Below are positions 1 to 64,000 of a DNA stretch of 64,000 nt, in pieces (the stretch's first letter is position 1; each line of letters starts with the position of its first letter). The stretch covers positions 3,224,001 through 3,288,000 of the forward strand of contig NZ_CP026514.1 of NCBI RefSeq assembly GCF_002953935.1, written 5' to 3'. Made by a program: the position numbers and the translations under genes. Under the pieces are notes generated by a model. The model made no database searches, was not told the DNA's origin, and worked only from the letters and a program-made list of their open reading frames with translations. This stretch comes from Arthrobacter sp. PGP41. Lineage in GTDB: Bacteria; Actinomycetota; Actinomycetes; Actinomycetales; Micrococcaceae.

Positions 1-761
1 GGCGCCTTGCCGCCAAGCTCCAGGTGGGCACGCTTGAGGCCCTTGGCGGCACCGGAGGCCACAGCGATGCCGGCACGGACGGAGCCGGTGATGGACACGA
101 GGCCGGGCACCTTGTGGTCAATCATCAGGGCACCGGTCTCACCGGTGCCGAGCACAACGTTCAGGACGCCGGCGGGCAGGATGTCCCCTGCGAGGCGGGC
201 CAGCACCAGCGTGGATTCGGGGGTGGTGTCCGAGGGCTTGAGGACCACGGTGTTGCCGGCGGCGAGCGCCGGGCCGATCTTCCAGATGGCCATCAGGAAG
301 GGGTAGTTCCAGGGCGCAACCTGGGCCACGACGCCAATGGGTTCGCGGCGGACATAGGAGGTGTGCCCCTCGAAGTATTCGCCGGCGGACTTGCCTTCAA
401 GGATGCGGGCTGCGCCGGCAAAGAAACGGAGCTGGTCGGCGCCGGCCGCCACTTCCTCGGAGGCGATCAAGGAGCGCACCTGGCCGGTATTGCGGTGCTG
501 GGCCTCCACGAGCTCCTCGCTGTTGGCCTCGACGGCGTCGGCGAGCTTGAGGAGCATGAGCTGGCGCTGCCCGGGGGTGACGTGCTTCCAGGTCCTGAAG
601 GCGTCCTTGGCTGCGGTCATCGCGGCGTCCACATCGGCCTGCACGGAGACGGGCGACTGCGCCACCACTTCCCCGTTGGTTGGGTTCACGATATCCAGCA
701 GGGTGGTGCCGGCAGGGGTGACGAACTTCCCGTTGATGAAGTTCTGCAGGGTCTGGACCAC
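1..761 (-). CDS. NAD-dependent aldehyde dehydrogenase, N-terminal part (gamma-aminobutyraldehyde dehydrogenase-like)
   Basis: The window edge cuts the 3' end, so only about 253 N-terminal residues are visible. They show the aldehyde dehydrogenase pattern: an N-terminal NFINGKFV strand, the PWNYP motif with the oxyanion-hole Asn near residue 150, the GNTVVLKPSD cofactor segment, the GETG loop, and ELGGKA at the very edge, whose Glu is the general base. The catalytic Cys lies outside the window. The GTG start at 761 has an AAAGAGG ribosome site nine bases upstream. The best subfamily guess, from the opening strand and general resemblance, is an amine-degradation aldehyde dehydrogenase (gamma-aminobutyraldehyde or betaine aldehyde type). 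It is divergent from a PucR regulator, which may control it. Confidence 0.85.
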   Translation of the reverse strand, partial: MVQTLQNFINGKFVTPAGTTLLDIVNPTNGEVVAQSPVSVQADVDAAMTAAKDAFRTWKHVTPGQRQLMLLKLADAVEANSEELVEAQHRNTGQVRSLIASEEVAAGADQLRFFAGAARILEGKSAGEYFEGHTSYVRREPIGVVAQVAPWNYPFLMAIWKIGPALAAGNTVVLKPSDTTPESTLVLARLAGDILPAGVLNVVLGTGETGALMIDHKVPGLVSITGSVRAGIAVASGAAKGLKRAHLELGGKA

Positions 762-917
762 GGTGTGCAACCTCTTTCGTAGGGGCCACCCGCGCCCGGG
801 CGGAGTTCGGAGCGGATGGATGGAACTGCCTTGAGCCTATGCCAGCCCCCTTGCGCAGTGAATAGCCACCTGCACACCCTTCAGGGAACTGTTTAGTGCG
901 GTTGCCCAGCGCCCGTT

Positions 918-929
918 TATCCTTGACCC
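918..929 (+). promoter_or_regulatory. Putative leaderless promoter of the PucR gene
   Basis: A -10-like TATCCT at 918-923 is followed by exactly six bases and then the ATG at 930. There is no Shine-Dalgarno sequence, so the transcript may begin at the start codon. The -35 element is not clear. Confidence 0.45.
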
Positions 930-2366
930 ATGGCCATTTCCCTTGCCGCCCTGCTGGGCGTGAACTCCCTGAAGCTGTCCAAGGCCGGGGTGGCCGAGAC
1001 CACCTGGCATCAGGACATCAACTGGGTGGCAGTCACGGAGTTGGAGGATCCGCACCGGTTCCTCAACGGCGGGGAACTGATCCTCACCACAGGCCTGCGC
1101 CTGCGGTCCGCGCCGGAGCAGCGGCGCTTTGTCCGGCAGGTGCAGCGCGCCGGTGCCGTGGGCATCGGCTTCGGCGTGGGCCTCTCGCACGAGACGGTCC
1201 CCCAGGCCCTGCTGGCGGAGGCGAACCGGTGGGGCCTGCCGGTGGTGGAGGTTCCCTACGAGACGCCGTTCATTGCCATCGGCAAGCTGGTGGCCGATGC
1301 CCAGTCCGCGGACCACTACGCCAAACTCGAGCGGCTGATCGCCGGGCACCAGGTGCTGGCCCGGGCCCTGCTGACCGGTGGCGGGCTCGCCGAACTCCTC
1401 AAGCACCTGGGCAGCATGCTGCGCACCGATGTTGCCCTCACCCAGTTCACGGCCCAGCTCTACAACAGCGGCGCCGATTCCCCGTCCGCGGACACCTGGT
1501 CTTCCTACCCCGTCCCCACGGGCCGGCGGGATGCCTGCACCCTCTGGGTCCGGCAGCCCTTCGAGGACTCGGGCATCATCGGGTACGCCCAGAGCCTGAT
1601 CAGCGTGGAGCTGAACAACATGGTCAAGCAGCGCCAGGCCCAGCGCGCCCTCTGCGGCCAGGTCCTGGAAGACGTGATCCACGGGGCGTTGGAAACCAGC
1701 GAGGCCCAGCGCCGCCTGGCCGGAGTGGGCGTCAACAGCACCCGGAAGAACGTGGTGCTGCTGGCCGTGTCGGCCGCCCACAACAAGGCCCTGGTGAGTA
1801 CCTCGGTGCCACGCGAACTGGAAAAGGCGGTGGCCGCCGTCGTGGGCAAGGACCTGGTGCTGGTCATTAATGACGACGGCGGCGGCGCACCTGCCCTTGC
1901 CCGGAAGCTGAGCGACCACCTGGCAGAGGCCGGCATCCACGCCACGATCGGGATCGGCGGCGCGTACACCAAGCCGAACGGCCTGCGCTGGAGCTACTTT
2001 GAGGCCCGTGACGCGGCAAGCCACGGCCTGCCCGTCAATGAGCCGGAGCGCCTCAGCCTGACATCGCTGCTCCTGGCCAGCGAGGACGTGCCGCTGGCGG
2101 ACATGGCCAACGAATCCCTGGACCCGCTGCGAACCTTTGACGCCGCCCACGGCTCGGAACTGATGGCCACGCTGGAGAGCTACCTCAACAACAACGGCTC
2201 TGTGGCCGCCGTCGCCGAGCAGCTCACCCTGCACCGGAACACGGTCCGGTACCGGCTGGCACAGATTACCGAACTGACCGGGTACGACCCCGCCGTCACC
2301 GCGGACCGCGTGCAGCTCTGGCTGGCGCTGGCCGTGGCCCGGCTGTCCGCGCGGCAGGGGAAGTAA
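930..2366 (+). CDS. PucR family transcriptional regulator
   Basis: This 478-residue protein has the PucR layout. Residues 1 to about 120 form the purine-catabolism-type N-terminal domain (GGELILTTGLRLR, then a VGIGFGVGLSHETVP stretch). A GGDEF-like central domain follows. The C-terminus is an HTH_30 helix-turn-helix with the family signature LTLHRNTVRYRLAQI near residue 440. Such proteins usually activate catabolic genes in response to a metabolite. It is transcribed divergently from the aldehyde dehydrogenase gene across a 168-bp gap, so that gene is the obvious candidate target (inference). The stop codon lies four bases before a 63-bp palindrome. Confidence 0.9.
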   Translation: MAISLAALLGVNSLKLSKAGVAETTWHQDINWVAVTELEDPHRFLNGGELILTTGLRLRSAPEQRRFVRQVQRAGAVGIGFGVGLSHETVPQALLAEANRWGLPVVEVPYETPFIAIGKLVADAQSADHYAKLERLIAGHQVLARALLTGGGLAELLKHLGSMLRTDVALTQFTAQLYNSGADSPSADTWSSYPVPTGRRDACTLWVRQPFEDSGIIGYAQSLISVELNNMVKQRQAQRALCGQVLEDVIHGALETSEAQRRLAGVGVNSTRKNVVLLAVSAAHNKALVSTSVPRELEKAVAAVVGKDLVLVINDDGGGAPALARKLSDHLAEAGIHATIGIGGAYTKPNGLRWSYFEARDAASHGLPVNEPERLSLTSLLLASEDVPLADMANESLDPLRTFDAAHGSELMATLESYLNNNGSVAAVAEQLTLHRNTVRYRLAQITELTGYDPAVTADRVQLWLALAVARLSARQGK

Positions 2367-2369
2367 CGC

Positions 2370-2432
2370 CAACGCGGGGTCACTTCCCGCCCCATAATTG
2401 CCCCTTATTGGGCGTGAAGTGACCCCGCGTTG
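2370..2432. repeat. Family A palindromic element, copy 1
   Basis: The 28-base left arm at 2370-2397 pairs with the right arm at 2405-2432 with two mismatches around a 7-base loop. The arm core is GGGGTCACTTCC. The element lies between two convergent genes. It has no T-tract, and a second copy with nearly identical arms and the same loop length sits at 10770-10832, so it is a dispersed element rather than only a local terminator. Confidence 0.85.
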
Positions 2433-2445
2433 CCCTGACTTGCCG

Positions 2446-4032
2446 CTACCCCACCCCGCGGCGCAGCAGGTTCCGGGACTTCTTGCGGGCTTTCCGGTAC
2501 TTGGCCTCGGAACTTCTGATCAGCTCGTCCTCCCGCGCCTCCAGGGCAGCATAGGCCGCCGCGGCCGCCGTCGGTTCCTGGCGTGAGCCCACCGTGGCCA
2601 GCAGGTCCCGGGCGATCACTGCGTCGTGGAAATTGCCCAGGATCTTTTGCTGCCGGTGCGCGGCCTTGGCCACTTTGGGCCCACGTTTGCCAAAGACCTG
2701 GGCGGCAGATTCCGCCACGTGCCGCAGCCGCTTGGCATCCTTGCGCACCTGATGGAGGGCGGTCTCGTGGTCGGTTCCGTGCCGGGACCGCGCCGCGGCC
2801 TTGTGCGAGCGCCGCAGCCGCCTGGCGGCCTTGGCCACGGCTTTCGCGGCAACCCGGCGCCCCGGCGCCACGGGGTCCGGACGGACCGGCGGTTTGTCCC
2901 GGAACGCCTCCAGGTCATCCAGGAGCCGGAAGTAGCGGTCCGAGCGCAGCGCCTCCTGCAACTGCCGGTAACCGTCGTCATACGCGCCGCCCACTTTGCG
3001 CTCCACCTTGGCCTTGACGTCGTCCACGCCTTCCCCCGGCGGAAGGTCGTCGAGGTGCCCGCGGAGCCTGTCCAGCAGGACCTCGGCATCCCGCGGCGCG
3101 CCGAGCAGCTGGCCCAGCCATTTCAGTTCGTCGCGCAGCCGGCGAACCGGGGCGGGCACATACAGTTTCCGGTAGGCGGCGAGCACCGAGCGGACCCGGC
3201 GGAGCGCGGAGCGCATGTCGTGCACCGATTCGGGCTCCTCCAGCCTGACTCCCGGGTCCTGGGCCAGGATCTCCGCGATCTGCCCGCTGAGGTAGGCAGT
3301 GACGACGGCGGCTGCCGGGGCCTTCTTGCCGGCAGCCAGGCCAGGGGTGCTTCCGTTCCGGGACGGGCCAGCGTCGGGGAGCGCTCCGGCGGCACCGCCC
3401 AGCGCCCGGGCAAGCTTCGAGGCGTGGCCGGCAGGACGGGCTCCGGCCTTGGCCAGAAGTTCCTCCGCGGGGCCGAAGAGGCCGGGATCGCCGTGGACGA
3501 GTTCCAGTTCCCATTCACGCCAGTGCTGTTTCTCCCCGCCCCCCGACGCTCCTGATTTGTGTCCGGGGTGCAGGCGCTCGGCCGTCACCCGGTCATCGGC
3601 GAGGTCTGCCAAGTGCACGCCGTCCTCGCCGTACAGGGCGTGCGTGGTGCGGCTGGTTTCCAGCCGCACCACCGGCGCCACTTCAGCCCCCCGGAGGTAT
3701 GCCTGCAGGTAGGCCAAGAGGCCGTCAGGCACAACATCGGGCTGCCCCAGCGGGGCGTGCAGCTCCCGCCGCTGCCGGGGTTCCGCCCCGGAAGCAGCGC
3801 CGTCCAGCGGCGGCAGCTTCAGGTGCCAGCCGGCATCGGTTCCGCCAGTGCGGCGGCGAAGGGTGATCCGGTGGGACGCCAGCGTGTAGCGCTTCGTGTC
3901 GAAGTAGACGGCCTCGAGCACCTCAGTATGGGGAAGACCCGCCCTGGTGACCCCGGGCAGCCCCTCCAGCGGAGGCACTGCGGCGTCCTCGCCGACGTCG
4001 TACTTCTTTTCAATCTCCGTTTGTTGGCTCAC
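2446..4032 (-). CDS. CYTH and CHAD domain-containing protein
   Basis: This 528-residue protein has an N-terminal CYTH domain (residues 1 to about 200) and a C-terminal CHAD domain (about 225 to 520). The CYTH signature ExExK is present as EIEKK at residues 6-10, followed by basic and acidic strands such as HRITLRRRTGG. The CHAD part is rich in His, Arg and Lys, with repeated helical motifs such as VHDMRSALRRVRS and LHQVRKDAKRLRH. CYTH enzymes act on triphosphates or polyphosphate, and CHAD domains bind polyphosphate, so a polyphosphate-associated role is likely but unproven. I chose the GTG at 4032; a TTG one codon earlier is less likely. Confidence 0.9.
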   Translation of the reverse strand: MSQQTEIEKKYDVGEDAAVPPLEGLPGVTRAGLPHTEVLEAVYFDTKRYTLASHRITLRRRTGGTDAGWHLKLPPLDGAASGAEPRQRRELHAPLGQPDVVPDGLLAYLQAYLRGAEVAPVVRLETSRTTHALYGEDGVHLADLADDRVTAERLHPGHKSGASGGGEKQHWREWELELVHGDPGLFGPAEELLAKAGARPAGHASKLARALGGAAGALPDAGPSRNGSTPGLAAGKKAPAAAVVTAYLSGQIAEILAQDPGVRLEEPESVHDMRSALRRVRSVLAAYRKLYVPAPVRRLRDELKWLGQLLGAPRDAEVLLDRLRGHLDDLPPGEGVDDVKAKVERKVGGAYDDGYRQLQEALRSDRYFRLLDDLEAFRDKPPVRPDPVAPGRRVAAKAVAKAARRLRRSHKAAARSRHGTDHETALHQVRKDAKRLRHVAESAAQVFGKRGPKVAKAAHRQQKILGNFHDAVIARDLLATVGSRQEPTAAAAAYAALEAREDELIRSSEAKYRKARKKSRNLLRRGVG

Positions 4033-4162
4033 CAAAACAGGCCGTCCTTCCGCGTCGTTGCGGCGGATCCGGGCCTGGCTGGCCCGGCGTGCCGTAACCG
4101 GATTCTATGGCGCGAAGGTTAACGGGCGGGAGAGGTTCCCCACAAGACTGCAGACATCAAAC

Positions 4163-4184
4163 GTCTAACCTTTAGACTGGCAAG
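4163..4184 (+). promoter_or_regulatory. Putative promoter with overlapping operator for the MFS-GntR pair
   Basis: GTCTAACCTTTAGAC at 4163-4177 is a perfect 6-bp inverted repeat with a 3-base spacer. Its right arm overlaps a -10-like TAGACT at 4173-4178, which lies six bases before the ATG at 4185. A repressor bound here would block the promoter. The GntR protein encoded downstream is the natural candidate (inference). Confidence 0.5.
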
Positions 4185-5462
4185 ATGCCCGAGTCGCATC
4201 CTCCCGCCGCCAACGCGCCCGCTGCCGCCGTTCCAGCAACCCCGGCCGTCCCGGCCGCCGCTTTGCCCGGGAGGGGCACCCGCCCTCGGTCCGCCGTCGT
4301 TTTCGGCGTGGTTGCACTGGTGCTGATCGGGCTGAACCTCCGCGCGGGCATCACCGGAGCATCCGCGTTGCTGCATGACCTCCAGGCGGTCCTCGGGTAT
4401 GGCGCGCTGGTGGCCGCCGTCATCCCGTCCATTCCCACTCTGTGTTTTGCACTGGCGGGTGCGGGGACATCCTGGCTGACCGGGCGCCTTGGCGTGGAAA
4501 AGGCGATCCTGCTGGCCCTGGCCATGCTGGCCGGAGGCCTCCTGCTGCGCGGCATTCCAGCCACGGGCATGCTCGTGGCCGGGAGCGTCCTGGGCATGTC
4601 CGGCCTGGCCGTCTGCAACGTGGCCATGCCCTCCTTCATCCGGGAACACTTCGCGCACCGCACGTCGCTCATGACCGCCGTCTATACGGTGACCATGACC
4701 ACGGGTGCCACCGTGACCGCCGCCGCCGTGGTTCCGCTGGCCCACGCACTGGGTTCGCCGTCGGCGGCCGTCGGTGCCATTGGCATCACCGCCATCGCGG
4801 CCCTCCTAGGCTTCCTGCCCGTGGCACTGCACGCCCACCGCAACAGTCCGCGGAAGCCAGCCGCCCGCGTCTCCCCGTGGCCGCTGCTGCGGACCCGCAA
4901 AGGGCTGCTCCTCACAGTAATCTTCACGCTGCAGGCCCTGCTCGCCTATGCGCTGTTGAGCTGGTTCCCCTACATGCTGACCACCATGGGCATGAGCGCC
5001 TCGGACAGCGGGCTGATGTTCGGGCTGATGCAGTTGGTCTCCGTGCCGGCCGGCATGGTGCTGATCGCGATCGGCTCCAGGCCCCGGATGCTGCGGCCGG
5101 CGTTCTACCTGGTCAGTGTCACCATGGTGGCGGGCCTGGTGCTGCTGCTGGTCCTCCCGGTGGGGCTGGCCGCCGTCCCAGCCGCCCTACTGGGGTTCGG
5201 CCTCGGGATTTTCCCGCTGGTGATGGTGATGATCAGCCGCAGCGGGGCGAGCACCGCCGAAACAACCGCACTGTCCACGCTTGCCCAGTCCACGGGCTAC
5301 CTCCTGGCCACGGCCGGGCCGTTCGGGATGGGACTGCTGCACAGCGCCACCGGTGGCTGGACCCTGCCCCTCCTGCTCCTGCTTGGCCTGGCGCTAGCCC
5401 AGATCGTGGTGGCCCACCTGATCACCGGCAGTGCCATGACCAACGCCATCGGAAGGAAGTAG
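4185..5462 (+). CDS. MFS transporter, CynX/NimT-like
   Basis: This 425-residue, roughly 12-helix membrane protein has the CynX-type opening LIGLNLRAGITGASALL after an Ala/Pro-rich cytoplasmic N-terminus of about 38 residues. Long hydrophobic segments and a central basic loop near residue 220 (ARVSPWPLLRTRKG) match the major facilitator fold. Family members move small organic anions such as cyanate or 2-nitroimidazole-type compounds, but the substrate here cannot be read from sequence. The GntR gene starts six bases after the stop, so the two are almost certainly cotranscribed. The start is supported by a leaderless-style -10. Confidence 0.88.
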   Translation: MPESHPPAANAPAAAVPATPAVPAAALPGRGTRPRSAVVFGVVALVLIGLNLRAGITGASALLHDLQAVLGYGALVAAVIPSIPTLCFALAGAGTSWLTGRLGVEKAILLALAMLAGGLLLRGIPATGMLVAGSVLGMSGLAVCNVAMPSFIREHFAHRTSLMTAVYTVTMTTGATVTAAAVVPLAHALGSPSAAVGAIGITAIAALLGFLPVALHAHRNSPRKPAARVSPWPLLRTRKGLLLTVIFTLQALLAYALLSWFPYMLTTMGMSASDSGLMFGLMQLVSVPAGMVLIAIGSRPRMLRPAFYLVSVTMVAGLVLLLVLPVGLAAVPAALLGFGLGIFPLVMVMISRSGASTAETTALSTLAQSTGYLLATAGPFGMGLLHSATGGWTLPLLLLLGLALAQIVVAHLITGSAMTNAIGRK

Positions 5463-5468
5463 CACGCC

Positions 5469-6149
5469 ATGGCCCTGAGCCCTTCCGCCCGCCCGCCGCT
5501 CGTTGACGAAGTCACCGCCAAGCTGCGCGCCATGGTCCACTCCGGCGAATGGGCCTTGCACCAGCGCATCCCGTCCGAAACCGAGCTGATGGCCGGACTC
5601 GGGGTCTCGCGCGGCACCCTCCGCGAGGCCGTTAAGGCCCTTGCCCACAGCGGAATGCTGGAGGTCCGCCGTGGCGACGGCACCTACGTCCGGGCCACCA
5701 GCGAAATTTCCGGCGCGGCGCGCCGGCTGTACCAGGACCACACCGAGGAGCACATCCTGGAAGTCAGGCTGGGCCTGGATACCCAGGCGGCCCGGCTGGC
5801 GGCGAGGAATGCCACGGCCGACGACGTCACGGCCCTGCGCGCCCTGCTCGCCACCCGGGACCAGGCCTGGGGGGCCGGCGACTACGAAGCCTGGGCGCGC
5901 GCCGACTGGGGTTTCCATGAACGGGTAGCCCAGGCCACCGGCAACCCCCTGCTGCACGAGCTGTACATCAGCTTTGGCGCCGCCTTCCACCAGGACCTCC
6001 TGAAGCAGCAGGGCCGGCCCGGTTTCGACGGGCGTCCGCATGAGGGGCACGGCCTGCTGGTTGATGCCATTGAACTCCGCGACGGGGACGCCGCCGTGGC
6101 CACCGTGAACCGGAACCTGAATTCCTGCGCCGAATGGCTCGCAGGCTAG
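5469..6149 (+). CDS. GntR family regulator, FadR/FCD subfamily
   Basis: This 226-residue protein has an N-terminal winged helix-turn-helix (residues about 10-75, with IPSETELMAGLGVSRGTL and the wing RRGDGTYV) and a C-terminal all-helical FCD ligand-binding domain. A GGAAGG ribosome site lies in the tail of the preceding MFS gene, six bases separate the two coding regions, and the pair reads as a transporter with its own regulator. The palindrome overlapping the operon promoter at 4163-4177 is the probable binding site. The effector is unknown. Confidence 0.9.
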   Translation: MALSPSARPPLVDEVTAKLRAMVHSGEWALHQRIPSETELMAGLGVSRGTLREAVKALAHSGMLEVRRGDGTYVRATSEISGAARRLYQDHTEEHILEVRLGLDTQAARLAARNATADDVTALRALLATRDQAWGAGDYEAWARADWGFHERVAQATGNPLLHELYISFGAAFHQDLLKQQGRPGFDGRPHEGHGLLVDAIELRDGDAAVATVNRNLNSCAEWLAG

Positions 6150-6184
6150 CCCAGCGGGGTTTCACCCCGGCCCAATCCGTCAGT

Positions 6185-6214
6185 AGGCTTACTATCTGAG
6201 AAGGTAGTAAGCCT
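6185..6214. promoter_or_regulatory. Inverted repeat between the GntR and AI-2E permease genes
   Basis: AGGCTTACTA at 6185-6194 and TAGTAAGCCT at 6205-6214 are perfect 10-bp arms around a 10-base loop. It could be a terminator for the upstream operon or an operator for the permease gene 48 bases downstream. There is no T-tract, so I cannot decide. Confidence 0.5.
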
Positions 6215-6262
6215 GTCCGGCATTCCGGCGCGGCAGGCACCCGCCGACGATGAGGAGTTCCC

Positions 6263-7513
6263 ATGGCGCGTTCATCACGCCTCACCGAGCACGACGTGAG
6301 CCACGAGCCCCCGCAGGAGGCCACGGCGCAATCACCGGCTGCCGCCGCCGCTGCCGCGCTGGGGGAGCCCGGTGGCGAGGGCCAGCGCCCCCCTGCTGCC
6401 CGGAAGCCCAAGGAACCCAAGTCCCCCTCCGAGCTCTGGGGTGACGGCCTGGGCAGGGTGGGCATCCGCGCCGCCCAGGTCCTGTTAATCCTCACCGTGG
6501 CGGTTGTGTCTGTCTACGCGCTGATGCAGATCAAGCTTTTGGTCATTCCAGTCCTGATAGCGCTGATCCTGGCCGCGGCCATCGGCCCGTTCGTCAACAT
6601 GCTCCGGCGCCGGGGAATGCGCGGAGGACTGGCCACAGGCATCGCCTTCATCGGTCTTTTGCTGGTGCTGGGCGGCGTGTCCACCGTCATCTACTTCTCC
6701 GTGCGCAACCAGTGGGGCGAGCTCGCGCAGCAGGCCTCCTCCGGGCTGGATGAGCTGGAGAAGTTCCTGTTGACCGGCCCCATCCCTCTTGAACAGGAGC
6801 AGCTGGACCAGGCCCGGCAGGGCATCGTTGACTTCGCGGCCAGCAGCCAGGTCCGCTCCGGCGCCATCACCGGATTGTCCGTGGTCACCGAGTTCATCGC
6901 CGGAGCCGGCCTGATGATCGTCATCCTGTTCTTCTTCCTGAAGGACGGCGCCAAGATCTGGAACTTCTTCCTCCGCCCGTTCAGCGGAGCCCGTGAAGCC
7001 AAGCTGCGCCGCGTTGGCCGCCGCACCCTTGAAGTGCTGGGCGGCTATGTCCGCGGTACCGCGATCGTCGCCCTGGTGGACACTGTGGCCATCGGCGCGG
7101 CACTGCTGATCCTGCAGGTGCCCCTGGCCATCCCGCTGGCCATCATCGTCTTCATCGGCGCCTTCGTCCCGCTGGTGGGTGCAACGGTGGCCGGGATCCT
7201 TGCCGCCCTGGTGGCGCTGGTGGCAAACGGGCCGGTGGTCGCCCTGATCGTGGTGGCCGTGGTCATTGCCGTCAACCAGCTCGAGGGCGACCTCCTGCAG
7301 CCCATCGTCATGGGCAAGTCCCTGCAGCTCCACGCACTGGTGATCCTGATGGCGTTGACGGCCGGAACCATCCTCGCCGGCATTGTGGGTGCGGTGCTGT
7401 CCGTGCCGCTTGCCGCCGTTGCCTGGGCCATCGTCCAGGTATGGACGGCCGAGGACCCGAACCTGGAGGACATGAACCCGAACCTGCCGCCGGCGGGCAC
7501 CAAACCGATCTAG
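6263..7513 (+). CDS. AI-2E family transporter (TqsA/PerM-type permease)
   Basis: This 416-residue membrane protein has a charged, Ala/Pro-rich N-terminal tail of about 70 residues. Hydrophobic segments then follow in the order typical of the PF01594 family, with the long soluble insert in the middle and C-terminal signatures such as GAFVPLVGATVAGILAALVAL and NQLEGDLLQPIVMGKSL. Members have been linked to signal export, sodium/proton exchange or unknown roles, so the name is not proof of autoinducer transport. A GAGGAG ribosome site precedes the ATG. It stands alone and is convergent with the next gene across a perfect hairpin. Confidence 0.9.
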   Translation: MARSSRLTEHDVSHEPPQEATAQSPAAAAAAALGEPGGEGQRPPAARKPKEPKSPSELWGDGLGRVGIRAAQVLLILTVAVVSVYALMQIKLLVIPVLIALILAAAIGPFVNMLRRRGMRGGLATGIAFIGLLLVLGGVSTVIYFSVRNQWGELAQQASSGLDELEKFLLTGPIPLEQEQLDQARQGIVDFAASSQVRSGAITGLSVVTEFIAGAGLMIVILFFFLKDGAKIWNFFLRPFSGAREAKLRRVGRRTLEVLGGYVRGTAIVALVDTVAIGAALLILQVPLAIPLAIIVFIGAFVPLVGATVAGILAALVALVANGPVVALIVVAVVIAVNQLEGDLLQPIVMGKSLQLHALVILMALTAGTILAGIVGAVLSVPLAAVAWAIVQVWTAEDPNLEDMNPNLPPAGTKPI

Positions 7514-7544
7514 GCCCCGCCTGCAGGGCACCTCCCCAGCCCCG

Positions 7545-7590
7545 CGCACGACGACGGTCCGGCACCTAAGTGCCGGACCGTCGTCGTGCG
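7545..7590. terminator. Perfect 21-bp hairpin, bidirectional terminator candidate
   Basis: The arms at 7545-7565 and 7570-7590 are perfectly complementary over 21 bp with a CTAA loop. It lies between two convergent genes and is followed on the plus strand by a weakly T-rich TTGCTGCCTT. Confidence 0.75.
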
Positions 7591-7624
7591 TTGCTGCCTT
7601 ACCCCGGGGCGGGCACCCGGCTGG

Positions 7625-8161
7625 CTAGGAGCGCAGGCCCGCGAAGACGTTCTTGGGACGCTGCATCTCGCCGTGCTTCGCGCCCAGGATAACCACCAGC
7701 CCGGCCAATGCCGGGATGGCCCACTGCAGCACCTTCAACTGCTGCTGGGCAGCCTTAAGTTCATCAGAGGCATCCGGCCGGGGCTCCGTGGCACCTTCGG
7801 CGCCCTGGTCCGCAAGCTTCTCCACCTTCTTGCCAAGGATGCCGGAGTACAGGGTCACAGCGGCACCCACCACCGTCACCGCCGTCTTGATCACGGTGTC
7901 CCGGCCCACGCCTTCCTGCTTGGCGATTCGTCCCTTGTTTTCCCAGGCGATGGCGAGGTCCGCCACGAGGTGCGAGGCGAAGGCCGCCGTCTGGAACGGC
8001 GCCCACTTCATCCAGCCGGCACTGGAAAGCCTGGTCCGCTCGGAGGGGTCCTTGGCTGCCGCCGCTGCCCCGTTCAGGCCGATGGCACCCATCAGGGATC
8101 CACCGAACCACGCCGCTGCGGTCAGATCGTGAACGGACCGGGCAATGAGATTTCCTGCCAT
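7625..8161 (-). CDS. Conserved membrane protein of unknown function
   Basis: This 178-residue protein has about four hydrophobic segments (near residues 10-30, 60-75, 95-115 and 150-170) separated by charged loops. It ends with a short basic tail (MQRPKNVFAGLRS). The ATG at 8161 is preferred because AGGA lies nine bases upstream; an in-frame ATG at 8170 sits almost on top of that site. I do not recognise a named family. It is convergent with the AI-2E permease and divergent from the next hypothetical gene. Confidence 0.7.
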   Translation of the reverse strand: MAGNLIARSVHDLTAAAWFGGSLMGAIGLNGAAAAAKDPSERTRLSSAGWMKWAPFQTAAFASHLVADLAIAWENKGRIAKQEGVGRDTVIKTAVTVVGAAVTLYSGILGKKVEKLADQGAEGATEPRPDASDELKAAQQQLKVLQWAIPALAGLVVILGAKHGEMQRPKNVFAGLRS

Positions 8162-8316
8162 GATGTGCATTCCTAACGTCGAAAAGGTTGCGGGATGCCG
8201 CTCGTGCGGTCTTCGCTTGCCGTATCCCTGCAGGGTCTTGGCCCGCCCATGGTAAGCACACTTACTAATGTTACGAAAGCCCGTCTTCCCAGAGCAGAAC
8301 GCGTAACATCGTCGCC

Positions 8317-8607
8317 ATGGGAAACACAGGGACTTTGTTTGGCTGGGCTTTTGGGGACCCGGCCCGTGAAGGCGAGAAAGCGTATGTAAAAGGCCTGCAG
8401 AACGAGGCACTCGGGAACGCCCGGGAAACGGCCAAAGCCAAGGGGGTGGCCGTGGTGCCGGACTCGCAGGTGTTCACCGTCCTGAGCGCGGACGACTCCC
8501 TGGTGGAACTGGAGAACGCCCCCGGGAAGCTCGTGGTCCGCTGCACCGTGCATGTCGAGGGGCCCGGAGCCGAAAAGCTGCGGGCCGAAGGACCAATGAA
8601 CGGCTGA
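8317..8607 (+). CDS. Small hypothetical protein
   Basis: This 96-residue soluble protein has the opening MGNTGTLFGWAFGDPAREGEKAY and a likely beta-strand C-terminal half (SLVELENAPGKLVVRCTVHVEG). No signal peptide or membrane segment is visible and I do not recognise a family. A TAACAT lies seven bases before the ATG, in line with leaderless expression. The next gene starts three bases after its stop, so it probably heads an operon with the DUF1206 membrane protein. Confidence 0.65.
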   Translation: MGNTGTLFGWAFGDPAREGEKAYVKGLQNEALGNARETAKAKGVAVVPDSQVFTVLSADDSLVELENAPGKLVVRCTVHVEGPGAEKLRAEGPMNG

Positions 8608-8610
8608 GCC

Positions 8611-9438
8611 ATGTCTGACGGGGAATCCCCGATCCGCCAGGCCGCGGACGCTGTCGAGGAGGCCTCCAACCACAAGGCCCTGGACGTCCTGGCGCGCACC
8701 GGCTTCGCCGTGATGGCCCTGCTGCACGTGATTATCGGCGCCATTGCCATCGCCGTGGCGTTCGGCCAGCCCGGCGAGGCGGAACCCACCGGGGCGATCG
8801 AGCAGCTCGCCGCCAATGCCTGGGGCCCGGCCGTGATGTGGGCCTGCGTGCTGGCTTGCCTCGGCCTGGGGCTGTGGCAGGCCAGCGAGGCCACCCTGCG
8901 GGCACGCCGGCTCCCCCGCAAGGAGCGGGTGTCCAAGCTCATTTCGTCCGGCTTCCTGGCCATCGCGTACAGCAGCGTGGGGTTCAGCTTCGCAGGGTTC
9001 GCCGTAGGGCTGCGCGGTGATTCCAGTGACAGCACCCGGGATTTCAGCGCCTCGCTGATGGCTACGCCGCTGGGGCTGTGGACGCTGGTGGCCCTCGGCC
9101 TGACGATCATTGGGATCGGCATCTACTTCGTGGTGAAGGGGGTGCGCCGGGGGTTCAAGGAGGAGCTGTACTTCTTCGACGGCATGCGGCGCGGCAGGCT
9201 GATCGACGTCCTGGGAGTCGGCGGCCACATTGCCAAAGGCGTAGCCCTGGTCCTCACCGGACTGCTCTTCGTCATCGCCGCCGCCAAGCACAGCCCGGAC
9301 GAATCCACCGGGCTTGACGGCAGCCTGAAGGCCCTCCAGGACCACCCCCTCGGGCCGTACCTCCTGGTGGCAATCGGCGCCGGATTCATCGCCTACGGGA
9401 TTTTCGCCCTTGTCCGGTCGCGGTTCGGAAGCATGTAG
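8611..9438 (+). CDS. DUF1206 domain membrane protein
   Basis: This 275-residue protein shows the triple two-helix repeat typical of DUF1206. Each repeat begins with a segment like VLARTGFAVMALLHVIIGAIA and contains Gly-rich transmembrane helices; repeats start near residues 25, 110 and 200. The function of the family is unknown. It follows the small hypothetical gene with a 3-bp gap and uses an AAGGA site located in that gene. Confidence 0.85.
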   Translation: MSDGESPIRQAADAVEEASNHKALDVLARTGFAVMALLHVIIGAIAIAVAFGQPGEAEPTGAIEQLAANAWGPAVMWACVLACLGLGLWQASEATLRARRLPRKERVSKLISSGFLAIAYSSVGFSFAGFAVGLRGDSSDSTRDFSASLMATPLGLWTLVALGLTIIGIGIYFVVKGVRRGFKEELYFFDGMRRGRLIDVLGVGGHIAKGVALVLTGLLFVIAAAKHSPDESTGLDGSLKALQDHPLGPYLLVAIGAGFIAYGIFALVRSRFGSM

Positions 9439-9466
9439 TTCCGCCTTTTCGGGGTAGGAAGGAAGC

Positions 9467-10753
9467 ATGACGGACCACCGTGTGAGTGACCAGCCAGCCG
9501 CCGGCGGCGCGGAAGCCTTGAGTACGACGGCGGGTGGGGCCTTAAGTGCGGCGGCGGGCGGAGCGTTCGCGGGCATTTTCCGTGTCCTCAAACTGGCCCG
9601 ACCTGACCGGCCTATCCATCCGGACGGGGTGGGCCTCGCCGGGGACCTGGCCAGGACCGGCAACCCCGGTGAGCCGAGCGGGCTGGACTGGCTGGACCAG
9701 CCCGGCACGGACACCGTCGAGGCGAGGTTTTCGCGGTCCGTCGGCCTGCCCCAGGGACTTCCGGACATCCTGGGGCTAGCCCTTCGGGTGGCGCCGCCTG
9801 ACGGTAGTGTTCCTGGCGCCAATGCCGACGGCCCTGCCGGCACCGGCCCGGCTGACGTCCTCTTCGCGTCCACGGGCTGGCGGCTGCCCGGCAGGTTCCT
9901 GCTTCAACCCAAACTCGACGTCGCCAGCGCCGCCCTGACCACCCTCATGCCGTACCGCGGCCGGAAAGGTCCGGTGCTGCTGGGCCTGCGGACGGAGCAG
10001 CTGCCGGACGGGTCGCTGGCCTCCGGCGAATGGGTGCTTGGACTGTATTGGGCCAGGCCAACCGGGCAGTGGCGTCAGTGCGGCGAGGTGCGCCTGCGCG
10101 CTGCCCCCGAACCGCGGGACATTCACCTGCGCTTCGACCCGCTCGCAAACCAGCCGCCCGGAGCACAAACGTATGCCTGGGCGCGACGCCTCCGGGAGCG
10201 CTCCTACCTGGCGGCGCAGCGGCCGGCTCCTGCCGCCGTCGTGAACGCTCCCACTGCGGCTCCCGCCGCGGCGGGGAACCCTGCCCATTCCATCACCACA
10301 GGAAGGAACACTATGTCCACCGTGTCCCAGCTGTTCAACTCCCCCGCCGCCGACATTTGGAGAGTCATCGCCGACGGCTGGCTGTACTCCGGCTGGGTGG
10401 TGGGGGCTTCCCGGATCAGGGCCGTGGATGACACATGGCCGCAGGCCGGCGCACGCCTGCACCACTCCGTGGGCGCGTGGCCGCTGGTGATCAACGACAG
10501 CACCCAAGTGACCGGCGTCGAACCCGGTAAATCCCTGGAACTTGTGGCCCGCGGCTGGCCCATGGGCGAAGCGAAGGTGGCCATCACCCTTGAGGACCGG
10601 GGCGATCAGTGCCTGGTGACCATCGCCGAGGACGCCATCCGCGGGCCCGGCAAGCGGGTGCCCAAGGTACTGCGTGACCCCGCAATCTCAGTGCGCAACC
10701 GCGAGACCCTCAAGCGGCTGGAACTTATGGCAGCAGGCGGGGCCGGCAGATAG
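9467..10753 (+). CDS. Fusion protein: uncharacterised N-terminal domain plus C-terminal SRPBCC domain
   Basis: The frame is open for 428 residues but looks like two proteins. Residues 1 to about 255 form an uncharacterised domain with WLDQPGTDTVEARFSRSVG, LPDILGLALRV and LMPYRGRKGPVL; I recall similar actinobacterial proteins labelled phosphodiesterase or catalase-like, but this is weak. Residues from 283 onward (MSTVSQLFNSPAADIWRVIA onward) form an SRPBCC ligand-binding domain of 146 residues. The joining segment is Ala/Pro-rich. An ATG at 10313, in frame, has its own strong ribosome site, so the SRPBCC domain may also be made alone. The first ATG has an AGGAAGGA site. Confidence 0.7.
   Translation: MTDHRVSDQPAAGGAEALSTTAGGALSAAAGGAFAGIFRVLKLARPDRPIHPDGVGLAGDLARTGNPGEPSGLDWLDQPGTDTVEARFSRSVGLPQGLPDILGLALRVAPPDGSVPGANADGPAGTGPADVLFASTGWRLPGRFLLQPKLDVASAALTTLMPYRGRKGPVLLGLRTEQLPDGSLASGEWVLGLYWARPTGQWRQCGEVRLRAAPEPRDIHLRFDPLANQPPGAQTYAWARRLRERSYLAAQRPAPAAVVNAPTAAPAAAGNPAHSITTGRNTMSTVSQLFNSPAADIWRVIADGWLYSGWVVGASRIRAVDDTWPQAGARLHHSVGAWPLVINDSTQVTGVEPGKSLELVARGWPMGEAKVAITLEDRGDQCLVTIAEDAIRGPGKRVPKVLRDPAISVRNRETLKRLELMAAGGAGR
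10301..10315 (+). promoter_or_regulatory. Internal ribosome binding site and in-frame start
   Basis: GGAAGGA at 10301-10307 is followed by ACACT and an ATG at 10313 in the same frame as the upstream coding region. No stop codon separates the two domains. The site would give a separate 146-residue SRPBCC protein, 10313-10753. Confidence 0.7.
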
Positions 10754-10769
10754 CGCGCACGGGTTAAAG

Positions 10770-10832
10770 CAACGCGGGGTCACTTCCCGCCCAATAACGT
10801 CGGATTATCGGGCGGGAAGTGACCCCGCGTTG
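10770..10832. repeat. Family A palindromic element, copy 2
   Basis: The 28-base arms at 10770-10797 and 10805-10832 pair with one mismatch around a 7-base loop. The left arm differs from that of the copy at 2370 by one base. It again lies between convergent genes, 16 bases after one stop codon and 26 bases before the other. Confidence 0.85.
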
Positions 10833-10858
10833 CCGTGTGCGTTAGGGGTGCGTGCTTG

Positions 10859-12325
10859 TCATACCTGTGCGGCCACGCCGTCACGGGAGATGTCCACCAT
10901 GTCCTCGCGCGGCACCACCTTGATGCGCTCGCGCTTGACCTCCACGCCGTGCGAACCGCCGGCCTCGGTGGCGGCTGCGCCGAGGGCAAGCTCATGGGCG
11001 TCCAGCGCCAGCCAGCCTTCCCAGCTGGTGAACTGCACGCCGCGGGCGTCCAGGAGTTCCACGACCGCGTCCTCTGCAGGAACGCTGGCCACCGGAAGGT
11101 TTTCGCGGTCTTCCAGCAGGTAGGTCACGGTCTCTAGGGCGTCGCCCTTGGTGTGGCCGATCAGCCCGACGGGTCCGCGCTTGATCCAGCCGGTGGCGTA
11201 GATGCCCGGCACGTGGGTGCCGGACGCGTCCAGGACGCGGCCGCCGTCGTTCGGGATGACACCCTTGGTGTGGTCGAACTCGATCTCCGGCAGGGCGGAA
11301 CCGAAGTAGCCGATGGCGCGGTACACGGCCTGGACCGGGTAGTCCACGAACTCGCCGGTGCCGCGGGCGTTGCCCGTGCCGTCCAGCTCGGTACGCTCGA
11401 ACCGCATGCCGGCCACCTTGCCCGGCGTCTCGGCGTCGTCATAGATCTCCACCGGGCTGTGCAGGAAGTGCAGGTGCAGGCGGCGGGAGGCCTTGAGCTC
11501 AGAGAGGTCCTCGGGCTGCTCGGCGATCCAGTTGGTGAGCGTACCCACCATGGTCTTGGTCTGGTTGTTCGTCTGGATCTGGCGGTCGGATTCCTCGTCG
11601 AACTCGAAGTCCTCCGGGTAGAGGATGATGTCCACGTCCTTGGAGTGGGACAGCTCGCGCAGCTCCAGCGGGGTGAACTTGACCTGGGCGGGGCCGCGGC
11701 GGCCGAAGACGTGCACGTCGGTGACCGGGGAAGCCTTCAGGCCCGCGTAGACGTTGTCCGGGATTTCGGACACCAGCAGGTCGTCGGCGTGCTTGGACAG
11801 GACGCGGGCCACGTCCAGGGCCACGTTGCCGTTGCCGATCACGGCGATTTCCTTGGCCTCGAGCGGCCATTCGCGGGGGACGTCCGGGTGGCCGTCGTAC
11901 CAGGAGACGAAGTCGGCGCCGCCGAAGGAGCCCTCCAGCTCGATGCCGGGGATGTTCAGGTCCGCGTCCTTGATGGCGCCGGTGGCGAAAATGACGGCGT
12001 CGTAGTGGGTGCGGAGGTCCTCGATGGTGAGGTCGGTGCCGTAGTCCACGTTGCCGAAGAAGCGGATGTCGCCGCGGTCCAGGACCTTGTGCAGGGCGTT
12101 GACGATGCCCTTGATGCGGGGGTGGTCCGGGGCAACGCCGTAGCGGATCAGGCCGTAGGGTGCCGGGTAGCGGTCAAAGAGGTCGATGCTCACGGTCAGC
12201 TCGCCGCTCTTCACGGCCTCGCTCTTGGTGAGGATGTCCGCGGCGTAGACGCCGGCCGGGCCGGAGCCCACGACGGCGACGCGCAGCGGACGTTCGGCAG
12301 AACCTACGGTGGTGCTTGATGACAC
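10859..12325 (-). CDS. fprA: FprA-type ferredoxin/NADP oxidoreductase
   Basis: This 488-residue flavoprotein resembles mycobacterial FprA and adrenodoxin reductase. The FAD motif VVGSGPAGVYAADIL lies at residues 18-32. LFDRYPAPYGLIRYGVAPDHP is characteristic of the family, and VIGNGNVALDVARVL near residue 165 is the NADP-binding motif. GIYATGWIKRGPVGLIGHTK near residue 385 is the C-terminal signature. It would pass electrons between NADPH and ferredoxin. Nearby Sir is a ferredoxin-dependent enzyme, so reducing its ferredoxin is a plausible role (inference). A 66-bp family B palindrome lies 26 bases upstream of the ATG. Confidence 0.92.
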   Translation of the reverse strand: MSSSTTVGSAERPLRVAVVGSGPAGVYAADILTKSEAVKSGELTVSIDLFDRYPAPYGLIRYGVAPDHPRIKGIVNALHKVLDRGDIRFFGNVDYGTDLTIEDLRTHYDAVIFATGAIKDADLNIPGIELEGSFGGADFVSWYDGHPDVPREWPLEAKEIAVIGNGNVALDVARVLSKHADDLLVSEIPDNVYAGLKASPVTDVHVFGRRGPAQVKFTPLELRELSHSKDVDIILYPEDFEFDEESDRQIQTNNQTKTMVGTLTNWIAEQPEDLSELKASRRLHLHFLHSPVEIYDDAETPGKVAGMRFERTELDGTGNARGTGEFVDYPVQAVYRAIGYFGSALPEIEFDHTKGVIPNDGGRVLDASGTHVPGIYATGWIKRGPVGLIGHTKGDALETVTYLLEDRENLPVASVPAEDAVVELLDARGVQFTSWEGWLALDAHELALGAAATEAGGSHGVEVKRERIKVVPREDMVDISRDGVAAQV

Positions 12326-12351
12326 GGCTGTGTTCCTTTTCTTCGGTCCGT

Positions 12352-12417
12352 CCCAACTAGGTAGCGCTAAGTGTCGTTATGAGGGCTCAAAACGACACTT
12401 AGCGCTACCTAGTTGGG
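12352..12417. repeat. Family B palindromic element, copy 1
   Basis: Two 32-base arms (12352-12383 and 12386-12417) pair with one mismatch and only two bases between them. The arm core is GGTAGCGCTAAGTGTCG. Other copies are at 46928 and 48760. It sits between two genes transcribed in the same direction, 6 bases after the cobA stop and 26 bases before the fprA start, so it would lie in the fprA leader if the genes are cotranscribed. Confidence 0.88.
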
Positions 12418-12423
12418 TGGGGG

Positions 12424-13689
12424 CTAGGTTGTGAGGACTCGGGGCTTGCGGGGGCTGTTCGGGGTGGTGGTGCTGTAGTCAGCGGTTTTGAAGTGCGACG
12501 GCGCGAAAGGGCTCACGCGCACCACGTCACCGATGACAATCACTGCGGGATTTGCGACGCCGGCGGCTTCCGCCTGGTCGGCAATGGAACCAAGGGTGCC
12601 AATCGTCACGCGCTGGTCCGGCAAATAGCCGTTTTCCACAATACCAACTGGCGTCCCGTCAGGCAGCCCGGCTTTGCCCAGGGCGGACGCGGATTCGCGC
12701 AGCTGGCCCACGCCCATGAGCAGGACGATGGTGTGGTCGGGGCGGGCCGGGATCTCAGAGAGTTCCTCGTGGCCGGTCACCACGCTGAAGCCCTTGGCCA
12801 GGCCGCGGTGCGTCACCGGGATGCCGGCGGCGGCGGGAACGGAGATCGCGGACGTGACGCCGGAAACCACTTCAACCTCGACGCCGTGCTGCCGGCAGTA
12901 TTCGGCTTCCTCGCCGCCGCGGCCCAGGACGTACGGGTCGCCGCCCTTGAGCCGGACCACGCGGTTGCCGTTCAGGGCCTCCTCGACGAGGATCCGGTTG
13001 ATCTCCGCCTGCGGCACGGGGTGGTGGCCGGGGGTTTTCCCGACTTCGATGATCCGGACGTCCGGGGCAAGTTCGTTCAGGAGTCCACGCGGGCCCAGGC
13101 GGTCGGCCACCACGACGTCGGCCTGGCCAAGGAGCCGGCGGCCGCGGACGGTGATCAGCCCGGTATCGCCCGGTCCCCCGCCCACCAGGGCAACGGACCC
13201 GCGGTGGGCCCGGCGGCGGCGCAACGGAAGATCGCCGGTTTCGAGGGCGGTGGCAACGGCGTCGCGGACGGCCATGGCGCGGCGCGGGTCTCCCCCGGCG
13301 TTCACGGCGATTTTGACGTCGTCCACTTCGGCAACAGCGGGAGTCCAGGCTGCGGACGCTTCGTGGTCGGAGGCGTTGACGCACCAGACGCGCTGCGACT
13401 CGGCGTCCTTTGAGACTTGGGCGTCCACGGCGGAGTCGCCGGTAGCGGTCTGGACGAACCAGACGCCGTCGACGTCGGACGGAAGGTAGGTGCGCGGCTC
13501 CCAGGTGAGGAGGCCGGCGTCGGCCAGTTCCCGGAGCGCGGCGGAGGCAACGGGAGCGACGACGGTAACCTGGGCCCCGGCGTCAAGCAGCCCCTTGGCG
13601 CGGCGGGCTGCAACGGGGCCGCCGCCAACCACCAGCACGGGGCGGCCGAGCAGGCGCAGTGCTGTGGGGTAGATATCCTGAATTGCCAT
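12424..13689 (-). CDS. cobA: Uroporphyrinogen-III C-methyltransferase with N-terminal siroheme synthase domain
   Basis: This 421-residue bifunctional enzyme makes sirohydrochlorin. Residues 10-150 carry the precorrin-2 dehydrogenase NAD-binding fold (VLVVGGGPVAARRAKGLLDAG). Residues from about 165 carry the methyltransferase: VALVGGGPGDTGLITVRG, VVRLKGGDPYVLGRGGEE and PVTHRG. The longer CysG central region seems reduced. The product supplies siroheme to Sir, and the CbiX-like protein encoded near 24.5 kb could insert iron. I chose the ATG at 13689 because a promoter-like TACCGT lies six bases upstream and homologous proteins begin at MAIQDIYP; a GTG at 13725 is possible. Confidence 0.92.
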   Translation of the reverse strand: MAIQDIYPTALRLLGRPVLVVGGGPVAARRAKGLLDAGAQVTVVAPVASAALRELADAGLLTWEPRTYLPSDVDGVWFVQTATGDSAVDAQVSKDAESQRVWCVNASDHEASAAWTPAVAEVDDVKIAVNAGGDPRRAMAVRDAVATALETGDLPLRRRRAHRGSVALVGGGPGDTGLITVRGRRLLGQADVVVADRLGPRGLLNELAPDVRIIEVGKTPGHHPVPQAEINRILVEEALNGNRVVRLKGGDPYVLGRGGEEAEYCRQHGVEVEVVSGVTSAISVPAAAGIPVTHRGLAKGFSVVTGHEELSEIPARPDHTIVLLMGVGQLRESASALGKAGLPDGTPVGIVENGYLPDQRVTIGTLGSIADQAEAAGVANPAVIVIGDVVRVSPFAPSHFKTADYSTTTPNSPRKPRVLTT

Positions 13690-13725
13690 GAAACAACGGT
13701 AGGGCCGCGTCACAATCGCCCACAA
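13690..13725 (-). promoter_or_regulatory. Putative leaderless cobA promoter
   Basis: On the minus strand TTGTGG (13725-13720), 18 bases, TACCGT (13701-13696) and six bases lead directly into the ATG. The layout is the same as upstream of the sulfite reductase gene. Confidence 0.55.
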
Positions 13726-13766
13726 AGGCCGAGCAACACCAGTTCACGCAAGGTAACGCTGCGTCA

Positions 13767-13798
13767 CAAAGGCAGGCGGCCGCCGTCGTCCGCCTTTG
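13767..13798 (-). terminator. Possible terminator downstream of the SRPBCC gene
   Basis: CAAAGGC at 13767-13773 and GCCTTTG at 13792-13798 are perfect 7-bp arms with further inner pairing (GGCGG with CCGCC). It lies about 70 bases past the stop of the minus-strand gene ending at 13871. No clear T-tract follows. Confidence 0.35.
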
Positions 13799-13870
13799 CG
13801 GGGCACTTTGGCGGGGGCCAGGGCCGTCCAGGCCGAGAGCCCCGGCGTGTCCGTGCCGATGTGCCCCGGT

Positions 13871-14320
13871 TCAGCTGCTGATGCCGGCGAGGAACCGGCC
13901 GCGGTCCCGGATGAGGCGCTGCAGGTACGGTCGCAGGACCAGCTTCTCGGCCAGGCGGCCAAGGGGCCCGAACGGCGCGCTGAACTCCACCCGGTCCGTC
14001 ATGATGCAGCCGCCGGGCGTGGCCTCGAATTCATGGACGTGGCGGAAGGACCGGAACGGGCCGCGGACTTGCTCGTCCGTGAAGCTCCGCGGGTAGTCCA
14101 TCTGGGTGACGCGGCTGGTCATGGTGAGCGAAAGCCCGAAATGCCGTGCCCGCCAGGTGACTTCCTGGCCCTCACCGATCAGCCCGGACGTCACGCCGCC
14201 CACCGCCCGCTCCCCCGAGCCTTTCTGGGATTCCACGTGGGCGTCGATGCTGCGGGCCAGGTCGAACAGCCGCTCCGGTGGAAGGGAGCTCTCGGTGCGG
14301 CACGCAAAACTGGCAGTCAT
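13871..14320 (-). CDS. SRPBCC family ligand-binding protein
   Basis: This 149-residue protein fits the helix-grip (SRPBCC) fold: a first strand with FACRTESSLPPERLFDLARS, a beta-rich centre (VTWRARHFGLSLTMTSRV), an RSFRHVHEFEATPGGCIMTD strand pair, and a long C-terminal helix ending LQRLIRDRGRFLAG. Members bind hydrophobic or cell-wall compounds, and this one has no assigned substrate. A CAGACT lies six bases before the ATG, matching the leaderless pattern. It stands alone. Confidence 0.8.
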   Translation of the reverse strand: MTASFACRTESSLPPERLFDLARSIDAHVESQKGSGERAVGGVTSGLIGEGQEVTWRARHFGLSLTMTSRVTQMDYPRSFTDEQVRGPFRSFRHVHEFEATPGGCIMTDRVEFSAPFGPLGRLAEKLVLRPYLQRLIRDRGRFLAGISS

Positions 14321-14338
14321 GGGGCCAGTCTGCCACCC
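14321..14338 (-). promoter_or_regulatory. Putative leaderless promoter sharing a 14-mer with menD
   Basis: CAGACT (14332-14327 on the minus strand) precedes the ATG by six bases. The 14 bases at 14325-14338 are identical to those at 38766-38779 upstream of menD, at the same distance from the start codon. Confidence 0.4.
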
Positions 14339-14385
14339 AGGTCCTGACCATCCGGGCCCATTTCACAGCTGGGGCGGGCCGTAAA

Positions 14386-14468
14386 TGCGTAACTTTTGGG
14401 TCTGGCGCAGGTCAGTGCCCGCGACATTGCACGGCGGGGGCCAACCGCGGGCGGGTAGAAGTTACGCA
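14386..14468. repeat. Family C inverted-repeat element, copy 1
   Basis: TGCGTAACTT at 14386-14395 and AAGTTACGCA at 14459-14468 are perfect 10-bp ends of an 83-bp segment. Related segments with the same end motif (consensus GCGTAACTTTTGG) lie at 26109-26188 and 27143-27222. It ends 18 bases after the stop of the ssuC-like gene. Confidence 0.6.
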
Positions 14469-14486
14469 GTTGGGTCGCAGGGGTGC

Positions 14487-15434
14487 TTAGCGGGTGCTGC
14501 CGGCCAGGAGCCCGCGGCTGCGGAGGAGGCGCTTCTCGATGGGCCCGAACACCAGAAGTTCAATCAGGATACCGACGGCGAGGATCAGCAGGATTGCCGA
14601 CATCACCACGGTCATGTCGGACAGGATGCGGCCCTGGTCCAGCAACGAACCCAGGCCGAAACCAATGGTGCCGCCCACGGCGATGATTTCCGCGGCCATG
14701 AGCGAGCGCCAGGAGAAAGCCCAGCCCTGCTTCAGGCCGCCCAGGTAGCCGGGCAGCGCGGCGGGAAGGATGATCTGCAGCGCCATCTCCAGGCGGGACG
14801 CGCCCAAAACCGTGCCCACGCGCCGGTACTGCGGCGGGATCTGGTCCACACCGGAAATCAGGCCGTTGATGATGGACGGGATGGCGCCCATGAACACCAC
14901 GAAATAAACAGTGGCGTCGGTCAGGCCGAACCAGATGATGGCTGCCGGGACCCAGGCTACGGACGGGAGGACCTGGAGGCCGGAAATCAGCGGGCCGAAT
15001 GCGCGGCGCAGCGGAGCGACCTGGGCCAGCAGCAGGCCCACCGGAGTGGCGATTGCCACCGAAATCAGGAAGCCCACCAGCCCGCGCTGCAGCGAGGTCC
15101 ATACGGCTTCCTGGAGCTTGCCCTCGTTCCACAGGACACCCACCTGCATCGCGACGTCCAGCGGTCCGGGAACCAGGTCGCGCCGCTTCAGGCCGAGCGA
15201 GACATAGAACTGCCACGCCAGCACCAGCACCACCAGGGCGGCGATGGGCAGAAGGATGCGGCTCCAGTCCACCCGGCGCTTCCGGTCGGCGTCGGACTGC
15301 AGGGAGTCCAGCCCGGACTCGAGTTCGCGCAGGTCCTCGCGCCCGGTGGAGGACCGGGTGAGCGCGGCATGGATATGGCGGGGCTCCGAGGGCTCGGAGG
15401 GTGCTTCGGCAAGCGGCGTTGGGTTACTTGGCAT
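14487..15434 (-). CDS. ssuC: ABC transporter permease, nitrate/sulfonate/taurine type
   Basis: This 315-residue protein has a hydrophilic N-terminal tail of about 65 residues and then roughly six membrane helices of the BPD_transp_1 fold. The cytoplasmic EAA-like loop is visible near residue 215 (VGTVLGASRLEMALQIILPAALPG). It overlaps the ATPase gene by 11 bases and completes an A-B-C set with it and the binding protein. The subfamily covers sulfonates, taurine, nitrate and related anions. The sulfate-assimilation genes nearby favour sulfonate (inference). Confidence 0.85.
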   Translation of the reverse strand: MPSNPTPLAEAPSEPSEPRHIHAALTRSSTGREDLRELESGLDSLQSDADRKRRVDWSRILLPIAALVVLVLAWQFYVSLGLKRRDLVPGPLDVAMQVGVLWNEGKLQEAVWTSLQRGLVGFLISVAIATPVGLLLAQVAPLRRAFGPLISGLQVLPSVAWVPAAIIWFGLTDATVYFVVFMGAIPSIINGLISGVDQIPPQYRRVGTVLGASRLEMALQIILPAALPGYLGGLKQGWAFSWRSLMAAEIIAVGGTIGFGLGSLLDQGRILSDMTVVMSAILLILAVGILIELLVFGPIEKRLLRSRGLLAGSTR

Positions 15435-16149
15435 GGCGGCGTATCTCCTCCCGGAGCCGGGCGGTGATGACCCCGGTCAGCTGGCCGGCGAGCCCGGCGT
15501 CGGTACGGTGTTCCTCGGTGACAGCCCATTCCTGGACCACCCGTCCCGGGCGCGAGGACAGCAGCAGCACGCGCTGGCCCAGCCGGACGGCCTCGCGGAC
15601 GTTGTGGGTCACGAAGACGATGGTCCGCCCGGTTTCTTTCCAGATCCGCTCCAGCTCATCATGCAGCAGGTCGCGGGTGATGGCGTCGAGGGCGGCAAAG
15701 GGCTCGTCCATCAGGAGCAGCTGCCGGTCCTGGGCCAGCGAGCGCGCCAGTGACACGCGCTGCCGCATGCCGCCGGAGAGCTCGTGCGGGCGCTTGTCCC
15801 CGGCCGAGCCCAGGTGCACCAGCTCCAGGAGTTCCTGGGCCTTGGCCTTGCGCTCGGCTTTGCCCACGCCGCGGAGTTTCAGGGCCAGCTCGATGTTCTC
15901 GCGGGCGGTCAGCCAGGGGAACAGGGCAGCGTCCTGGAACATGAAGGCGGCACCGTCGCTGGGCACCTCGAGGGCGCCCGACGACGGCGGCTCCAGTCCC
16001 GCGATGATGTTCAGCAGGGTGGATTTGCCGCAGCCGGAGGCACCGAGGAGGGCAACGAACTCGCCCTTCCCGATGGTGGCGTTGACGTCGTCCAGTACCG
16101 GGGCGCCGTCGCCGAAGCGCTTGCCCAGGTGTTCCAGTACGACTGGCAT
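15424..16149 (-). CDS. ssuB: ABC transporter ATP-binding protein, nitrate/sulfonate/taurine type
   Basis: This 241-residue ATPase shows Walker A GASGCGKST near residue 35, the Q-loop FMFQDAALFPW, the signature LSGGMRQRVSLARSL, and Walker B LLLMDEPFAALD, then the FVTHNVREAVRLGQRV switch region. The VREA pattern is typical of the SsuB/TauB/NrtD group. The gene lies between the binding-protein gene (28 bases upstream) and the permease gene, which it overlaps. Confidence 0.88.
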   Translation of the reverse strand: MPVVLEHLGKRFGDGAPVLDDVNATIGKGEFVALLGASGCGKSTLLNIIAGLEPPSSGALEVPSDGAAFMFQDAALFPWLTARENIELALKLRGVGKAERKAKAQELLELVHLGSAGDKRPHELSGGMRQRVSLARSLAQDRQLLLMDEPFAALDAITRDLLHDELERIWKETGRTIVFVTHNVREAVRLGQRVLLLSSRPGRVVQEWAVTEEHRTDAGLAGQLTGVITARLREEIRRHAK

Positions 16150-16177
16150 GGTGCCGTCCTTAAGTAGGTGGGTGGGA

Positions 16178-17359
16178 TCAGTCCTGGCCGAGGCCGGCTG
16201 CTGAAATCTTGGTGCTGCCCTGGCTGCCCTGGCCGGCGGGGCTTGAGCTGGCGGCCACGTCGTTGAGTGGGCGCAGGTCGAAGAGCCCGTTGATGTCGGC
16301 CTGCTTGGTGGTGCCGGCCTCGACGCCGTCCTGCAGCAGCCGCGGGTAGCTTCCGGCCAGCGGGTCCAGCGTGTAGGTGATGTTGGCCAGGGACCGTGCC
16401 AGGACGTCCCCGGCGAGGGCCGCGCCCGCGGATTCCTGCAGGGCCGAGTTGATGACGGAAGCCTTTTCCGCGGCGGGGGCCTCGTTCAGCCAGGCCACCG
16501 ACTTCGCGTGGCCAGCCAGGAGTGCGTTGACGGTTTCCGGGTGGTCCGCGGCGAACTTCTGGTTCACGATCAGCACAGTTGTGGGGAATTCGCCCGGCTT
16601 CCCGGTACCAGCCCCGTCCCACAGGTCCTTTTCGTCCACCAGCACCTTCGCACCGGCCTGGAGCACCAGGCGTGACGCCCACGGCTCAGGCAACCACGCG
16701 CCGTCGAGCTTTCCGTCCTGGAACAGCTTCAGTGTCTGCGCGTTTTCCGTGGGGTTGATGGCGACGTCGCCGCTGCCGTCAACGTTCGTCTTGTAGCCCT
16801 GGTCGGCAAGCCAGGCGCGGAGGGCAACGTCCTGCGTGCCGCCCAGCTGCGGGGAGGCGAGGGTCCTGCCCTGGAGATCGGCGGCAGAGTTGATCCCCGG
16901 CTTGACTACCAGCTGCGCGCCGCCGGCGGCGGCACCGGCGATGATCCTGACGGACTCGCCCTGGCTCTTGACATACGAGTTGATGGCCGGGTTCGGGCCG
17001 ATGTACGCGGCATCGATGGCGCCCGCGTTCAGGGCCTCGATGGCTGCGGGTCCGGCGTTGAAGGTTTCGGTGCTCAGGGACGTGCTGCCCAGGGCCTCGG
17101 CCAGGAAGCCTTCCTTAATGCCCACCAGGGCGGGGGCATGGGTGACGTTGCCGAAGTAGCCGAGCTTCAGCTCAGCGGCGGGGCTGGGTCCGGCGGCCTG
17201 CGCCTCCGTGTTCCGCGAAACGGTGGACGCCACCACGGCCCCGACGGCGATCAGCAGGACCAGCCCGATGGCCAGGGCAGCCTCGATGGCACGCTTGCGC
17301 TTGGGTGCTGCGCTTTCGCCTGCCACGATGCGGATCATCCCGGGCTTGGAACTAGTCAT
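16178..17359 (-). CDS. ssuA: ABC transporter substrate-binding protein, sulfonate/nitrate type
   Basis: This 393-residue protein has a basic N-terminus and a hydrophobic segment at about residues 25-45 that serves as signal or anchor; there is no lipobox Cys. The mature part has LKLGYFGNVTHAPALVGIKEGF, then EALNAGAIDAAYIGPNPAINSY and GRTLASPQLGGTQDVALRAWL, typical of NMT1/SsuA-like periplasmic folds. I chose the ATG at 17359 because a promoter-like hexamer pair ends six bases upstream, rather than the GTG further upstream. The substrate may be an alkanesulfonate, judged from the sulfur genes nearby. Confidence 0.83.
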   Translation of the reverse strand: MTSSKPGMIRIVAGESAAPKRKRAIEAALAIGLVLLIAVGAVVASTVSRNTEAQAAGPSPAAELKLGYFGNVTHAPALVGIKEGFLAEALGSTSLSTETFNAGPAAIEALNAGAIDAAYIGPNPAINSYVKSQGESVRIIAGAAAGGAQLVVKPGINSAADLQGRTLASPQLGGTQDVALRAWLADQGYKTNVDGSGDVAINPTENAQTLKLFQDGKLDGAWLPEPWASRLVLQAGAKVLVDEKDLWDGAGTGKPGEFPTTVLIVNQKFAADHPETVNALLAGHAKSVAWLNEAPAAEKASVINSALQESAGAALAGDVLARSLANITYTLDPLAGSYPRLLQDGVEAGTTKQADINGLFDLRPLNDVAASSSPAGQGSQGSTKISAAGLGQD

Positions 17360-17394
17360 TGTTTCACCATAGGGAGAGTCATATTCCCGTTCAA
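17360..17394 (-). promoter_or_regulatory. Putative leaderless ssuA promoter
   Basis: On the minus strand TTGAAC (17394-17389), 17 bases, TATGGT (17371-17366) and six bases lead into the ATG at 17359. No Shine-Dalgarno sequence is present. Confidence 0.55.
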
Positions 17395-17467
17395 TGAAGC
17401 CTAAACGGGGGGTCACGCACGTTCATCTAGCGTCACATTCGGCCGCACTGCCACCGGATTCCGCGAT

Positions 17468-18634
17468 TCAGTTGCCCTTCACATTGACCAGCTGCCGCAG
17501 CTTGTGCCGCACCGAGACCAGGTCCGCGGCGTCATGCATCACCTGGTCAATGGGTTTGTAGGCTGCGGGAATCTCGTCAATGAAGGCCTCCGACGCCCGG
17601 AACTCAATCCCCCGCATGGCCTTCTTCAGCTCCTCCAGGGAAAACGCCTTGCGCGCGGCGTTGCGCGAGTGCTCACGGCCCGCCCCGTGCGGCGAGGAGT
17701 TCAGCGATGCGGGGTTGCCGCGGCCTTCCACCACGTAAGACGCCGTTCCCATGGACCCGGGAATGAGTCCAGGATCGCCGGGCCCGGCTTTGATGGCGCC
17801 CTTGCGGGACACCCAGACCGACTTGCCGTAGTGCGTCTCCTGCTGGGTGAAGTTGTGGTGGCAGTTGATCCGTTCCAGCTCGCGCACCCGGCCGCGCACC
17901 CAATGGCCGAATTGCGTGGTAACGCGGTCCATCATCTCCTCGCGGTTCAGCAGCGCGAAGTGTTGGGCCCAGCGCAGCTCCGCGATGTACCTCTCGAACT
18001 GGGGCGTGCCCTCCTCGAGGTATGCAAGGTCCGGGTCCGGGAGGTGGACCCGGCTTTTCGTCACCACGCGCCGGGCGATGCCGATGTGGTGCTGGGCGAT
18101 CTTGTTGCCGATGCCGCGCGAGCCGGAGTGCAGGAAGAGCCAGACCGCGTCGGATTCGTCTGCGCAGACCTCAATGAAGTGGTTGCCCGAGCCCAGGGAG
18201 CCCAGCTGCAGCTCCCATTTTTCGACGTACTGACCGGGATTGAAGCCGGCTTTCGCGGCCAGCCTTTTCAGCTCCGCGATCCGGGGCTCCGCTGTGGGAA
18301 GCACTGTCCGGTTGTTGTGCCCCGCGGAAAGCGGGATGGCGCGTTCGATGTCCTCGCGCAGCGTCTTCCGGTCCTTGGGGAGGTCCTTGAGCCCATACTG
18401 CGTCCGGACCGCGATCATGCCGCACCCGATGTCCACCCCCACCGCCGCAGGGATGATCGCGCCGAGCGTGGGGATGACCGAGCCCACGGTGGCACCCTTG
18501 CCCAGGTGCGCGTCCGGCATCAGGGCAAGGTGCGGATAGATGAAGGGCAGCTGCGACGTCATCACGGCCTGCTCGCGGGTCTTTTCATCCAGGATCGAAG
18601 CCCAGTTCAGAAGCTTCGGACTGATGGTCTCCAT
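17468..18634 (-). CDS. rtcB: RtcB family RNA ligase
   Basis: This 388-residue protein has the RtcB metal and guanylylation motifs: PDAHLGKGATVG, VDIGCGM (Cys71), LGSGNHFIEV near residue 155, HSGSRGIGN near 180, and SSPHGAGREHSR near 310, where the His carries the GMP adduct in characterised RtcB. RtcB joins 3'-phosphate or cyclic-phosphate RNA ends to 5'-OH ends. The ATG at 18634 has a GGAGG site. No archease or RtcA gene is adjacent, and it sits between sulfur genes without an obvious link. It could act in tRNA or rRNA repair, for example after toxin cleavage. Confidence 0.92.
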   Translation of the reverse strand: METISPKLLNWASILDEKTREQAVMTSQLPFIYPHLALMPDAHLGKGATVGSVIPTLGAIIPAAVGVDIGCGMIAVRTQYGLKDLPKDRKTLREDIERAIPLSAGHNNRTVLPTAEPRIAELKRLAAKAGFNPGQYVEKWELQLGSLGSGNHFIEVCADESDAVWLFLHSGSRGIGNKIAQHHIGIARRVVTKSRVHLPDPDLAYLEEGTPQFERYIAELRWAQHFALLNREEMMDRVTTQFGHWVRGRVRELERINCHHNFTQQETHYGKSVWVSRKGAIKAGPGDPGLIPGSMGTASYVVEGRGNPASLNSSPHGAGREHSRNAARKAFSLEELKKAMRGIEFRASEAFIDEIPAAYKPIDQVMHDAADLVSVRHKLRQLVNVKGN

Positions 18635-18711
18635 GCTCCGCCTCCCGTGCACCGCCGAGGACTACTGTGAGTCCTAGGCTAACCCCGCCCCCTTCCGGGG
18701 GAGACGCAGCA

Positions 18712-19065
18712 ATGGTCAACGTCCAGACCGAAATCCACATCAACAGGCCACGCGCCGAAGTTGCCGAGTACGCCGCCAACCCGGACAACGCGCCGCAGTG
18801 GTATGTGAACATCCACAGTTCGCAGCGGCTGACCGACGGTCCCATTGGAGCTGGTTCCAAGGTGGCTTTCACCGCGAAGTTCCTGGGCCGGGAGCTGAGC
18901 TACACCTATGAGTTCGTGGAGTACGTCCCTGGCGAGAAGCTGGTGATGCGGACAGCCCAGGGCCCGTTCCCCATGCAAACCACCTACACGTGGACGGACG
19001 ACGACGGCGGCACGCGCATGAGCCTCGGCAACACCGTGAGCCCCTCGGGTTTCTCGCGGCTGTAA
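18712..19065 (+). CDS. SRPBCC family protein, C-terminally truncated
   Basis: The 117 residues begin MVNVQTEIHINRPRAEVAEY, a standard SRPBCC first strand and helix, and continue through VAFTAKFLGRELSYTYEFVE and TYTWTDDDGGTRMSLGNTV. The protein then stops at SGFSRL. In the family a long C-terminal helix should follow, about 25-30 more residues. The stop codon is immediately followed by a strong inverted repeat at 19075-19131, and no remnant of the missing helix is visible before cysN. The gene therefore looks truncated by that element and may be non-functional. The ATG at 18712 has a GGGGGAG site. Confidence 0.75.
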   Translation: MVNVQTEIHINRPRAEVAEYAANPDNAPQWYVNIHSSQRLTDGPIGAGSKVAFTAKFLGRELSYTYEFVEYVPGEKLVMRTAQGPFPMQTTYTWTDDDGGTRMSLGNTVSPSGFSRL

Positions 19066-19074
19066 CAACGAAAA

Positions 19075-19131
19075 CCGCGGCTTGTTCGCGAATCAGAACC
19101 TTCACGGTCCGGATCTGCGAACAAGCCGCGG
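19075..19131. repeat. Inverted repeat (family E) between the truncated SRPBCC gene and cysN
   Basis: CCGCGGCTTGTTCGC at 19075-19089 and its perfect complement at 19117-19131 form a 15-bp stem with a 27-base loop. Weak extra pairing continues outside. It lies 9 bases after one stop codon and 14 bases before the convergent cysN stop. No other copy is visible in the window. Confidence 0.75.
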
Positions 19132-19145
19132 CTTCGGGGACAAAC

Positions 19146-20552
19146 TCAGATGCTGTAGCGCTCGTCCTCGTGGTCGCCCGGGTGGTCCTTGACCAGGCCG
19201 GCGGCGAGAGTGTTGCCGTCCAGCGGGTCGATCACCAGGAACGCTCCCGTGCGGCGGTGGTGCAGGTAGTTCTCCAGCGGCAGCGGCGCGGCGAGCCGGA
19301 GCTGCGCGTTGCCGATGTCGTTCAGTTCCAGGGTGGACGCCGGTTCCAGCTTGAAGGACGCGAGGTCCAGCTTGCCGCCAACATTGCGGACCAGCGCCTG
19401 GACGGTGCGGGTGCCGTGCTTGACCAGCACCTTCTGTCCCTCACGGAGGGGCTTCGGGGACAGCCAGCACAGTGACGCGTACAGGTCTGCCGATGCCTCG
19501 CGGACGGTGCCCGCGGCGGCGATGGTGTCACCGCGTGCGACGTCGAACTCCTCCGCCAGGCGGATGGCCACGGACTGCGGGGCGGCGGCTTCCTCCAGCG
19601 AGGCGCCGGCGAAGTCGATGCCCACCACCGTGGTGGTGCGCGGGCCCTGGCCGGGGGTCAGGACCGAGACCTTGTCCCCCACCTTGACCGAGCCCTCGGT
19701 GATCTGGCCGGCGTACGCGCGGTAGTCGCGGTAGGCTTCCACGTCCAGGCCGGCAGCGACGGCGTCCGGGGCCAGCGCGCCCTGCGGCCGGATGACCAGC
19801 TGCACCGGGAAGCGGAAGCTCTCAAGGTGGCTTTCCAGTTCGTCGGCGGCCGGCAGAGTCTCGAGGACCTCCAGCAGGGCGGGGCCGGCGTACCAGGGGG
19901 TCCGCCCGGAGCGCTCCACCACGTTGTCACCGTCGAGGGCGGACACGGGCACCACCAGCAGGTCGGTGATGCCGTCGGACCCCAGCCCCAGCTCGCGGCC
20001 CACCTGCTGCACGTCGGCTTCGATCCCGCGGAACACGGATTCGCTGAAGTCCACCAGGTCGATCTTGTTCACGGCCACGATCACGTGCGCCACACGCAGC
20101 AGCTGCAGCACGGACAGGTGCCGGCGGGTCTGCTCCAGCACACCCTTGCGGGCGTCAATGAGTACGACGACGGCATCCGCAGTGGACGCGCCGGTCACCG
20201 TGTTCTTGGTGTACTGGACGTGCCCGGGGCAGTCGGCCAGGATGAAGCTGCGGCGGTCGGTGGCGAAGTAGCGGTAGGCCACGTCGATGGTGATGCCCTG
20301 CTCGCGCTCGGCACGCAGGCCGTCCGTCAGCAGCGCCAGGTCGATCCCGCCGGCAGCCCCGCCGAAGCCGCGGTCCGCGGAGGTGCGGGCAACGGCGTCG
20401 AGGGTGTCAGCCAGGATGGCCTTGGAATCGTGAAGGAGGCGGCCCACCAAAGTGGACTTGCCGTCGTCGACCGATCCTGCGGTGGCGAACCGGAAAAGAG
20501 TGGTGGGCAGGGCTGTTTCCAGGTCCGCCGGGAGAACTGCTTCGGTGGTCAT
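19146..20552 (-). CDS. cysN: Sulfate adenylyltransferase subunit 1 (GTPase)
   Basis: This 468-residue protein has translation-factor-type GTPase motifs: GSVDDGKST at residues 27-35, DCPGH near 108, and NKID near 165. Beta-barrel domains II and III follow. It is the regulatory GTPase of ATP sulfurylase and with CysD makes adenosine 5'-phosphosulfate. There is no fused APS kinase domain. Its ATG shares one base with the cysD stop (TAATG), so the two are translationally coupled at the end of the sir-cysHDN operon. Confidence 0.94.
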   Translation of the reverse strand: MTTEAVLPADLETALPTTLFRFATAGSVDDGKSTLVGRLLHDSKAILADTLDAVARTSADRGFGGAAGGIDLALLTDGLRAEREQGITIDVAYRYFATDRRSFILADCPGHVQYTKNTVTGASTADAVVVLIDARKGVLEQTRRHLSVLQLLRVAHVIVAVNKIDLVDFSESVFRGIEADVQQVGRELGLGSDGITDLLVVPVSALDGDNVVERSGRTPWYAGPALLEVLETLPAADELESHLESFRFPVQLVIRPQGALAPDAVAAGLDVEAYRDYRAYAGQITEGSVKVGDKVSVLTPGQGPRTTTVVGIDFAGASLEEAAAPQSVAIRLAEEFDVARGDTIAAAGTVREASADLYASLCWLSPKPLREGQKVLVKHGTRTVQALVRNVGGKLDLASFKLEPASTLELNDIGNAQLRLAAPLPLENYLHHRRTGAFLVIDPLDGNTLAAGLVKDHPGDHEDERYSI

Positions 20553-21499
20553 TAGAAATACCCGTCCTTCTTGCGGTCTTCCATGGCGGCCTCGGAGATG
20601 CGGTCATCTGCACGGGTGGCGCCACGTTCGGTCAGGGTGGAGGCAGCGACTTCAACCACGACGTCGGACACGGTGTACGCGTCCGATTCGACGGCGCCGG
20701 TGCAGGACATGTCCCCCACAGTGCGGTAGCGGACGGTCTTGGTAATGACTTCCTCGTGCGGCAGCGGCTGGGAAACCTCGCCCACCGCGCGCCACATGCC
20801 GTCGCGGGCGAAGACTTCGCGCTCGTGGGCGTAGTACAGGCCGGGCAGCTCGATGTTCTCACGCTCGATGTAGCGCCAGATGTCGAGCTCGGTCCAGTTG
20901 CTGATCGGGAACGCGCGGACATGCTGGCCCACAGTGTGGCGGCCGTTGTAGAGGTTCCACAGCTCGGGCCGCTGGTTGCGCGGGTCCCACTGGCCGAACT
21001 CGTCGCGGAGGCTCAGGATGCGCTCCTTGGCGCGTGCCTTGTCCTCGTCGCGGCGGCCGCCGCCGAACACGGCGTCGAACTTGTTCCGCTGGATGGCGTC
21101 CAGCAGCGGGACGGTCTGCAGCGGGTTGCGGGTGCCGTCGGCACGCTCGGCCAGTTCACCGCGGTCAATGAACTCCTGCACGGAGCCCACCACGAGCTTC
21201 AGGCCCAGCCGCTCGACGGTCCGGTCACGGAAATCGATGACCTCCGGGAAGTTGTGGCCGGTGTCCACGTGCAGCACGGGGAACGGGACCTTGCCCGGCC
21301 AAAAAGCCTTCGTGGCCAGGTGCAGCATCACCACCGAGTCCTTGCCGCCGGAGAACAGCAGCGCGGGCTTCTCGAACTCGGCGACAACCTCGCGGATAAT
21401 GTGGATGGCCTCGGATTCGAGGGTGTCCAGGCTGCTCAGTCGGGTTGAGACGGCGGAGTCGGTCACCTGGGTAGTCTCCTCGGTTAGGAAAGTGCTCAT
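20552..21499 (-). CDS. cysD: Sulfate adenylyltransferase subunit 2
   Basis: This 315-residue PP-loop ATPase carries the signature ALLFSGGKDSVVMLHLA near residue 47 and FPVLHVDTGHNFPE, with family blocks FDAVFGGGRRDEDKARAKER and HVRAFPISNWTELDIWRYI. It catalyses adenylation of sulfate with CysN. The ATG at 21499 forms an ATGA overlap with the cysH stop; a longer frame upstream belongs to the cysH region and is not coding. Confidence 0.95.
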   Translation of the reverse strand: MSTFLTEETTQVTDSAVSTRLSSLDTLESEAIHIIREVVAEFEKPALLFSGGKDSVVMLHLATKAFWPGKVPFPVLHVDTGHNFPEVIDFRDRTVERLGLKLVVGSVQEFIDRGELAERADGTRNPLQTVPLLDAIQRNKFDAVFGGGRRDEDKARAKERILSLRDEFGQWDPRNQRPELWNLYNGRHTVGQHVRAFPISNWTELDIWRYIERENIELPGLYYAHEREVFARDGMWRAVGEVSQPLPHEEVITKTVRYRTVGDMSCTGAVESDAYTVSDVVVEVAASTLTERGATRADDRISEAAMEDRKKDGYF

Positions 21500-22224
21500 A
21501 CGTGTAGTCCGCATTCTGTCTTGTCGGTCCCTGCCCAGCGGCCGGCGCGGGGGTCGTCGCCGGGCGCCACCTTCCGGGTGCAGGGCTGGCAGCCAATGGA
21601 GGGGTAACCCTGGGAAAGCAGCGGGTTGACGGGCAGGAGGTTGTCGTCCGAATACTGGACCAGCTGGTCGAACGTCCATGCGGCCACCGGGTTGACCTTG
21701 ACCAGGCCGTTCTTCTCGTCCCAGCCGACCAGCGGAGTGTTGGTGCGGGTGGGCGCCTCATCGCGGCGGACGCCCGTGAACCAGAGTTCGTAGCCGGCGA
21801 GGGTACGCTGCAGCGGAGCCACCTTGCGGAGGGCGCAGCACTGGGCGGCGTCACGGGCGAAGAGGTCCTTGCCCAGGAGCCGGTCCTGCTGCTCCACGGT
21901 GTTCTCGGGAAGCACGTCCACCACGTTGACGCGGAGGTTTGCGGCCACCTCGTCGCGCGTGGCATAGGTCTCCGGGAAGTGGTAGCCGGTCTCCAGGAAC
22001 AGGACGTCGACGCCGGGCATCTGGTCAGCAACCAGGGCAGGCAGGACGGCGTCGGCCATGGAGCAGGCGACGGCAACCGCGGGCAGGTCGAAGTTGCGCT
22101 CCACCCAGGCGATGACATCGCGGGCGGGGGCGTCCCAGCCGAGCTCGGCGGCGCCGGCTTCTGCCAATGCCTTCAGCTCTTCCACGGGACGCTTGGCAGG
22201 TGCGGGTGCGAGGTGCTTTGCCAT
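21496..22224 (-). CDS. cysH: Phosphoadenylyl/adenylyl-sulfate reductase, probably APS reductase
   Basis: This 242-residue PP-loop enzyme has LFLETGYHFPETY and TGVRRDEAPTR. It has the four-cysteine cluster set of APS reductases: CCALRKVAPL near residue 128 and IGCQPC near 212, followed by the C-terminal catalytic TECGLHV. The [4Fe-4S] cysteines and the absence of a cysC gene suggest that it reduces APS directly to sulfite. Its ATG shares one base with the sir stop, and its stop overlaps the cysD start. Confidence 0.93.
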   Translation of the reverse strand: MAKHLAPAPAKRPVEELKALAEAGAAELGWDAPARDVIAWVERNFDLPAVAVACSMADAVLPALVADQMPGVDVLFLETGYHFPETYATRDEVAANLRVNVVDVLPENTVEQQDRLLGKDLFARDAAQCCALRKVAPLQRTLAGYELWFTGVRRDEAPTRTNTPLVGWDEKNGLVKVNPVAAWTFDQLVQYSDDNLLPVNPLLSQGYPSIGCQPCTRKVAPGDDPRAGRWAGTDKTECGLHV

Positions 22225-23969
22225 TACTGCAGTGCCTCCTCGTCTGCTGCGTGGGCCCACTCGGCGAAGGTCTGGCCCTCGGAGCGCTGGGCCACGAAGG
22301 TGCGGACGACGCGCTCCACGTAGTCCGGGAGATCGTCCACGTAGACCTTGAGGCCGCGGACGGTGCGGCCCAGGCCCGCTTCCTCGCGGTCCTTCGAAGC
22401 CAGCCCGCCGCCCAGGTGGACCTGGAAACCCGGGGAGGGGTCGCCGTCGGGCGTGGGAAGCATCATGCCCTTGAGGCCGATGTCCGCCGTCTGGATGCGG
22501 GCGCAGGAGTTGGGGCAGCCGTTGATGTGCAGCGACAGCGCGTGCGGCAGTTCGCCGGACTCGGCGAGGTCCGCCAGGCGGCGTTCCAGCTCGGCAACTG
22601 CGGTTGCTGCCGTGTGCTTGGTTTCCACGATGGCCAGCTTGCAGTACTCGATGCCGGTGCAGGCGATGGTGCCGCGCCGGAACACGGACGGACGGGCGGA
22701 CAGGCCCAGCGCGTCCAGCTCAGCCACCAGCGGCTCAACCTGTTCCTTCTCGACGTCCAGGACCACGAGCTTCTGGTGCGGCGTGGTGCGCAGCCGGTAG
22801 GAGCCGCGGGCCTCGAGGGTGTCCGCCAGCTTGACCAGCGCGGCGCCGGACAGGCGGCCGGCCAGCGGGGTGGCGCCGATGAAGAACTTGCCGTCCTTCT
22901 GCTCGTGCACGCCGATGTGGTCACCGGGCGTGGTGGGCTTGGGCGCGGCGGGGCCGTCGGCCAGCTTGTAGCCGAGGTATTCGTCCTCGAGGACCTGGCG
23001 GAACTTCTCCGGACCCCAGTCAGCCATCAGGAACTTCAGGCGGGCCTTGGTGCGCATGCGGCGGTAGCCGTAGTCGCGGAAGATGCTGGTGACGCCGAGC
23101 CACACGTCGGCGGCCTGCTCCGGCTTCACAAAGGCGCCGAGGCGCTTGCCAAGCATCGGGTTGGTGGACAGCGCGCCGCCGGCCCAGAGGTCGTAGCCGA
23201 TGCCCAGTTCCGGGTGGCGGACACCCACCAGGGCGAAGTCGTTGATCTCGTGGACCACGTCCTGGCTCGGGTGGCCGGTGATGGCGGTTTTGTACTTGCG
23301 CGGCAGGTTGGACAGCAGCGGGTTCCCGATGAACCGCTCCCCCAGCTCCGCGATCAGCGGCGTTGGATCGATGATCTCGTCCTTGGCGATGCCGGCCACG
23401 GGCGAACCCAGGATCACGCGGGGAACGTCGCCGCAGGCCTCGGTGGTGGACAGGCCAACACCTTCCAGGCGGGTCCAGATCTCGGGGATGTCCTCCACGC
23501 GGATCCAGTGCAGCTGGATGTTCTGGCGGTCGGTGAGGTCGGCCGAGTCGCGCGCGAAGTCCACGGAAATCTGGCCGATCACGCGCAGCTGCTCGGTGGT
23601 CAGGGCGCCGCCGTCGATCCGCACGCGGAGCATGAAGTACTTGTCCTCGAGCTCGTGCGGCTCAAGCGTTGCGGTCTTGCCGCCGTCGATCCCGGGCTTG
23701 CGCTGGGTGTACAGGCCCCACCAGCGGAACCGGCCGTGCAGGTCCTGGCCGGGGATGGCGTCGAAGCCCTCTTTGGAATAGATGGTCTCGATACGCTCGC
23801 GCACGTTGAGGCCGTCGTCTTCCTGTTTCCAGGTTTCGTTGGCGTTCAGGGGCGTTTTGCCGTCCACTTTCCACTGCCCGTGCGGCTTCGCGGCGGGTCG
23901 GGACGTGCGGGCCGGGCGCTTGGAGGCAGCGGAGTCCGCGGACGCTCCGGCTAGAGCTGTATCAGTCAT
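22224..23969 (-). CDS. sir: Ferredoxin-dependent sulfite reductase
   Basis: This 581-residue protein contains the duplicated nitrite/sulfite reductase fold. The siroheme/[4Fe-4S] ligands are visible as CTGIEYC and NGCPNSC in the C-terminal half, and LTDRQNIQLHWIRVEDIP is the first-half signature. It reduces sulfite to sulfide with six electrons, probably from ferredoxin. It is the first gene of a run in which every boundary overlaps (sir-cysH-cysD-cysN). The ATG follows a TACAGT by six bases and has no ribosome site, so the operon message may be leaderless. Siroheme can come from CobA and the CbiX-like protein encoded nearby. Confidence 0.93.
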   Translation of the reverse strand: MTDTALAGASADSAASKRPARTSRPAAKPHGQWKVDGKTPLNANETWKQEDDGLNVRERIETIYSKEGFDAIPGQDLHGRFRWWGLYTQRKPGIDGGKTATLEPHELEDKYFMLRVRIDGGALTTEQLRVIGQISVDFARDSADLTDRQNIQLHWIRVEDIPEIWTRLEGVGLSTTEACGDVPRVILGSPVAGIAKDEIIDPTPLIAELGERFIGNPLLSNLPRKYKTAITGHPSQDVVHEINDFALVGVRHPELGIGYDLWAGGALSTNPMLGKRLGAFVKPEQAADVWLGVTSIFRDYGYRRMRTKARLKFLMADWGPEKFRQVLEDEYLGYKLADGPAAPKPTTPGDHIGVHEQKDGKFFIGATPLAGRLSGAALVKLADTLEARGSYRLRTTPHQKLVVLDVEKEQVEPLVAELDALGLSARPSVFRRGTIACTGIEYCKLAIVETKHTAATAVAELERRLADLAESGELPHALSLHINGCPNSCARIQTADIGLKGMMLPTPDGDPSPGFQVHLGGGLASKDREEAGLGRTVRGLKVYVDDLPDYVERVVRTFVAQRSEGQTFAEWAHAADEEALQ

Positions 23970-24005
23970 GCATCGACTGTAGGTCCCGCCCGAAGAGCGT
24001 CACAA
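23970..24005 (-). promoter_or_regulatory. Putative leaderless promoter of the sir-cysHDN operon
   Basis: On the minus strand TTGTGA (24005-24000), 18 bases, TACAGT (981-976 of the 23 kb block) and CGATGC lead into the ATG at 23969. The arrangement is the same as upstream of cobA. The whole promoter fits in the 54-bp gap after the chelatase gene. Confidence 0.6.
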
Positions 24006-24023
24006 AGGCCCGGAAACGCTAAG

Positions 24024-24893
24024 TCACCTAGGGAAATATTTCGTCACGAAACGCCGGGCAGCCTTGAAGAAGCCACCTTCCTGTGTTTCGGGCTCCGGTT
24101 GTGCGGGGGTTTCCTTGGGCGCGGGGGCGGCGGCCGCGGCCGGCACCTGGGCGGCGGTTTCGCGGGCCTTTGCGACGGCGGCGTCGTACCGTTCCAGCGC
24201 GATCTCGGCCAGCACGGGGGACGGCAGCAGGGGTTCGGTCACGAGGTCGGCCCCCGCCTTGGCGAGCTGGTCGTGGAAGTAGCCCGGCGCCAGGAGGTAG
24301 GAAGCAATCACCACGCGCCCGCCGACGTCGACAGCCCCCGCGGACTCCCCCGCGCCGGCACCGCCTTCCAGTTCCTCGCGAAGCATAGCGACGGCGTCGG
24401 GCACGGACGGCTTGGCCGAAGCACCATAGGCGGCCACCATCCGGTTGGACCGCAGCTCCCGGAGCTGGCCGAGCAGCTCCTCGACGCTGACGGCCGCGTT
24501 GGGGTTGGAAGAGCCCGCGGCGGCCAGGACGATCACGTCATTGTCCGTGACGCCGGCCTCCCGCAGCCGCTGGTCCAGCAGCGCGGCCAGGCGCGGATCC
24601 GGCCCCAGCGGCGCGGCGGCAGCACTGCCCGGCCGGCTCTTCACGGCCCTGGCGATGTCCACCTTGACGTGGTAGCCAACGCTGAGCAGCAGCGGAACCA
24701 CGACGGCGGATTCCCCCTCGGGCAGGCCCGCCACCACGTCCACCAGGTCCGGCTGCTGGACGTCCACATAGGCTTCCCGGACGTCGAGGCCCGGGCGGAG
24801 GGCGGCGATGGCCGCGCGCAGGGCGTTGACCTCCGCGGCTCCCTGTGTGTTGGACGTCCCATGGGCGCAGGCGATCATGATGGGGCTGTTCAT
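24024..24893 (-). CDS. CbiX/SirB-type sirohydrochlorin chelatase
   Basis: This 289-residue protein has two CbiX-like halves. The first has MIACAHGTSNTQGAAEVNAL, with the His of the metal site, and GYHVKVDIARAV; the second has VIASYLLAPGYFHDQLAKAG. An Ala/Pro/Glu-rich linker and a basic tail (FFKAARRFVTKYFPR) extend the C-terminus. Family members insert iron or cobalt into sirohydrochlorin. Placement just upstream of the siroheme enzyme Sir argues for iron (inference). The ATG at 24893 was chosen because the CbiX domain begins there; the frame continues upstream antisense to the next gene. Confidence 0.87.
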   Translation of the reverse strand: MNSPIMIACAHGTSNTQGAAEVNALRAAIAALRPGLDVREAYVDVQQPDLVDVVAGLPEGESAVVVPLLLSVGYHVKVDIARAVKSRPGSAAAAPLGPDPRLAALLDQRLREAGVTDNDVIVLAAAGSSNPNAAVSVEELLGQLRELRSNRMVAAYGASAKPSVPDAVAMLREELEGGAGAGESAGAVDVGGRVVIASYLLAPGYFHDQLAKAGADLVTEPLLPSPVLAEIALERYDAAVAKARETAAQVPAAAAAPAPKETPAQPEPETQEGGFFKAARRFVTKYFPR

Positions 24894-24953
24894 AGGGGCT
24901 AGCGTAACGTTGGAGCCGCCCTGTCCGCCCTCTTTAAACCGCCGGGACGCTCC

Positions 24954-25622
24954 ATGACATTCCCTTTTGACATCGCCCTGGTATGGCTGGACCTGGCCGG
25001 CATCTTTTTCTTCGCGGTGTCCGGCTCGCTGCTGGCGGCCCGGAAGCAGTTCGACATCGTGGGCTCGCTCCTGCTGGCCTCGCTGGTGTCGCTCGGCGGC
25101 GGCGTGATCAGGGACATCATTCTCGCCGTCATCCCGGCGGCGTTCACCAACCCCGCGTACCTGGTCCCGCCGGTGCTGGCTACGGTCCTGGTGTACTTCC
25201 TGTTCCCCGCGTTCCAGCGCTTCACGTCCCTGCTGGTGCTGTTCGACGCCGGCGGGCTGGCGCTCTTCTGCATCACCGGCACGCTGAAGGCGCTGTCCTT
25301 TGGCGTGAACCCCCTGGCCGCAGTCCTGCTGGGTGTCACGACGGCGGTGGGCGGCGGGCTGCTCCGGGACATCACGGCCAACGAGGTGCCGCAGCTGTTC
25401 AACCCCGCGGACCTGTACGCGGTGCCCGCGTTTTGCGGGGCCGCGCTGACCGGCGTGCTCTGGGTGACCGGAACGTTCAATGCGCTCACCGCATGTGCCG
25501 TTGCCGCCGTCGTGTTTGCCTTCCGGGTGGCGGGCTGGCGGCGGTCCTGGCGCATCCCCCTGGCCGTCCACGGCTGGCACCGGGCTGAGGCCGACAGCGG
25601 CGAATTGCGGGGCCGCGATTAG
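24954..25622 (+). CDS. TRIC/UPF0126 family cation channel-like membrane protein
   Basis: This 222-residue protein has about seven hydrophobic segments and the two Gly-rich repeats of the family: SLGGGVIRDIILAVIP near residue 43 and TAVGGGLLRDITANEVP near 130. The two repeats each hold a three-helix bundle, as in prokaryotic trimeric intracellular cation channels. It is divergent from the chelatase gene (60 bp) and followed by the SUKH gene after 14 bp, so the latter may be cotranscribed. Confidence 0.9.
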   Translation: MTFPFDIALVWLDLAGIFFFAVSGSLLAARKQFDIVGSLLLASLVSLGGGVIRDIILAVIPAAFTNPAYLVPPVLATVLVYFLFPAFQRFTSLLVLFDAGGLALFCITGTLKALSFGVNPLAAVLLGVTTAVGGGLLRDITANEVPQLFNPADLYAVPAFCGAALTGVLWVTGTFNALTACAVAAVVFAFRVAGWRRSWRIPLAVHGWHRAEADSGELRGRD

Positions 25623-25636
25623 CTAGGATAAGAGCC

Positions 25637-26062
25637 ATGACTGACATGTTCCTCGAGAAGTTCCGCGCGCTTGTTCCGAAGTATCTCGAGGATGAATGGC
25701 AGGAAGATGACGGGCTGTCCGTCGAGGAACTGGACAAGGCCCTGGCCGACCACCAGTTCCAGATTCCCCTGGTCCTCCGCGAGTTCTACCTGGCCCTTGG
25801 CGGCTGCGAGGACCTGATGGAGGCGTACCACTACTTCTGGGATCCGGACGAACTGGAAGTCGACGACGAAGGCTTCCTGATGTTCCTCGAGGACGAGGAA
25901 GAGGAATACACCTGGGGTTTCCGTGTGGGAGACCTCAGCGTCCCTGATCCCATCGTGTACCGCCGCAACAACGCCCGCGGCCAGTGGAAGTCCGAGGAAG
26001 GCACCTTCTCGGAGTTCGTGTTCGACATGTTCGAGTGGGCCTTCGAGGACGACGAAAGCTAG
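25637..26062 (+). CDS. SMI1/KNR4-like (SUKH) domain protein
   Basis: The 141 residues are strongly acidic (for example FLEDEEEEYTWGF) and follow the SUKH pattern: an N-terminal helix, VEELDKALADHQFQIPLVLREFYLALGG with the conserved aromatic-Gly end, then WDPDELEVDDEGFLMFLEDE. SUKH proteins often act as immunity proteins against polymorphic toxins, but chromosomal orphans are also common. I see no toxin gene nearby. A TAGGAT and an AGGA-like site sit just upstream of the ATG. Confidence 0.75.
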   Translation: MTDMFLEKFRALVPKYLEDEWQEDDGLSVEELDKALADHQFQIPLVLREFYLALGGCEDLMEAYHYFWDPDELEVDDEGFLMFLEDEEEEYTWGFRVGDLSVPDPIVYRRNNARGQWKSEEGTFSEFVFDMFEWAFEDDES

Positions 26063-26108
26063 GTTTCCAGCCAAAACGGGCACTTGATACGGACGCGCGG
26101 CCGCAAAA

Positions 26109-26188
26109 GCGTGACTTATGGAGCAGGCACCCTGACAGATCCCTGAGTTTCCGTGAACGGGCAGCCGTGGCAGAGCCAAAAGTTACGC
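26109..26188. repeat. Family C inverted-repeat element, copy 2
   Basis: GCGTGACTTATGG at 26109-26121 and CCAAAAGTTACGC at 26176-26188 are 13-base ends pairing with two mismatches. The right end contains the stop codon and last codon of the AbiEi-like gene on the minus strand. Confidence 0.6.
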
Positions 26189-27046
26189 ACTTTCGTCACC
26201 GCCATCGGCAGGACGCGACGGAAAGACACCTCTGCGCCTCAACTCAAGGACAGACAGGACCTCAGCGACCATCGCCCCCGGCGAGTACACCACGTCTTCG
26301 TAGTAGTAGCGGAGCACCAGATAACCGCCCAGAATGCTCCGGTTGTTCCGCCGCTGGTCCTTCTTGACTGAACGTGGTTCAAAGTGGGTTGAGCCGTCGG
26401 TCTCCACAACAAGGCACTCCTCAATAAGGAAGTCCACCTCCCCCACCCCGGGAATCAGCACGTGCCTCCGCACCCTGAGCCCAGCTCTGGCAAAGTGCGT
26501 ATTGGCAAGCACTTCGAGCACTGAATCCGCCCTGGGAATTACCAGGTCCAGAAGCTTCCTTGCCTTGCCATTGCGCTTGCCACCACAGCTGGCATAGAGG
26601 AAGTCGAGAGAGATGTCGCCGCGCCCGGTAGCAGACTGGATCAGTATCAGGGACTCCAGCTCGGGTAGACAACGCATGCTGTGCAGCAGGACGTCTGCCA
26701 GACCGGCAACAGGGAGCCAGCCGTGCCTTGGATGCTTGGGCCGCCCATGCTCCACCACTCCCGGGGTGCGCACGGGATGACTGCGGCAAATGTGCAAGGC
26801 CGAGTCACTCTTCAAGGTCCACAATCCGTAGACGGGTGCAGCAGACACACAAGTCAGAAGCCCTCCCCGATCCATGGCCTGCTGAAGGGGACTTGCTGCT
26901 GGAATGGCGTAGACGCCGCGGCTGGACTTCACGATCCGGCCGCTGGCCACGGCACTCCTGACGGCTGCCCGTCCAAATCCGGCCTTTTCCAGGTGTGATG
27001 TCCGGGCCACGCCTCCGCGGCGCTGAAGATAGTCGCTGATGTCCAC
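26183..27046 (-). CDS. AbiEi-like antitoxin domain plus DUF559-like C-terminal domain
   Basis: The protein has about 287 residues. Residues 1-50 look like the AbiEi N-terminal winged helix (YLQRRGGVARTSHLEKAGFGRAAV then GVYAIP). The C-terminal third resembles the PD-(D/E)XK-like DUF559 fold, with VGEVDFLIEECLVVETDGSTHF. Such proteins are frequent in actinobacteria and are often named type IV antitoxin-like, though no AbiEii toxin gene is adjacent here. The GTG at 27046 matches the usual family start; an in-frame ATG at 27121 is possible. The last codon and stop lie inside a repeat arm, and another copy of the repeat lies about 100 bases upstream of the start. Confidence 0.72.
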   Translation of the reverse strand: MDISDYLQRRGGVARTSHLEKAGFGRAAVRSAVASGRIVKSSRGVYAIPAASPLQQAMDRGGLLTCVSAAPVYGLWTLKSDSALHICRSHPVRTPGVVEHGRPKHPRHGWLPVAGLADVLLHSMRCLPELESLILIQSATGRGDISLDFLYASCGGKRNGKARKLLDLVIPRADSVLEVLANTHFARAGLRVRRHVLIPGVGEVDFLIEECLVVETDGSTHFEPRSVKKDQRRNNRSILGGYLVLRYYYEDVVYSPGAMVAEVLSVLELRRRGVFPSRPADGGDESA

Positions 27047-27142
27047 CGAGCCAGCGTCACCCGGGAGCAGCCCGATCCGCGAGACCGGGCAGGAGCTATG
27101 TGGACGAAGACGGAGCATCACTCAAGGAAGGCGGTGCCATAC

Positions 27143-27222
27143 GCGTATCTTTTGGCCCGTTGCAAAGGCAGAACCCTTGCGCTTCCGGGGATCACCGTTC
27201 CCATTGCGCCCGAAAGTCACGC
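27143..27222. repeat. Family C inverted-repeat element, copy 3
   Basis: The ends GCGTATCTTTTGG (from 27143) and CGAAAGTCACGC (to 27222) match the family C end motif with several mismatches and the same 80-base overall length. It is the most degenerate copy. Confidence 0.45.
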
Positions 27223-27508
27223 TTTTCAGCCATCGACCACCGGCCCGCGTTAGCCCGGAAAATCCTGTGACAGCAGAACTAACAAACAGCTTGCGCTTTG
27301 TGACAAAGCTGTCATAGACTGTTCACGGATCCGCTAAACGCCTCCGGCGGGTCTGATGCGAACGGAGAGATAGCCTCGGTTCAAAGCAACGTATGACTCG
27401 TATCGTTGCGGAGAACCGGGGCTATCCCGTTTAACCCATCGATTGCTCCGCACCTGCCGTTATGTGGCGCGAAAACGCCATCTGCACAGCAATCGATGAC
27501 ACGGAAAA
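27223..27508. other. Gene-free region with nested inverted repeats, possible structured RNA
   Basis: No coding region is supported between the AbiEi-like gene and the polyprenyl synthase gene (about 500 bases). Reading the plus strand, TTGCGC (27291), 18 bases and TAGACT (27315-27320) could be a promoter, with TGACAAAGCTGTCA in the spacer. It is followed by a stem of 14-base arms (27369-27382 with 27413-27426, one mismatch) that encloses GCAACG/CGTTGC. A second structure has 11-bp perfect arms CATCGATTGCT (27437) and AGCAATCGATG (to 27498) and an inner TGGCG/CGCCA hairpin. A small RNA is possible, but I match it to no known family. Confidence 0.4.
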
Positions 27509-27534
27509 GCCCGGCACCTTTGCGGCAACCGGGC
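27509..27534 (-). terminator. Terminator of the menaquinone operon (minus strand)
   Basis: GCCCGG at 27509-27514 pairs with CCGGGC at 27529-27534. On the minus strand the stem is followed by TTTT. It lies 17 bases past the stop of the polyprenyl synthase gene. Confidence 0.65.
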
Positions 27535-27551
27535 CTCCACGCAGGTAAGAC

Positions 27552-28652
27552 TTAGCTGGCGCGGTCCACCACAGCCAGCGCGAAGTTGGACAGGGAATCC
27601 TTGACCACGCCTTCGGGCAGCGGGGCAAGGGCTGCGATGGCTTCATCGGCCCACCGGCGGGCAACAACCCAGGACTCCGCAGTCACGGGGTGCTCGCGCA
27701 GCCCGGCTACGGCCTCGGCAAGCGCCTCGTCCGAGGACAGGTCCCCGTCAATGAGCCGGAGAAGCCCGACGGCGGATTGGTCACCATCCGCGGCAGCCCT
27801 GCGCAGGAGCAGCACCGGCAGGGTGGGAACACCTTCGCGCAGGTCGGTGCCCGGCGACTTTCCGGATTTGACCTTGATCCCGGTGACATCGATGACGTCG
27901 TCCGCAAGCTGGAAGGCCACACCCACCTTCTCGCCATATTCCACCAGGACGGGCTCGAACGCGGGATCGGCGTTGGCGAAAATGGCACCGAGCTGGCCGG
28001 ACGCCGCCACGAGGGAACCGGTCTTGTCAGCAATCACGGAAAGGTAGTGCTCGATCGGATCCTCATCCGGACGCGGCCCCACGGTCTCGTGCAGCTGCCC
28101 CAGGCACAGCCGCTCGAACGTGCGCGCCTGGATGCCAAGGGCCCGCGACCCGAGTTCGGACACCAGGATCGAAGCCCGGGCGAAGATAAGATCGCCGGTG
28201 AGCACCGCCACCGAGTTGCCCCAGACCTCGTGGGCCGTGGGCGCTCCGCGGCGGAACGGGGCAGAGTCCATGACGTCGTCGTGATAAAGCGTGGCCAGGT
28301 GGGTCAGTTCAACCACGACGGCGGCCTGCACCACGGCGGGAAGGGAAGCGTCGCCGAGGTGCGCGCACAGCAGGGTCAGCAGGGGCCTGATGCGCTTGCC
28401 GCCGGCTTCGACCAGATGCCGCGACGTCGCATCAGCCAGCGGATCCGAGTTGGCGATCGCTTCGCGGAGTTTTTTCTCGACGCGGGCCAGGTTGTTGGTG
28501 ATGGCCGGGCCCAGTTCGGCGTCTCCGGCAATGGCGGCGAAGCCCGCAGGCAGCTGCAAACCCGTAGCGATGGCGGTGGTATTAAGGCTGGGTTCGGAGT
28601 CCGGCAGGCCGTGTCCGGCGTGCGTCCAGCTGTGGTCTGCGGGGTTGGTCAC
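27552..28652 (-). CDS. Polyprenyl diphosphate synthase (menaquinone side chain)
   Basis: This 366-residue trans-prenyltransferase has both Asp-rich motifs: LYHDDVMDSAPFRRG (first, near residue 133) and QLADDVIDVTG (second, near 260). GKRIRPLLTLL and GTDLREGVPTLPVLLL are further family blocks. It elongates farnesyl or geranylgeranyl diphosphate with isopentenyl diphosphate to a long chain. The company of menaquinone genes (menJ-like and menG just upstream) supports a role in the menaquinone tail. The GTG start overlaps the upstream stop as GTGA. Confidence 0.93.
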   Translation of the reverse strand: MTNPADHSWTHAGHGLPDSEPSLNTTAIATGLQLPAGFAAIAGDAELGPAITNNLARVEKKLREAIANSDPLADATSRHLVEAGGKRIRPLLTLLCAHLGDASLPAVVQAAVVVELTHLATLYHDDVMDSAPFRRGAPTAHEVWGNSVAVLTGDLIFARASILVSELGSRALGIQARTFERLCLGQLHETVGPRPDEDPIEHYLSVIADKTGSLVAASGQLGAIFANADPAFEPVLVEYGEKVGVAFQLADDVIDVTGIKVKSGKSPGTDLREGVPTLPVLLLRRAAADGDQSAVGLLRLIDGDLSSDEALAEAVAGLREHPVTAESWVVARRWADEAIAALAPLPEGVVKDSLSNFALAVVDRAS

Positions 28653-29989
28653 GGGTTAACCCTAACTTTTTGTTGCGGATACCGCTGATTCGAAGCCGAC
28701 GGGGTGGGCGATGTGTTGGTTGTGGCCGGGACCAGCGCTTCGAGGACCCGGATCACCCGGTCCTCAAAGCCCCTCGCGGACGGGTCCGTGAGGTTGGCCA
28801 GGAGCCGGACCACAAAGCGCATCAGAACCGGGATCGGCATGCCGGTGCGCAGCGCGAGCTTCATGACGGCAGGTTTGCCGATCAGCGCGGCGAAGGCCCG
28901 GCCGAGCGTGAAGTGCGAGCCCCACTGGTCCCGCACGTAGTCCGCGTACCGCGCGAGGTGCGCGTCGGCGTCGTACGTTCCGCCCGAAGCAGCCGAGCGC
29001 GAGGAGGCATCAATCAGGAACTCGGCGGCGAAGCGCGCGGACTCCATGGCGTAGGAGATGCCCTCACCGTTGAACGGGGACACCATGCCGCCGGCATCAC
29101 CCAGGAGCAGCAGGCCGGGCGAATAGTGCGGGGTGCGGTTGAAGCCCATGGGCAGCGCGGCGCCGCGGATCTCGCCCACCTGGTTCTCCGGCGTGAAGCC
29201 CCACTCGGCGGGCATGCCGGCGGTCCATTCGCGCAGGACCTGCTTGTAGTCGAGCTTGCCGAATTCCTTGGAGGAGTTCAGGATGCCAAGGCCCACGTTG
29301 GAGGTGCCGTCGCCCACGCCGAAAACCCAGCCGTAACCGGGCAGCAGCTTGCCGTCACGGCCTGGCAGTTCCAGCCAGCCTTCCATCCATTCGTCGTCGG
29401 TGCGCGGCGAGGTGAAGTAGGTGCGTACGGCCACGCCGAGAGGGCGGTCGTCCCGCTTCTGGATGCCGAGGGACACGGCGGTTCGGGTGGAGTTGCCGTC
29501 CGCAGCGAGGACGACGTCGGCACTGAAGTCGCGCGTCTCCCCCGCCTTGCGTCCGGACTCATCCAGGAGCGCTGCGCGGACACCGGTGACGCGGCCGTCC
29601 TCAGAACGAAGCGCTTCGGTGACGCTGTGCCGCTCAAGGATTTCCGCGCCGGCCGCCTGGGCGTGGCGGGCCAGTTCCTCGTCGAAGCCCAGGCGGGTGC
29701 GGATCAGGCCGTACTGCGGGAAGTCGGACACCTCGGGCCAGGGCAGTTCAATGGTGCGGCCGCCGGCGATCAGGCGCAGGCCCTTGTTCCGGCGCCAGCC
29801 TTCCCCCTCGGGGTGGGGCAGGCCCAGTTTCTGGATTTCACGGACGGCGCGGGGGGTGAGGCCGTCGCCGCAGACCTTCTCGCGCGGGAAGCTCGTTTTC
29901 TCCAGGACGGTGACGTCGATGCCGGCCTTGGCAAGGTAGTACGCGGCGGTGGAGCCGGCCGGCCCCGCACCGACTATCAGTACCTTCAC
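28649..29989 (-). CDS. menJ: Geranylgeranyl reductase family flavoprotein (menaquinone reductase MenJ-like)
   Basis: This 446-residue FAD protein starts MKVLIVGAGPAGSTAAYYLA with the dinucleotide motif. It continues FPREKVCGDGLTPRAV, a geranylgeranyl-reductase signature, and has GLLLLGDAGGMVSPFNGEGI near residue 295 as the second FAD block. Mycobacterial MenJ of this family saturates one isoprene unit of menaquinone. The gene lies between menG and the polyprenyl synthase gene with a 4-bp overlap and a 3-bp gap, which fits that role. The start is a GTG. Confidence 0.88.
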   Translation of the reverse strand: MKVLIVGAGPAGSTAAYYLAKAGIDVTVLEKTSFPREKVCGDGLTPRAVREIQKLGLPHPEGEGWRRNKGLRLIAGGRTIELPWPEVSDFPQYGLIRTRLGFDEELARHAQAAGAEILERHSVTEALRSEDGRVTGVRAALLDESGRKAGETRDFSADVVLAADGNSTRTAVSLGIQKRDDRPLGVAVRTYFTSPRTDDEWMEGWLELPGRDGKLLPGYGWVFGVGDGTSNVGLGILNSSKEFGKLDYKQVLREWTAGMPAEWGFTPENQVGEIRGAALPMGFNRTPHYSPGLLLLGDAGGMVSPFNGEGISYAMESARFAAEFLIDASSRSAASGGTYDADAHLARYADYVRDQWGSHFTLGRAFAALIGKPAVMKLALRTGMPIPVLMRFVVRLLANLTDPSARGFEDRVIRVLEALVPATTNTSPTPSASNQRYPQQKVRVNP

Positions 29990-29992
29990 AGG

Positions 29993-30772
29993 TCAGCGTG
30001 TGATGTTGCGGCGGAGCTTGGCCACGGGGCCCTTGTGCGCGGCGATGGCGGCAGCCGCGTTGTCCGGAGCCGACCCTGCAGGCTTGAACGCACGGTGGAC
30101 GGCCACGATCCCGCCGGAAAGGTTGCGGTAGGTGACCTGTTCCCACCCGGATTCCTGCAGCCATGCGGCGAGGTGGTCCTGGTCCGGCCAGGCGCGGATG
30201 GATTCGGCGAGGTAGACGTACGCGTCCGGATTGGAGGCAACCTTCGTGGCAATGGCCGGCAGGGCGCGCATCAGGTATTCGGTATACATGGTGCGCCAGA
30301 GCGGGATCACGGGCTGGGAGAACTCTGCGATGACAAGCTTGCCGCCCGGCTTGGTGACGCGGAGCATCTCCTGCAGCGCCTTCTTGGGCTCGTTGACGTT
30401 CCGCAGGCCGAAGGAAATAGTGCTGGCGTCGAACGAGTTGTCGGCGAAAGGCAGGTTGGTGGCATCCCCGGCAACAAAATTGATGTCCGGGCGGCGGCGC
30501 TTTCCAACCTTGAGCATTCCGAGGGAGAAGTCGCAGGCCACAACGTCTATTCCTGCGTCGGCATAAGGCTCGCTGGAGGTGCCGGTACCGGCCGCCAGGT
30601 CAAGGACGCGCTGGCCCCTGCTGACGTCCATGGCTTCCACCACAACCTTGCGCCAGCGCCGGGTCTGCCCCAGGGACAGGACATCATTGACGACGTCGTA
30701 TTTCGGTGCGACGTCGTCAAACATCGTGGCTACTTCGTCCGGACGCTTATCCAAGGATGCTCGGTTCACCAT
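29993..30772 (-). CDS. menG: Demethylmenaquinone methyltransferase
   Basis: This 259-residue class I SAM methyltransferase has the UbiE/MenG pattern: [24 protein letters not shown] at the N-terminus, [19 protein letters not shown] as the SAM motif I, and [20 protein letters not shown] and [11 protein letters not shown] further on. It methylates demethylmenaquinone in the last core step. It heads a three-gene minus-strand run with menJ and the polyprenyl synthase gene. Confidence 0.94.
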
Positions 30773-30820
30773 GCCATTGTCTCAAATGTTCGGGAGGGTC
30801 CGGACCAAGGCGGCGTGGAG

Positions 30821-31612
30821 TCAAAGCCCCGCCAGGAATGCCCTGGTATCCGCGGCCACCCGCTCCGGGCATTCCCAGAGGACCACGTGGCCGGTTCCGG
30901 CGTACGTTTTCAGGACGGAGCCGGGAATGCGGGCTGCGAGGATTTCCTGCTGGCTGCGGGGCAGGAGGCCGTCCTGCTCTCCCCAGAGGATCAGCGTGGG
31001 GGCGTGGATGGCTCCGGCTTCGGTGGGCGGTACCGCCTGGCAGAGCCCTGCCAGCACGGACTTCCACACGGTAGCAGGCATTTTCAGCCCATCCGCCACC
31101 CGGTCATCGAGGTACCAGCCGGGCACCGCCTGGCCCAGGGGAAACCACAGCAGCGATTGACGCACCCAGTCCTCGTCCAGCGGGTCGGCCAGGGCCTCCA
31201 CTTCGTCGGCGAACGCGGGCCTGCCTTGAAGGGTCAGCGGCGAACCCACCAGGATCAGGGCATCAGCACGTTCAGGCTGCATCACGGCCAACTGCTGGGC
31301 CACGTAGCCGCCGCTTGAGGAGCCCAGGATGGCGGCCGATTCAAGAGCCAGTGCATCGAGGATCGCGGCCACGTCCCGGGCCTGGTCCTCCAGCGAATAG
31401 CCATTAACAGGTTTATCCGCATCCCCCTGGCCGCGCAGGTCAGGCGCCAGGATCCGGAATTCCTCCAGAAGCGGGACCAGCCGGTCGAAGCTCCTGCGTG
31501 ATTCCCCCCAGGCATGGAGCAGAAGCAGGGGCTGCGCCGAGGCATCTCCCCGGACCAGGCACGGCACGCGGATCCCGGTGCCGAGGAACAGCTGGCGGAC
31601 TTCGGAGTCCAT
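30821..31612 (-). CDS. Alpha/beta hydrolase
   Basis: This 263-residue hydrolase has the full triad: the nucleophile elbow GSSSGGYVAQ near residue 95, the acid in ILWGEQDGLLPRS near 210, and the His in YAGTGHVVLWE near 240. DLRGQGDADKPVNGYSLEDQ is the common strand 4 region. It lies between menG and menF and points the same way as menG (48-bp gap). A MenH-like role is possible from context, but the nucleophile motif is not the typical MenH one, so I leave the substrate open. Confidence 0.85.
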   Translation of the reverse strand: MDSEVRQLFLGTGIRVPCLVRGDASAQPLLLLHAWGESRRSFDRLVPLLEEFRILAPDLRGQGDADKPVNGYSLEDQARDVAAILDALALESAAILGSSSGGYVAQQLAVMQPERADALILVGSPLTLQGRPAFADEVEALADPLDEDWVRQSLLWFPLGQAVPGWYLDDRVADGLKMPATVWKSVLAGLCQAVPPTEAGAIHAPTLILWGEQDGLLPRSQQEILAARIPGSVLKTYAGTGHVVLWECPERVAADTRAFLAGL

Positions 31613-31700
31613 GGCAGAAGGCTACGCCCGCCCGGCCGCCGCCGGTACCTCCAGCAGGCCTCCCGGGCCACCGCACGCTCGGGAGTAGTGTTGTCTCATC

Positions 31701-33110
31701 ATGACGAGCACGTTCCGCACCTTGACAGTCCCCCTGGATGGAAAAGAATTCCCCGGGGGGCTTCCTGCGTTTCTGGTCCGGGACGATGTCCTCTGCTGGA
31801 CCCGCCGCGAGGCCGGACTGGCAGGATTCGGCGAGATTGCGCGCTTCACGGCAACGGGCCCCGAGCGGTTCCTTGAGGCAGACATCTGGTGGCGCCACCT
31901 GGTCCTTGAGGCCGAGGTCATTGATTCCGTGGAGCTTCCTGGCACCGGGCCGGTGGCCTTCGGCTCCTTTGCCTTTTCCAAGACCTCGGCGCACGAATCG
32001 CGGCTGATCGTGCCGGAAATCGTAGTGGGCGTGCGCGACGGCCAGGTGTGGCTCACCCAGCTGACGTTCGACGACGGTCCCCTCACCGGAGACGGCGCCC
32101 TCGTCGCACTGGACCGCTGGCTTGCCGGCGGTCCAGCAGCTGCTGCGGCCACACCCGTTGGAGCAGGCCCGACGGCGGCAGCGGACCCTGCCGGGGACGG
32201 CACCCTGGGCGGTGCCCGTGCCAGGGCGGGCGGCGCCGTCGTGCGTCCCCTCCCGCTCGCCGCGGCGGCAACCTTGCACACCGGTTCCTTGAGCGAGGAA
32301 GCCTGGATGGCCGCCGTCGAAGCGGGCGTAGCCGAAATCCGGACGGGTGCGCTGGAGAAGCTGGTGCTCGCCCGGGACGTGTTGGCCACTATTCCGTCGG
32401 GCGTACACGCCTCAGCGGTGCTGCGGGAGCTCGCCGCGCGGTACCGCGAGTGCTGGACATACGGGGTGGACGGGCTGGTGGGGGCGACTCCGGAGATGCT
32501 GATCCAGGTTGAGGGCCGCACTGCCCAGGCCCGCGTGCTGGCAGGAACACTGGACCGCCGCGATGCGCACGGCGAAGACGGCCTCCCCATGGATTACGCC
32601 ACCCGCGTGCTGGCAGGATCCGACAAGCAGCGGCACGAACACGAGATCGCCATTCAATCGCTGACCTCGCAACTGGCACCGTTCTCGGAAGCCATGAACG
32701 CCCATGACGAGCCGTTCATCCTGGAACTGCCCAACGTGTGGCACCTGGCATCCGATGTGAAGGCTGAGCTCGCAGAGATCGAAGGGCATGTGCCCACCTG
32801 CCTTGCGCTTATCAACGCCCTGCACCCCACCGCGGCCGTCTGCGGAACTCCCACGGAGGTGGCCGGGGCACTCATCCGCAAACTGGAGCACCTGGACCGC
32901 GGACCGTACGCCGGGCCGGTGGGTTGGCTTGACGCGGCAGGAAACGGCGAGTGGGGCATTGCCCTGCGCGGCGCCGTCATCGAGTCCTCCACCAACGTGC
33001 GGCTTTATGCCGGCTGCGGAATAGTCGACGGGTCACAGCCCGAAGCGGAGCTCGCTGAAACGTGGGCCAAGTTCCGGCCGATGCTGGAGTCGCTCGGCAT
33101 CAGCAGTTGA
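31701..33110 (+). CDS. menF: Isochorismate synthase
   Basis: This 469-residue protein has a variable N-terminal half and a C-terminal chorismate-binding domain: EKLVLARDVLATIP, LVGATPEMLIQVEG, AGTLDRRDAHGED, SDKQRHEHEIAIQSL, PTAAVCGTPTEVAG and GPYAGPVGWLD. These match the isochorismate/anthranilate synthase family, and the absence of a glutaminase partner and the men context point to MenF. It converts chorismate to isochorismate. It is divergent from the hydrolase gene. Confidence 0.92.
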   Translation: MTSTFRTLTVPLDGKEFPGGLPAFLVRDDVLCWTRREAGLAGFGEIARFTATGPERFLEADIWWRHLVLEAEVIDSVELPGTGPVAFGSFAFSKTSAHESRLIVPEIVVGVRDGQVWLTQLTFDDGPLTGDGALVALDRWLAGGPAAAAATPVGAGPTAAADPAGDGTLGGARARAGGAVVRPLPLAAAATLHTGSLSEEAWMAAVEAGVAEIRTGALEKLVLARDVLATIPSGVHASAVLRELAARYRECWTYGVDGLVGATPEMLIQVEGRTAQARVLAGTLDRRDAHGEDGLPMDYATRVLAGSDKQRHEHEIAIQSLTSQLAPFSEAMNAHDEPFILELPNVWHLASDVKAELAEIEGHVPTCLALINALHPTAAVCGTPTEVAGALIRKLEHLDRGPYAGPVGWLDAAGNGEWGIALRGAVIESSTNVRLYAGCGIVDGSQPEAELAETWAKFRPMLESLGISS

Positions 33111-33194
33111 TTCCCCCTCCCGGCCAGTCCGGGATCGGAGACAACCCCTTCTCCGGCACGCTTGATTTCCGCTGTGATTTAGTTATCCAATAGT

Positions 33195-33207
33195 GAAACT
33201 AAGTTTC
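33195..33207. promoter_or_regulatory. Palindrome upstream of the amino acid ABC operon
   Basis: GAAACTAAGTTTC is a perfect 6-bp inverted repeat around one A, in an AT-rich stretch about 85 bases upstream of the binding-protein start. It is a candidate operator; no regulator gene is adjacent. Confidence 0.45.
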
Positions 33208-33289
33208 CTGTGATGCACATCTCATGATCTGGCGCTACACTATGAATCGATTTAGTACTACACACTCCCCGCAACAAAAGGTAAGAAAC

Positions 33290-34093
33290 ATGCAGCTCAA
33301 GTCCCTGGCCACGGCCAAAATGACCGCCAAGGCAGCAGCAGTCTTCGTCGTCAGCGCCCTCACCCTCACGGCATGCGGCGGCGGAAGCTCCACCCCGGCA
33401 GCCTCCGAAGGCGGCATCCAGCTCATCAACGCCGGCAAGCTCACGGTCTGCTCGGATGTCCCCTACGAGCCGTTCGAGTTCGAAAAGGACGGCCAGACCG
33501 TCGGCTTCGACATCGACATCGCCAAGGAGGTGGCCAAGGACCTCGGTGCCGAACTGAGCATCGTGGACAGCTCCTTCGAGGCAATCGAGACCGGCACCGC
33601 GCTGACCCAGTGCGATCTGTCCATCTCCTCGATCTCCATCACGGACGTCCGGAAATCGGTCATGGACTTCTCCACCCCCTACATGGACGACGACCTGACG
33701 CTCCTGGCAACCACGGCCTCCGGCATCACCAACATTGACAGCGCCAAGGGCAAGAAAGTGGGAGTCCAGCAGGCCACCACCGGTGCCAAGTACGCGGCAG
33801 AGAAGGGGATAGACGCCCAGCAGTTCGAGGACACCGGCCTCCTGGTGCAGGCCATCCAGGCCGGCACCATTGACGCTGCCCTGGGCAACCAGTCGGTTCT
33901 GGCCTACGCCATCAAGGACAACGCCGACTGGAAGCGCGTGGAGAACTACGCGAGCGGTGAAAAGCTCGGAATCGCCTATAAGAAGGGCAACACCGCCATG
34001 GGCGACAAGGTCAACGCGACCCTCAAGCGCCTCACGGACGACGGCAGCCTGAAGAAGTTCGAAACCACCTGGTTCGGCGAAACCGCCAAGTAG
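33290..34093 (+). CDS. Polar amino acid ABC transporter substrate-binding lipoprotein
   Basis: This 267-residue protein has a lipoprotein signal peptide with the lipobox LTAC (Cys29), followed by GGGS. The mature part is a type II (SBP_bac_3) binding fold: LTVCSDVPYEPFEFEKDG, VGFDIDIAKEVAKDLG, SISSISITDVRKSVMDFS and GKKVGVQQATTGAKYA. It would bind a polar amino acid or relative. I use the ATG at 33290 rather than two upstream in-frame codons because the signal peptide begins there and AAGG precedes it. It is the first gene of a binding protein-permease-ATPase set. Confidence 0.92.
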   Translation: MQLKSLATAKMTAKAAAVFVVSALTLTACGGGSSTPAASEGGIQLINAGKLTVCSDVPYEPFEFEKDGQTVGFDIDIAKEVAKDLGAELSIVDSSFEAIETGTALTQCDLSISSISITDVRKSVMDFSTPYMDDDLTLLATTASGITNIDSAKGKKVGVQQATTGAKYAAEKGIDAQQFEDTGLLVQAIQAGTIDAALGNQSVLAYAIKDNADWKRVENYASGEKLGIAYKKGNTAMGDKVNATLKRLTDDGSLKKFETTWFGETAK

Positions 34094-34169
34094 CCCCGAA
34101 CCGCACCTAGCAACGAGCGGGCCCCAGCGCATACAGCCCTGGCGCCTGAACAGCCCTGAGAATGACGCA

Positions 34170-34216
34170 GCAGGGGCCCTGGACGGGCTGCACCGCAGTC
34201 CGTCCGGGGCCCCTGC
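34170..34216 (+). terminator. Hairpin between the binding-protein and permease genes
   Basis: The 17-base arms (34170-34186 and 34200-34216, core GGGGCCC) pair with one mismatch around a 13-base loop. There is no T-tract. Such a stem in this position usually protects or attenuates, giving more binding protein than membrane components. Confidence 0.6.
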
Positions 34217-34240
34217 CACGCAAACGAATGTGAGCACCCC

Positions 34241-35032
34241 ATGGCAATGACCGCACGTCAACGCGCCAGAGTAAGCCTGTATGTCCAGGCCGGAATCTTT
34301 GTTGTGGCCGTCGCCGCGCTGATCCTGGCCACCGACTGGAAGACCATCGGCAACAGCGTCTTCAACTTTGGCAAGATCGGACCGATGTTCCCGGGTATCT
34401 TCCTGGTGGGCCTGAAAAACACCCTGATCTATACGGTCCTCGGCTTCATCGTGGGCCTCTCCGGCGGCCTGCTGCTGGCCCTGATGAAGCTCTCCAGCTT
34501 CCCTCTCTACCGGTGGATCGCCACCGGCTACATTGAGTTCTTCCGCGGCGTTCCCGCCCTGCTGGTGTTCATCGCCTTCGGCTATGGCGTTCCCTTGGCC
34601 TTTGGCGTCCAGTGGAACGTCACCGTGATCGTGATGGTTTCCCTGGGCATGGTTGCCGCGGCGTACATCGCCGAAACCCTCCGCGCCGGCCTCCAGGCCG
34701 TACCGAAGGGCCAGATGGAAGCGGCCCGGTCGTTGGGCATGCCCCAGTGGCGGGCCATGGTCACCATCGTCATCCCGCAGGCCTTCAAGATTGTCCTGCC
34801 GCCGCTGACCAACGAGGTCATCCTGCTCACCAAGGACTCCTCCCTGATCTACGTCCTGGGCCTCACCGCATCCCAGTACGAGCTCACCAAATTCGGCCGC
34901 GACGGCATCTCGAGCCTCGGTGCGGGCCTGACGCCGCTCCTGGTGGCCGGCGCCTTCTACCTGGTGATCACCATCCCCCTGAGCTTCCTGGCCCGGAAGT
35001 TCGAAAGCCGCACCGCGCGGAACAATCGATAG
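34241..35032 (+). CDS. Polar amino acid ABC transporter permease
   Basis: This 263-residue protein has about five or six membrane helices of the HisM/GlnP type. The cytoplasmic loop AETLRAGLQAVPKGQMEAARSLGMPQWRAM is the EAA motif region. Being the only permease, it probably forms a homodimer. The ATPase gene starts 12 bases after the stop. Confidence 0.92.
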   Translation: MAMTARQRARVSLYVQAGIFVVAVAALILATDWKTIGNSVFNFGKIGPMFPGIFLVGLKNTLIYTVLGFIVGLSGGLLLALMKLSSFPLYRWIATGYIEFFRGVPALLVFIAFGYGVPLAFGVQWNVTVIVMVSLGMVAAAYIAETLRAGLQAVPKGQMEAARSLGMPQWRAMVTIVIPQAFKIVLPPLTNEVILLTKDSSLIYVLGLTASQYELTKFGRDGISSLGAGLTPLLVAGAFYLVITIPLSFLARKFESRTARNNR

Positions 35033-35044
35033 GCAGGGAAGACC

Positions 35045-35839
<795 letters not shown>

Positions 35840-35855
35840 CGCGTTTCGCGCCCCC

Positions 35856-35898
35856 AAAGGACAGCCGCTATCCGGCCCCGGATGGCGGCTGTCCTTTT
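35856..35898. terminator. Strong terminator after the amino acid ABC operon
   Basis: AAAGGACAGCCGC (35856-35868) pairs with GCGGCTGTCCTTT (35885-35897). ATCCGG/CCGGAT inside extends it to a nearly continuous 20-bp stem with a 2-base loop. TTTT ends the plus-strand side. The 3' end of the convergent gene lies inside it. Confidence 0.85.
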
Positions 35899-36863
35899 CG
35901 GGCGCGGACACCCGGAATGGTGGCGCGAAGCGGTAGCCTGGGCACCCCCTCGGCGATGAGGAAGGCGGCAAAAGTCTCCGCATCCCGCAACTCAGCCCAT
36001 GTCCACCGGACAACCCTCCGTCCAGTTGCGCGGATCCGGTCCTCCCTCTTCTTCTCGGCAATCACCACCTCGGAGGGAGTGCGGCCGCGCAGAAACTCCG
36101 GTTTCTGGTACTTGACGAGGCCATCAAACTCGCCTGCTATCCTTTCGGCGCCCCATTCGAAGTCGAGGTAGGCCACAAAGCCTTTCCTGTCCACCACCCC
36201 GCGCTGAAGCAAGGGGATGGGAAATCCCCCGAGGAACATGTAGGCGCGACTCAAGGATTCACCCGGTGATCCGGAATTCGGGTCGGCGAAGTCCAGTGCG
36301 GTACCGATTCGCCTGGCCGCGGCCGCACTGTATCGTTCGCTTGCCATCAGCTTCAAAGAGTCTTTGTCCAGGGGTGGCAGGCCCGTAACGGCGTCCGGCT
36401 TGAGTACGTGGTCGAACGCAATCACGGCGTGCTCAAACGGCCGGAGAGCGCCCAAATCCAGGACAGTACGTTCCCTTGAAGTCACCAGGAGCCCTGTCCG
36501 CTCGCAGATCTCCGAACCACTCGCGCTGATGCGGTGGCGGCTGATCCCTGGCTTCGACCGGCCACCAGCCGGATCGTCGGTGCAGGCATGGACCACCTTC
36601 TGTGCCCCCAGGAGCGGGATGCGCCAAAGGGCCGCCGCCGATTCCAGGCAAAAAACGCTCCGCGTCCTCAGTGTGGTGGCCGTCGCCAGGATCAGCAGCG
36701 GATACCGGTCCCATGGCTTGAGGTCCCTCCAGACAGCCTCGGAAACATAGACGCCATGCCTGATCCGGCGCAGCTCCCCTGCTGCGCACTTCCGCGCAAG
36801 TTCCCGGGAGTCTTTGCCAAGGCGGGCATAATCGCTGCTGAGTATGAGTGCATTGGTGTCCAT
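35868..36863 (-). CDS. AbiEi-like antitoxin domain plus DUF559-like protein
   Basis: The protein has 331 residues. The N-terminus has the winged-helix pattern with LRRIRHGVYVSEAVWRDL. The middle has VFCLESAAALWRIPLL and GLLVTSRERTVLDLGA, typical of actinobacterial AbiEi/DUF559 proteins. The C-terminal third has FVAYLDFEWGAERIAGEFDG and RIRATGRRVVRWTW, a PD-(D/E)XK-like pattern. It is a distant paralogue of the gene at 26183-27046. No partner toxin gene is adjacent. Its last residues (about RKGQPPSGAG) are encoded by the terminator hairpin, which hints that the stop was acquired secondarily. Confidence 0.72.
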   Translation of the reverse strand: MDTNALILSSDYARLGKDSRELARKCAAGELRRIRHGVYVSEAVWRDLKPWDRYPLLILATATTLRTRSVFCLESAAALWRIPLLGAQKVVHACTDDPAGGRSKPGISRHRISASGSEICERTGLLVTSRERTVLDLGALRPFEHAVIAFDHVLKPDAVTGLPPLDKDSLKLMASERYSAAAARRIGTALDFADPNSGSPGESLSRAYMFLGGFPIPLLQRGVVDRKGFVAYLDFEWGAERIAGEFDGLVKYQKPEFLRGRTPSEVVIAEKKREDRIRATGRRVVRWTWAELRDAETFAAFLIAEGVPRLPLRATIPGVRARKGQPPSGAG

Positions 36864-37009
36864 CCAGCCATGGTTGCGGGGCTTACACGCCGCCGTAATG
36901 CCCGATCACGTGTATGTGGATTAAGGTGGTGCGCCCGATTCGGATGACGGCTCCCGGGATCCCGGTGGCCGATGTCGGAACGGGTAGCGCAGATCCAATC
37001 CGGCCGCCG

Positions 37010-38761
37010 TCAGCGGGCCAGTACTCCCGCTACCGCCGCGGCCACGGCTTCCCTGATCCGTGCGTGCAGGCCGCGCAGGCCGTGCCGGTCCGTCCGGACC
37101 TCCACTATGGTGCGGCCTTCGATCGGCCGGGCAAGCGCCTCGGCGAGTCCCGCCGTCGTACCCACCACTGAATGCCCGACGCCGTACGCTGCGGCGAGTG
37201 CCGAAAGGTCCACTGTGTGCGGGGTGCCGAAGAGGCGTTCGACGGCGTCCCCGTAGGTTCCGGCCTCGCGCACCGCACCGTGCTCCAGCAGGTCGAAGAT
37301 GGCACCGCCGGAGTCGTTGAGGACCACGATCCGGAGCTGCGGCTGTTCCTCCCCGGAGCCGAGGAACAGCCCTCCGGCGTCGTGAAGGAAGGTGATGTCC
37401 CCCAGCAGGACGGTTGTTTCCTGCCGGCCGCCAAGCGCTACGCCGGTGGCTGTGGAGATGGTGCCGTCAATGCCTGACAGCCCGCGGTTGGCATACACCG
37501 TGGCGGCCGGTTCGGGAGCGGGCAGCCCGGCCAGGTCCACGTCCCTGATTCCATTGGAAGATCCCAGCAGCAGTTGGCCGCCGCTGTGCTTCCAGACCAG
37601 CGATCCCACGGACAGGCCGGTGGCGGCGGCGTCAGCTGAAAGTATTCCGTCCAGGGCATGCTGCGCTGCCGAGCTGGCGAGGAGCCAGGTATCCAGCCAT
37701 TCCGGTGCCCCGCGGCCCGCGAATTCCGCCAGGTCTGCAAGGTTCTCCAGCGGCAGCTCGGTGCGGCGGCCCGGCTCGAACCAGGCCACGGGAAGCGGCT
37801 GGTACAGGGCGGACGGAACTTCCGCGCGGGCCAGAAGGGCTGCCACCGGGCGGGACAGCGTGGGGCGGCCAAACAGCACCACGCGCTCAATCGGCATCGC
37901 GGACCCTGATCCGAAGTGCTCCAGCAGAAGCCGGTACGGCCCCGCGGCGTTCGGGCCGAAGCGGGCATTCGATGACGGCTCCGCCAGCAGCGGCAGGCCG
38001 TGGGCGCGGGCAAACGCCTCGGCGACGGGTCCGGCGTCGTGCCCTGCCAGGACCACCGTCCGCCGCTCGGGCAGCCCCGCTGACGCCGGCGGCAGGTTCA
38101 TAATGAGGGGCTCGGTGCCGATCCGGTAGCGCTGCCGCTCGGCCGCCGGCGGGAGCGCCTCTTCCGGCGAGGGAACCAGCGGATCGCGGAAGGCGAGATT
38201 CAGCTGGACGGGGCCCGGCGGGAGCTCCGGGAAGGCGCCGGTGGCGGCGGACAGGCCGGTCCGGATGGCGCGCGCGGGGTCCGATCCGGCGGGGATGTCG
38301 GCGGCGAAGCGCACCTGATCGCCGAAGAGGTCCGGCTGGACGGTTGTCTGGTTGGCGCCCGTGCCGCGGAGCTCATCCGGGCGGTCCGCGGACAGGACCA
38401 CCAAGGGAACCGCAGCGTGGTTGGCCTCCATGACGGCGGGCATCAGGTTTCCGACGGCGGTACCGGACGTCGTCAGCACGGCAGCGGGAGAGCCGGTGGC
38501 AAGTGCCAGGCCCAGGGCCGTGAACCCGGCAGAGCGCTCGTCGATGCGCACCAGCAGTTCCACCCGGCCCTCAGCTGAGGCTTCGGCCAGCGCGTATGCC
38601 ATGGGAGCCGAACGGGAACCGGGCGAAACCACCACGTACTGCACGCCGCCGTCGATCAAAACCCCGACGGCGATCCTTGCCGCCGCGATGGCGCTGATGG
38701 AAGGGGCGTCCGGTGAACCTGTCTGGGAAGTGCCGGGGGCGGCATCGTTGTGCGAAGTCAC
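37010..38761 (-). CDS. menD: SEPHCHC synthase
   Basis: This 583-residue thiamine diphosphate enzyme has the MenD N-terminal motif VVVSPGSRSAPMAYAL, the cofactor Glu in DERSAGFTALGLA, the central TTSGTAVGNLMPAV, and the C-terminal GDITFLHDAGGLFLG followed by LNDSGGAIFDLLEH for Mg-ThDP binding. It joins 2-oxoglutarate to isochorismate, the step after MenF. The GTG at 38761 is favoured because a CAGACT lies six bases upstream; a GTG at 38785 is less likely. Confidence 0.94.
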   Translation of the reverse strand: MTSHNDAAPGTSQTGSPDAPSISAIAAARIAVGVLIDGGVQYVVVSPGSRSAPMAYALAEASAEGRVELLVRIDERSAGFTALGLALATGSPAAVLTTSGTAVGNLMPAVMEANHAAVPLVVLSADRPDELRGTGANQTTVQPDLFGDQVRFAADIPAGSDPARAIRTGLSAATGAFPELPPGPVQLNLAFRDPLVPSPEEALPPAAERQRYRIGTEPLIMNLPPASAGLPERRTVVLAGHDAGPVAEAFARAHGLPLLAEPSSNARFGPNAAGPYRLLLEHFGSGSAMPIERVVLFGRPTLSRPVAALLARAEVPSALYQPLPVAWFEPGRRTELPLENLADLAEFAGRGAPEWLDTWLLASSAAQHALDGILSADAAATGLSVGSLVWKHSGGQLLLGSSNGIRDVDLAGLPAPEPAATVYANRGLSGIDGTISTATGVALGGRQETTVLLGDITFLHDAGGLFLGSGEEQPQLRIVVLNDSGGAIFDLLEHGAVREAGTYGDAVERLFGTPHTVDLSALAAAYGVGHSVVGTTAGLAEALARPIEGRTIVEVRTDRHGLRGLHARIREAVAAAVAGVLAR

Positions 38762-38779
38762 CCGACCAGTCTGCCACCC
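38762..38779 (-). promoter_or_regulatory. Putative leaderless menD promoter with shared 14-mer
   Basis: CAGACT (38773-38768, minus strand) is six bases from the GTG. The bases at 38766-38779 are identical to 14325-14338 upstream of an SRPBCC gene. Confidence 0.4.
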
Positions 38780-38786
38780 CCACACC

Positions 38787-38898
38787 CTCTCTCACTTAAT
38801 GCGCCTTTAACCCAAACGCTCTCCCACCTTTCGAACCCGGCGGGGCGAAAAGTGAGAGAGCGTTGGCCCAAAACCTGCAGGAAGTGCGAGAGCGTTGC
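38787..38898. repeat. Family D repeat cluster, downstream of phoX
   Basis: Bases 38792-38823 match the reverse complement of the 32-bp unit tandemly repeated at 41107 in about 25 of 32 positions. A hairpin follows: 38815-38833 pairs with 38846-38864 (17 of 19). Further partial units containing GAGAGCGTT end near 38896. It lies between the menD start and the phoX stop. Confidence 0.7.
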
Positions 38899-38911
38899 AG
38901 GGCTGGAGGGG

Positions 38912-40984
38912 TCAGGCGTCGGTGCGGAACACCTGGATCACGGACGGGCGGGGTGCGCGTACCTGGCCGGGAGCCGGCGTCGTGCCTTCCGTGACGTAGT
39001 CCGGGAAGAAGGAAACCTGCTTCTCGAACGTGCCGTCCTCGCCCGGGTGCTGCACGGCGACGAACACGGTGCGCTCCTCATCGTGGATGATGGGGCCGCA
39101 GGTCTCGGCATCGCGCGGAACAGCCAGGAACTGCTCCACCTTCCCGCGCTCGGCTCCTTCCAAGGTGACCTTGAAGAGCCCGTCCGCGCGGCCGATGCCG
39201 GAGGGGGCGCCGTCGGTGGAAATCCAGAGGTTGCCCACGGAGTCGAACGCGAGGTTGTCCGGGCAGGAGATGGGCGAGACCTGGTCCACCGGGAAGCCGG
39301 AGAAGTAGGTGACGTCGCCCTGCTTGGGATCGCCGCAGACCATGAGCAGGTTCCAGGTGAAGGTGGTGGAGGTCTGGTCGCCGGTCTCGGTGATTTCCAC
39401 GATGTGGCCATCGCGGTTCTGGTTGCGCGGGTTGACCTCGGTGGCGCCTTCGTTCGTTCCGGTGCCGCGGTTGGAGTTGTTGGTGCACGCCACGTAGACC
39501 TTGCCCGTGTGCAGGCTGGGCTGTACGTCCTCGGCGCGGTCCATCTTGGTGGGGCCAACCTTGTCGGCAGCCAGGCGGGTGTACACCAGGACCTCTTCGA
39601 CGGACATGCCCGGAACAGCGGACTTTCCGTCTACAACCAGGGGCAGCCACTGGCCGATGCCGTCGAAGGCACCGTCCGAGGGGACGGCCCCGGTGCCGGT
39701 GATTTCAGCGGCCGGTGAGTTGCCCGTGAACTTGGCGACGTACAGGTTACCGGCGGACAGGAGGGTCATGTTGTGTTTGCGGTCGCCCTCAATGTACTTG
39801 TCCTTGGAAACGAACTTGTACAGGTAGTCGAAGCGCTCGTCGTCGCCGGAGTAGGCCACTACGTGACCGGACTCGGCGATGATGACGTTGGCACCCTCGT
39901 GCTTGAAGCGGCCCAGGGAGGAATGCTTCTTCGGGGTGGAGGTGGGATCGAAGGGGTCGACTTCCACGATCCATCCGAAGCGGTTGGCCTCGTTCTCGTA
40001 GCCGGGCTTGCGGGTGTCCCAGCGGTCCTCGTCCAGTTCCCACTTGCGGGCGGTTGGCTTGCTGGTGATGCCGTAGCGCTTGTCTCCGGCGGAAGTGCCG
40101 TTGCCGACAAAGTAGCCCTGGAAGTTTTCCTCACCGGAGAGGATGGTGCCCCAAGGGGTGGTTCCGCCGGCGCAGTTGCCCAGGGTGCCCTTGATGAAGC
40201 GGCCGTCCTTGTCCTCGACGGTCTTGACCAGTGCAGATCCTGCAGCAGGGCCGGTCAGTTCATAGACCGTGCTGTTCAGGTAGCGGCGGTTCAGTTCCGC
40301 GCCCTTGACGTAGGTCCACGGCTGGTTCTTGTTGTGGCGCTCCAGCTCCACAACGGACAGCCCGTGCGCAGCTGCTCCCACTTTGCGCTGCTGCTCGGCC
40401 GGCATGGCGGGAGGGAACATGATGGCGTCGTTGGTGTACTCGTGGTTGGAGAACAGAACGGCGCGGCGGCCCTTGCTGCCCGGGATCTCAAGGATGTCCG
40501 TGTAGTCGTTGTTGTAGCCGAACTGCCTTTCCTGGGCTGCAACCGTCTGGTTGTTCAGGTCCAGCTCCGGCGCGTCGTTGAAGATGGGGTCGCCCCAGCG
40601 GATGACCGGCTTCCAGGTGAAGCCTTCCGGCACGGTGACGGCGTCCACCATCGCATCAATCGAGGGAATGGCGGTGAACTGAAGCTTGGACTTGCCGAAG
40701 CCTTCCTTCGCTGCCTTGGAGAGGCCGGCGGCATGTGCGGAGTCCGGCGAGGTGACGGCGCTGCCGAGGACGACGGCGAGGGCACCGGCGGCGCCGAAGC
40801 CCAGGGCGGCGCGGCGGGACATGGTGGCGGAGGCGATGTCGCGGAAGTAGCTGTTGGAGCTGGTGTTGCAGACGTCGCCTGCGCAGGCGTTGTCGCACTT
40901 CAGGGCGCAGGTGACGGCGCTGCGCTTGCCCTTGGTGTGGCCGAGCATCGGCAGCAGGGTGAACTTGCGGGCAGTTTCAGACAT
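38912..40984 (-). CDS. phoX: PhoX family alkaline phosphatase, Tat-exported
   Basis: This 690-residue protein has a Tat signal that starts unusually late: SRRAALGFGAAGALAVVLGSA at about residues 55-75, after a Cys-rich N-terminal stretch (CALKCDNACAGDVC), as is usual in actinobacterial PhoX. Further blocks are FSNHEYTNDAIMFPP, NCAGGTTPWGTILSGEENFQG and TYFSGFPVDQVSPISCPDN. PhoX enzymes are Ca/Fe-dependent monoesterases that free phosphate outside the cell. The ATG at 40984 has a GGAAGG site. The gene is flanked on both sides by family D repeats. Confidence 0.92.
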   Translation of the reverse strand: MSETARKFTLLPMLGHTKGKRSAVTCALKCDNACAGDVCNTSSNSYFRDIASATMSRRAALGFGAAGALAVVLGSAVTSPDSAHAAGLSKAAKEGFGKSKLQFTAIPSIDAMVDAVTVPEGFTWKPVIRWGDPIFNDAPELDLNNQTVAAQERQFGYNNDYTDILEIPGSKGRRAVLFSNHEYTNDAIMFPPAMPAEQQRKVGAAAHGLSVVELERHNKNQPWTYVKGAELNRRYLNSTVYELTGPAAGSALVKTVEDKDGRFIKGTLGNCAGGTTPWGTILSGEENFQGYFVGNGTSAGDKRYGITSKPTARKWELDEDRWDTRKPGYENEANRFGWIVEVDPFDPTSTPKKHSSLGRFKHEGANVIIAESGHVVAYSGDDERFDYLYKFVSKDKYIEGDRKHNMTLLSAGNLYVAKFTGNSPAAEITGTGAVPSDGAFDGIGQWLPLVVDGKSAVPGMSVEEVLVYTRLAADKVGPTKMDRAEDVQPSLHTGKVYVACTNNSNRGTGTNEGATEVNPRNQNRDGHIVEITETGDQTSTTFTWNLLMVCGDPKQGDVTYFSGFPVDQVSPISCPDNLAFDSVGNLWISTDGAPSGIGRADGLFKVTLEGAERGKVEQFLAVPRDAETCGPIIHDEERTVFVAVQHPGEDGTFEKQVSFFPDYVTEGTTPAPGQVRAPRPSVIQVFRTDA

Positions 40985-41106
40985 GGTTGCCTTCCAAAAA
41001 AATCGATGCGGTGCCCTCACCTTGCCAGCCGGTTCCTACGGGCAGCCGTCAGCGAGGTGAACCGGAGGTAAACCCGCCGGTAACCCCCGATGACCTGCGC
41101 ACATGC

Positions 41107-41212
41107 GAGAGCGTCAGCCCGAAAGGCGCGTTAAGTGAGAGAGCGTCAGCCCGAAAGGCGCGTTAAGTGAGAGAGCGTCAGCCCGAAAGGCGCGTTAAGT
41201 GAGAGAGCGTCG
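41107..41212. repeat. Family D tandem repeat, three 32-bp units
   Basis: Three identical 32-bp units (41107-41138, 41139-41170, 41171-41202) and a partial fourth start. Each unit begins GAGAGCGTCAGCCC and ends TTAAGTGA. There are no spacers. The array lies between the menC stop and the phoX start, about 120 bases upstream of phoX. Confidence 0.9.
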
Positions 41213-41219
41213 CGGTGGG

Positions 41220-42224
41220 CTAGCGGGCGGCCAGGAGCGCGTGGACGCGGGCGAGCCGGTCCAGCCACCAGTCCCGCCGTTCCGCGGAAGCCGCGTACCG
41301 CTCCAGCAGCCCGGCGTCGGCGGCGACGTCACGCAGGCGGATGGCGCCGTCGTCGGCCACTAACGGATCCGTGGTGACGTCCGATTCGAACAGGGACACC
41401 GTCCCCAGACCGCACGCATACGGCAGCTCCGGCAATGCGGCCGCCAGGGCCAGTCCGGCGCGGATGCCCACCGAGGTGTCCAGCGCGGAACTGACGACGG
41501 CGGGCAGCCCGGCCCGTGCCACGACGTCCAGGGCGCGCCGCACTCCCCCGAGCGGTGCCACCTTGACCACGATGAGGTCCGCCGCGCCGGCGCGGGCAAC
41601 CCGCAGGGGGTCGGATTCCTTGCGGACGCTTTCGTCGGCCGCAATCAGCACCGGCGTTCCCGCCCCGCGGAGCGCGCGCCGCACCTGCGCCAGACCCTCA
41701 ATCGTGGGCACCGGCTGCTCGGCGTATTCAAGCCCGACGACGGCCAGCCGGGTGAGTGCCTCGACGGCGGCCGGAACGTCCCAGCCGCCGTTGGCGTCCA
41801 CCCGGACGGCAGCATCGGGGAGGGCGGAACGGACGGCGGCGAGGCGCGCGACGTCGTCGTCCAGCGTTTGTCCCTGTTCGGCCACCTTGACCTTGACCGC
41901 GTCCACCCGGCCGAAGCGTGCCAGAACGTCCGGCACGCGGTCCGCAGGTACGGCGGGAACCGTGGCGTTGACGGGGATCACCGAACGCAGCGGGGCGGGG
42001 AAGCCTTGCCAGCCGGCTTCAACGGCCGCGGCGAGCCAGCGGGAGGCCTCTGCGTCGCCGTACTCGGGGAACGGGCAGAACTCGCCCCAGCCGGCGGGGC
42101 CGTGCAGCAACAGGGACTCGCGCTCCATGATGCCGCGGAACTTGACCCGCATGGGCAGGCTCACGACGTGCGCGCCGGCCAGGAGTTCCGCTAAAGGGGG
42201 CACGGTGGGCAGCGGCGTGGGCAT
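41220..42224 (-). CDS. menC: o-Succinylbenzoate synthase
   Basis: This 334-residue enolase-superfamily enzyme has the catalytic KVKVAE pair near residue 115 and the metal ligands in VDANGGWD, YAEQP and ADES, with a second Lys in VVKVAPLGG. It dehydrates SHCHC to o-succinylbenzoate. The ATG at 42224 has a TACAGT six bases upstream. It lies a few kilobases from menD but is separated from it by phoX and two repeat clusters. Confidence 0.92.
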   Translation of the reverse strand: MPTPLPTVPPLAELLAGAHVVSLPMRVKFRGIMERESLLLHGPAGWGEFCPFPEYGDAEASRWLAAAVEAGWQGFPAPLRSVIPVNATVPAVPADRVPDVLARFGRVDAVKVKVAEQGQTLDDDVARLAAVRSALPDAAVRVDANGGWDVPAAVEALTRLAVVGLEYAEQPVPTIEGLAQVRRALRGAGTPVLIAADESVRKESDPLRVARAGAADLIVVKVAPLGGVRRALDVVARAGLPAVVSSALDTSVGIRAGLALAAALPELPYACGLGTVSLFESDVTTDPLVADDGAIRLRDVAADAGLLERYAASAERRDWWLDRLARVHALLAAR

Positions 42225-42236
42225 GGACCCACTGTA
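42225..42236 (-). promoter_or_regulatory. Putative leaderless menC promoter
   Basis: TACAGT (42236-42231, minus strand) is separated from the ATG by GGGTCC. It lies in the 22-bp gap after corA. A convincing -35 is not seen. Confidence 0.45.
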
Positions 42237-42246
42237 CAAGCGGGCG

Positions 42247-43263
42247 CTAGATCCACCTGTTGTGGCGGAAGGTCCAGTAGAGCGCCAGCCCCATGGCAAT
42301 CATCAGGCCGAGGGCAAACGGGTAGCCAAACACCCACTCGAGCTCCGGCATGGAACGGAAGTTCATGCCATAAATGGTTCCCACCAGCGTGGGCGCAAAC
42401 AGGATGGCCGCCCAGGAGGAAATCCGCTTGACCTGCTCGCTCTGGGCAATGCTGGATTCGGTGAGGCGGCGCATCTCGTCATTCTGCCGCTGGGCCACCA
42501 GCGCGGCGTTCACGGCCAGCGCGTTCTGCAGCAGCACACGGAAGGATGCCACGCGTTCATTGAGCCGGAGCACGTGGTCCAGCACGTCGCGGAAGTGGTC
42601 CTGGAGTTCCGGATCGGGCTCCCGCTCCGGCGTCCCGGCCATCAGGACCTGGAGGATCCCTGCCAGCGGGCTGGTGGCGCGCTGGAACATGATGACCTGG
42701 CGGGAAAGCTCGTAAATGCGCCGGGAAACCTCCGGGTCCGCCCCGAAGAGGTCGTCCTCGATCTCGTCAATGTCGTTCTCGAGCCCCGCCGCCACGGGTT
42801 CGTACTCGTCCACCACCTGGTCCAGGATGCCGTAGAGGACCGCATCCGGGCCCAGGGCCAGGAAGTCCGGCATGGCTTCCATCCGGCGGCGCACCTTGGC
42901 CAGGTCCGGGGATTCGGCATGCCGGACGGTCACCACATAGTCGGCGCCGACAAAGACGTGGATCTCGCCGAAGTCCACCTTCTCCACGTCGTCCAGGTAG
43001 CGGGCCGGCCGCAGCACCAGGAAGACGCATTCGCCGTAATGCTCCAGTTTGGCTCGCTGGTGGCCGGCCAGGGCATCCTCGACGGCGAGCGCATTGAGGT
43101 CGAATTCCTCGGCCACCGACTGCAGTTCCCCGGGGTCCGGCCGGTAAAGGCCGATCCACGCCATCCCCTCGCGCTGGCGGAGCACAAAGTAGGTCTCGTC
43201 CAGGCTGGCGGGATCCTCCGTCCGCAGCCCGTCGACGTAGACGGCGTTGTCGATAATGGTCAC
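42247..43263 (-). CDS. corA: CorA-type magnesium/cobalt transporter
   Basis: This 338-residue protein has a large soluble N-terminal domain and two C-terminal membrane helices; the first ends with the pore signature YGMNF near residue 290. Acidic helices (LENDIDEIEDDLFGADPEVS) and LNERVASFRVLLQNALAVNA make up the long stalk helix. It would form a homopentameric divalent-cation channel. The GTG start has an excellent AGGAGG site. MenC starts downstream after 22 bp. Confidence 0.92.
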   Translation of the reverse strand: MTIIDNAVYVDGLRTEDPASLDETYFVLRQREGMAWIGLYRPDPGELQSVAEEFDLNALAVEDALAGHQRAKLEHYGECVFLVLRPARYLDDVEKVDFGEIHVFVGADYVVTVRHAESPDLAKVRRRMEAMPDFLALGPDAVLYGILDQVVDEYEPVAAGLENDIDEIEDDLFGADPEVSRRIYELSRQVIMFQRATSPLAGILQVLMAGTPEREPDPELQDHFRDVLDHVLRLNERVASFRVLLQNALAVNAALVAQRQNDEMRRLTESSIAQSEQVKRISSWAAILFAPTLVGTIYGMNFRSMPELEWVFGYPFALGLMIAMGLALYWTFRHNRWI

Positions 43264-43333
43264 GGCCGGCCTCCTGTGTCTAGGTGCGCTTCCGGCGGCT
43301 GCGCGCCGGTGCTGTCAACAAGCTTTCCTGCCG

Positions 43334-44956
43334 TCAGGCCGTCCCTGTTTCGCGGCGCCGCATCGCTGCCACGGCCACGGCGGCCGCGACCACGGCGATG
43401 GCCAGCATCCACCACGCTCCGCTCCAGTCCGTCGTCGAACCGCTGGGAACAGGGGTGTGGGTGAACGGCGAGAGGTCGCGGACGCTCTTGTCCAGGCCCA
43501 CCAGTCCGCCGAAGATGCCCATCACCACGCCGGCCCCGAGGAGGGCCCAGCCCCCGGCGATGGTCGCGGCCGGCCAGATGACGAACACCAGCGCGGGGAC
43601 GGCCAGGTAGATCAGTGCCGCCGGCAGCTGGGCCGCCGCGGTCTCCCATACGGCCTGCCCTTCCACGGATGTGTCGCCGGCCGCGGCCAGGGAAGCCCAG
43701 GCACCGAGGGCTGTCAGGGACAGGACCAGTACCACCGAGGCCATGCCCAGCAGGAGGTAGCTGGCCAGCCAATGCACGCGGCTGATGGGGGCGGCGAGCA
43801 GGAGTTCCGCCGTGCCGCCGGCCTCCTCCTGCCTCAGTCGCAGGACCGCCTGCAACCCGCAGGCGGCGGCCAGGATGCCGGCGATCGAGAACATCGCCGA
43901 GATCATCAGCTGGGTCAGTGACACACCCTGGGTTTGGAGGATGGCGCGCAGCGCAACAGTGATGTTGCTGCCGGCGGTCTCCGTTGACGCAATCGCCCTG
44001 CCCAGCGAACCGGCCAGCAGCCCCATGGTCAGCCCGCCGACGCCCCAGCCGGTGATCGAGCCAGCCTGCAGCCGGAGGGCAAGGGCGGTGGGGCTGCGCA
44101 GGCCGGGCCGGGCCGCCATCCGGCCGGGCAGCGCACCAAACACGCTCGCGCCGCTGTCCCGCCGTTCCAGGAGGACCCACGCCACGCCACCGGAGAAGAC
44201 GGCCAGCCCCAGCGGCAGGAGCAGCGGCCACCAGCGGCCGCCGGTGAAGGCGAACGTCTGCTGGCCCCATCCGATCGGGGAGAACCAGCTGGCCGTTCCG
44301 GCGGTCATGGGGAGCCCGTCGGCGCTCGGCGTGCCGCCGGCATCGCCGATGCCCCGCAGGAGGTAGGCCAGCACAACCAAGGAAGCCGCGTAGCCGTTTG
44401 CGCCGCGGGAGGTCCCCATCAGCTGGGCGACGAAGAGCCCCACGCCCAAAAACGCGAGCCCGACGGCGCCTACGGAGGCTCCCGCCAGCAACGAACCGTC
44501 ACGATCCAGCCCCGCCGCCAAGAATCCGCCGAACACCGCGAGCGCGACCAGGACATTGGCGCTGATGCCATGCATGACCGTGGCCACGGCAGGGGTCAGG
44601 CGACCGGCCGGGGTGGCTGCGATCAGCTCGGCGCTCCCGGTCTCCTCATCGGCCCGCGAGTGGCGCACGGCCAGGAAGGTGCTCATCAGGCCTGCCAGCA
44701 GCGCCAGGAAGGCGTAGATCAGGAAGAACATGAAGCCGCCAAGGCTTGCGTCGCGCGGCAGGCCGCGGAGCATGAGAATGGCCGGGGTGGCGATGGCCAC
44801 CTGGAGGATCTCCGCCCGGCTGGACTCCTCGCCGTAGGTCTGTTGGATGGCGGAAGCAGCGAACAGCGTGAGGGCGCCCATGCCCAGCACCCAGGTGACC
44901 AGCTGCCAGCGGTCACGCCGCAGCCGCTGGCCCCACAGGATCCGGAGTTCGCGCAT
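43334..44956 (-). CDS. ABC-2 type exporter permease, fused halves
   Basis: This 540-residue membrane protein has about 12 hydrophobic segments in two related halves, each with a cytoplasmic segment of the EETGSAELIAATPAGRL / EEAGGTAELLLAAPISRV type. This duplicated layout is known in actinobacterial antibiotic or peptide exporters. It follows the ATPase gene by one base from the ATG at 44956; a GTG at 44965 that overlaps the ATPase stop is an alternative. The substrate is unknown. Confidence 0.83.
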   Translation of the reverse strand: MRELRILWGQRLRRDRWQLVTWVLGMGALTLFAASAIQQTYGEESSRAEILQVAIATPAILMLRGLPRDASLGGFMFFLIYAFLALLAGLMSTFLAVRHSRADEETGSAELIAATPAGRLTPAVATVMHGISANVLVALAVFGGFLAAGLDRDGSLLAGASVGAVGLAFLGVGLFVAQLMGTSRGANGYAASLVVLAYLLRGIGDAGGTPSADGLPMTAGTASWFSPIGWGQQTFAFTGGRWWPLLLPLGLAVFSGGVAWVLLERRDSGASVFGALPGRMAARPGLRSPTALALRLQAGSITGWGVGGLTMGLLAGSLGRAIASTETAGSNITVALRAILQTQGVSLTQLMISAMFSIAGILAAACGLQAVLRLRQEEAGGTAELLLAAPISRVHWLASYLLLGMASVVLVLSLTALGAWASLAAAGDTSVEGQAVWETAAAQLPAALIYLAVPALVFVIWPAATIAGGWALLGAGVVMGIFGGLVGLDKSVRDLSPFTHTPVPSGSTTDWSGAWWMLAIAVVAAAVAVAAMRRRETGTA

Positions 44957-44957
44957 G

Positions 44958-45953
44958 TCAGCCACGGCCCCTCTCGCCAAGCAGGTGCCGCCGCCGGGCG
45001 TGCTCAGGGTGCTCTCCCCGTGCTTCAACTCCCTCCCCGCCGGCCCCCACCGAGGTGTCACCATAGTGGCGCAGGAACAGCTCCTCCAGGGACGGCGGCG
45101 TGATGATCAGCCCCTGGACCCCCAGTGCGCCAAGGAGCGGAAGCACCTCGGCGATCCGGTCGGAATCGGCACCAAACTTAACCCTGCCGCCGTCGGCCGT
45201 CAGGTCATGGACAACGCCCAGCTGGGCCAAGGAACCGGTGTCCACGCCGTCCGCGGCGAAGGAAACCTCGGACCGGGTCAGGTGGCGCAGCGACTCCAGC
45301 GTCCCGCCGTCCACCACCCTGCCGGAGCGGATGATGCTGACGCGGCGGCAAAGCACTTCCACCTCGGACAGGATATGGCTGGACAGCAGCACTGTCGCTC
45401 CGCGGTCGACGGCGGCCAGTACCTCCCGCCGGAAAACGGCCTCCATGAGCGGGTCAAGGCCGCTCGTGGGCTCGTCGAGGAGGTACAGCTCGGCGTCCGT
45501 GGCCAGGGCAGCAATCAGTGCAACCTTCTGCCGGTTGCCCTTGGAGTAGGCGCGGCCCTTCTTGCCGGGATCGAAGTCGAGAGCTTCACAAAGGCGGTCC
45601 TTGCGCTGCCGGTAGCCGCGGGCGTCGGTGGTGCCGCCGCGGAGGCGTGAGAGGAGGTCGATGGTCTCGCCGCCCGACAGGTTGGGCCAGAGCCGAATGT
45701 CGCCGGGAACGTACGCGAGGCGGCGGTGCAGCTCTACCGACTGTGTCCACGGATCGAGGCCCAGGACGGTAGCGGTGCCGGACGTGGCCTTGGCCAGGCC
45801 CAGCAGGACGCGGAGGGTGGTTGACTTGCCCGCACCGTTGGGGCCAAGGAACCCGTGGATCTCGCCGCGCTGGACCTCCAGATCGAGTCCGTCGAGGGCC
45901 CGCACCCGGCCAAAATGCTTGTGCAATTCAACAGTCTGGATGATGGACTCCAT
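44958..45953 (-). CDS. ABC exporter ATP-binding protein
   Basis: This 331-residue ATPase of the DrrA/CcmA group has Walker A GPNGAGKST near residue 40, the signature-region YSKGNRQKVALIAAL, and Walker B LYLLDEPTSGLDP, followed by the switch SSHILSEVEVLCRR. About 100 extra C-terminal residues are family-typical. It is divergent from the ArsR gene, and the operator palindrome in the 105-bp gap could control both directions. Confidence 0.9.
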   Translation of the reverse strand: MESIIQTVELHKHFGRVRALDGLDLEVQRGEIHGFLGPNGAGKSTTLRVLLGLAKATSGTATVLGLDPWTQSVELHRRLAYVPGDIRLWPNLSGGETIDLLSRLRGGTTDARGYRQRKDRLCEALDFDPGKKGRAYSKGNRQKVALIAALATDAELYLLDEPTSGLDPLMEAVFRREVLAAVDRGATVLLSSHILSEVEVLCRRVSIIRSGRVVDGGTLESLRHLTRSEVSFAADGVDTGSLAQLGVVHDLTADGGRVKFGADSDRIAEVLPLLGALGVQGLIITPPSLEELFLRHYGDTSVGAGGEGVEARGEHPEHARRRHLLGERGRG

Positions 45954-46031
45954 ATTCCGGACACTACTCAGATTCACCCGTTTGTGAAGGGCCGAAAGTC
46001 GGTCCGCGGGTGCCGGGCAGCCTAGCAATGC

Positions 46032-46058
46032 ATATCCATATGGATATATAATTACGGC
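46032..46058 (+). promoter_or_regulatory. arsR promoter with overlapping palindromic operator
   Basis: ATATCCATATGGATAT at 46032-46047 is a perfect 16-bp palindrome. It overlaps a consensus TATAAT at 46047-46052 that precedes the ATG by six bases. The geometry fits autorepression by the ArsR protein. Confidence 0.7.
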
Positions 46059-46400
46059 ATGGCACGGGCGGCAACAACGGCGGATGCGTTCAACGCGGTG
46101 GCGGAACCCCGCCGGCGCGAAATCCTGGACGCCCTGGCCGGCGGCGAACGGCCGGTCGGCGAGCTTGTTGACCTGCTCGGCCTGGCCCAGCCGCACGTGT
46201 CCCGGCACCTGCGGGTCCTGCGCGAAGTGGGCGCCGTCGTGGTCCGCGACGAAGGGCGGCAGCGGCTGTACCGGCTGGACCCGCAGGCACTGAGGCCAAT
46301 CCACGACTGGGTTTCGGGTTACCAGCACCTCTGGAACGAGCGCTTCGAGCTGCTCGAAGACGTTCTTGGGGACCTTCAACAGGAAGACACGCAAGATTAG
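46059..46400 (+). CDS. ArsR family transcriptional regulator
   Basis: This 113-residue winged-helix protein has the pattern AVAEPRRREILDALAGG, VGELVDLLGLAQPHVSRHLRVLREVG and VVRDEGRQRLYRL. It lacks the Cys metal-site motif of metal sensors. Together with the AHSA1 gene that starts 11 bases downstream it forms the common ArsR-SRPBCC pair. The divergent ABC exporter may share its operator. The start is supported by a leaderless-style -10. Confidence 0.92.
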   Translation: MARAATTADAFNAVAEPRRREILDALAGGERPVGELVDLLGLAQPHVSRHLRVLREVGAVVVRDEGRQRLYRLDPQALRPIHDWVSGYQHLWNERFELLEDVLGDLQQEDTQD

Positions 46401-46411
46401 GGAGCAGGGCA

Positions 46412-46912
46412 ATGGCACCAACAAACACCTTGGACATCAGCTTTCCCACCGACGAGGAAATCCTCATCACGCGCACGGTCAACGCACCACGGCATCTCGT
46501 CTACAGGGCCTGGACCACGTCGGAATTGGTCAGGAGGTGGTGGCCGGGCCGGCGCGGCGAAATGACGGTGGCGGACATGGACTTCAGGGTAGGCGGGGCC
46601 TGGCGGTACGTCATGGTGGCGCACGGGGAATTCGAGGTGGCCTTCCACGGGACGTACCGGGAGATCGTCCCGAACGAGCGGATCGTCCACACCGAGGTGA
46701 TGGAGACCCCGGGCGCGCTGCCGGACAGTGAGGAGGGTGCGGTGGTCAACACGGTCACCTTCGAGGAGGCCGACGGCGGCGCCACCGTGGTGCGCATCCG
46801 CACCAACGCCGGCAGCAAGGAAGTCCGGGACAGGATCGCGAAGTCCGGCATGGAGGGCGGCGTGCGCGAGCAGTTCGAGATCATCGAGGAGCTGGCGGCT
46901 GCGCTGGGCTGA
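46412..46912 (+). CDS. SRPBCC/AHSA1 domain protein
   Basis: This 166-residue protein has the Aha1-like pattern: ITRTVNAPRHLVYRAWTTSELVRRWW, FRVGGAWRYVM, FHGTYREIVPNERIVHTEV and a final amphipathic helix with EGGVREQFEIIEELAAAL. It follows the ArsR gene in one operon. The family binds hydrophobic ligands; the exact ligand is unknown. A family B palindrome begins 16 bases after the stop. Confidence 0.9.
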   Translation: MAPTNTLDISFPTDEEILITRTVNAPRHLVYRAWTTSELVRRWWPGRRGEMTVADMDFRVGGAWRYVMVAHGEFEVAFHGTYREIVPNERIVHTEVMETPGALPDSEEGAVVNTVTFEEADGGATVVRIRTNAGSKEVRDRIAKSGMEGGVREQFEIIEELAAALG

Positions 46913-46927
46913 CCTCCCACCCGCACT

Positions 46928-46993
46928 CCCAACTAGGTAGCGCTAAGTGTCGTTCTGGAGGGTCAAAACGACACTTGGCGCTACCTACTTGGG
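46928..46993. repeat. Family B palindromic element, copy 2
   Basis: The 32-base arms at 46928-46959 and 46962-46993 pair with four mismatches around two bases. It matches the copies at 12352 and 48760. It lies between the AHSA1 and chrB genes, 27 bases before the chrB operator. Confidence 0.85.
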
Positions 46994-47019
46994 AGGGAGG
47001 CAACCCGCACTCCTGATCC

Positions 47020-47044
47020 TGTAACAGTTGTTACACTTCATGGT
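47020..47044 (+). promoter_or_regulatory. chrB promoter-operator
   Basis: TGTAACA (47020-47026) and TGTTACA (47029-47035) form a perfect 7-bp inverted repeat that overlaps a -10-like TACACT (47032-47037), seven bases before the GTG. A repressor here, perhaps ChrB itself, would block transcription. Confidence 0.55.
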
Positions 47045-47587
47045 GTGACTTCCCTTGAACAGGTGCCCTGGCTGGTGATGCTCGTGCAGGTGCCCTCGGA
47101 GCCTTCGCGGCACCGGGTGGCGGTCTGGCGTGAGCTCCGGCGCTTCGGCGCGGTCCCCGTCGGGCAGGGCGCCTGGACGGCGCCCGACGTGCCGGCCTGC
47201 CGCGAGGGTGCGAAGAAGGCCAAGGAGCTGGCCGGCGCCGGAAACGGCGAAGTGCTCCTGCTCACCACCGCGCCGGCCGACGACGACGCCGCCAGGCTGC
47301 GTGAACTCTTCACTGCTGCACGCGCGGAGGAGTGGGCGGAATTCGTTGCCGACTGCGGCAAGTTCACCGACGAAATCGCGAAGGAAATCGCCAAGCGGAA
47401 ATTCACGCTGGCCGAGCTTGAGGAGGAGGAGCAGAGCCTGGACCGGCTGCGCCGCTGGTTCCGCGCCCTCCGGACCAAGGACGTCTTCGGCAGCCCGGCT
47501 TCGGCGGGTGCCGAGCGGAAGCTCGGTGACTGCGCCGCCGCCCTGGACGGTTTTGCCGCCCTCGTCTACGGCGAGGTGCACTCGTGA
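47045..47587 (+). CDS. ChrB N-terminal domain protein
   Basis: This 180-residue protein resembles the N-terminal domain of chromate resistance protein ChrB: WLVMLVQVPSEPSRHRVAVWRELRRFGAV, a QGAWTAPD block, then a long helix with FVADCGKFTDEIAKEIAKRKF. The domain can sense chromate and regulate resistance genes. The MFS gene overlaps its stop by four bases (GTGA), so the pair is coupled. A palindromic operator lies directly upstream. No ChrA gene is present, so the stress handled may be different. Confidence 0.85.
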   Translation: MTSLEQVPWLVMLVQVPSEPSRHRVAVWRELRRFGAVPVGQGAWTAPDVPACREGAKKAKELAGAGNGEVLLLTTAPADDDAARLRELFTAARAEEWAEFVADCGKFTDEIAKEIAKRKFTLAELEEEEQSLDRLRRWFRALRTKDVFGSPASAGAERKLGDCAAALDGFAALVYGEVHS

Positions 47588-48768
47588 CTGCCGCCCGCAC
47601 CGCTGCAGCCAAGGCCGCCAGCGTCTCCGCGCCCCTCTACGCCGCCGGGTTCGTGACGGCATTCGGTGCCCACAGCATCGCGGCGGGCCTGGGCGCGCAA
47701 AGCGGGAACATCGGCCTGACGCTGCTTAACTTGGGCATCCTCCTCGCCCTGTACGACGTTTCCGAGGTCTTCCTCAAGCCGGTCTTCGGCGCCCTGAGCG
47801 ACAGGATCGGCGCCAAACCCGTCATCGTCGGCGGGCTGCTCGCTTTTGCCGCACTGTCCCTGATCGGGCTCTGGGCGGCGGACCCGCTGATGCTGGCCCT
47901 GGCGCGGCTCGGCCAGGGCGCAGCGGCATCCGCGTTCTCGCCGGCATCCTCCGCCATGGTGGCCCGGCTGGCACGCGGCGGGAATGCGGGCACGTATTTC
48001 GGCAGGTACGGGTCATGGAAAAGCCTGGGCTACATCATCGGGCCGCTGCTGGGCGCGGGCCTGATCTGGGCCGGCGGCTTCGCCCTGCTTTTCGGCACCC
48101 TGTCCGTCCTCGCGGCAGCCACGGCAGCGTGGGTCCTGCTGGCTGTGCCGCACTTGGAACCCCTCCCCCGCCAGCGCTACACCGTGCTGGACCTCGCACG
48201 GCAGGTTGGCGAGCGGCGCTTCCTCGTGCCCACGCTGGTCCTGGCGGCATCGACGGCGGCGCTCGGAGCCGCCGTCGGATTCCTCCCCGCGCTGGCCACG
48301 AGGCACGGCCTGGACGCCGTCGCCGGCACCGCCGCGGTCAGCCTCCTGGCGCTCGGCTCCGTCCTGACCCAGCCGCGGATCGGCCGGCTGCGGGACCGGA
48401 ACCGCATCACGGACAACAAGGGCACGACGGCGGGACTCCTCCTCATCGCGGCAGGCGTCGGCGTGCTCGCGGCCGCCCCGGGCCCGGTCACCATCTTCCT
48501 TGCCGCTGCAGCAATCGGAGTCGGCGTGGGCGCGGCAACCCCGCTGGCTTTCGCGCACCTCGCGGACACCACCCCGCCCGAGCGCATGGGCCGCACCATG
48601 GGCTCTGCCGAACTGGGGCGCGAACTCGGCGACGCCGGCGGGCCGCTGCTGGTAGGCGGCGTGGCCACGCTGACCGCCCTGCCCTTCGGACTCGGGGCCC
48701 TCGCGCTGTTGATTGCAGCGGCCAGCTTCCCCAGCCTCGCCCCGGCCAGCCCGCCCCGGCCCAACTAG
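47584..48768 (+). CDS. MFS transporter coupled to ChrB
   Basis: This 394-residue, 12-helix protein has the MFS loop 2-3 motif FGALSDRIGAKPV and the second-half counterpart in PRIGRLRDRNRITDN. It overlaps the ChrB gene by GTGA, and such ChrB-MFS pairs recur in actinobacteria, suggesting toxic-anion efflux (inference). The last two residues and the stop (Pro-Asn-TAG) are encoded by the left arm of a family B palindrome, so the native C-terminus may have been replaced. Confidence 0.88.
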   Translation: MTAARTAAAKAASVSAPLYAAGFVTAFGAHSIAAGLGAQSGNIGLTLLNLGILLALYDVSEVFLKPVFGALSDRIGAKPVIVGGLLAFAALSLIGLWAADPLMLALARLGQGAAASAFSPASSAMVARLARGGNAGTYFGRYGSWKSLGYIIGPLLGAGLIWAGGFALLFGTLSVLAAATAAWVLLAVPHLEPLPRQRYTVLDLARQVGERRFLVPTLVLAASTAALGAAVGFLPALATRHGLDAVAGTAAVSLLALGSVLTQPRIGRLRDRNRITDNKGTTAGLLLIAAGVGVLAAAPGPVTIFLAAAAIGVGVGAATPLAFAHLADTTPPERMGRTMGSAELGRELGDAGGPLLVGGVATLTALPFGLGALALLIAAASFPSLAPASPPRPN

Positions 48769-48825
48769 GTAGCGCCAAGTGTCGTTATGAGCCTCCAAAA
48801 CGACACTTGGCGCTACCTAGTTGGG
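48760..48825. repeat. Family B palindromic element, copy 3
   Basis: Arms 48760-48791 and 48794-48825 are each 32 bases, with two bases between. The TAG stop of the MFS gene is at 48766-48768 inside the left arm. The PAP2 gene starts 39 bases downstream. Confidence 0.88.
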
Positions 48826-48864
48826 TGAAGCGGGCTCCCAGCTTTCTGTGACACCCTTAAACCG

Positions 48865-49770
48865 ATGACTTACCAACGGCAGACACCCAGCAGGACAGCA
48901 GCCCGACCCGCACCGGGGTCGGGCTTCCTGTTCGTGTTTGCCACCCTGGCCTGCGTGGCCGGACTCATCGCCACCTACTACTACTTCGTGCAGACCACCA
49001 CCGGCCAGTTCATTGATGAGTCGGCGCTGGTGGAGGCCGTGGGCATCCACGGACCGGCGGGCAAGGCGAGCACAAGGTTCCTGGACCTGCTGCCAACCAT
49101 CTCACTGGTGATGGCCGCCGTCGTGGTGTTGTTTGTCACGGTGATCCGGAAGCACTGGACGGAGGCCGGGATCGCCGTGGCCGCGTGCGTCGGGGCAAAC
49201 ATCGCCACCCAGGTGCTGAAGGACCTGCTCCCGGCCCGCCCGGACAAGGGTGTGGTGACTCTGGAGCTGAACTCGCTGCCGTCCGGGCACACCACGCTGG
49301 CGGCATCGGCTGCGGCCGCGGTCTTCCTGATGGCCTCCCCCCGGTGGCGCCCGATGGCCGGCTTCGTGGGCGGCACGTTCGCCATTGCGTCCGGGGTCTC
49401 CACACTGATCAACCAGTGGCACCGGCCTGCGGATGTGGTGGCGGCGTTCCTGCTGGTGGGCGCGTTTATGATTCCGGCGGGCTGGCTCATCATCCGGCGC
49501 GGGTCCTGGAATGAGTGGGACGGGTTCGGCAGGCACATCGGCTCGGCACGGCTCTGGCTGACGCTGCCGGTTGCGATCGGGCTGGTATCCGCGGCCGTGG
49601 CGCTGTACTCGCTGGCCCGCATCGCGCCCGGCCCTTGGCAGGAGGCCAGCACCACGAACTATTTCTGGGCGGGGATCGCGCTGATCGTGATCGCCGGGTA
49701 CCTGGCCACCGTCGCCACCACCTCACTGTTCGCATTTGCCGCACGACGGCGGGACTCACCAGGGCGCTGA
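48865..49770 (+). CDS. PAP2 family phosphatase, membrane-bound
   Basis: This 301-residue protein has about seven hydrophobic segments. The three phosphatase motifs are visible: KDLLPARP near residue 125, LPSGHTT near 143, and the final HRPADVVAA near 190. Substrates of the family are lipid phosphates such as undecaprenyl diphosphate or phosphatidate. The protein carries a short basic cytoplasmic N-terminus (MTYQRQTPSRTAARP). It is a single-gene unit. Confidence 0.9.
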   Translation: MTYQRQTPSRTAARPAPGSGFLFVFATLACVAGLIATYYYFVQTTTGQFIDESALVEAVGIHGPAGKASTRFLDLLPTISLVMAAVVVLFVTVIRKHWTEAGIAVAACVGANIATQVLKDLLPARPDKGVVTLELNSLPSGHTTLAASAAAAVFLMASPRWRPMAGFVGGTFAIASGVSTLINQWHRPADVVAAFLLVGAFMIPAGWLIIRRGSWNEWDGFGRHIGSARLWLTLPVAIGLVSAAVALYSLARIAPGPWQEASTTNYFWAGIALIVIAGYLATVATTSLFAFAARRRDSPGR

Positions 49771-50078
49771 CGGTCGCCTCTGACCCCGACTGAGTGAATG
49801 TTGACTGTTTCTTGAGGAATTTCCGGCCCCTTTTTTGATACAGCCCGGGAATACTTGCTGGTGCTTGGCCGGGGATTTCGACCACATTGGTGCTCTTCGA
49901 CCCGGCCCATCTGTCTCCTGGCGTCGTTTTGAAGTGGGCGCCGCCAGGTATCCCGCGTCCCGGCGCCGCCTGTCCCCCCACGGCGGCGCCGGGACTTCCA
50001 TCGGCTGGCGGCTTGCTGGGTGTGGTGCTGCCCAGCCGGGGTCAGGGATACTGTCGGTATGAACCGGGAGGCGCGGTC
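49771..50078. other. 308-bp gene-free region with a C-rich-loop hairpin
   Basis: There is no supported gene. A T-run (TTTTTT near 49833) may end the PAP2 transcript. GTCCCGGCGCCGCC at 49957-49970 and its perfect complement at 49982-49995 form a 14-bp stem whose 11-base loop holds six consecutive C residues. The start of the response regulator gene follows after about 80 bases with a GGGAGG ribosome site. Confidence 0.5.
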
Positions 50079-50789
50079 ATGAGGGTTCTGGTCGTCGACG
50101 ACGAAGTGGTGCTGGCCGAAACGGTTCGCCGCGGGCTGCGCAATGAGGGGTTCGTCGTGGACCTGGCCCACGACGGCGTCAGCGGCCTGCGGGCTGCGGT
50201 GGAGAACCCCTATGACGTGATCCTGCTGGACCTGATGCTGCCCCTGAAGAACGGCTACGACGTACTTAGGGGAATCCGGGAGCACCGGATCTGGACGCCG
50301 GTCCTGATGCTGACCGCAAAAGACGGTGAGTACGACCAGACCGACGCCTTCGATCTTGGCGCGGACGACTACCTTACCAAGCCCTTCAGCTTCCTGGTGC
50401 TGGTGGCGCGCATCCGGGCCCTGGCACGCCGGGGCGCCCCCGAGCGGCCTGTGGTCATCGCCCTCGGCAGCCTGAACCTGGATTCCGTAAGCCGCAGTGT
50501 CCACCGCGGAGACACCCCCATCGGACTCACCGCCAAGGAATACGCGCTGCTGTACTACCTGATGCGCAGGCACGATCAGGTGGTCTCCAAATCCGAAATC
50601 CTCCGCAACGTCTGGGGTTCCGACTTCGAGGGAGGCGGCAACGTCGTCGAGGTGTACATGGGCTACCTGAGGCGGAAAATCGATACGCCTTTCGGGCTGC
50701 ACACCCTGACCACCATCCGGGGAATGGGGTACATGCTCACCCCCGACCGCCCTGCCGCAGCGGTTTTCCCGGCGCCTTCAGGGGCGTGA
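50079..50789 (+). CDS. OmpR/PhoB family response regulator
   Basis: This 236-residue protein has a receiver domain (LVVDDEVVLAET, phosphoacceptor Asp in VILLDLMLPLKNG, TAKDGEYD, and Lys in DDYLTKPF) and a C-terminal winged helix (IGLTAKEYALLYYLMRR, VVEVYMGYLRRKID, TTIRGMGYML). The ATG at 50079 has GGGAGG upstream. Unusually, the kinase gene lies downstream on the opposite strand and overlaps its last 53 bases. Phased direct repeats upstream of the PepSY gene are candidate binding sites. Confidence 0.93.
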   Translation: MRVLVVDDEVVLAETVRRGLRNEGFVVDLAHDGVSGLRAAVENPYDVILLDLMLPLKNGYDVLRGIREHRIWTPVLMLTAKDGEYDQTDAFDLGADDYLTKPFSFLVLVARIRALARRGAPERPVVIALGSLNLDSVSRSVHRGDTPIGLTAKEYALLYYLMRRHDQVVSKSEILRNVWGSDFEGGGNVVEVYMGYLRRKIDTPFGLHTLTTIRGMGYMLTPDRPAAAVFPAPSGA

Positions 50790-52227
50790 AAGGCTGGACC
50801 AGGGCCTCCTCGGCGGACTGAACCTGGGTGGCCTGGGCGGGAAATGCCAGCTCGAACCGGCAGCCGCCGTCGGGGGCTTCCGTGCACAGGATCCGGCCGC
50901 CGTGGGCACTGACTATTGCGGACGTGATGGCCAGGCCCAGGCCGCTGCCGCCGCTTTCGCGCGACCGGCTTTCGTCAAGCCGGACAAAGCGTTCAAAGAT
51001 CCGCTCGCGTTCGGCAACCGGCACCGGCGGGCCATCGTCATCTATGGTGAGCAGTACGTCGTCCGGCGAGTTTCGCACCTGGATTCTGATCCGCGCCCGG
51101 GCGTACCTCTCCGCGTTATCCAGGACGTTCCGGATGGCCCGGCCGAGGCTCCGGACATCCCCCGTGATCCGGGCCGGTTCAAGCCTGGCCTCGATCTTGT
51201 GCCTGCTGGTGCAGCGCAGGCGGCGGACTTCGTCGTTGAGGACATCGTCCAGGTCCACGTCCGCCGCTTCCAGGCGCAGGCCCTGGTCATCGGCCTTGGC
51301 CAGGGTCAGCAGGTCCTGGACCAGGTAGCGCATCCGGGCCGTTTCCCCGGCCACAACCTCCTTTGTCTCCTCCCACATGGCCCCGGACGGATCGGCGGCT
51401 GCGATCTCCACTGCGGCGCTGAGGGTTGCCAGGGGGCTGCGCAGTTCGTGGCTCGCATCGGAGACAAAGCGCCGCTGTTCCCGGTCCGAGGCTTCCAGCC
51501 GGTCCAGCATCATGTTCATCGTCTGCGCCAAGGCCTGGATCTCGTCGGACGTCCGGGGCACCCCCACCCGGCCGTCCAGGCTCCGTGCGTTAATCCCCGC
51601 AACCTGGTCGCGGATCTGCTCAACCTGGCGCAGCGACCGTCCCACGAGGATCCAGACGCCGAAGCCCACACCCGCCAGGAGGAGTGGCGCGGCGCCAAGG
51701 ATGAACCATGCCACGGTGGCCACAGTCTCGGCCTGCGCTGTTACCGTGGCGCCAACGGCTACGGTATAGACCTTCTCGTCCTCGCCAACGCCCGTGGCCG
51801 CCACAAGCAGATCATCGTCGAACAGGCTCTGCTGCACGGAGACATGCTCGAACAGCGTTTGTTTGGCTTCCGGCCGCAGCGCCGTGATGGGCCTGGTGGC
51901 CGCGGCGGGGACCGACGCCGCCAGGACGGCTCCGTTGGGGTCCAGGATCTGGATGTACTGGCCCGGGCGCGCCGCCGACCTGACATAGTTGGCCGCTTCC
52001 TCGAGGTCCTGTTCCGCGATGTGGGCCACCACGTCCTCGGCTTGGAGCCGGGTGAGCCTTTCGGCGGACGCCACCAGGGCCCTCTGCAGCAGCAGCAGGA
52101 GAATCAGTCCGCCGACGAGCAGCGCAGCCGCCACAAAGGCGACCGCCGTGGCCGTTGCCCGCTTGCGCACCCCCCAGCGTCGGGTGCGCGTTTTCCCGAA
52201 GCGGGGGCGCCGCTGTTCGGCATCCAT
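50737..52227 (-). CDS. Sensor histidine kinase
   Basis: This 496-residue kinase has two membrane helices (about 25-48 and 170-192) around an extracellular sensor domain, a HAMP region (QVAGINARSLDGRVGVPRTSDEI), an H-box FVSDASHELRSPLATL, the N-box VLDNAERYARAR and the G boxes TIDDDGPPVP and SGGSGLGLAI. It almost surely pairs with the response regulator encoded tail to tail. The ATG at 52227 follows a CATCCT by six bases and has no ribosome site. Confidence 0.92.
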   Translation of the reverse strand: MDAEQRRPRFGKTRTRRWGVRKRATATAVAFVAAALLVGGLILLLLLQRALVASAERLTRLQAEDVVAHIAEQDLEEAANYVRSAARPGQYIQILDPNGAVLAASVPAAATRPITALRPEAKQTLFEHVSVQQSLFDDDLLVAATGVGEDEKVYTVAVGATVTAQAETVATVAWFILGAAPLLLAGVGFGVWILVGRSLRQVEQIRDQVAGINARSLDGRVGVPRTSDEIQALAQTMNMMLDRLEASDREQRRFVSDASHELRSPLATLSAAVEIAAADPSGAMWEETKEVVAGETARMRYLVQDLLTLAKADDQGLRLEAADVDLDDVLNDEVRRLRCTSRHKIEARLEPARITGDVRSLGRAIRNVLDNAERYARARIRIQVRNSPDDVLLTIDDDGPPVPVAERERIFERFVRLDESRSRESGGSGLGLAITSAIVSAHGGRILCTEAPDGGCRFELAFPAQATQVQSAEEALVQPFTPLKAPGKPLRQGGRG

Positions 52228-52294
52228 GAACCAAGGATGCGTCCCGCTGCCGCCTGTGACAAACCCTCCCGGCAACTGTTTTTGATTCCTTTGT

Positions 52295-52336
52295 CCTGGC
52301 TGTGCCCTGGCTGAGGAAAACTGAGCCCTGGCTGAG
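52295..52336. promoter_or_regulatory. Phased direct repeats, probable response regulator sites
   Basis: CCTGGCTGTG (52295), CCTGGCTGAG (52306), an AAAACTGAG variant, and CCTGGCTGAG (52327) place CTGWG at 52300, 52311, 52321 and 52332, with spacings of 11, 10 and 11 bases. One helical turn per unit is what OmpR-type regulators bind. The array lies between the divergent kinase and PepSY genes. Confidence 0.65.
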
Positions 52337-52430
52337 ATTTGCCCGGTGAAATTTGTGGGCGCAGAAGCCTTGGCAGCACACTGGTTTTATCGATCAGGAT
52401 CTGTTGGGGGCCATACAACAGGAGACCGTC

Positions 52431-52943
52431 ATGGGCAGGAAAATTCTTTTGCTTACAGGCGTTGCTGCCGCGGCAGCCGCAATCTCCGGAGCGTCCATTG
52501 CCACTGCCGGCACCACCCCGGGCGACGACCAGCCATTGACCGGAAATGCCCTGCAGCAGGCCAGCGACGCGGCCATTGCCCGCACGGGACCCGGCACCGT
52601 CATCAGTGCCGAGACTGACAACGATCCCAATACTTCCTATGAAGTAGACGTTCAGTTGAACAACGGCACCCGGGTGGAAGTGGAACTCGACGGCTCGTTC
52701 CAGGTGGTCTCGGAGGGCAGGGACGACGACCCCGGACAGCCGCTGAGCGCTGCAGACCGCGACAGGGCAGGCCAAGCCGCACTGGCGAACGTGGGCAAGG
52801 GCCGGATCGGGGACGTGGAACGGGAGAGCGGGGGCGGCGCCGCCTACGAGGCGGAAATCGTTCTTGACGACGGTTCCGAAGTTGACGTTGAACTGGGGGC
52901 AGATTTCCAGGTCCTGCGGACGGGCGCGCCTGAACGCGACTGA
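52431..52943 (+). CDS. Exported PepSY domain protein
   Basis: This 170-residue protein has a signal peptide (MGRKILLLTGVAAAAAAISG with cleavage near residue 30) and two PepSY repeats: QQASDAAIARTGPGTVISAE with YEVDVQLNNGTRVEVELDG, and RAGQAALANVGKGRIGDVER with YEAEIVLDDGSEVDVELG. It is exported or wall-associated. Position beside the histidine kinase and the phased repeats suggests it is a target of this two-component system and may feed back on the sensor (inference). Use of the ATG at 52431 gives a proper signal peptide. Confidence 0.88.
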   Translation: MGRKILLLTGVAAAAAAISGASIATAGTTPGDDQPLTGNALQQASDAAIARTGPGTVISAETDNDPNTSYEVDVQLNNGTRVEVELDGSFQVVSEGRDDDPGQPLSAADRDRAGQAALANVGKGRIGDVERESGGGAAYEAEIVLDDGSEVDVELGADFQVLRTGAPERD

Positions 52944-52986
52944 TCCGCGGGCCAAGCCGAGCATGCAGGGCGGGGAGGCGCGCCAG

Positions 52987-53190
52987 ATGAGGATACCGGC
53001 AAGAATTCACTTCCTCGCCCTTGCAATGGACAGCGGTGTCCTGGCCGCGGGATTGCTGGCCGGTCCTGAGGCCACAGGTACTGCCCTGTTCCTGGTTTCG
53101 ATAGGGCTCGGGGCTTATGCGAGATTCGGGCACCGGACGACTGAAGTCAGCCAGAAGCATCCGGCCGGCCCGGCTCGTACAGGTCAATGA
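52987..53190 (+). CDS. Small membrane protein, hypothetical
   Basis: This 67-residue protein has a hydrophobic stretch (HFLALAMDSGVLAAGLLAGP and ATGTALFLVSIGLGAYARF) that could form two helices, then a polar tail. GGGGAGG lies upstream of the ATG. It follows the PepSY gene by 43 bases and its 3' end overlaps the convergent LssY-like gene by 44 bases. The function is unknown and it may not be a real gene. Confidence 0.5.
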   Translation: MRIPARIHFLALAMDSGVLAAGLLAGPEATGTALFLVSIGLGAYARFGHRTTEVSQKHPAGPARTGQ

Positions 53191-54106
53191 TCGGCAGGTG
53201 ACCGTCGGTGCGGATGGCATCGCCGCCGCCGTTGCGGTGGTGGTAGCCGCTGGAGTAGTTGAGGATGACGTGCACGGACTGCACGGCCTCGGCTGCCTGC
53301 AGCGTGGCAATGATGAAGTCGCGTTCCTCGTCCGTGCGGTCGGCAATCTTGTGCGTGATCTGGAACGTGAACAGGGACAGTCCCACGCTCCTGTCGTACG
53401 TGCCGGCCCCCACCCAGTCCACGGCCAGGCCGCCCGGCAGCATCCACCCGGGCGGGCACTTCCAAAACCGGACATGGTGCCGCTTGCGCGGGTTCCCGTC
53501 GATCTCGCGCTGGAACGCCAGGTCCTGCCTGTTGCCGAAGACGTACAGGGAACTAACCGGGGCGGCGGGATAGCTGCGGCCCAGGACGGTGGACACCAGG
53601 GTGTGCCAGGCGGTCGCCGGGGTGATGGGATCCGCTTCCACCCAGCCGGCGGAACGCATGGCCCGCCGCAGCTCTTCCTCCGTCCCCACCACGGCGAGGT
53701 TAACGGGATCGCCCAGCACGCCGTCGCCCGTCCTTGCCCGGCCGATGAAGTAGTCAGGGATGTACAGGCTGCTCAGGATCTTATGGATGCGCGGCAGCAG
53801 GGCATAGGCCAGGATCAGCCAGACGGGCAGGAACACCCACGCCTGCTCAGGGCCACGGGAGAGCCTGGCGAGCAGGAAAAAGTACACAGCCCAGCCGACG
53901 GCGACGGTCACCGACAGGTACAGCAGCCGCTGCAGCACCGCCAGCACAGTGGCCCACCTGCTCTGCCGGCGCTCCACGGCGCTGTTGGAGCGGGAGTGGT
54001 CAGGCTCGTCCGGAACCGCGCGCGGGGACCCCGCATCGAAGGACCCCGCCCGCGCGGACCCCGAATCCGGTTCTCCGATATCCGGGTTCTCCAGTCCCGG
54101 GGTCAC
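53147..54106 (-). CDS. LssY C-terminal domain membrane protein
   Basis: This 319-residue protein has a charged N-terminus of about 50 residues, two membrane helices (about 55-75 and 90-110), and a soluble part matching the LssY C-terminal domain: DPVNLAVVGTEEELRRAMRSAGWVEAD, SLYVFGNRQDLAFQREI and HVRFWKCPPGW. The function of the domain is unknown; full-length LssY proteins also carry DedA or PAP2 domains. The GTG start overlaps the lipase-like gene stop (GTGA), so the two are coupled. Confidence 0.85.
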   Translation of the reverse strand: MTPGLENPDIGEPDSGSARAGSFDAGSPRAVPDEPDHSRSNSAVERRQSRWATVLAVLQRLLYLSVTVAVGWAVYFFLLARLSRGPEQAWVFLPVWLILAYALLPRIHKILSSLYIPDYFIGRARTGDGVLGDPVNLAVVGTEEELRRAMRSAGWVEADPITPATAWHTLVSTVLGRSYPAAPVSSLYVFGNRQDLAFQREIDGNPRKRHHVRFWKCPPGWMLPGGLAVDWVGAGTYDRSVGLSLFTFQITHKIADRTDEERDFIIATLQAAEAVQSVHVILNYSSGYHHRNGGGDAIRTDGHLPIIDLYEPGRPDASG

Positions 54107-54807
54107 GGCTCGTCGAAGTTCAGCTGCTCAACGATGATCCGCGCCGTCTCAGGATCACCCAAAATCCGGAAGTGCCCTGCCGTGGGCAGCTCGATGTTCG
54201 TGGCACCGGGAAGGACGCTGCCTTCCGGAATGTGCGGATCGAACGGGCCGTAGATGGACGTGATCCGGCTGTTGATTGCCTCCTCGCGGGCCAGCTCAAG
54301 GGTCAGGGGGTTGCGGGGGGAAAAGATGCGCAGGCTCGGCAGCAGCATGTACCTGGCATAGCGCGAACCGGAGAACGGGGTGCACACCGTAACCATCCGG
54401 TTGATCCGCTGCTCAGGATCCAGCATCATCATGGCGTACTTTCCAATCAGGCCGCCCTTGCTGTGCGCCACGATCGCGGCATCCCGCAGCCCAGCTTCCT
54501 CCAGGTGCTGCGCCACCATCCGGGCCGCCGCGGGGACATCGAGCTGGTTCCGCTGCAGCACCGTGACCACGTGGACGGGATGGCCGGCGTCGTGGATGGA
54601 CTGGATGAGCGGCATCATGAACTGCCAGTTTTCGTAGACGCCGGGGATGATCAGGACCGGCCGCCGGTGCCCCTGGTGGAAGGACCCGGGCTGGACACGC
54701 GACAACATGCCGCGGACCTGCCATCCCGCGGCATATAGGTAGTCCTGCAGCCACCAGGCGCCTTTTTGCAGCGCGCTGATCCTCGTGGGCGTGCCCGGTT
54801 CACTCAT
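54103..54807 (-). CDS. Lipase/esterase-like alpha/beta hydrolase
   Basis: This 234-residue protein has the PGAP1/lipase style: VLIIPGVYENWQFMMPLI (oxyanion strand), AHSKGGLIGKYAM near residue 115 with the nucleophile Ser, and TAGHFRILGDP near 212 with the probable His. It lacks a signal peptide. The ATG at 54807 begins just after the MFS gene ends (29 bp), and its stop overlaps the LssY-like gene start. The long frame continuing upstream is antisense-type read-through, not coding. Confidence 0.83.
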   Translation of the reverse strand: MSEPGTPTRISALQKGAWWLQDYLYAAGWQVRGMLSRVQPGSFHQGHRRPVLIIPGVYENWQFMMPLIQSIHDAGHPVHVVTVLQRNQLDVPAAARMVAQHLEEAGLRDAAIVAHSKGGLIGKYAMMMLDPEQRINRMVTVCTPFSGSRYARYMLLPSLRIFSPRNPLTLELAREEAINSRITSIYGPFDPHIPEGSVLPGATNIELPTAGHFRILGDPETARIIVEQLNFDEP

Positions 54808-54836
54808 CTGTCGAGGATATCCCGCCCTCGCGTGGC

Positions 54837-56054
54837 TCAGTAGTTGCGCCGGTGCCTCAGGCGGGGAATCACGACGGCGAACACGGCCGCCGCCGCGAAC
54901 CCCAGTATGCCGGTGGCTGAGATCCCCGCGCCCAGGGTGGCAAGGGCAGTCACCCCGGAGAGCAGGACGGGGCCGGCGGTGGACCCGGCGTCGGCCATGA
55001 ACCGCCACAGCCCCAGGAACTGCCCGCGGCCCCGGTCCGGCGAGAAGTCGGCGCCCAACGTCATCACAAGGCCCGAACTGATCCCGTTGCCGAACCCGAT
55101 CAGCAGCGCAGCCAGCAACAGCCCCGTGAAGGACCCGGTCAGCGGAATCAGCAGCAGGGCCACGCCCATGAGAAGCGTGGACGGGACGGCGACGAACTGC
55201 CGGCCCTTCCGGTCCATGAGCTTGCCGGCGGGATAGAACACCAGCATGTCGATCGCGCCGGAGAGCCCGTAGATCAGGGAGGCGGAAGTTGCGTCCATGC
55301 CCAGGTTGTCCGCCCACAGCGGGATGACCACCTGCCGGGAGGAGCGGAGGGCGCTGAGCAGCAGGATCCCCAAGCCCAGCGAAAGGAACACGCCTGCGTG
55401 GGATACCGCCACACTGCGGAGGGTGGGCTCCGGACCCTTGTAGCCGCCGTCGGGCGCTGGCGGAACGGCCAGGTCCGGGATGGTGAGGGACAGCAGCGCG
55501 GCTCCCGCCATGGCAACCACGCCCACCCAGTAGGCGCCGCTGATTCCGGCGAACTGCATCACCGCCGCGCCCAGGAACGGGCCGATGAACACGCCGATGC
55601 GGTTCACGCCGCCCAGCGTGGAGAGCGCCCGGGCACGGAATTCCACGGGTACGGCCTCGGTGAGGTACTTCTGCCGGGCCAGCCCGAACACGGCCCCGGA
55701 CATCCCGACGACGGCCATCGCCACTGCGAGCAGCCACAGCCCGTTGGGGACCACGGACGTCAGCCCGGCCGCCGCGAGCGCGAGCCCGGCGGCCGCGGCG
55801 GCAGCCACGATGGACCAGCGCTCACCGAATTTGAGGGTCACCAGGGAGGCGGGCAGGTTGAAGAACCAGGACCCCACGCCGATCAGCGTGACGATCAGCG
55901 CCGCAACGGCCACCGAAGCGCCGAGATCGCGGGCGGTGAGGGCCACCACCGGCAGGATGGCTCCCGTGCCGATCCCGTAGAGCAGCGTGGGCCCGAAAGC
56001 GGCCACCGCCATGCCGCGCAGGCTGAAGGGCTGGGGGTCGTCCGGGGAAGTCAT
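54837..56054 (-). CDS. MFS transporter
   Basis: This 405-residue, 12-helix protein shows TARDLGASVAVAALIVTLIG, the loop motif in KFGERWSI, and FYPAGKLMDRKGRQFVAV in the second half, the standard MFS duplication. RFMADAGSTAGPVLLSGV near residue 360 is common in drug exporters. The substrate is unknown. It precedes the lipase-like and LssY-like genes on the same strand. The ATG at 56054 has a TAGGAT seven bases upstream. Confidence 0.87.
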   Translation of the reverse strand: MTSPDDPQPFSLRGMAVAAFGPTLLYGIGTGAILPVVALTARDLGASVAVAALIVTLIGVGSWFFNLPASLVTLKFGERWSIVAAAAAAGLALAAAGLTSVVPNGLWLLAVAMAVVGMSGAVFGLARQKYLTEAVPVEFRARALSTLGGVNRIGVFIGPFLGAAVMQFAGISGAYWVGVVAMAGAALLSLTIPDLAVPPAPDGGYKGPEPTLRSVAVSHAGVFLSLGLGILLLSALRSSRQVVIPLWADNLGMDATSASLIYGLSGAIDMLVFYPAGKLMDRKGRQFVAVPSTLLMGVALLLIPLTGSFTGLLLAALLIGFGNGISSGLVMTLGADFSPDRGRGQFLGLWRFMADAGSTAGPVLLSGVTALATLGAGISATGILGFAAAAVFAVVIPRLRHRRNY

Positions 56055-56289
56055 CAGATTTATCCTATGGCCGCCCACGAGGCGCCGCCGTCCGGCGCAG
56101 CGAGGGCAGGCGTCAGTGCGCAGGACTGGCCCATGCGCACCGAAGCCGGGCCTCCGGGCGCAGGCCGGACGCGCCCATGCCCCGGCCAATAGGACGGGTG
56201 AAATTCGGGGGTCACAAACGCCCCGGGAAGGAGTAGCGTTCGCTTTATGGGGCGCTTTCCCGCGCCCACACAAACGGGGAGGTCATTCG

Positions 56290-56634
56290 ATGGGTGAAGT
56301 GTGGATCCGCACGCTCGGCAACGGGCTGGTCCGGGCAGACAGAGTCACCGAAATTTCATCCACCAGGGGGTCCTTGCACGAGGACCAGGGGTATTCACTG
56401 AAAGTCATCGTGGACGGCAAAGGCCACGTGCTGATCGACGACGCCGACTTGCAGGGCACGCTGGCGGAGCGGCTGGAGTATGCGCGGCATGTGGAGGACG
56501 CCCTGCTGCTCGCCATGGACGAGGCACGGGACAGCGACGCCGCCGTCGTCATTTCCTATGAGCCTGAGCGCGAGCGCTGGTCCGCCGCACCTGTCACGGT
56601 GTTAGCCGGAAGGCTTGCCGAACCGGTGGGCTGA
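56290..56634 (+). CDS. Hypothetical protein
   Basis: The 114 residues begin MGEVWIRTLGNGLVRADRVTEI and have a beta-rich N-terminal half and a helix with LAERLEYARHVEDALLLAMDEARD. I recognise no family. A GGGGAGG site lies upstream of the ATG. Its last 79 bases overlap the 3' end of the convergent membrane-protein gene. Confidence 0.65.
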   Translation: MGEVWIRTLGNGLVRADRVTEISSTRGSLHEDQGYSLKVIVDGKGHVLIDDADLQGTLAERLEYARHVEDALLLAMDEARDSDAAVVISYEPERERWSAAPVTVLAGRLAEPVG

Positions 56635-58505
56635 GCCTGCCGTTCGCCACGTACGACGCCGGGCGGCGGCTGGGGTGCCGCCCGCTGCGGTTTGGCAACC
56701 GCTTGCTCCTGCACGGGTTCACCGGTACGCGCCGGCAGGCCCGTGATGCTGGTGCGCGTGAAGCAGAGCGACCAGAGCGCAAGCACCAGCACCACCACCG
56801 CAACCCAGGGCAGGTCCGGCCACGCCAGCATGAACGGCACAGCCACGGCCGCCGCCGTCACGATCAGCAAATACCACGTGACGTACCACCACGGGTTGGC
56901 CGGCAGGTTCCGGGTGGGATCGCTGGACTGCCGGAACGACGGCTTGCGCAGCCGCTGCAGCCGGTCGTGCAGCACTCCCCACACCGGCCCGTTCAGGAGT
57001 CCCACCAGCACGCCGGCAAAAACGGCGGTTGTCACGGCCAGCACGCCCAGGTCCTGCCAGTGCGCCCAGTGGTACGTCGGGCCGGAGCACAGCCAGGCGG
57101 ACCACCATGGATCCCGGCCGGCGCCGGGCGGTCCGCACTGGACCAGGTTCCGCGTCCAGTCCAGGGAACCGAGCCACGCCAGCGCCGCCGGGGCGCTCAG
57201 CGCTGAGGTGATGACGGCGAGAAGCCGCGTCACCCCAAGGCTCTTCACCATGACGCGGTGCGGGCGGAGCCGCCGGTCGCCGTCGAGCATCCTGAACGCC
57301 AGCCCGGGAGGGTCCGGTGGCGGGTCCAGGACCAGCCGCGCCAGCGGATCCAGCACCTCAACGCGGTTCTTGGAGTAGACAATGTGGTCGTAGATCAGGG
57401 CGGACCGGTTGTACACGGGATGTTCCTCGGGGCCCGGACCGCCGTCGCCCTCTGTGTCCCGGGCATAGATCTTGCCGAAGACGGGCAGCCGACCGTTGGC
57501 GTGCGTGGAGATCGGCCCGGCGGGCACAAAGTCGAACTTCCCCCACACGTTGATCCAGCGGGGGCGCCGGGGGTTGGCCAGCCAGTCCGTCACGGGGTCC
57601 TCCCCCGTTCCGCCGCCCCACTGCGCGTAGCCCAACAGGTCCAGCCCGCTGCCCACGCTGACAAAGTTGGTGGCGCGGGCCTGGTTCTGGAACAGGACCT
57701 GCCCGGTGATCGCGGCGCCCTGGCTGTGCGCCACCACGGTCACCTCGGTGCCCGTGCCGTGGTCCCAGCGCTGGAGCGTGTCCACCACCCGCTGCCGCAT
57801 GGCCGCAGCCTGCAGGGGCTTGCGCTTCCACACCTGGGGATCGCCCAGGAAGTCCGCGAACAGGGACACAAGCTTCCCCATCCACCGTCCCGGCCCCGGA
57901 ATCCAGGCCAGGATGATGATCAGCAACAGCACCACGAGCACCGCCAGCAGGATAAAGAACCCGGCGAACGCGGCCAGCGAGGTAAGGACCAGCTGCCGCA
58001 GCCAGGCGCCGAGCCACCGGACGTCCTTCCGCTGGCCGGGATGGAGGTTCCATTTGATCAGCTGCACGGACCGCATGTACACCCGCAGGGCGGTGCGCAG
58101 CGCCCACGAGTAGGTGGACGCGGCCGACGCCGGCTCGAAGTCCCTGCCCCAGGACGCCTCGGTCATGAGAACAGTCAGATAGTCCGGCTTTTGGCCGGCA
58201 ACGCCGCGGAGGACCTTGACCAGCACCTCCGGTGCGTCCCCCACCGCGTTCGCCTTGGTGATCACCAGGTGCGGATGCGCGGTGCGCGGCACCATGTCCA
58301 GGGAGAGATCGTGCAGGCTCAGCATCAGGGGCTGGGCCCATTCCTGCAGGGTGCCGCCTTTGAGGGCCCGGCCCATGCCGTGGACGAACACCACCACGTG
58401 GTCCGGCCGGCCCGGTTCCCCTGGTTGCCCTGGCCCGTCCGGTGGCTCCGCGGCCTCCGCGCCTTCGGCGGCGTCATGGCCGCCACGGCTTGCGCGCTTG
58501 TCCAT
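56556..58505 (-). CDS. Large membrane protein with a split alpha/beta hydrolase-like domain
   Basis: The protein has 649 residues. HVVVFVHGMGRALKGGTLQEW near residue 36 is an oxyanion-type strand, and VTVVAHSQGAAITGQVLF near residue 265 is a nucleophile elbow; between them, around 165-195, lies a long hydrophobic segment (LTSLAAFAGFFILLAVLVVL onward). Four further hydrophobic segments lie between residues 430 and 590, and the tail is Pro/Gln-rich. The hydrolase fold therefore seems interrupted by a membrane anchor. The function is unknown. The ATG at 58505 was chosen over upstream GTG/TTG codons. Confidence 0.75.
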   Translation of the reverse strand: MDKRASRGGHDAAEGAEAAEPPDGPGQPGEPGRPDHVVVFVHGMGRALKGGTLQEWAQPLMLSLHDLSLDMVPRTAHPHLVITKANAVGDAPEVLVKVLRGVAGQKPDYLTVLMTEASWGRDFEPASAASTYSWALRTALRVYMRSVQLIKWNLHPGQRKDVRWLGAWLRQLVLTSLAAFAGFFILLAVLVVLLLIIILAWIPGPGRWMGKLVSLFADFLGDPQVWKRKPLQAAAMRQRVVDTLQRWDHGTGTEVTVVAHSQGAAITGQVLFQNQARATNFVSVGSGLDLLGYAQWGGGTGEDPVTDWLANPRRPRWINVWGKFDFVPAGPISTHANGRLPVFGKIYARDTEGDGGPGPEEHPVYNRSALIYDHIVYSKNRVEVLDPLARLVLDPPPDPPGLAFRMLDGDRRLRPHRVMVKSLGVTRLLAVITSALSAPAALAWLGSLDWTRNLVQCGPPGAGRDPWWSAWLCSGPTYHWAHWQDLGVLAVTTAVFAGVLVGLLNGPVWGVLHDRLQRLRKPSFRQSSDPTRNLPANPWWYVTWYLLIVTAAAVAVPFMLAWPDLPWVAVVVLVLALWSLCFTRTSITGLPARTGEPVQEQAVAKPQRAAPQPPPGVVRGERQAQPTGSASLPANTVTGAADQRSRSGS

Positions 58506-58614
58506 GGCTAAATGATCCACCCGCGCCAACTGGCGGGGGAAGGGGAAAGTGCGGATCCCGGATCCTGGTTCCCGAACTGTGGCCCGGACGTTCCCCTGGG
58601 GTGGAGACGGGCGC

Positions 58615-59367
58615 TCAGCGGCCGGCCGGCGGCGGCCCGGATGCCGGGGTTTCCGGTGCCGGCTTGTCCTGCTGGGCCGCGTCCCCGCAGCCGGCGCAGC
58701 ACGCAGCGTCTACTTCATCAGGGCCGCTGCCCTCACCGCCGTGCAGGACGGGGCAGCAGGCCTCACCCCGCCAGGCGTCGATGCCTTCACGAACGGCGAT
58801 GGCGGCGATGACCAGGGCGGCACCGGCATCGGCCCACCACCAGCCCAAAGCGCTGTTCAGGACCAGTCCAACCAGCAGTACGGCCGAGAGGTACGTGCAG
58901 AGCAGCGTTTGCTTGGAATCGGCCACGGCGGTTTTGGAGCCGATTTCCCGCCCGGCGCGGCGCTGCGCCCAGGACAGGACGGGCATGACCGCCAGGCTCA
59001 AGGCTGCGATTGCGATTCCCGGCGCCGAGTGCCGGGCTTCTCCCCCGCCCGTGAGTGACCGGACCGCGTCCACGCTCACGAATGCGGCAAGGGCAAAGAA
59101 GGAAATGGCAATGATCCGCAACGTCAGGTGCTCGCGCCGCTCCGGATCCTTGGCGGTGAACTGCCACGACAACGCCAGGGCGGACGCCACCTCTATGACG
59201 GAGTCCAGGCCGAAGCCCACCAGCGCGGAGGAGTCCGCGGTTCCGCCGGCCCAGAGTGCCACTACGGCTTCGATGACGTTATAGCTGATGGTGGTGGCCG
59301 CGAACAGCCGGATCCTCCGGCTCAACACTGCGCGGCGTTCCGGGGTTGGTGTGTGGAGCAGCGTCAT
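58615..59367 (-). CDS. Cation diffusion facilitator-like metal transporter
   Basis: This 250-residue protein has six membrane helices. The helix 2 site is LVGFGLDSVIEVASAL and the helix 5 site WWWADAGAALVIAAIAV, where Asp residues take the metal-binding positions. The C-terminal tail is Cys-rich (ACCPVLHGG, AACCAGCGD) instead of carrying the usual cytoplasmic domain. The gene overlaps the CmtR-like regulator gene by ATGA, so the pair probably forms a metal-responsive (Cd, Pb or Zn) efflux operon. Confidence 0.85.
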   Translation of the reverse strand: MTLLHTPTPERRAVLSRRIRLFAATTISYNVIEAVVALWAGGTADSSALVGFGLDSVIEVASALALSWQFTAKDPERREHLTLRIIAISFFALAAFVSVDAVRSLTGGGEARHSAPGIAIAALSLAVMPVLSWAQRRAGREIGSKTAVADSKQTLLCTYLSAVLLVGLVLNSALGWWWADAGAALVIAAIAVREGIDAWRGEACCPVLHGGEGSGPDEVDAACCAGCGDAAQQDKPAPETPASGPPPAGR

Positions 59368-59690
59368 GCAACGCACTCCCCGTCCGGGGCGCAGCAGGCC
59401 GGGTCCACGGCAAGGACAACACCGATCAGGTCCTTGATGGCGTGGCCAAGCCTGGCGTCCGCAAGTTCGTAGCGGCTCCGCCGCCCGTCCGGGACAGCAA
59501 CCACCAGTCCACAGCCGCGCAGGCAGGCCAGGTGGTTGGACATGCTCTGCCGCGAGACCCCCAGGGAGTCAGCCAAATCCGACGGATAAGCCGGCGCTTC
59601 GGAGAGGGCCAAAAGAATCCGCGCACGGGTTGCGTCCGACACCGCGTAACCGAACCTGGACAGCACGGGGGCATGGGTAAGCGATTCCAT
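59364..59690 (-). CDS. ArsR/SmtB family metal sensor, CmtR-like
   Basis: This 108-residue winged-helix protein has DATRARILLALSEAPAYPSDLADSLGVSRQSMSNHLACLRGCG. The two Cys in ACLRGCG correspond to the Cys57/Cys61 pair of mycobacterial CmtR, and the tail DPACCAPDGEC supplies further thiols like CmtR Cys102. CmtR senses cadmium and lead. The ATG at 59690 leaves a perfect palindrome just upstream; an ATG at 59705 would lie inside that palindrome. The transporter gene overlaps by four bases. Confidence 0.87.
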   Translation of the reverse strand: MESLTHAPVLSRFGYAVSDATRARILLALSEAPAYPSDLADSLGVSRQSMSNHLACLRGCGLVVAVPDGRRSRYELADARLGHAIKDLIGVVLAVDPACCAPDGECVA

Positions 59691-59700
59691 GGACTTAAAG

Positions 59701-59716
59701 TACATCCGAAGATGTA
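59701..59716. promoter_or_regulatory. Operator candidate of the CmtR-like regulator
   Basis: TACATCCGAAGATGTA is a perfect 6-bp inverted repeat with a 4-base centre, placed 10 bases upstream of the regulator start at 59690. Confidence 0.6.
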
Positions 59717-59758
59717 TTCAGGCAAGCATGTACTAAGGGCCTGGTGGCTACTCTGCCC

Positions 59759-60199
59759 TTAGCCGTTGCCTTTGCCTTTACCCTTCCCGGCGTCCTTCTT
59801 GGCATCCTCGGGCTGCTCTTCAGCCTCTTTTTGGGCGTCTTCCTCCTGGTCCTCAGCGGCCGTTGGTTCCGCGGAGGGGGCGGGCTGCGGTTCCGCCGCC
59901 TGCTGCGCCGCCTCGAGCTCAGCCCTGATTTTGCTGATCGCAGCCTCCGCGCGCGCCTTCCGTTCGGCCGACATCATGCCCTTTTCCGCTGCGGTTGCCA
60001 CGCCCTGGCCCAGCTGTTGAAGCTCGGCGAGCGCCGCCGGAAAGTCCTGCTGCGCGGCGAGCTGTTTAGCGGACGCCACCCGGGCCTGCAGGTCTTCCGC
60101 CGTTCCTGCATCCAGCTCCGACGCGCCGGCGCAGGACGTGAACAGCACCAGCCCCAGGCAGACGGCCAGGATCCGGACTGAGTATCTTGTCCGGCTCAT
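59759..60199 (-). CDS. Putative lipoprotein, kinase-linked
   Basis: This 146-residue protein has a signal peptide ending in the lipobox FTSC (Cys near residue 23). A helical, probably coiled-coil middle follows (EDLQARVASAKQLAAQQDF and AAISKIRAELEAAQQAAE), then a low-complexity Glu/Lys tail ending KGKGKGNG. The ATG overlaps the kinase stop as ATGA. The function is unknown; the coupling suggests work with the kinase at the cell surface. Confidence 0.8.
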   Translation of the reverse strand: MSRTRYSVRILAVCLGLVLFTSCAGASELDAGTAEDLQARVASAKQLAAQQDFPAALAELQQLGQGVATAAEKGMMSAERKARAEAAISKIRAELEAAQQAAEPQPAPSAEPTAAEDQEEDAQKEAEEQPEDAKKDAGKGKGKGNG

Positions 60200-61521
60200 G
60201 GCGTGACGCTCTCTTCCAGTTCCTTGAAGTGCTCGCCCAGCGGTCCGGTGATGACCGGCTGGGGTGTTTCCACGGGGGCGGGGGCGGGGCGTTGGATGGA
60301 GGTTAACAGGAATGCCGCGAGGACCAGCACAAGAACGACGACGGCGGCCAGGATCCAGGGCCGGCGGCCCTTCAAGGTGCCGGGTTTCTTCCACGGACGC
60401 TGCGCGATTGATGGTCCGCGGGCGGGAGCTTCAGGGATTCCTGCCCTGGCTTCAGGGATTCCTGCCCCGGGAGCCCGCTGCCACGACGTCACGTTGGTTG
60501 CTTCGCTGCCGGAAAGGGTGGGAATCCTTGGCCCCCGGGTACCTGCCGGTCCAGCGGGCTCGGGGTTCCCGGACGGTTCGGGAGCATTCCCGGGCCCCAG
60601 GGGCGGGAGGACGCGGGTGGGCTGCGGAAGGGCTTCCGTGGCGGCCGTTGCCCCGCCGGCTGCATTGGCCAGCCCGCCCCGGTCTCCGGCCGTGCCGAGT
60701 TCCGCGGCCACGCCCGAGGCCTCCGGCCGTGCCCGGGGGTCCCGCGCAGTCATGGCGGCGAGCAGCGGCGTCCAGCGCGGACCCAGGGCATCAGGAATAT
60801 CCGGGTCCTGCGAGAGCCTGGCCACTGCGGCCTCAAGCGGCGGCCCGGGGAATGCCACTTTCCCGGTCAGTGCCTCCAGCAGCACAAGCCCCAGCGCATA
60901 GATGTCCGCCGCCGGTCCAACCTGTTCTCCGCTGGCCTGCTCCGGACTCAAGTAGGCCGCGGTCCCCGGCACCATATTGGTGGCGGTGACCCGGGCGCCG
61001 TCGAGCATCCGTGCGATGCCGAAGTCCGCCAGCTTGGGGCGCAAGGGGGAATCCGCCGTATAGCGGGTCAAGAGGATGTTGGCTGGTTTGATGTCGCGGT
61101 GGACCACACCGCGGTGGTGGATGTACTGCAGCGCACCCGCGAGCTCGGCGCCCAGGCGGGCCACCTCGGCTCCGGGCAGCGGGCCCGAGGCCAGGTGCCC
61201 GCGCAGGTCCACCCCGCTGACCAGCTCCATCACCAGGAAAGGCACCTCCCGCCCGCCGCTCAACAGGGTTCCCGTATCGAAGAGCGTCACCAGGCCGGGG
61301 TGGTTCAGCCCGGCAAGCATCCGGGCTTCTGCCTGCTGCCTACGCAGTTCCTCCGGATCGGTGACGTCGGCACGGAAGACCTTCAGCGCCACTTCCCTGC
61401 CCAGCACCACGTCGGTGCCCCGGTAGACGCTCCCCATGCCGCCGTCGCCAATTACCTGGCCAACCCTGTAGCGCTCACCCAGGACCGTCCCGGCCATACC
61501 CGTCTGCGTTTCTTCCGTCAT
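60196..61521 (-). CDS. Serine/threonine protein kinase, membrane-anchored
   Basis: This 441-residue Hanks-type kinase shows the Gly-rich loop GDGGMGSVYRG, the Lys in REVALKVF (Lys47), the catalytic loop VHRDIKPANILL, DFGIARM, and the activation segment GTAAYLSPEQ. A Pro/Ala-rich linker of about 120 residues leads to one membrane helix near 385-405 and a short external tail of about 35 residues with no PASTA domains. It is divergent from the KdpD-like gene and coupled to a lipoprotein gene. Confidence 0.93.
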   Translation of the reverse strand: MTEETQTGMAGTVLGERYRVGQVIGDGGMGSVYRGTDVVLGREVALKVFRADVTDPEELRRQQAEARMLAGLNHPGLVTLFDTGTLLSGGREVPFLVMELVSGVDLRGHLASGPLPGAEVARLGAELAGALQYIHHRGVVHRDIKPANILLTRYTADSPLRPKLADFGIARMLDGARVTATNMVPGTAAYLSPEQASGEQVGPAADIYALGLVLLEALTGKVAFPGPPLEAAVARLSQDPDIPDALGPRWTPLLAAMTARDPRARPEASGVAAELGTAGDRGGLANAAGGATAATEALPQPTRVLPPLGPGNAPEPSGNPEPAGPAGTRGPRIPTLSGSEATNVTSWQRAPGAGIPEARAGIPEAPARGPSIAQRPWKKPGTLKGRRPWILAAVVVLVLVLAAFLLTSIQRPAPAPVETPQPVITGPLGEHFKELEESVTP

Positions 61522-61592
61522 GCGGCCCCTGCCCTTCAGTCCACCCATCACTCTAGCCATGCCGCCGTGCGCGCAGGGGGAACAATAGAGCC

Positions 61593-64000
61593 ATGGCACG
61601 AGGTAATCTGCGCATCTTTCTTGGGGCTGCGCCCGGGGCAGGCAAGACGTTTGCGTTGCTGGAAGAAGGCCGCAGGCTGGCCGGAGAGGGCTTCGACGTC
61701 GTCGTTGGTGTTGTCGCTGCCAAAGACCGTGCCGACAATGAAGAGATGCTGGCGGGCCTGGAACTGTGCCCGAAACCGGGGAGCCAGGGCCTGGAAGGCG
61801 GGCTGGACGTCCAGGCCATTAAGGACCGGGCCCCGGACATCGTCCTGGTCGACGACTACGCCGCTGCATCGGGCGGCGTGCGCCGGTGGGAGCAGGTGGA
61901 CGCCCTGCTCGAAGCCGGGATCAATGTCATCTCCACCTTGGACATCAGGAACCTGGAATCGCTGTCCGACGCGGTCCGGGAGGTCACGGGAGAGCAGGAG
62001 TCACCTACTGTCCCGGACACCGTGGTGCGGGGCGCCGGCCAGATCGAACTCGTGGACGCCTCGCCTGAGCTGCTGCGGCAGCGGCTTGCGGACGGAAAGA
62101 TCTACGGCACCCGCGAAGAGGCCGACGCCGCGCTTGCCGGCGTTTTCCGCATCGGCACGCTCGCCGCCCTGCGGGAGCTCGCACTGTTGTGGCTGGCTGA
62201 GCGCGTGGACGCAGACCTGTCCGGCTACAAGGAATTGAAGAGGGTCAGGGAGAGCTGGCCGGCCCGGGAAAAGATCGCCGTCGGGGTGGGCGGAAAGAGC
62301 CGCGACCAGGCCCTGGTGCGCAGGGCTGCAAGGATGCTCGCCGCGGCTGCCGGCGGAGAGCTCCACGTGGTCCACGTCCGCACCGGCACGGAGGCATCCG
62401 CGGAGTCCGGCAAGGACCTGGCGATGCTGCGCAGGCTCACTGCGGAATTCGGCGGCGTCTTCCACGCCATCGGCGGACGGGACGTCGGGCAGGCCCTGGT
62501 GGACTTTGCCAGGAGCATCAACGCCACCCAGGTCATGGTGGGGTCCCCCTCCCGCCGCTCCCCCCTACGTGGCCGGACCGGGGTGGCAGCCGGCGTGCTG
62601 CGGGACGCAGGCACCATGGATGTCCACCTCATCAACCACCTTCCCGGCCCCTCCGGCGGCCAGAGGCGGACGCCTCCCCGGCTGGGGCGGCGCCGGGAGA
62701 TCCCCGCGTTTGCCCTGGCGGTGGGGCTTCCCCCTGTCCTGCAGTTCGTCCTGGACCTCCTCCCCCACAACCAGCTGTCAACGGACATGCTGGTCCACCT
62801 GACCGGCATTGTGGGTGTGGCCCTGCTCGGGGGGCTTTGGCCGGCCGTGGCGGCGGCCGTCGTCGCGGGGCTGATCGTTAACTACTTCAGTGTCCGGCCT
62901 GTCGGGTCCCTGTCAGTCATCGATCCGGAAAACGTCCTGGCGCTGCTGATCTTTGTCCTGGTGGCGGTGGCCGTCTCGCTGGTGGTGGACCGGTCGGCCA
63001 AGCTCAGCAAGGAAGCACACATAGCCGGCGCGGAAGCCGCCGTGCTGGGTGAACTGAGCCGCAGGGCGGTCGCCGAAGGCAACAGCATCCCCGCCTTCCT
63101 TGACCAGGTCAGGGAGCATTTCCAAGTGCAAGGGACCGGGCTGTGGGCCAGGCGCGGGACCGGCAGGTCCGCGGCGTGGGAGCTCCAGGAATTCTCCGGC
63201 GAACCCCGCCCCGCTGAAGTTTCGGAGGCGGACACGGTGGAGCAACTGAACGGGGACAGGATGCTCACCCTGACGGGAAGGGAACTCTCGCAGGACGAAA
63301 GGCGGCTGCTGGCTGCCTTCGGCGCGCACCTGCTGGCCATGGTGCAGCGCGAGGAACTCTCTGCCAGCCAGCGCGAAAACCTGCGCCTGGCCGAAGGCAA
63401 CACCATGCGGACCTCCATCCTGCGGGCGGTGTCCCACGACCTGCGCACCCCCCTGGCCGGCATCAAGCTGGCCTCCAGCAGCCTGCGGGACAAAACCATC
63501 ACCTTCGGACCCGAGGAACAGGAAGAACTCCTGGCCACCATTGAACACGGCGCGGACAGGCTGGACCGGCTGGTCAGCAACCTCCTGGACATGTCCAGGA
63601 TCACGGCCGATTCCGTGGCGCCGCTCATCCGCCCCGTCTACTGGGTGGATGTGGTGGGCGAGGCATTGCGGGGAACGGACTCGGAGCGGCTCAGGGTGCT
63701 GCTGCCGGACAACATGCCCCCGGTAGATGCAGACCCGGGGATGCTGGAGCGCGTCATCGCCAACCTGGTGGAGAACGCGCTCAAGTACGCCCCGGATTCT
63801 GACGTGGTGATTGCCGGGGCGGTCGGAGGTGCGGGGAGTGCGAGAATTGGGGATGTTCCTGCCAGCGAGCTCACCGTGGTTGATCACGGCTCAGGCATCC
63901 CTGCCGACGAGGTCCTGGCGATGTTCCGCCCCTTCCAGCGCGCGGATGACACCACGCCCGGGACGGGGATCGGCCTTGGCCTGGCTGTCGCGAAGGGATT
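61593..64000 (+). CDS. kdpD: KdpD-like sensor histidine kinase, 3' end outside the window
   Basis: About 802 residues are visible. They show the KdpD order: the N-terminal P-loop GAAPGAGKT (11-19) with VLVDDYAA, a UspA-like region (KIAVGVGGKSRDQALVRRAA then VMVGSPSRRSPLRG), four hydrophobic segments near 365-465, the H-box AVSHDLRTPLAGIK near 615, the N-box NLVENALKYAP and the G1 box VDHGSGIPADE. KdpD senses potassium and turgor and phosphorylates KdpE. No kdp transport genes are inside the window; they may follow. The motif order is normal with no frameshift. Confidence 0.9.
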   Translation, partial: MARGNLRIFLGAAPGAGKTFALLEEGRRLAGEGFDVVVGVVAAKDRADNEEMLAGLELCPKPGSQGLEGGLDVQAIKDRAPDIVLVDDYAAASGGVRRWEQVDALLEAGINVISTLDIRNLESLSDAVREVTGEQESPTVPDTVVRGAGQIELVDASPELLRQRLADGKIYGTREEADAALAGVFRIGTLAALRELALLWLAERVDADLSGYKELKRVRESWPAREKIAVGVGGKSRDQALVRRAARMLAAAAGGELHVVHVRTGTEASAESGKDLAMLRRLTAEFGGVFHAIGGRDVGQALVDFARSINATQVMVGSPSRRSPLRGRTGVAAGVLRDAGTMDVHLINHLPGPSGGQRRTPPRLGRRREIPAFALAVGLPPVLQFVLDLLPHNQLSTDMLVHLTGIVGVALLGGLWPAVAAAVVAGLIVNYFSVRPVGSLSVIDPENVLALLIFVLVAVAVSLVVDRSAKLSKEAHIAGAEAAVLGELSRRAVAEGNSIPAFLDQVREHFQVQGTGLWARRGTGRSAAWELQEFSGEPRPAEVSEADTVEQLNGDRMLTLTGRELSQDERRLLAAFGAHLLAMVQREELSASQRENLRLAEGNTMRTSILRAVSHDLRTPLAGIKLASSSLRDKTITFGPEEQEELLATIEHGADRLDRLVSNLLDMSRITADSVAPLIRPVYWVDVVGEALRGTDSERLRVLLPDNMPPVDADPGMLERVIANLVENALKYAPDSDVVIAGAVGGAGSARIGDVPASELTVVDHGSGIPADEVLAMFRPFQRADDTTPGTGIGLGLAVAKG

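Follow-up and report, generated by a model that had tools for sequence, protein, structure and literature searches.

A REP-Like Palindrome Family at the 3' Ends of Arthrobacter Genes

Three near-perfect palindromes of 66 bp in the window (the whole stretch of 64,000 nucleotides analyzed here) are part of a family, designated family B, that has 46 copies in its own chromosome (G000; 4,270,237 bp, one contig). Family B copies belong to the gene that precedes them, contrary to the preliminary description of this DNA. In our judgment there is roughly an even chance that the family, as its sequences suggest, is a REP-like 3'-end hairpin without RAYT, homogenized at the DNA level and probably ending or protecting the mRNA of the upstream gene.

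Results

Palindromes in the window

The positions of the three family B palindromes were confirmed and are given in Table 1 together with those of two further families, D and A. The neighboring genes were named by Pfam matches (tetrapyrrole methylase with an NAD-binding domain, pyridine nucleotide-disulphide oxidoreductase, AHSA1, ChrB_N, MFS and PAP2).

Table 1. Palindromes of families B, D and A in the window and their neighboring genes
Feature	Position	Strand or form	Upstream or nearest gene	Next gene
Family B, copy 1	12352..12417	transcribed strand minus	6 nt past stop of tetrapyrrole methylase (CysG-like) gene	pyridine-nucleotide-disulphide oxidoreductase (FprA-like) gene
Family B, copy 2	46928..46993		15 nt past stop of AHSA1-domain gene (46412-46912)	ChrB_N gene (47045-47587)
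Family B, copy 3	48760..48825		MFS gene 47584-48768, whose stop codon is bases 7-9 of the element (TAG)	PAP2 gene
Family D (CATCGATTGCTCC outer stem)	27437..27498	imperfect	53 nt from stop of gene 27552-28652 (-)	
Family A (GCAACGCGGGGTCACTTCC core)	2358..2444		between convergent genes, overlaps the left gene's end	
Family A, second copy	10769..10833		between convergent genes, which end 15 and 25 nt away	

The arms were originally described as 32 bases long with two bases between them. In a repeat search this holds for copy 1 (97% complementary), but copy 3 has 30-nt arms (97% complementary) separated by 6 nt, and copy 2, the least perfect of the three, has 37-nt arms over 46921-47000 (86% complementary), also 6 nt apart. 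Folded as RNA, the three copies have energies of -46 to -55 kcal/mol, which is 10 to 14 SD lower than for dinucleotide shuffles; because none of 200 shuffles is as stable, the palindromes are not due to chance. The single-strand fold is a stem of approximately 27 bp with a small loop. The family consensus reads CCCAACT, five variable bases, GC, six variable bases, TGTCGTT and the loop, followed by the mirror image, so that its two ends are CCCAAC and GTTGGG. No Rfam family reached its gathering score in the window.

The next start codon lies 26, 51 and 39 nt away, as first described, if the first in-frame starts are used, but the gene caller places it later for two of the copies. What had been missed is that the upstream stop is more tightly linked, at 6 nt in copy 1, 15 nt in copy 2 and inside the element in copy 3. 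All ten window palindromes checked, from several families, lie within 53 nt of a stop. The lack of a T-tract was borne out after each of the three copies. It extends to the pooled outward flanks of the family, which are G-rich and have a T frequency of 0.06-0.29 at each of 16 positions; read through the element, the pooled flanks are C-rich before it and G-rich after it.

In other species the copy-1 site holds family D in place of family B. Family A (the two window copies, L125 in G030 and L114 in G004) resembles family B in lying at gene 3' ends, and occupies a family B site in another species. A third, looser palindrome (AAAGTGAGAGAGCGTT motif) is found at 38784-38895, 16 nt past the stop of gene 38912-40984 (-).

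Copy number and distribution

The 46 copies in G000 comprise 40 distinct places found by BLAST of the 66-mer (40 of 48 candidates scored) and six more found by pattern. The core pattern has 49 sites. Sorted by eye, 45 of these belong to family B, including a strongly diverged copy, and three to family D, and the last is a chance match; one BLAST copy with an extra loop base escapes the pattern and brings the total to 46. A half-pattern gives 41 forward and 40 reverse sites, nearly all of them paired, with three places on one strand only. Family B copies occur as complete palindromes, and solitary arms are few at most. Approximately 0.9 Mb of the chromosome (G000:C1, about 1.43-2.36 Mb) has no family B copy; this is perhaps the terminus region.

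Matches to family B occur in 50 of 99 sampled genomes, all within the 61 of its own genus (its own genome included), and in none of the 38 sampled from other families of the order. In a family-wide sample of 295 genomes, 22 have the strict core pattern, which misses variant stems. The genus accounts for 16 of these (24 genomes sampled); the other 6 are among 271 genomes outside the genus and fall in 2 of 31 other genera. Family B is common in Arthrobacter and Pseudarthrobacter and patchy elsewhere in the bacterial family. A scan of named genomes found at least 120 stretches with the element. Among the matches listed (80 of these), the titles are mostly Arthrobacter and Pseudarthrobacter, together with two Sinomonas, one Micrococcaceae metagenome bin and Microbacterium sorbitolivorans. 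The Microbacterium locus (L190:4140-4620) is a tandem array of approximately six hairpins with the tip GTCGTT..AACGAC, as in family B, and the outer stem GGGATGC. Copy number ranges from 0 to 82 among the genomes counted. Three plasmids of Arthrobacter or Paenarthrobacter carry the element, and there was no match among 50,697 phage records.

The number of copies in the chromosome and the differences in presence between species agree with the initial proposal of a dispersed short REP-like family. Its alternative, local structures restricted to three sites and conserved in distant genera, is not what we find, yet copies do recur at orthologous positions in congeneric species.

Position relative to genes

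Genes were called by a codon-usage script, and one site (aceA-aceB) was checked against plasmid annotation. The tabulation covers the 201 copies that are flanked on both sides by a called gene, after removal of copies that lack the end motif or either neighbor; the 201 copies are not independent, as many of the genomes are related. The flanking genes are tandem in 127 copies, convergent in 68 and divergent in 6. In the relative G102 (800 kb, 678 gene pairs) the baseline is 468 tandem, 106 convergent and 104 divergent pairs. The earlier statement that the copies are not simple convergent terminators, drawn from three copies between tandem genes, was therefore a small-sample effect.

At 195 copies a gene ends at the element, which starts no more than 15 nt from the stop in 161 and no more than 30 nt in 176; the gene's own stop lies inside the element in 39. 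An action on the following gene, as had been suggested, is not supported by the tandem copies. In 115 of these 127 the upstream stop is closer to the element than the downstream start is; the median distances are 11 nt to the stop and 71 nt to the start. Of the G000 copies (44 of 46 tabulated), 27 are tandem, 14 convergent and 3 divergent, and 26 of the 27 tandem copies are nearer to the stop (p = 4e-7). According to the PLSDB annotation of two plasmids, the distance is 8 nt from the aceA stop to the start of the element and 20 nt from its end to aceB. A family B element occupies this aceA-aceB site in two named chromosomes as well as in G000, G012, G042 and G045.

Bases 7-9 are a stop codon in 96 of 106 arms in G012 and in 73 of 88 arms in G000. 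Selection for a stop at these bases is not claimed, since in G012 TAA (9 arms) is as rare as TGG (10 arms), which fits two arm subtypes (TAG and TGA) as well as it fits selection.

Site histories between genomes

A gene neighboring copy 1 was found in all 81 genomes of the genus (by a partial or weak match in some), and the site could be read in 70: 28 have family B, 22 have family D and 20 are empty or other. On a weakly supported tree of the neighboring gene (30 of the 70 genomes; 7 of 27 branches starred), the B, D and empty states are unclustered, requiring 13 changes against a shuffled mean of 13.6. This scatter may reflect exchange of the stretch between species as well as gain and loss. 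At the copy-3 site, family B is present in G000, G107, G004 and G001, only its two ends are left in G102, and it is absent in other genomes; at the copy-2 site, family A takes the place of B in G004. Several palindrome families take turns at the same actinobacterial gene ends.

At the copy-1 site, 18 of 27 family B loops are GAGGGCTC, compared with 22 of 145 in other copies (either strand), and they are enclosed by stems of many kinds. In these stems 667 of 729 cells are paired, and both sides have changed in 15 of 27 pairs. A loop ending in GGCTCATAA is common to B and D at this site. This may point to an exchange of outer stems around an older loop, but such loops occur elsewhere too.

In a comparison with the close relative G102, 17 of 49 G000 sites tested could be aligned, the remainder being mostly outside the 800 kb fetched. 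Twelve of the 17 are filled in G102 (11 B, 1 D) and five were labelled empty; of these five, one is a clear and one a probable remnant of internal deletion, one appears to be empty and two align poorly. For family B sites only, 11 of the 16 that can be aligned are filled in both. Two B copies in G102 are absent from G000, where one site has ten other bases and the other differs also in its C-rich and G-rich flanks. At the distance between these two genomes most alignable copies are inherited and loss is visible, while clean insertion is not proven. At L393 (near G102:C1:3975742) and L403, the C-rich left flank of the B copy mirrors the G-rich right flank (CCCCACCACCC, GGGTGGTGGGG); the left part is missing in G000, a picture that would fit template switching.

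Stems against loops

We compared stems over 26 positions and loops over 8 after removal of D-like copies (four from the G000 set). Within a genome the stem difference is 0.12 in G000 (44 copies), 0.18 in G012 (53), 0.20 in G017 (7) and 0.26 in G020 (7). Between genomes it rises to 0.59 (G000-G012), 0.56 (G000-G017), 0.38 (G000-G020), 0.43 (G020-G012) and 0.42 (G020-G017). It is only 0.20 between G012 and G017, a close pair with a common stem type. Loop differences are 0.26-0.34 within and between genomes alike (e.g., 0.32 in G000, 0.26 in G012 and 0.32 between them). In 14 orthologous pairs matched on both flanks, the G000 set of which still contained some family D copies, stems differ about as much as when the pairs are shuffled (13.50 vs 13.56), and loops are slightly closer (2.64 vs 3.19, p = 0.03).

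The two arms of an element match each other better than arms shuffled between elements do. The mean number of mismatches is 1.16 against 1.68 in G000 and 2.21 of 13 against 2.83 in G012, a difference reached by 0 of 2000 shuffles in either genome; with D-like copies kept in, the G000 values were 1.25 and 2.80, so that the effect shrinks on their removal. Mixed arms are common in G012. We read these patterns as stems homogenized across the genome, partly arm by arm, around loops that keep some site identity.

Searches for a mobilizing enzyme and for RNA pairing

The Y1_Tnp domain (REP transposase, RAYT) was not found in G000 and is absent from 80 of 81 genomes of the genus; controls were positive in 5 of 14 named genomes. 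Both matches among the 81 lie in one species (G032:C169:14061-14423 and C38:8682-9044; L181, L182). Given this absence, present-day mobilization by a RAYT is not supported, and the GTAG (or CGTC) tag of RAYT-type REPs is not seen at either consensus end. Target-site duplications of 2-9 bp are not in excess among 170 distinct copies (for 1 bp, 49 were observed and 40 expected), so DDE-type insertion, as of a MITE, is not supported either. No larger parent element with family B arms was found in 362 fetched loci (1.64 Mb, overlaps included).

RNA pairing under selection would give more G-U than A-C mismatches on the sense strand. No such excess was found in the 127 tandem copies (84 G-U, 103 A-C; p = 0.19, in a test that is weak for so stable a stem), which leaves room for a DNA-level process. 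RNA pairing as what keeps the palindrome is not supported by these mismatches.

Discussion

By likeness to REP elements, which affect the 3' end of upstream mRNA, an effect of this kind is the most likely function of family B. Once transcribed, the element would fold into a hairpin of approximately 27 bp and end or protect the mRNA of the upstream gene. Since it would do so in either direction, it may be tolerated or favored at 3' ends only. The start within 15 nt of a stop in 161 of 195 copies, the rarity between divergent genes and the occurrence of B, D, A or nothing at single sites all count for a 3'-end hairpin. The absence of a T-tract means that these are not textbook intrinsic terminators, and copies within closely spaced tandem pairs such as aceA-aceB, for which complete termination would presumably be a burden, count against termination. 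The palindrome may be kept perfect and homogeneous by a process at the DNA level, i.e., template switching between arms, conversion between copies or a co-evolving arm-binding factor; we infer that copies could be exchanged during repair of hairpin breaks. The family would then spread independently of a RAYT transposase.

Like the REP, BIME and REPIN elements that accompany RAYT in Enterobacteria and Pseudomonas, family B consists of short palindromes that are scattered outside genes, lie at 3' ends, seldom separate divergent genes and show no target-site duplication, and there are several families per genome. Unlike them, it is 66 bp long and nearly symmetrical, has no GTAG end tag, usually has a stop codon at bases 7-9, and occurs in a genus where 80 of 81 genomes lack the Y1 domain. 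DNA-uptake signals also occur singly, whereas solitary arms of family B are almost absent. Paired uptake sequences serve as terminators (PMC2267715); they and intrinsic or bidirectional terminators share with family B a hairpin right after the stop, a place also between convergent genes and, in the former, a repeated sequence. Family B differs from these terminators in having no T-tract and in its stem of approximately 27 bp. The CGTC-tagged REPs and Rickettsia palindromic elements (PMC3733652) have their CGTC tag at one end, while family B has no unpaired end tag. Template switching is a mutational process that keeps hairpins paired without selection (PMC8794818), and family B mismatches unbiased to G-U would fit it; acting within one hairpin, it cannot alone make dispersed copies alike.

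The preliminary description had suggested a short non-autonomous mobile or REP-like element. A dispersed REP-like family with presence/absence differences between species is the part of that proposal that stands, while the evidence for mobility is indirect. A non-autonomous element (REPIN- or MITE-like) would have its folded arms recognized by a transposase, and its place after the stop would be that of a harmless insertion without host function. Dozens of copies per genome (0 to 82 among genomes counted), the three plasmids, the patchy taxonomy, the G102 copies lacking in G000 and the different families at a single site are what one would expect of it. We nevertheless consider it rather unlikely, as it has to do without Y1_Tnp in 80 of 81 genomes, a 2-9 bp target-site duplication and a parent element with B arms in 1.64 Mb of fetched loci. 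Moreover, 11 of 16 alignable B sites are common to G102 and the rest include one clear and one probable internal-deletion remnant, and harmlessness alone leaves unexplained why 161 of 195 copies lie so near a stop (within 15 nt). The ends of family B also resemble the boxes of integron attC sites, RYYYAAC and GTTRRRY, and attC likewise follows a stop codon. That the copies are relics of such sites is extremely improbable: the palindrome is nearly perfect, without consistent extra unpaired bases (97% arms in copies 1 and 3; 667 of 729 cells paired), the copies are dispersed singly and not in cassette arrays, and families D and A, with other ends, occupy the same sites.

Genome-specific stems around unspecific loops could also arise if the element were a duplex binding site with two half-sites for a sequence-specific protein (a roadblock terminator, or a nucleoid or segregation factor). 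The specificity of this protein would be the species' own, so that all stems in a genome change together and the loop is a free spacer. Partly exchangeable left and right arms (2.21 against 2.83 mismatches of 13 in G012), symmetrical mismatches and the conserved blocks CCCAACT, GC and TGTCGTT would agree with such a site. There is, however, no candidate protein, the copies are whole palindromes with few solitary arms at most, the conserved blocks and variable stems are both longer than most binding sites, and gene conversion or template switching can yield the same pattern; we regard a protein site as improbable. It is tempting to go further and picture a factor-guided class of interchangeable gene-end signals, in which a putative trans-acting factor with a species-own arm specificity reads both arms and the arms are exchangeable modules. 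The several palindrome families would then compete for the same 3'-end sites and would not be self-sufficient RNA terminators. This idea, too, we hold to be doubtful.

No published description of family B was found in literature searches; the count table of RepRanger (PMC12306157) includes one Arthrobacter species. REP-like repeats are usually explained by RAYT. Family B offers a case that lacks RAYT and can be measured, with stems that change in concert across a genome and loops that do not. It separates the question of how copies are kept alike from that of their insertion, and whether gene conversion, template switching or a co-evolving binding factor is at work can be tested in these harmless soil bacteria.
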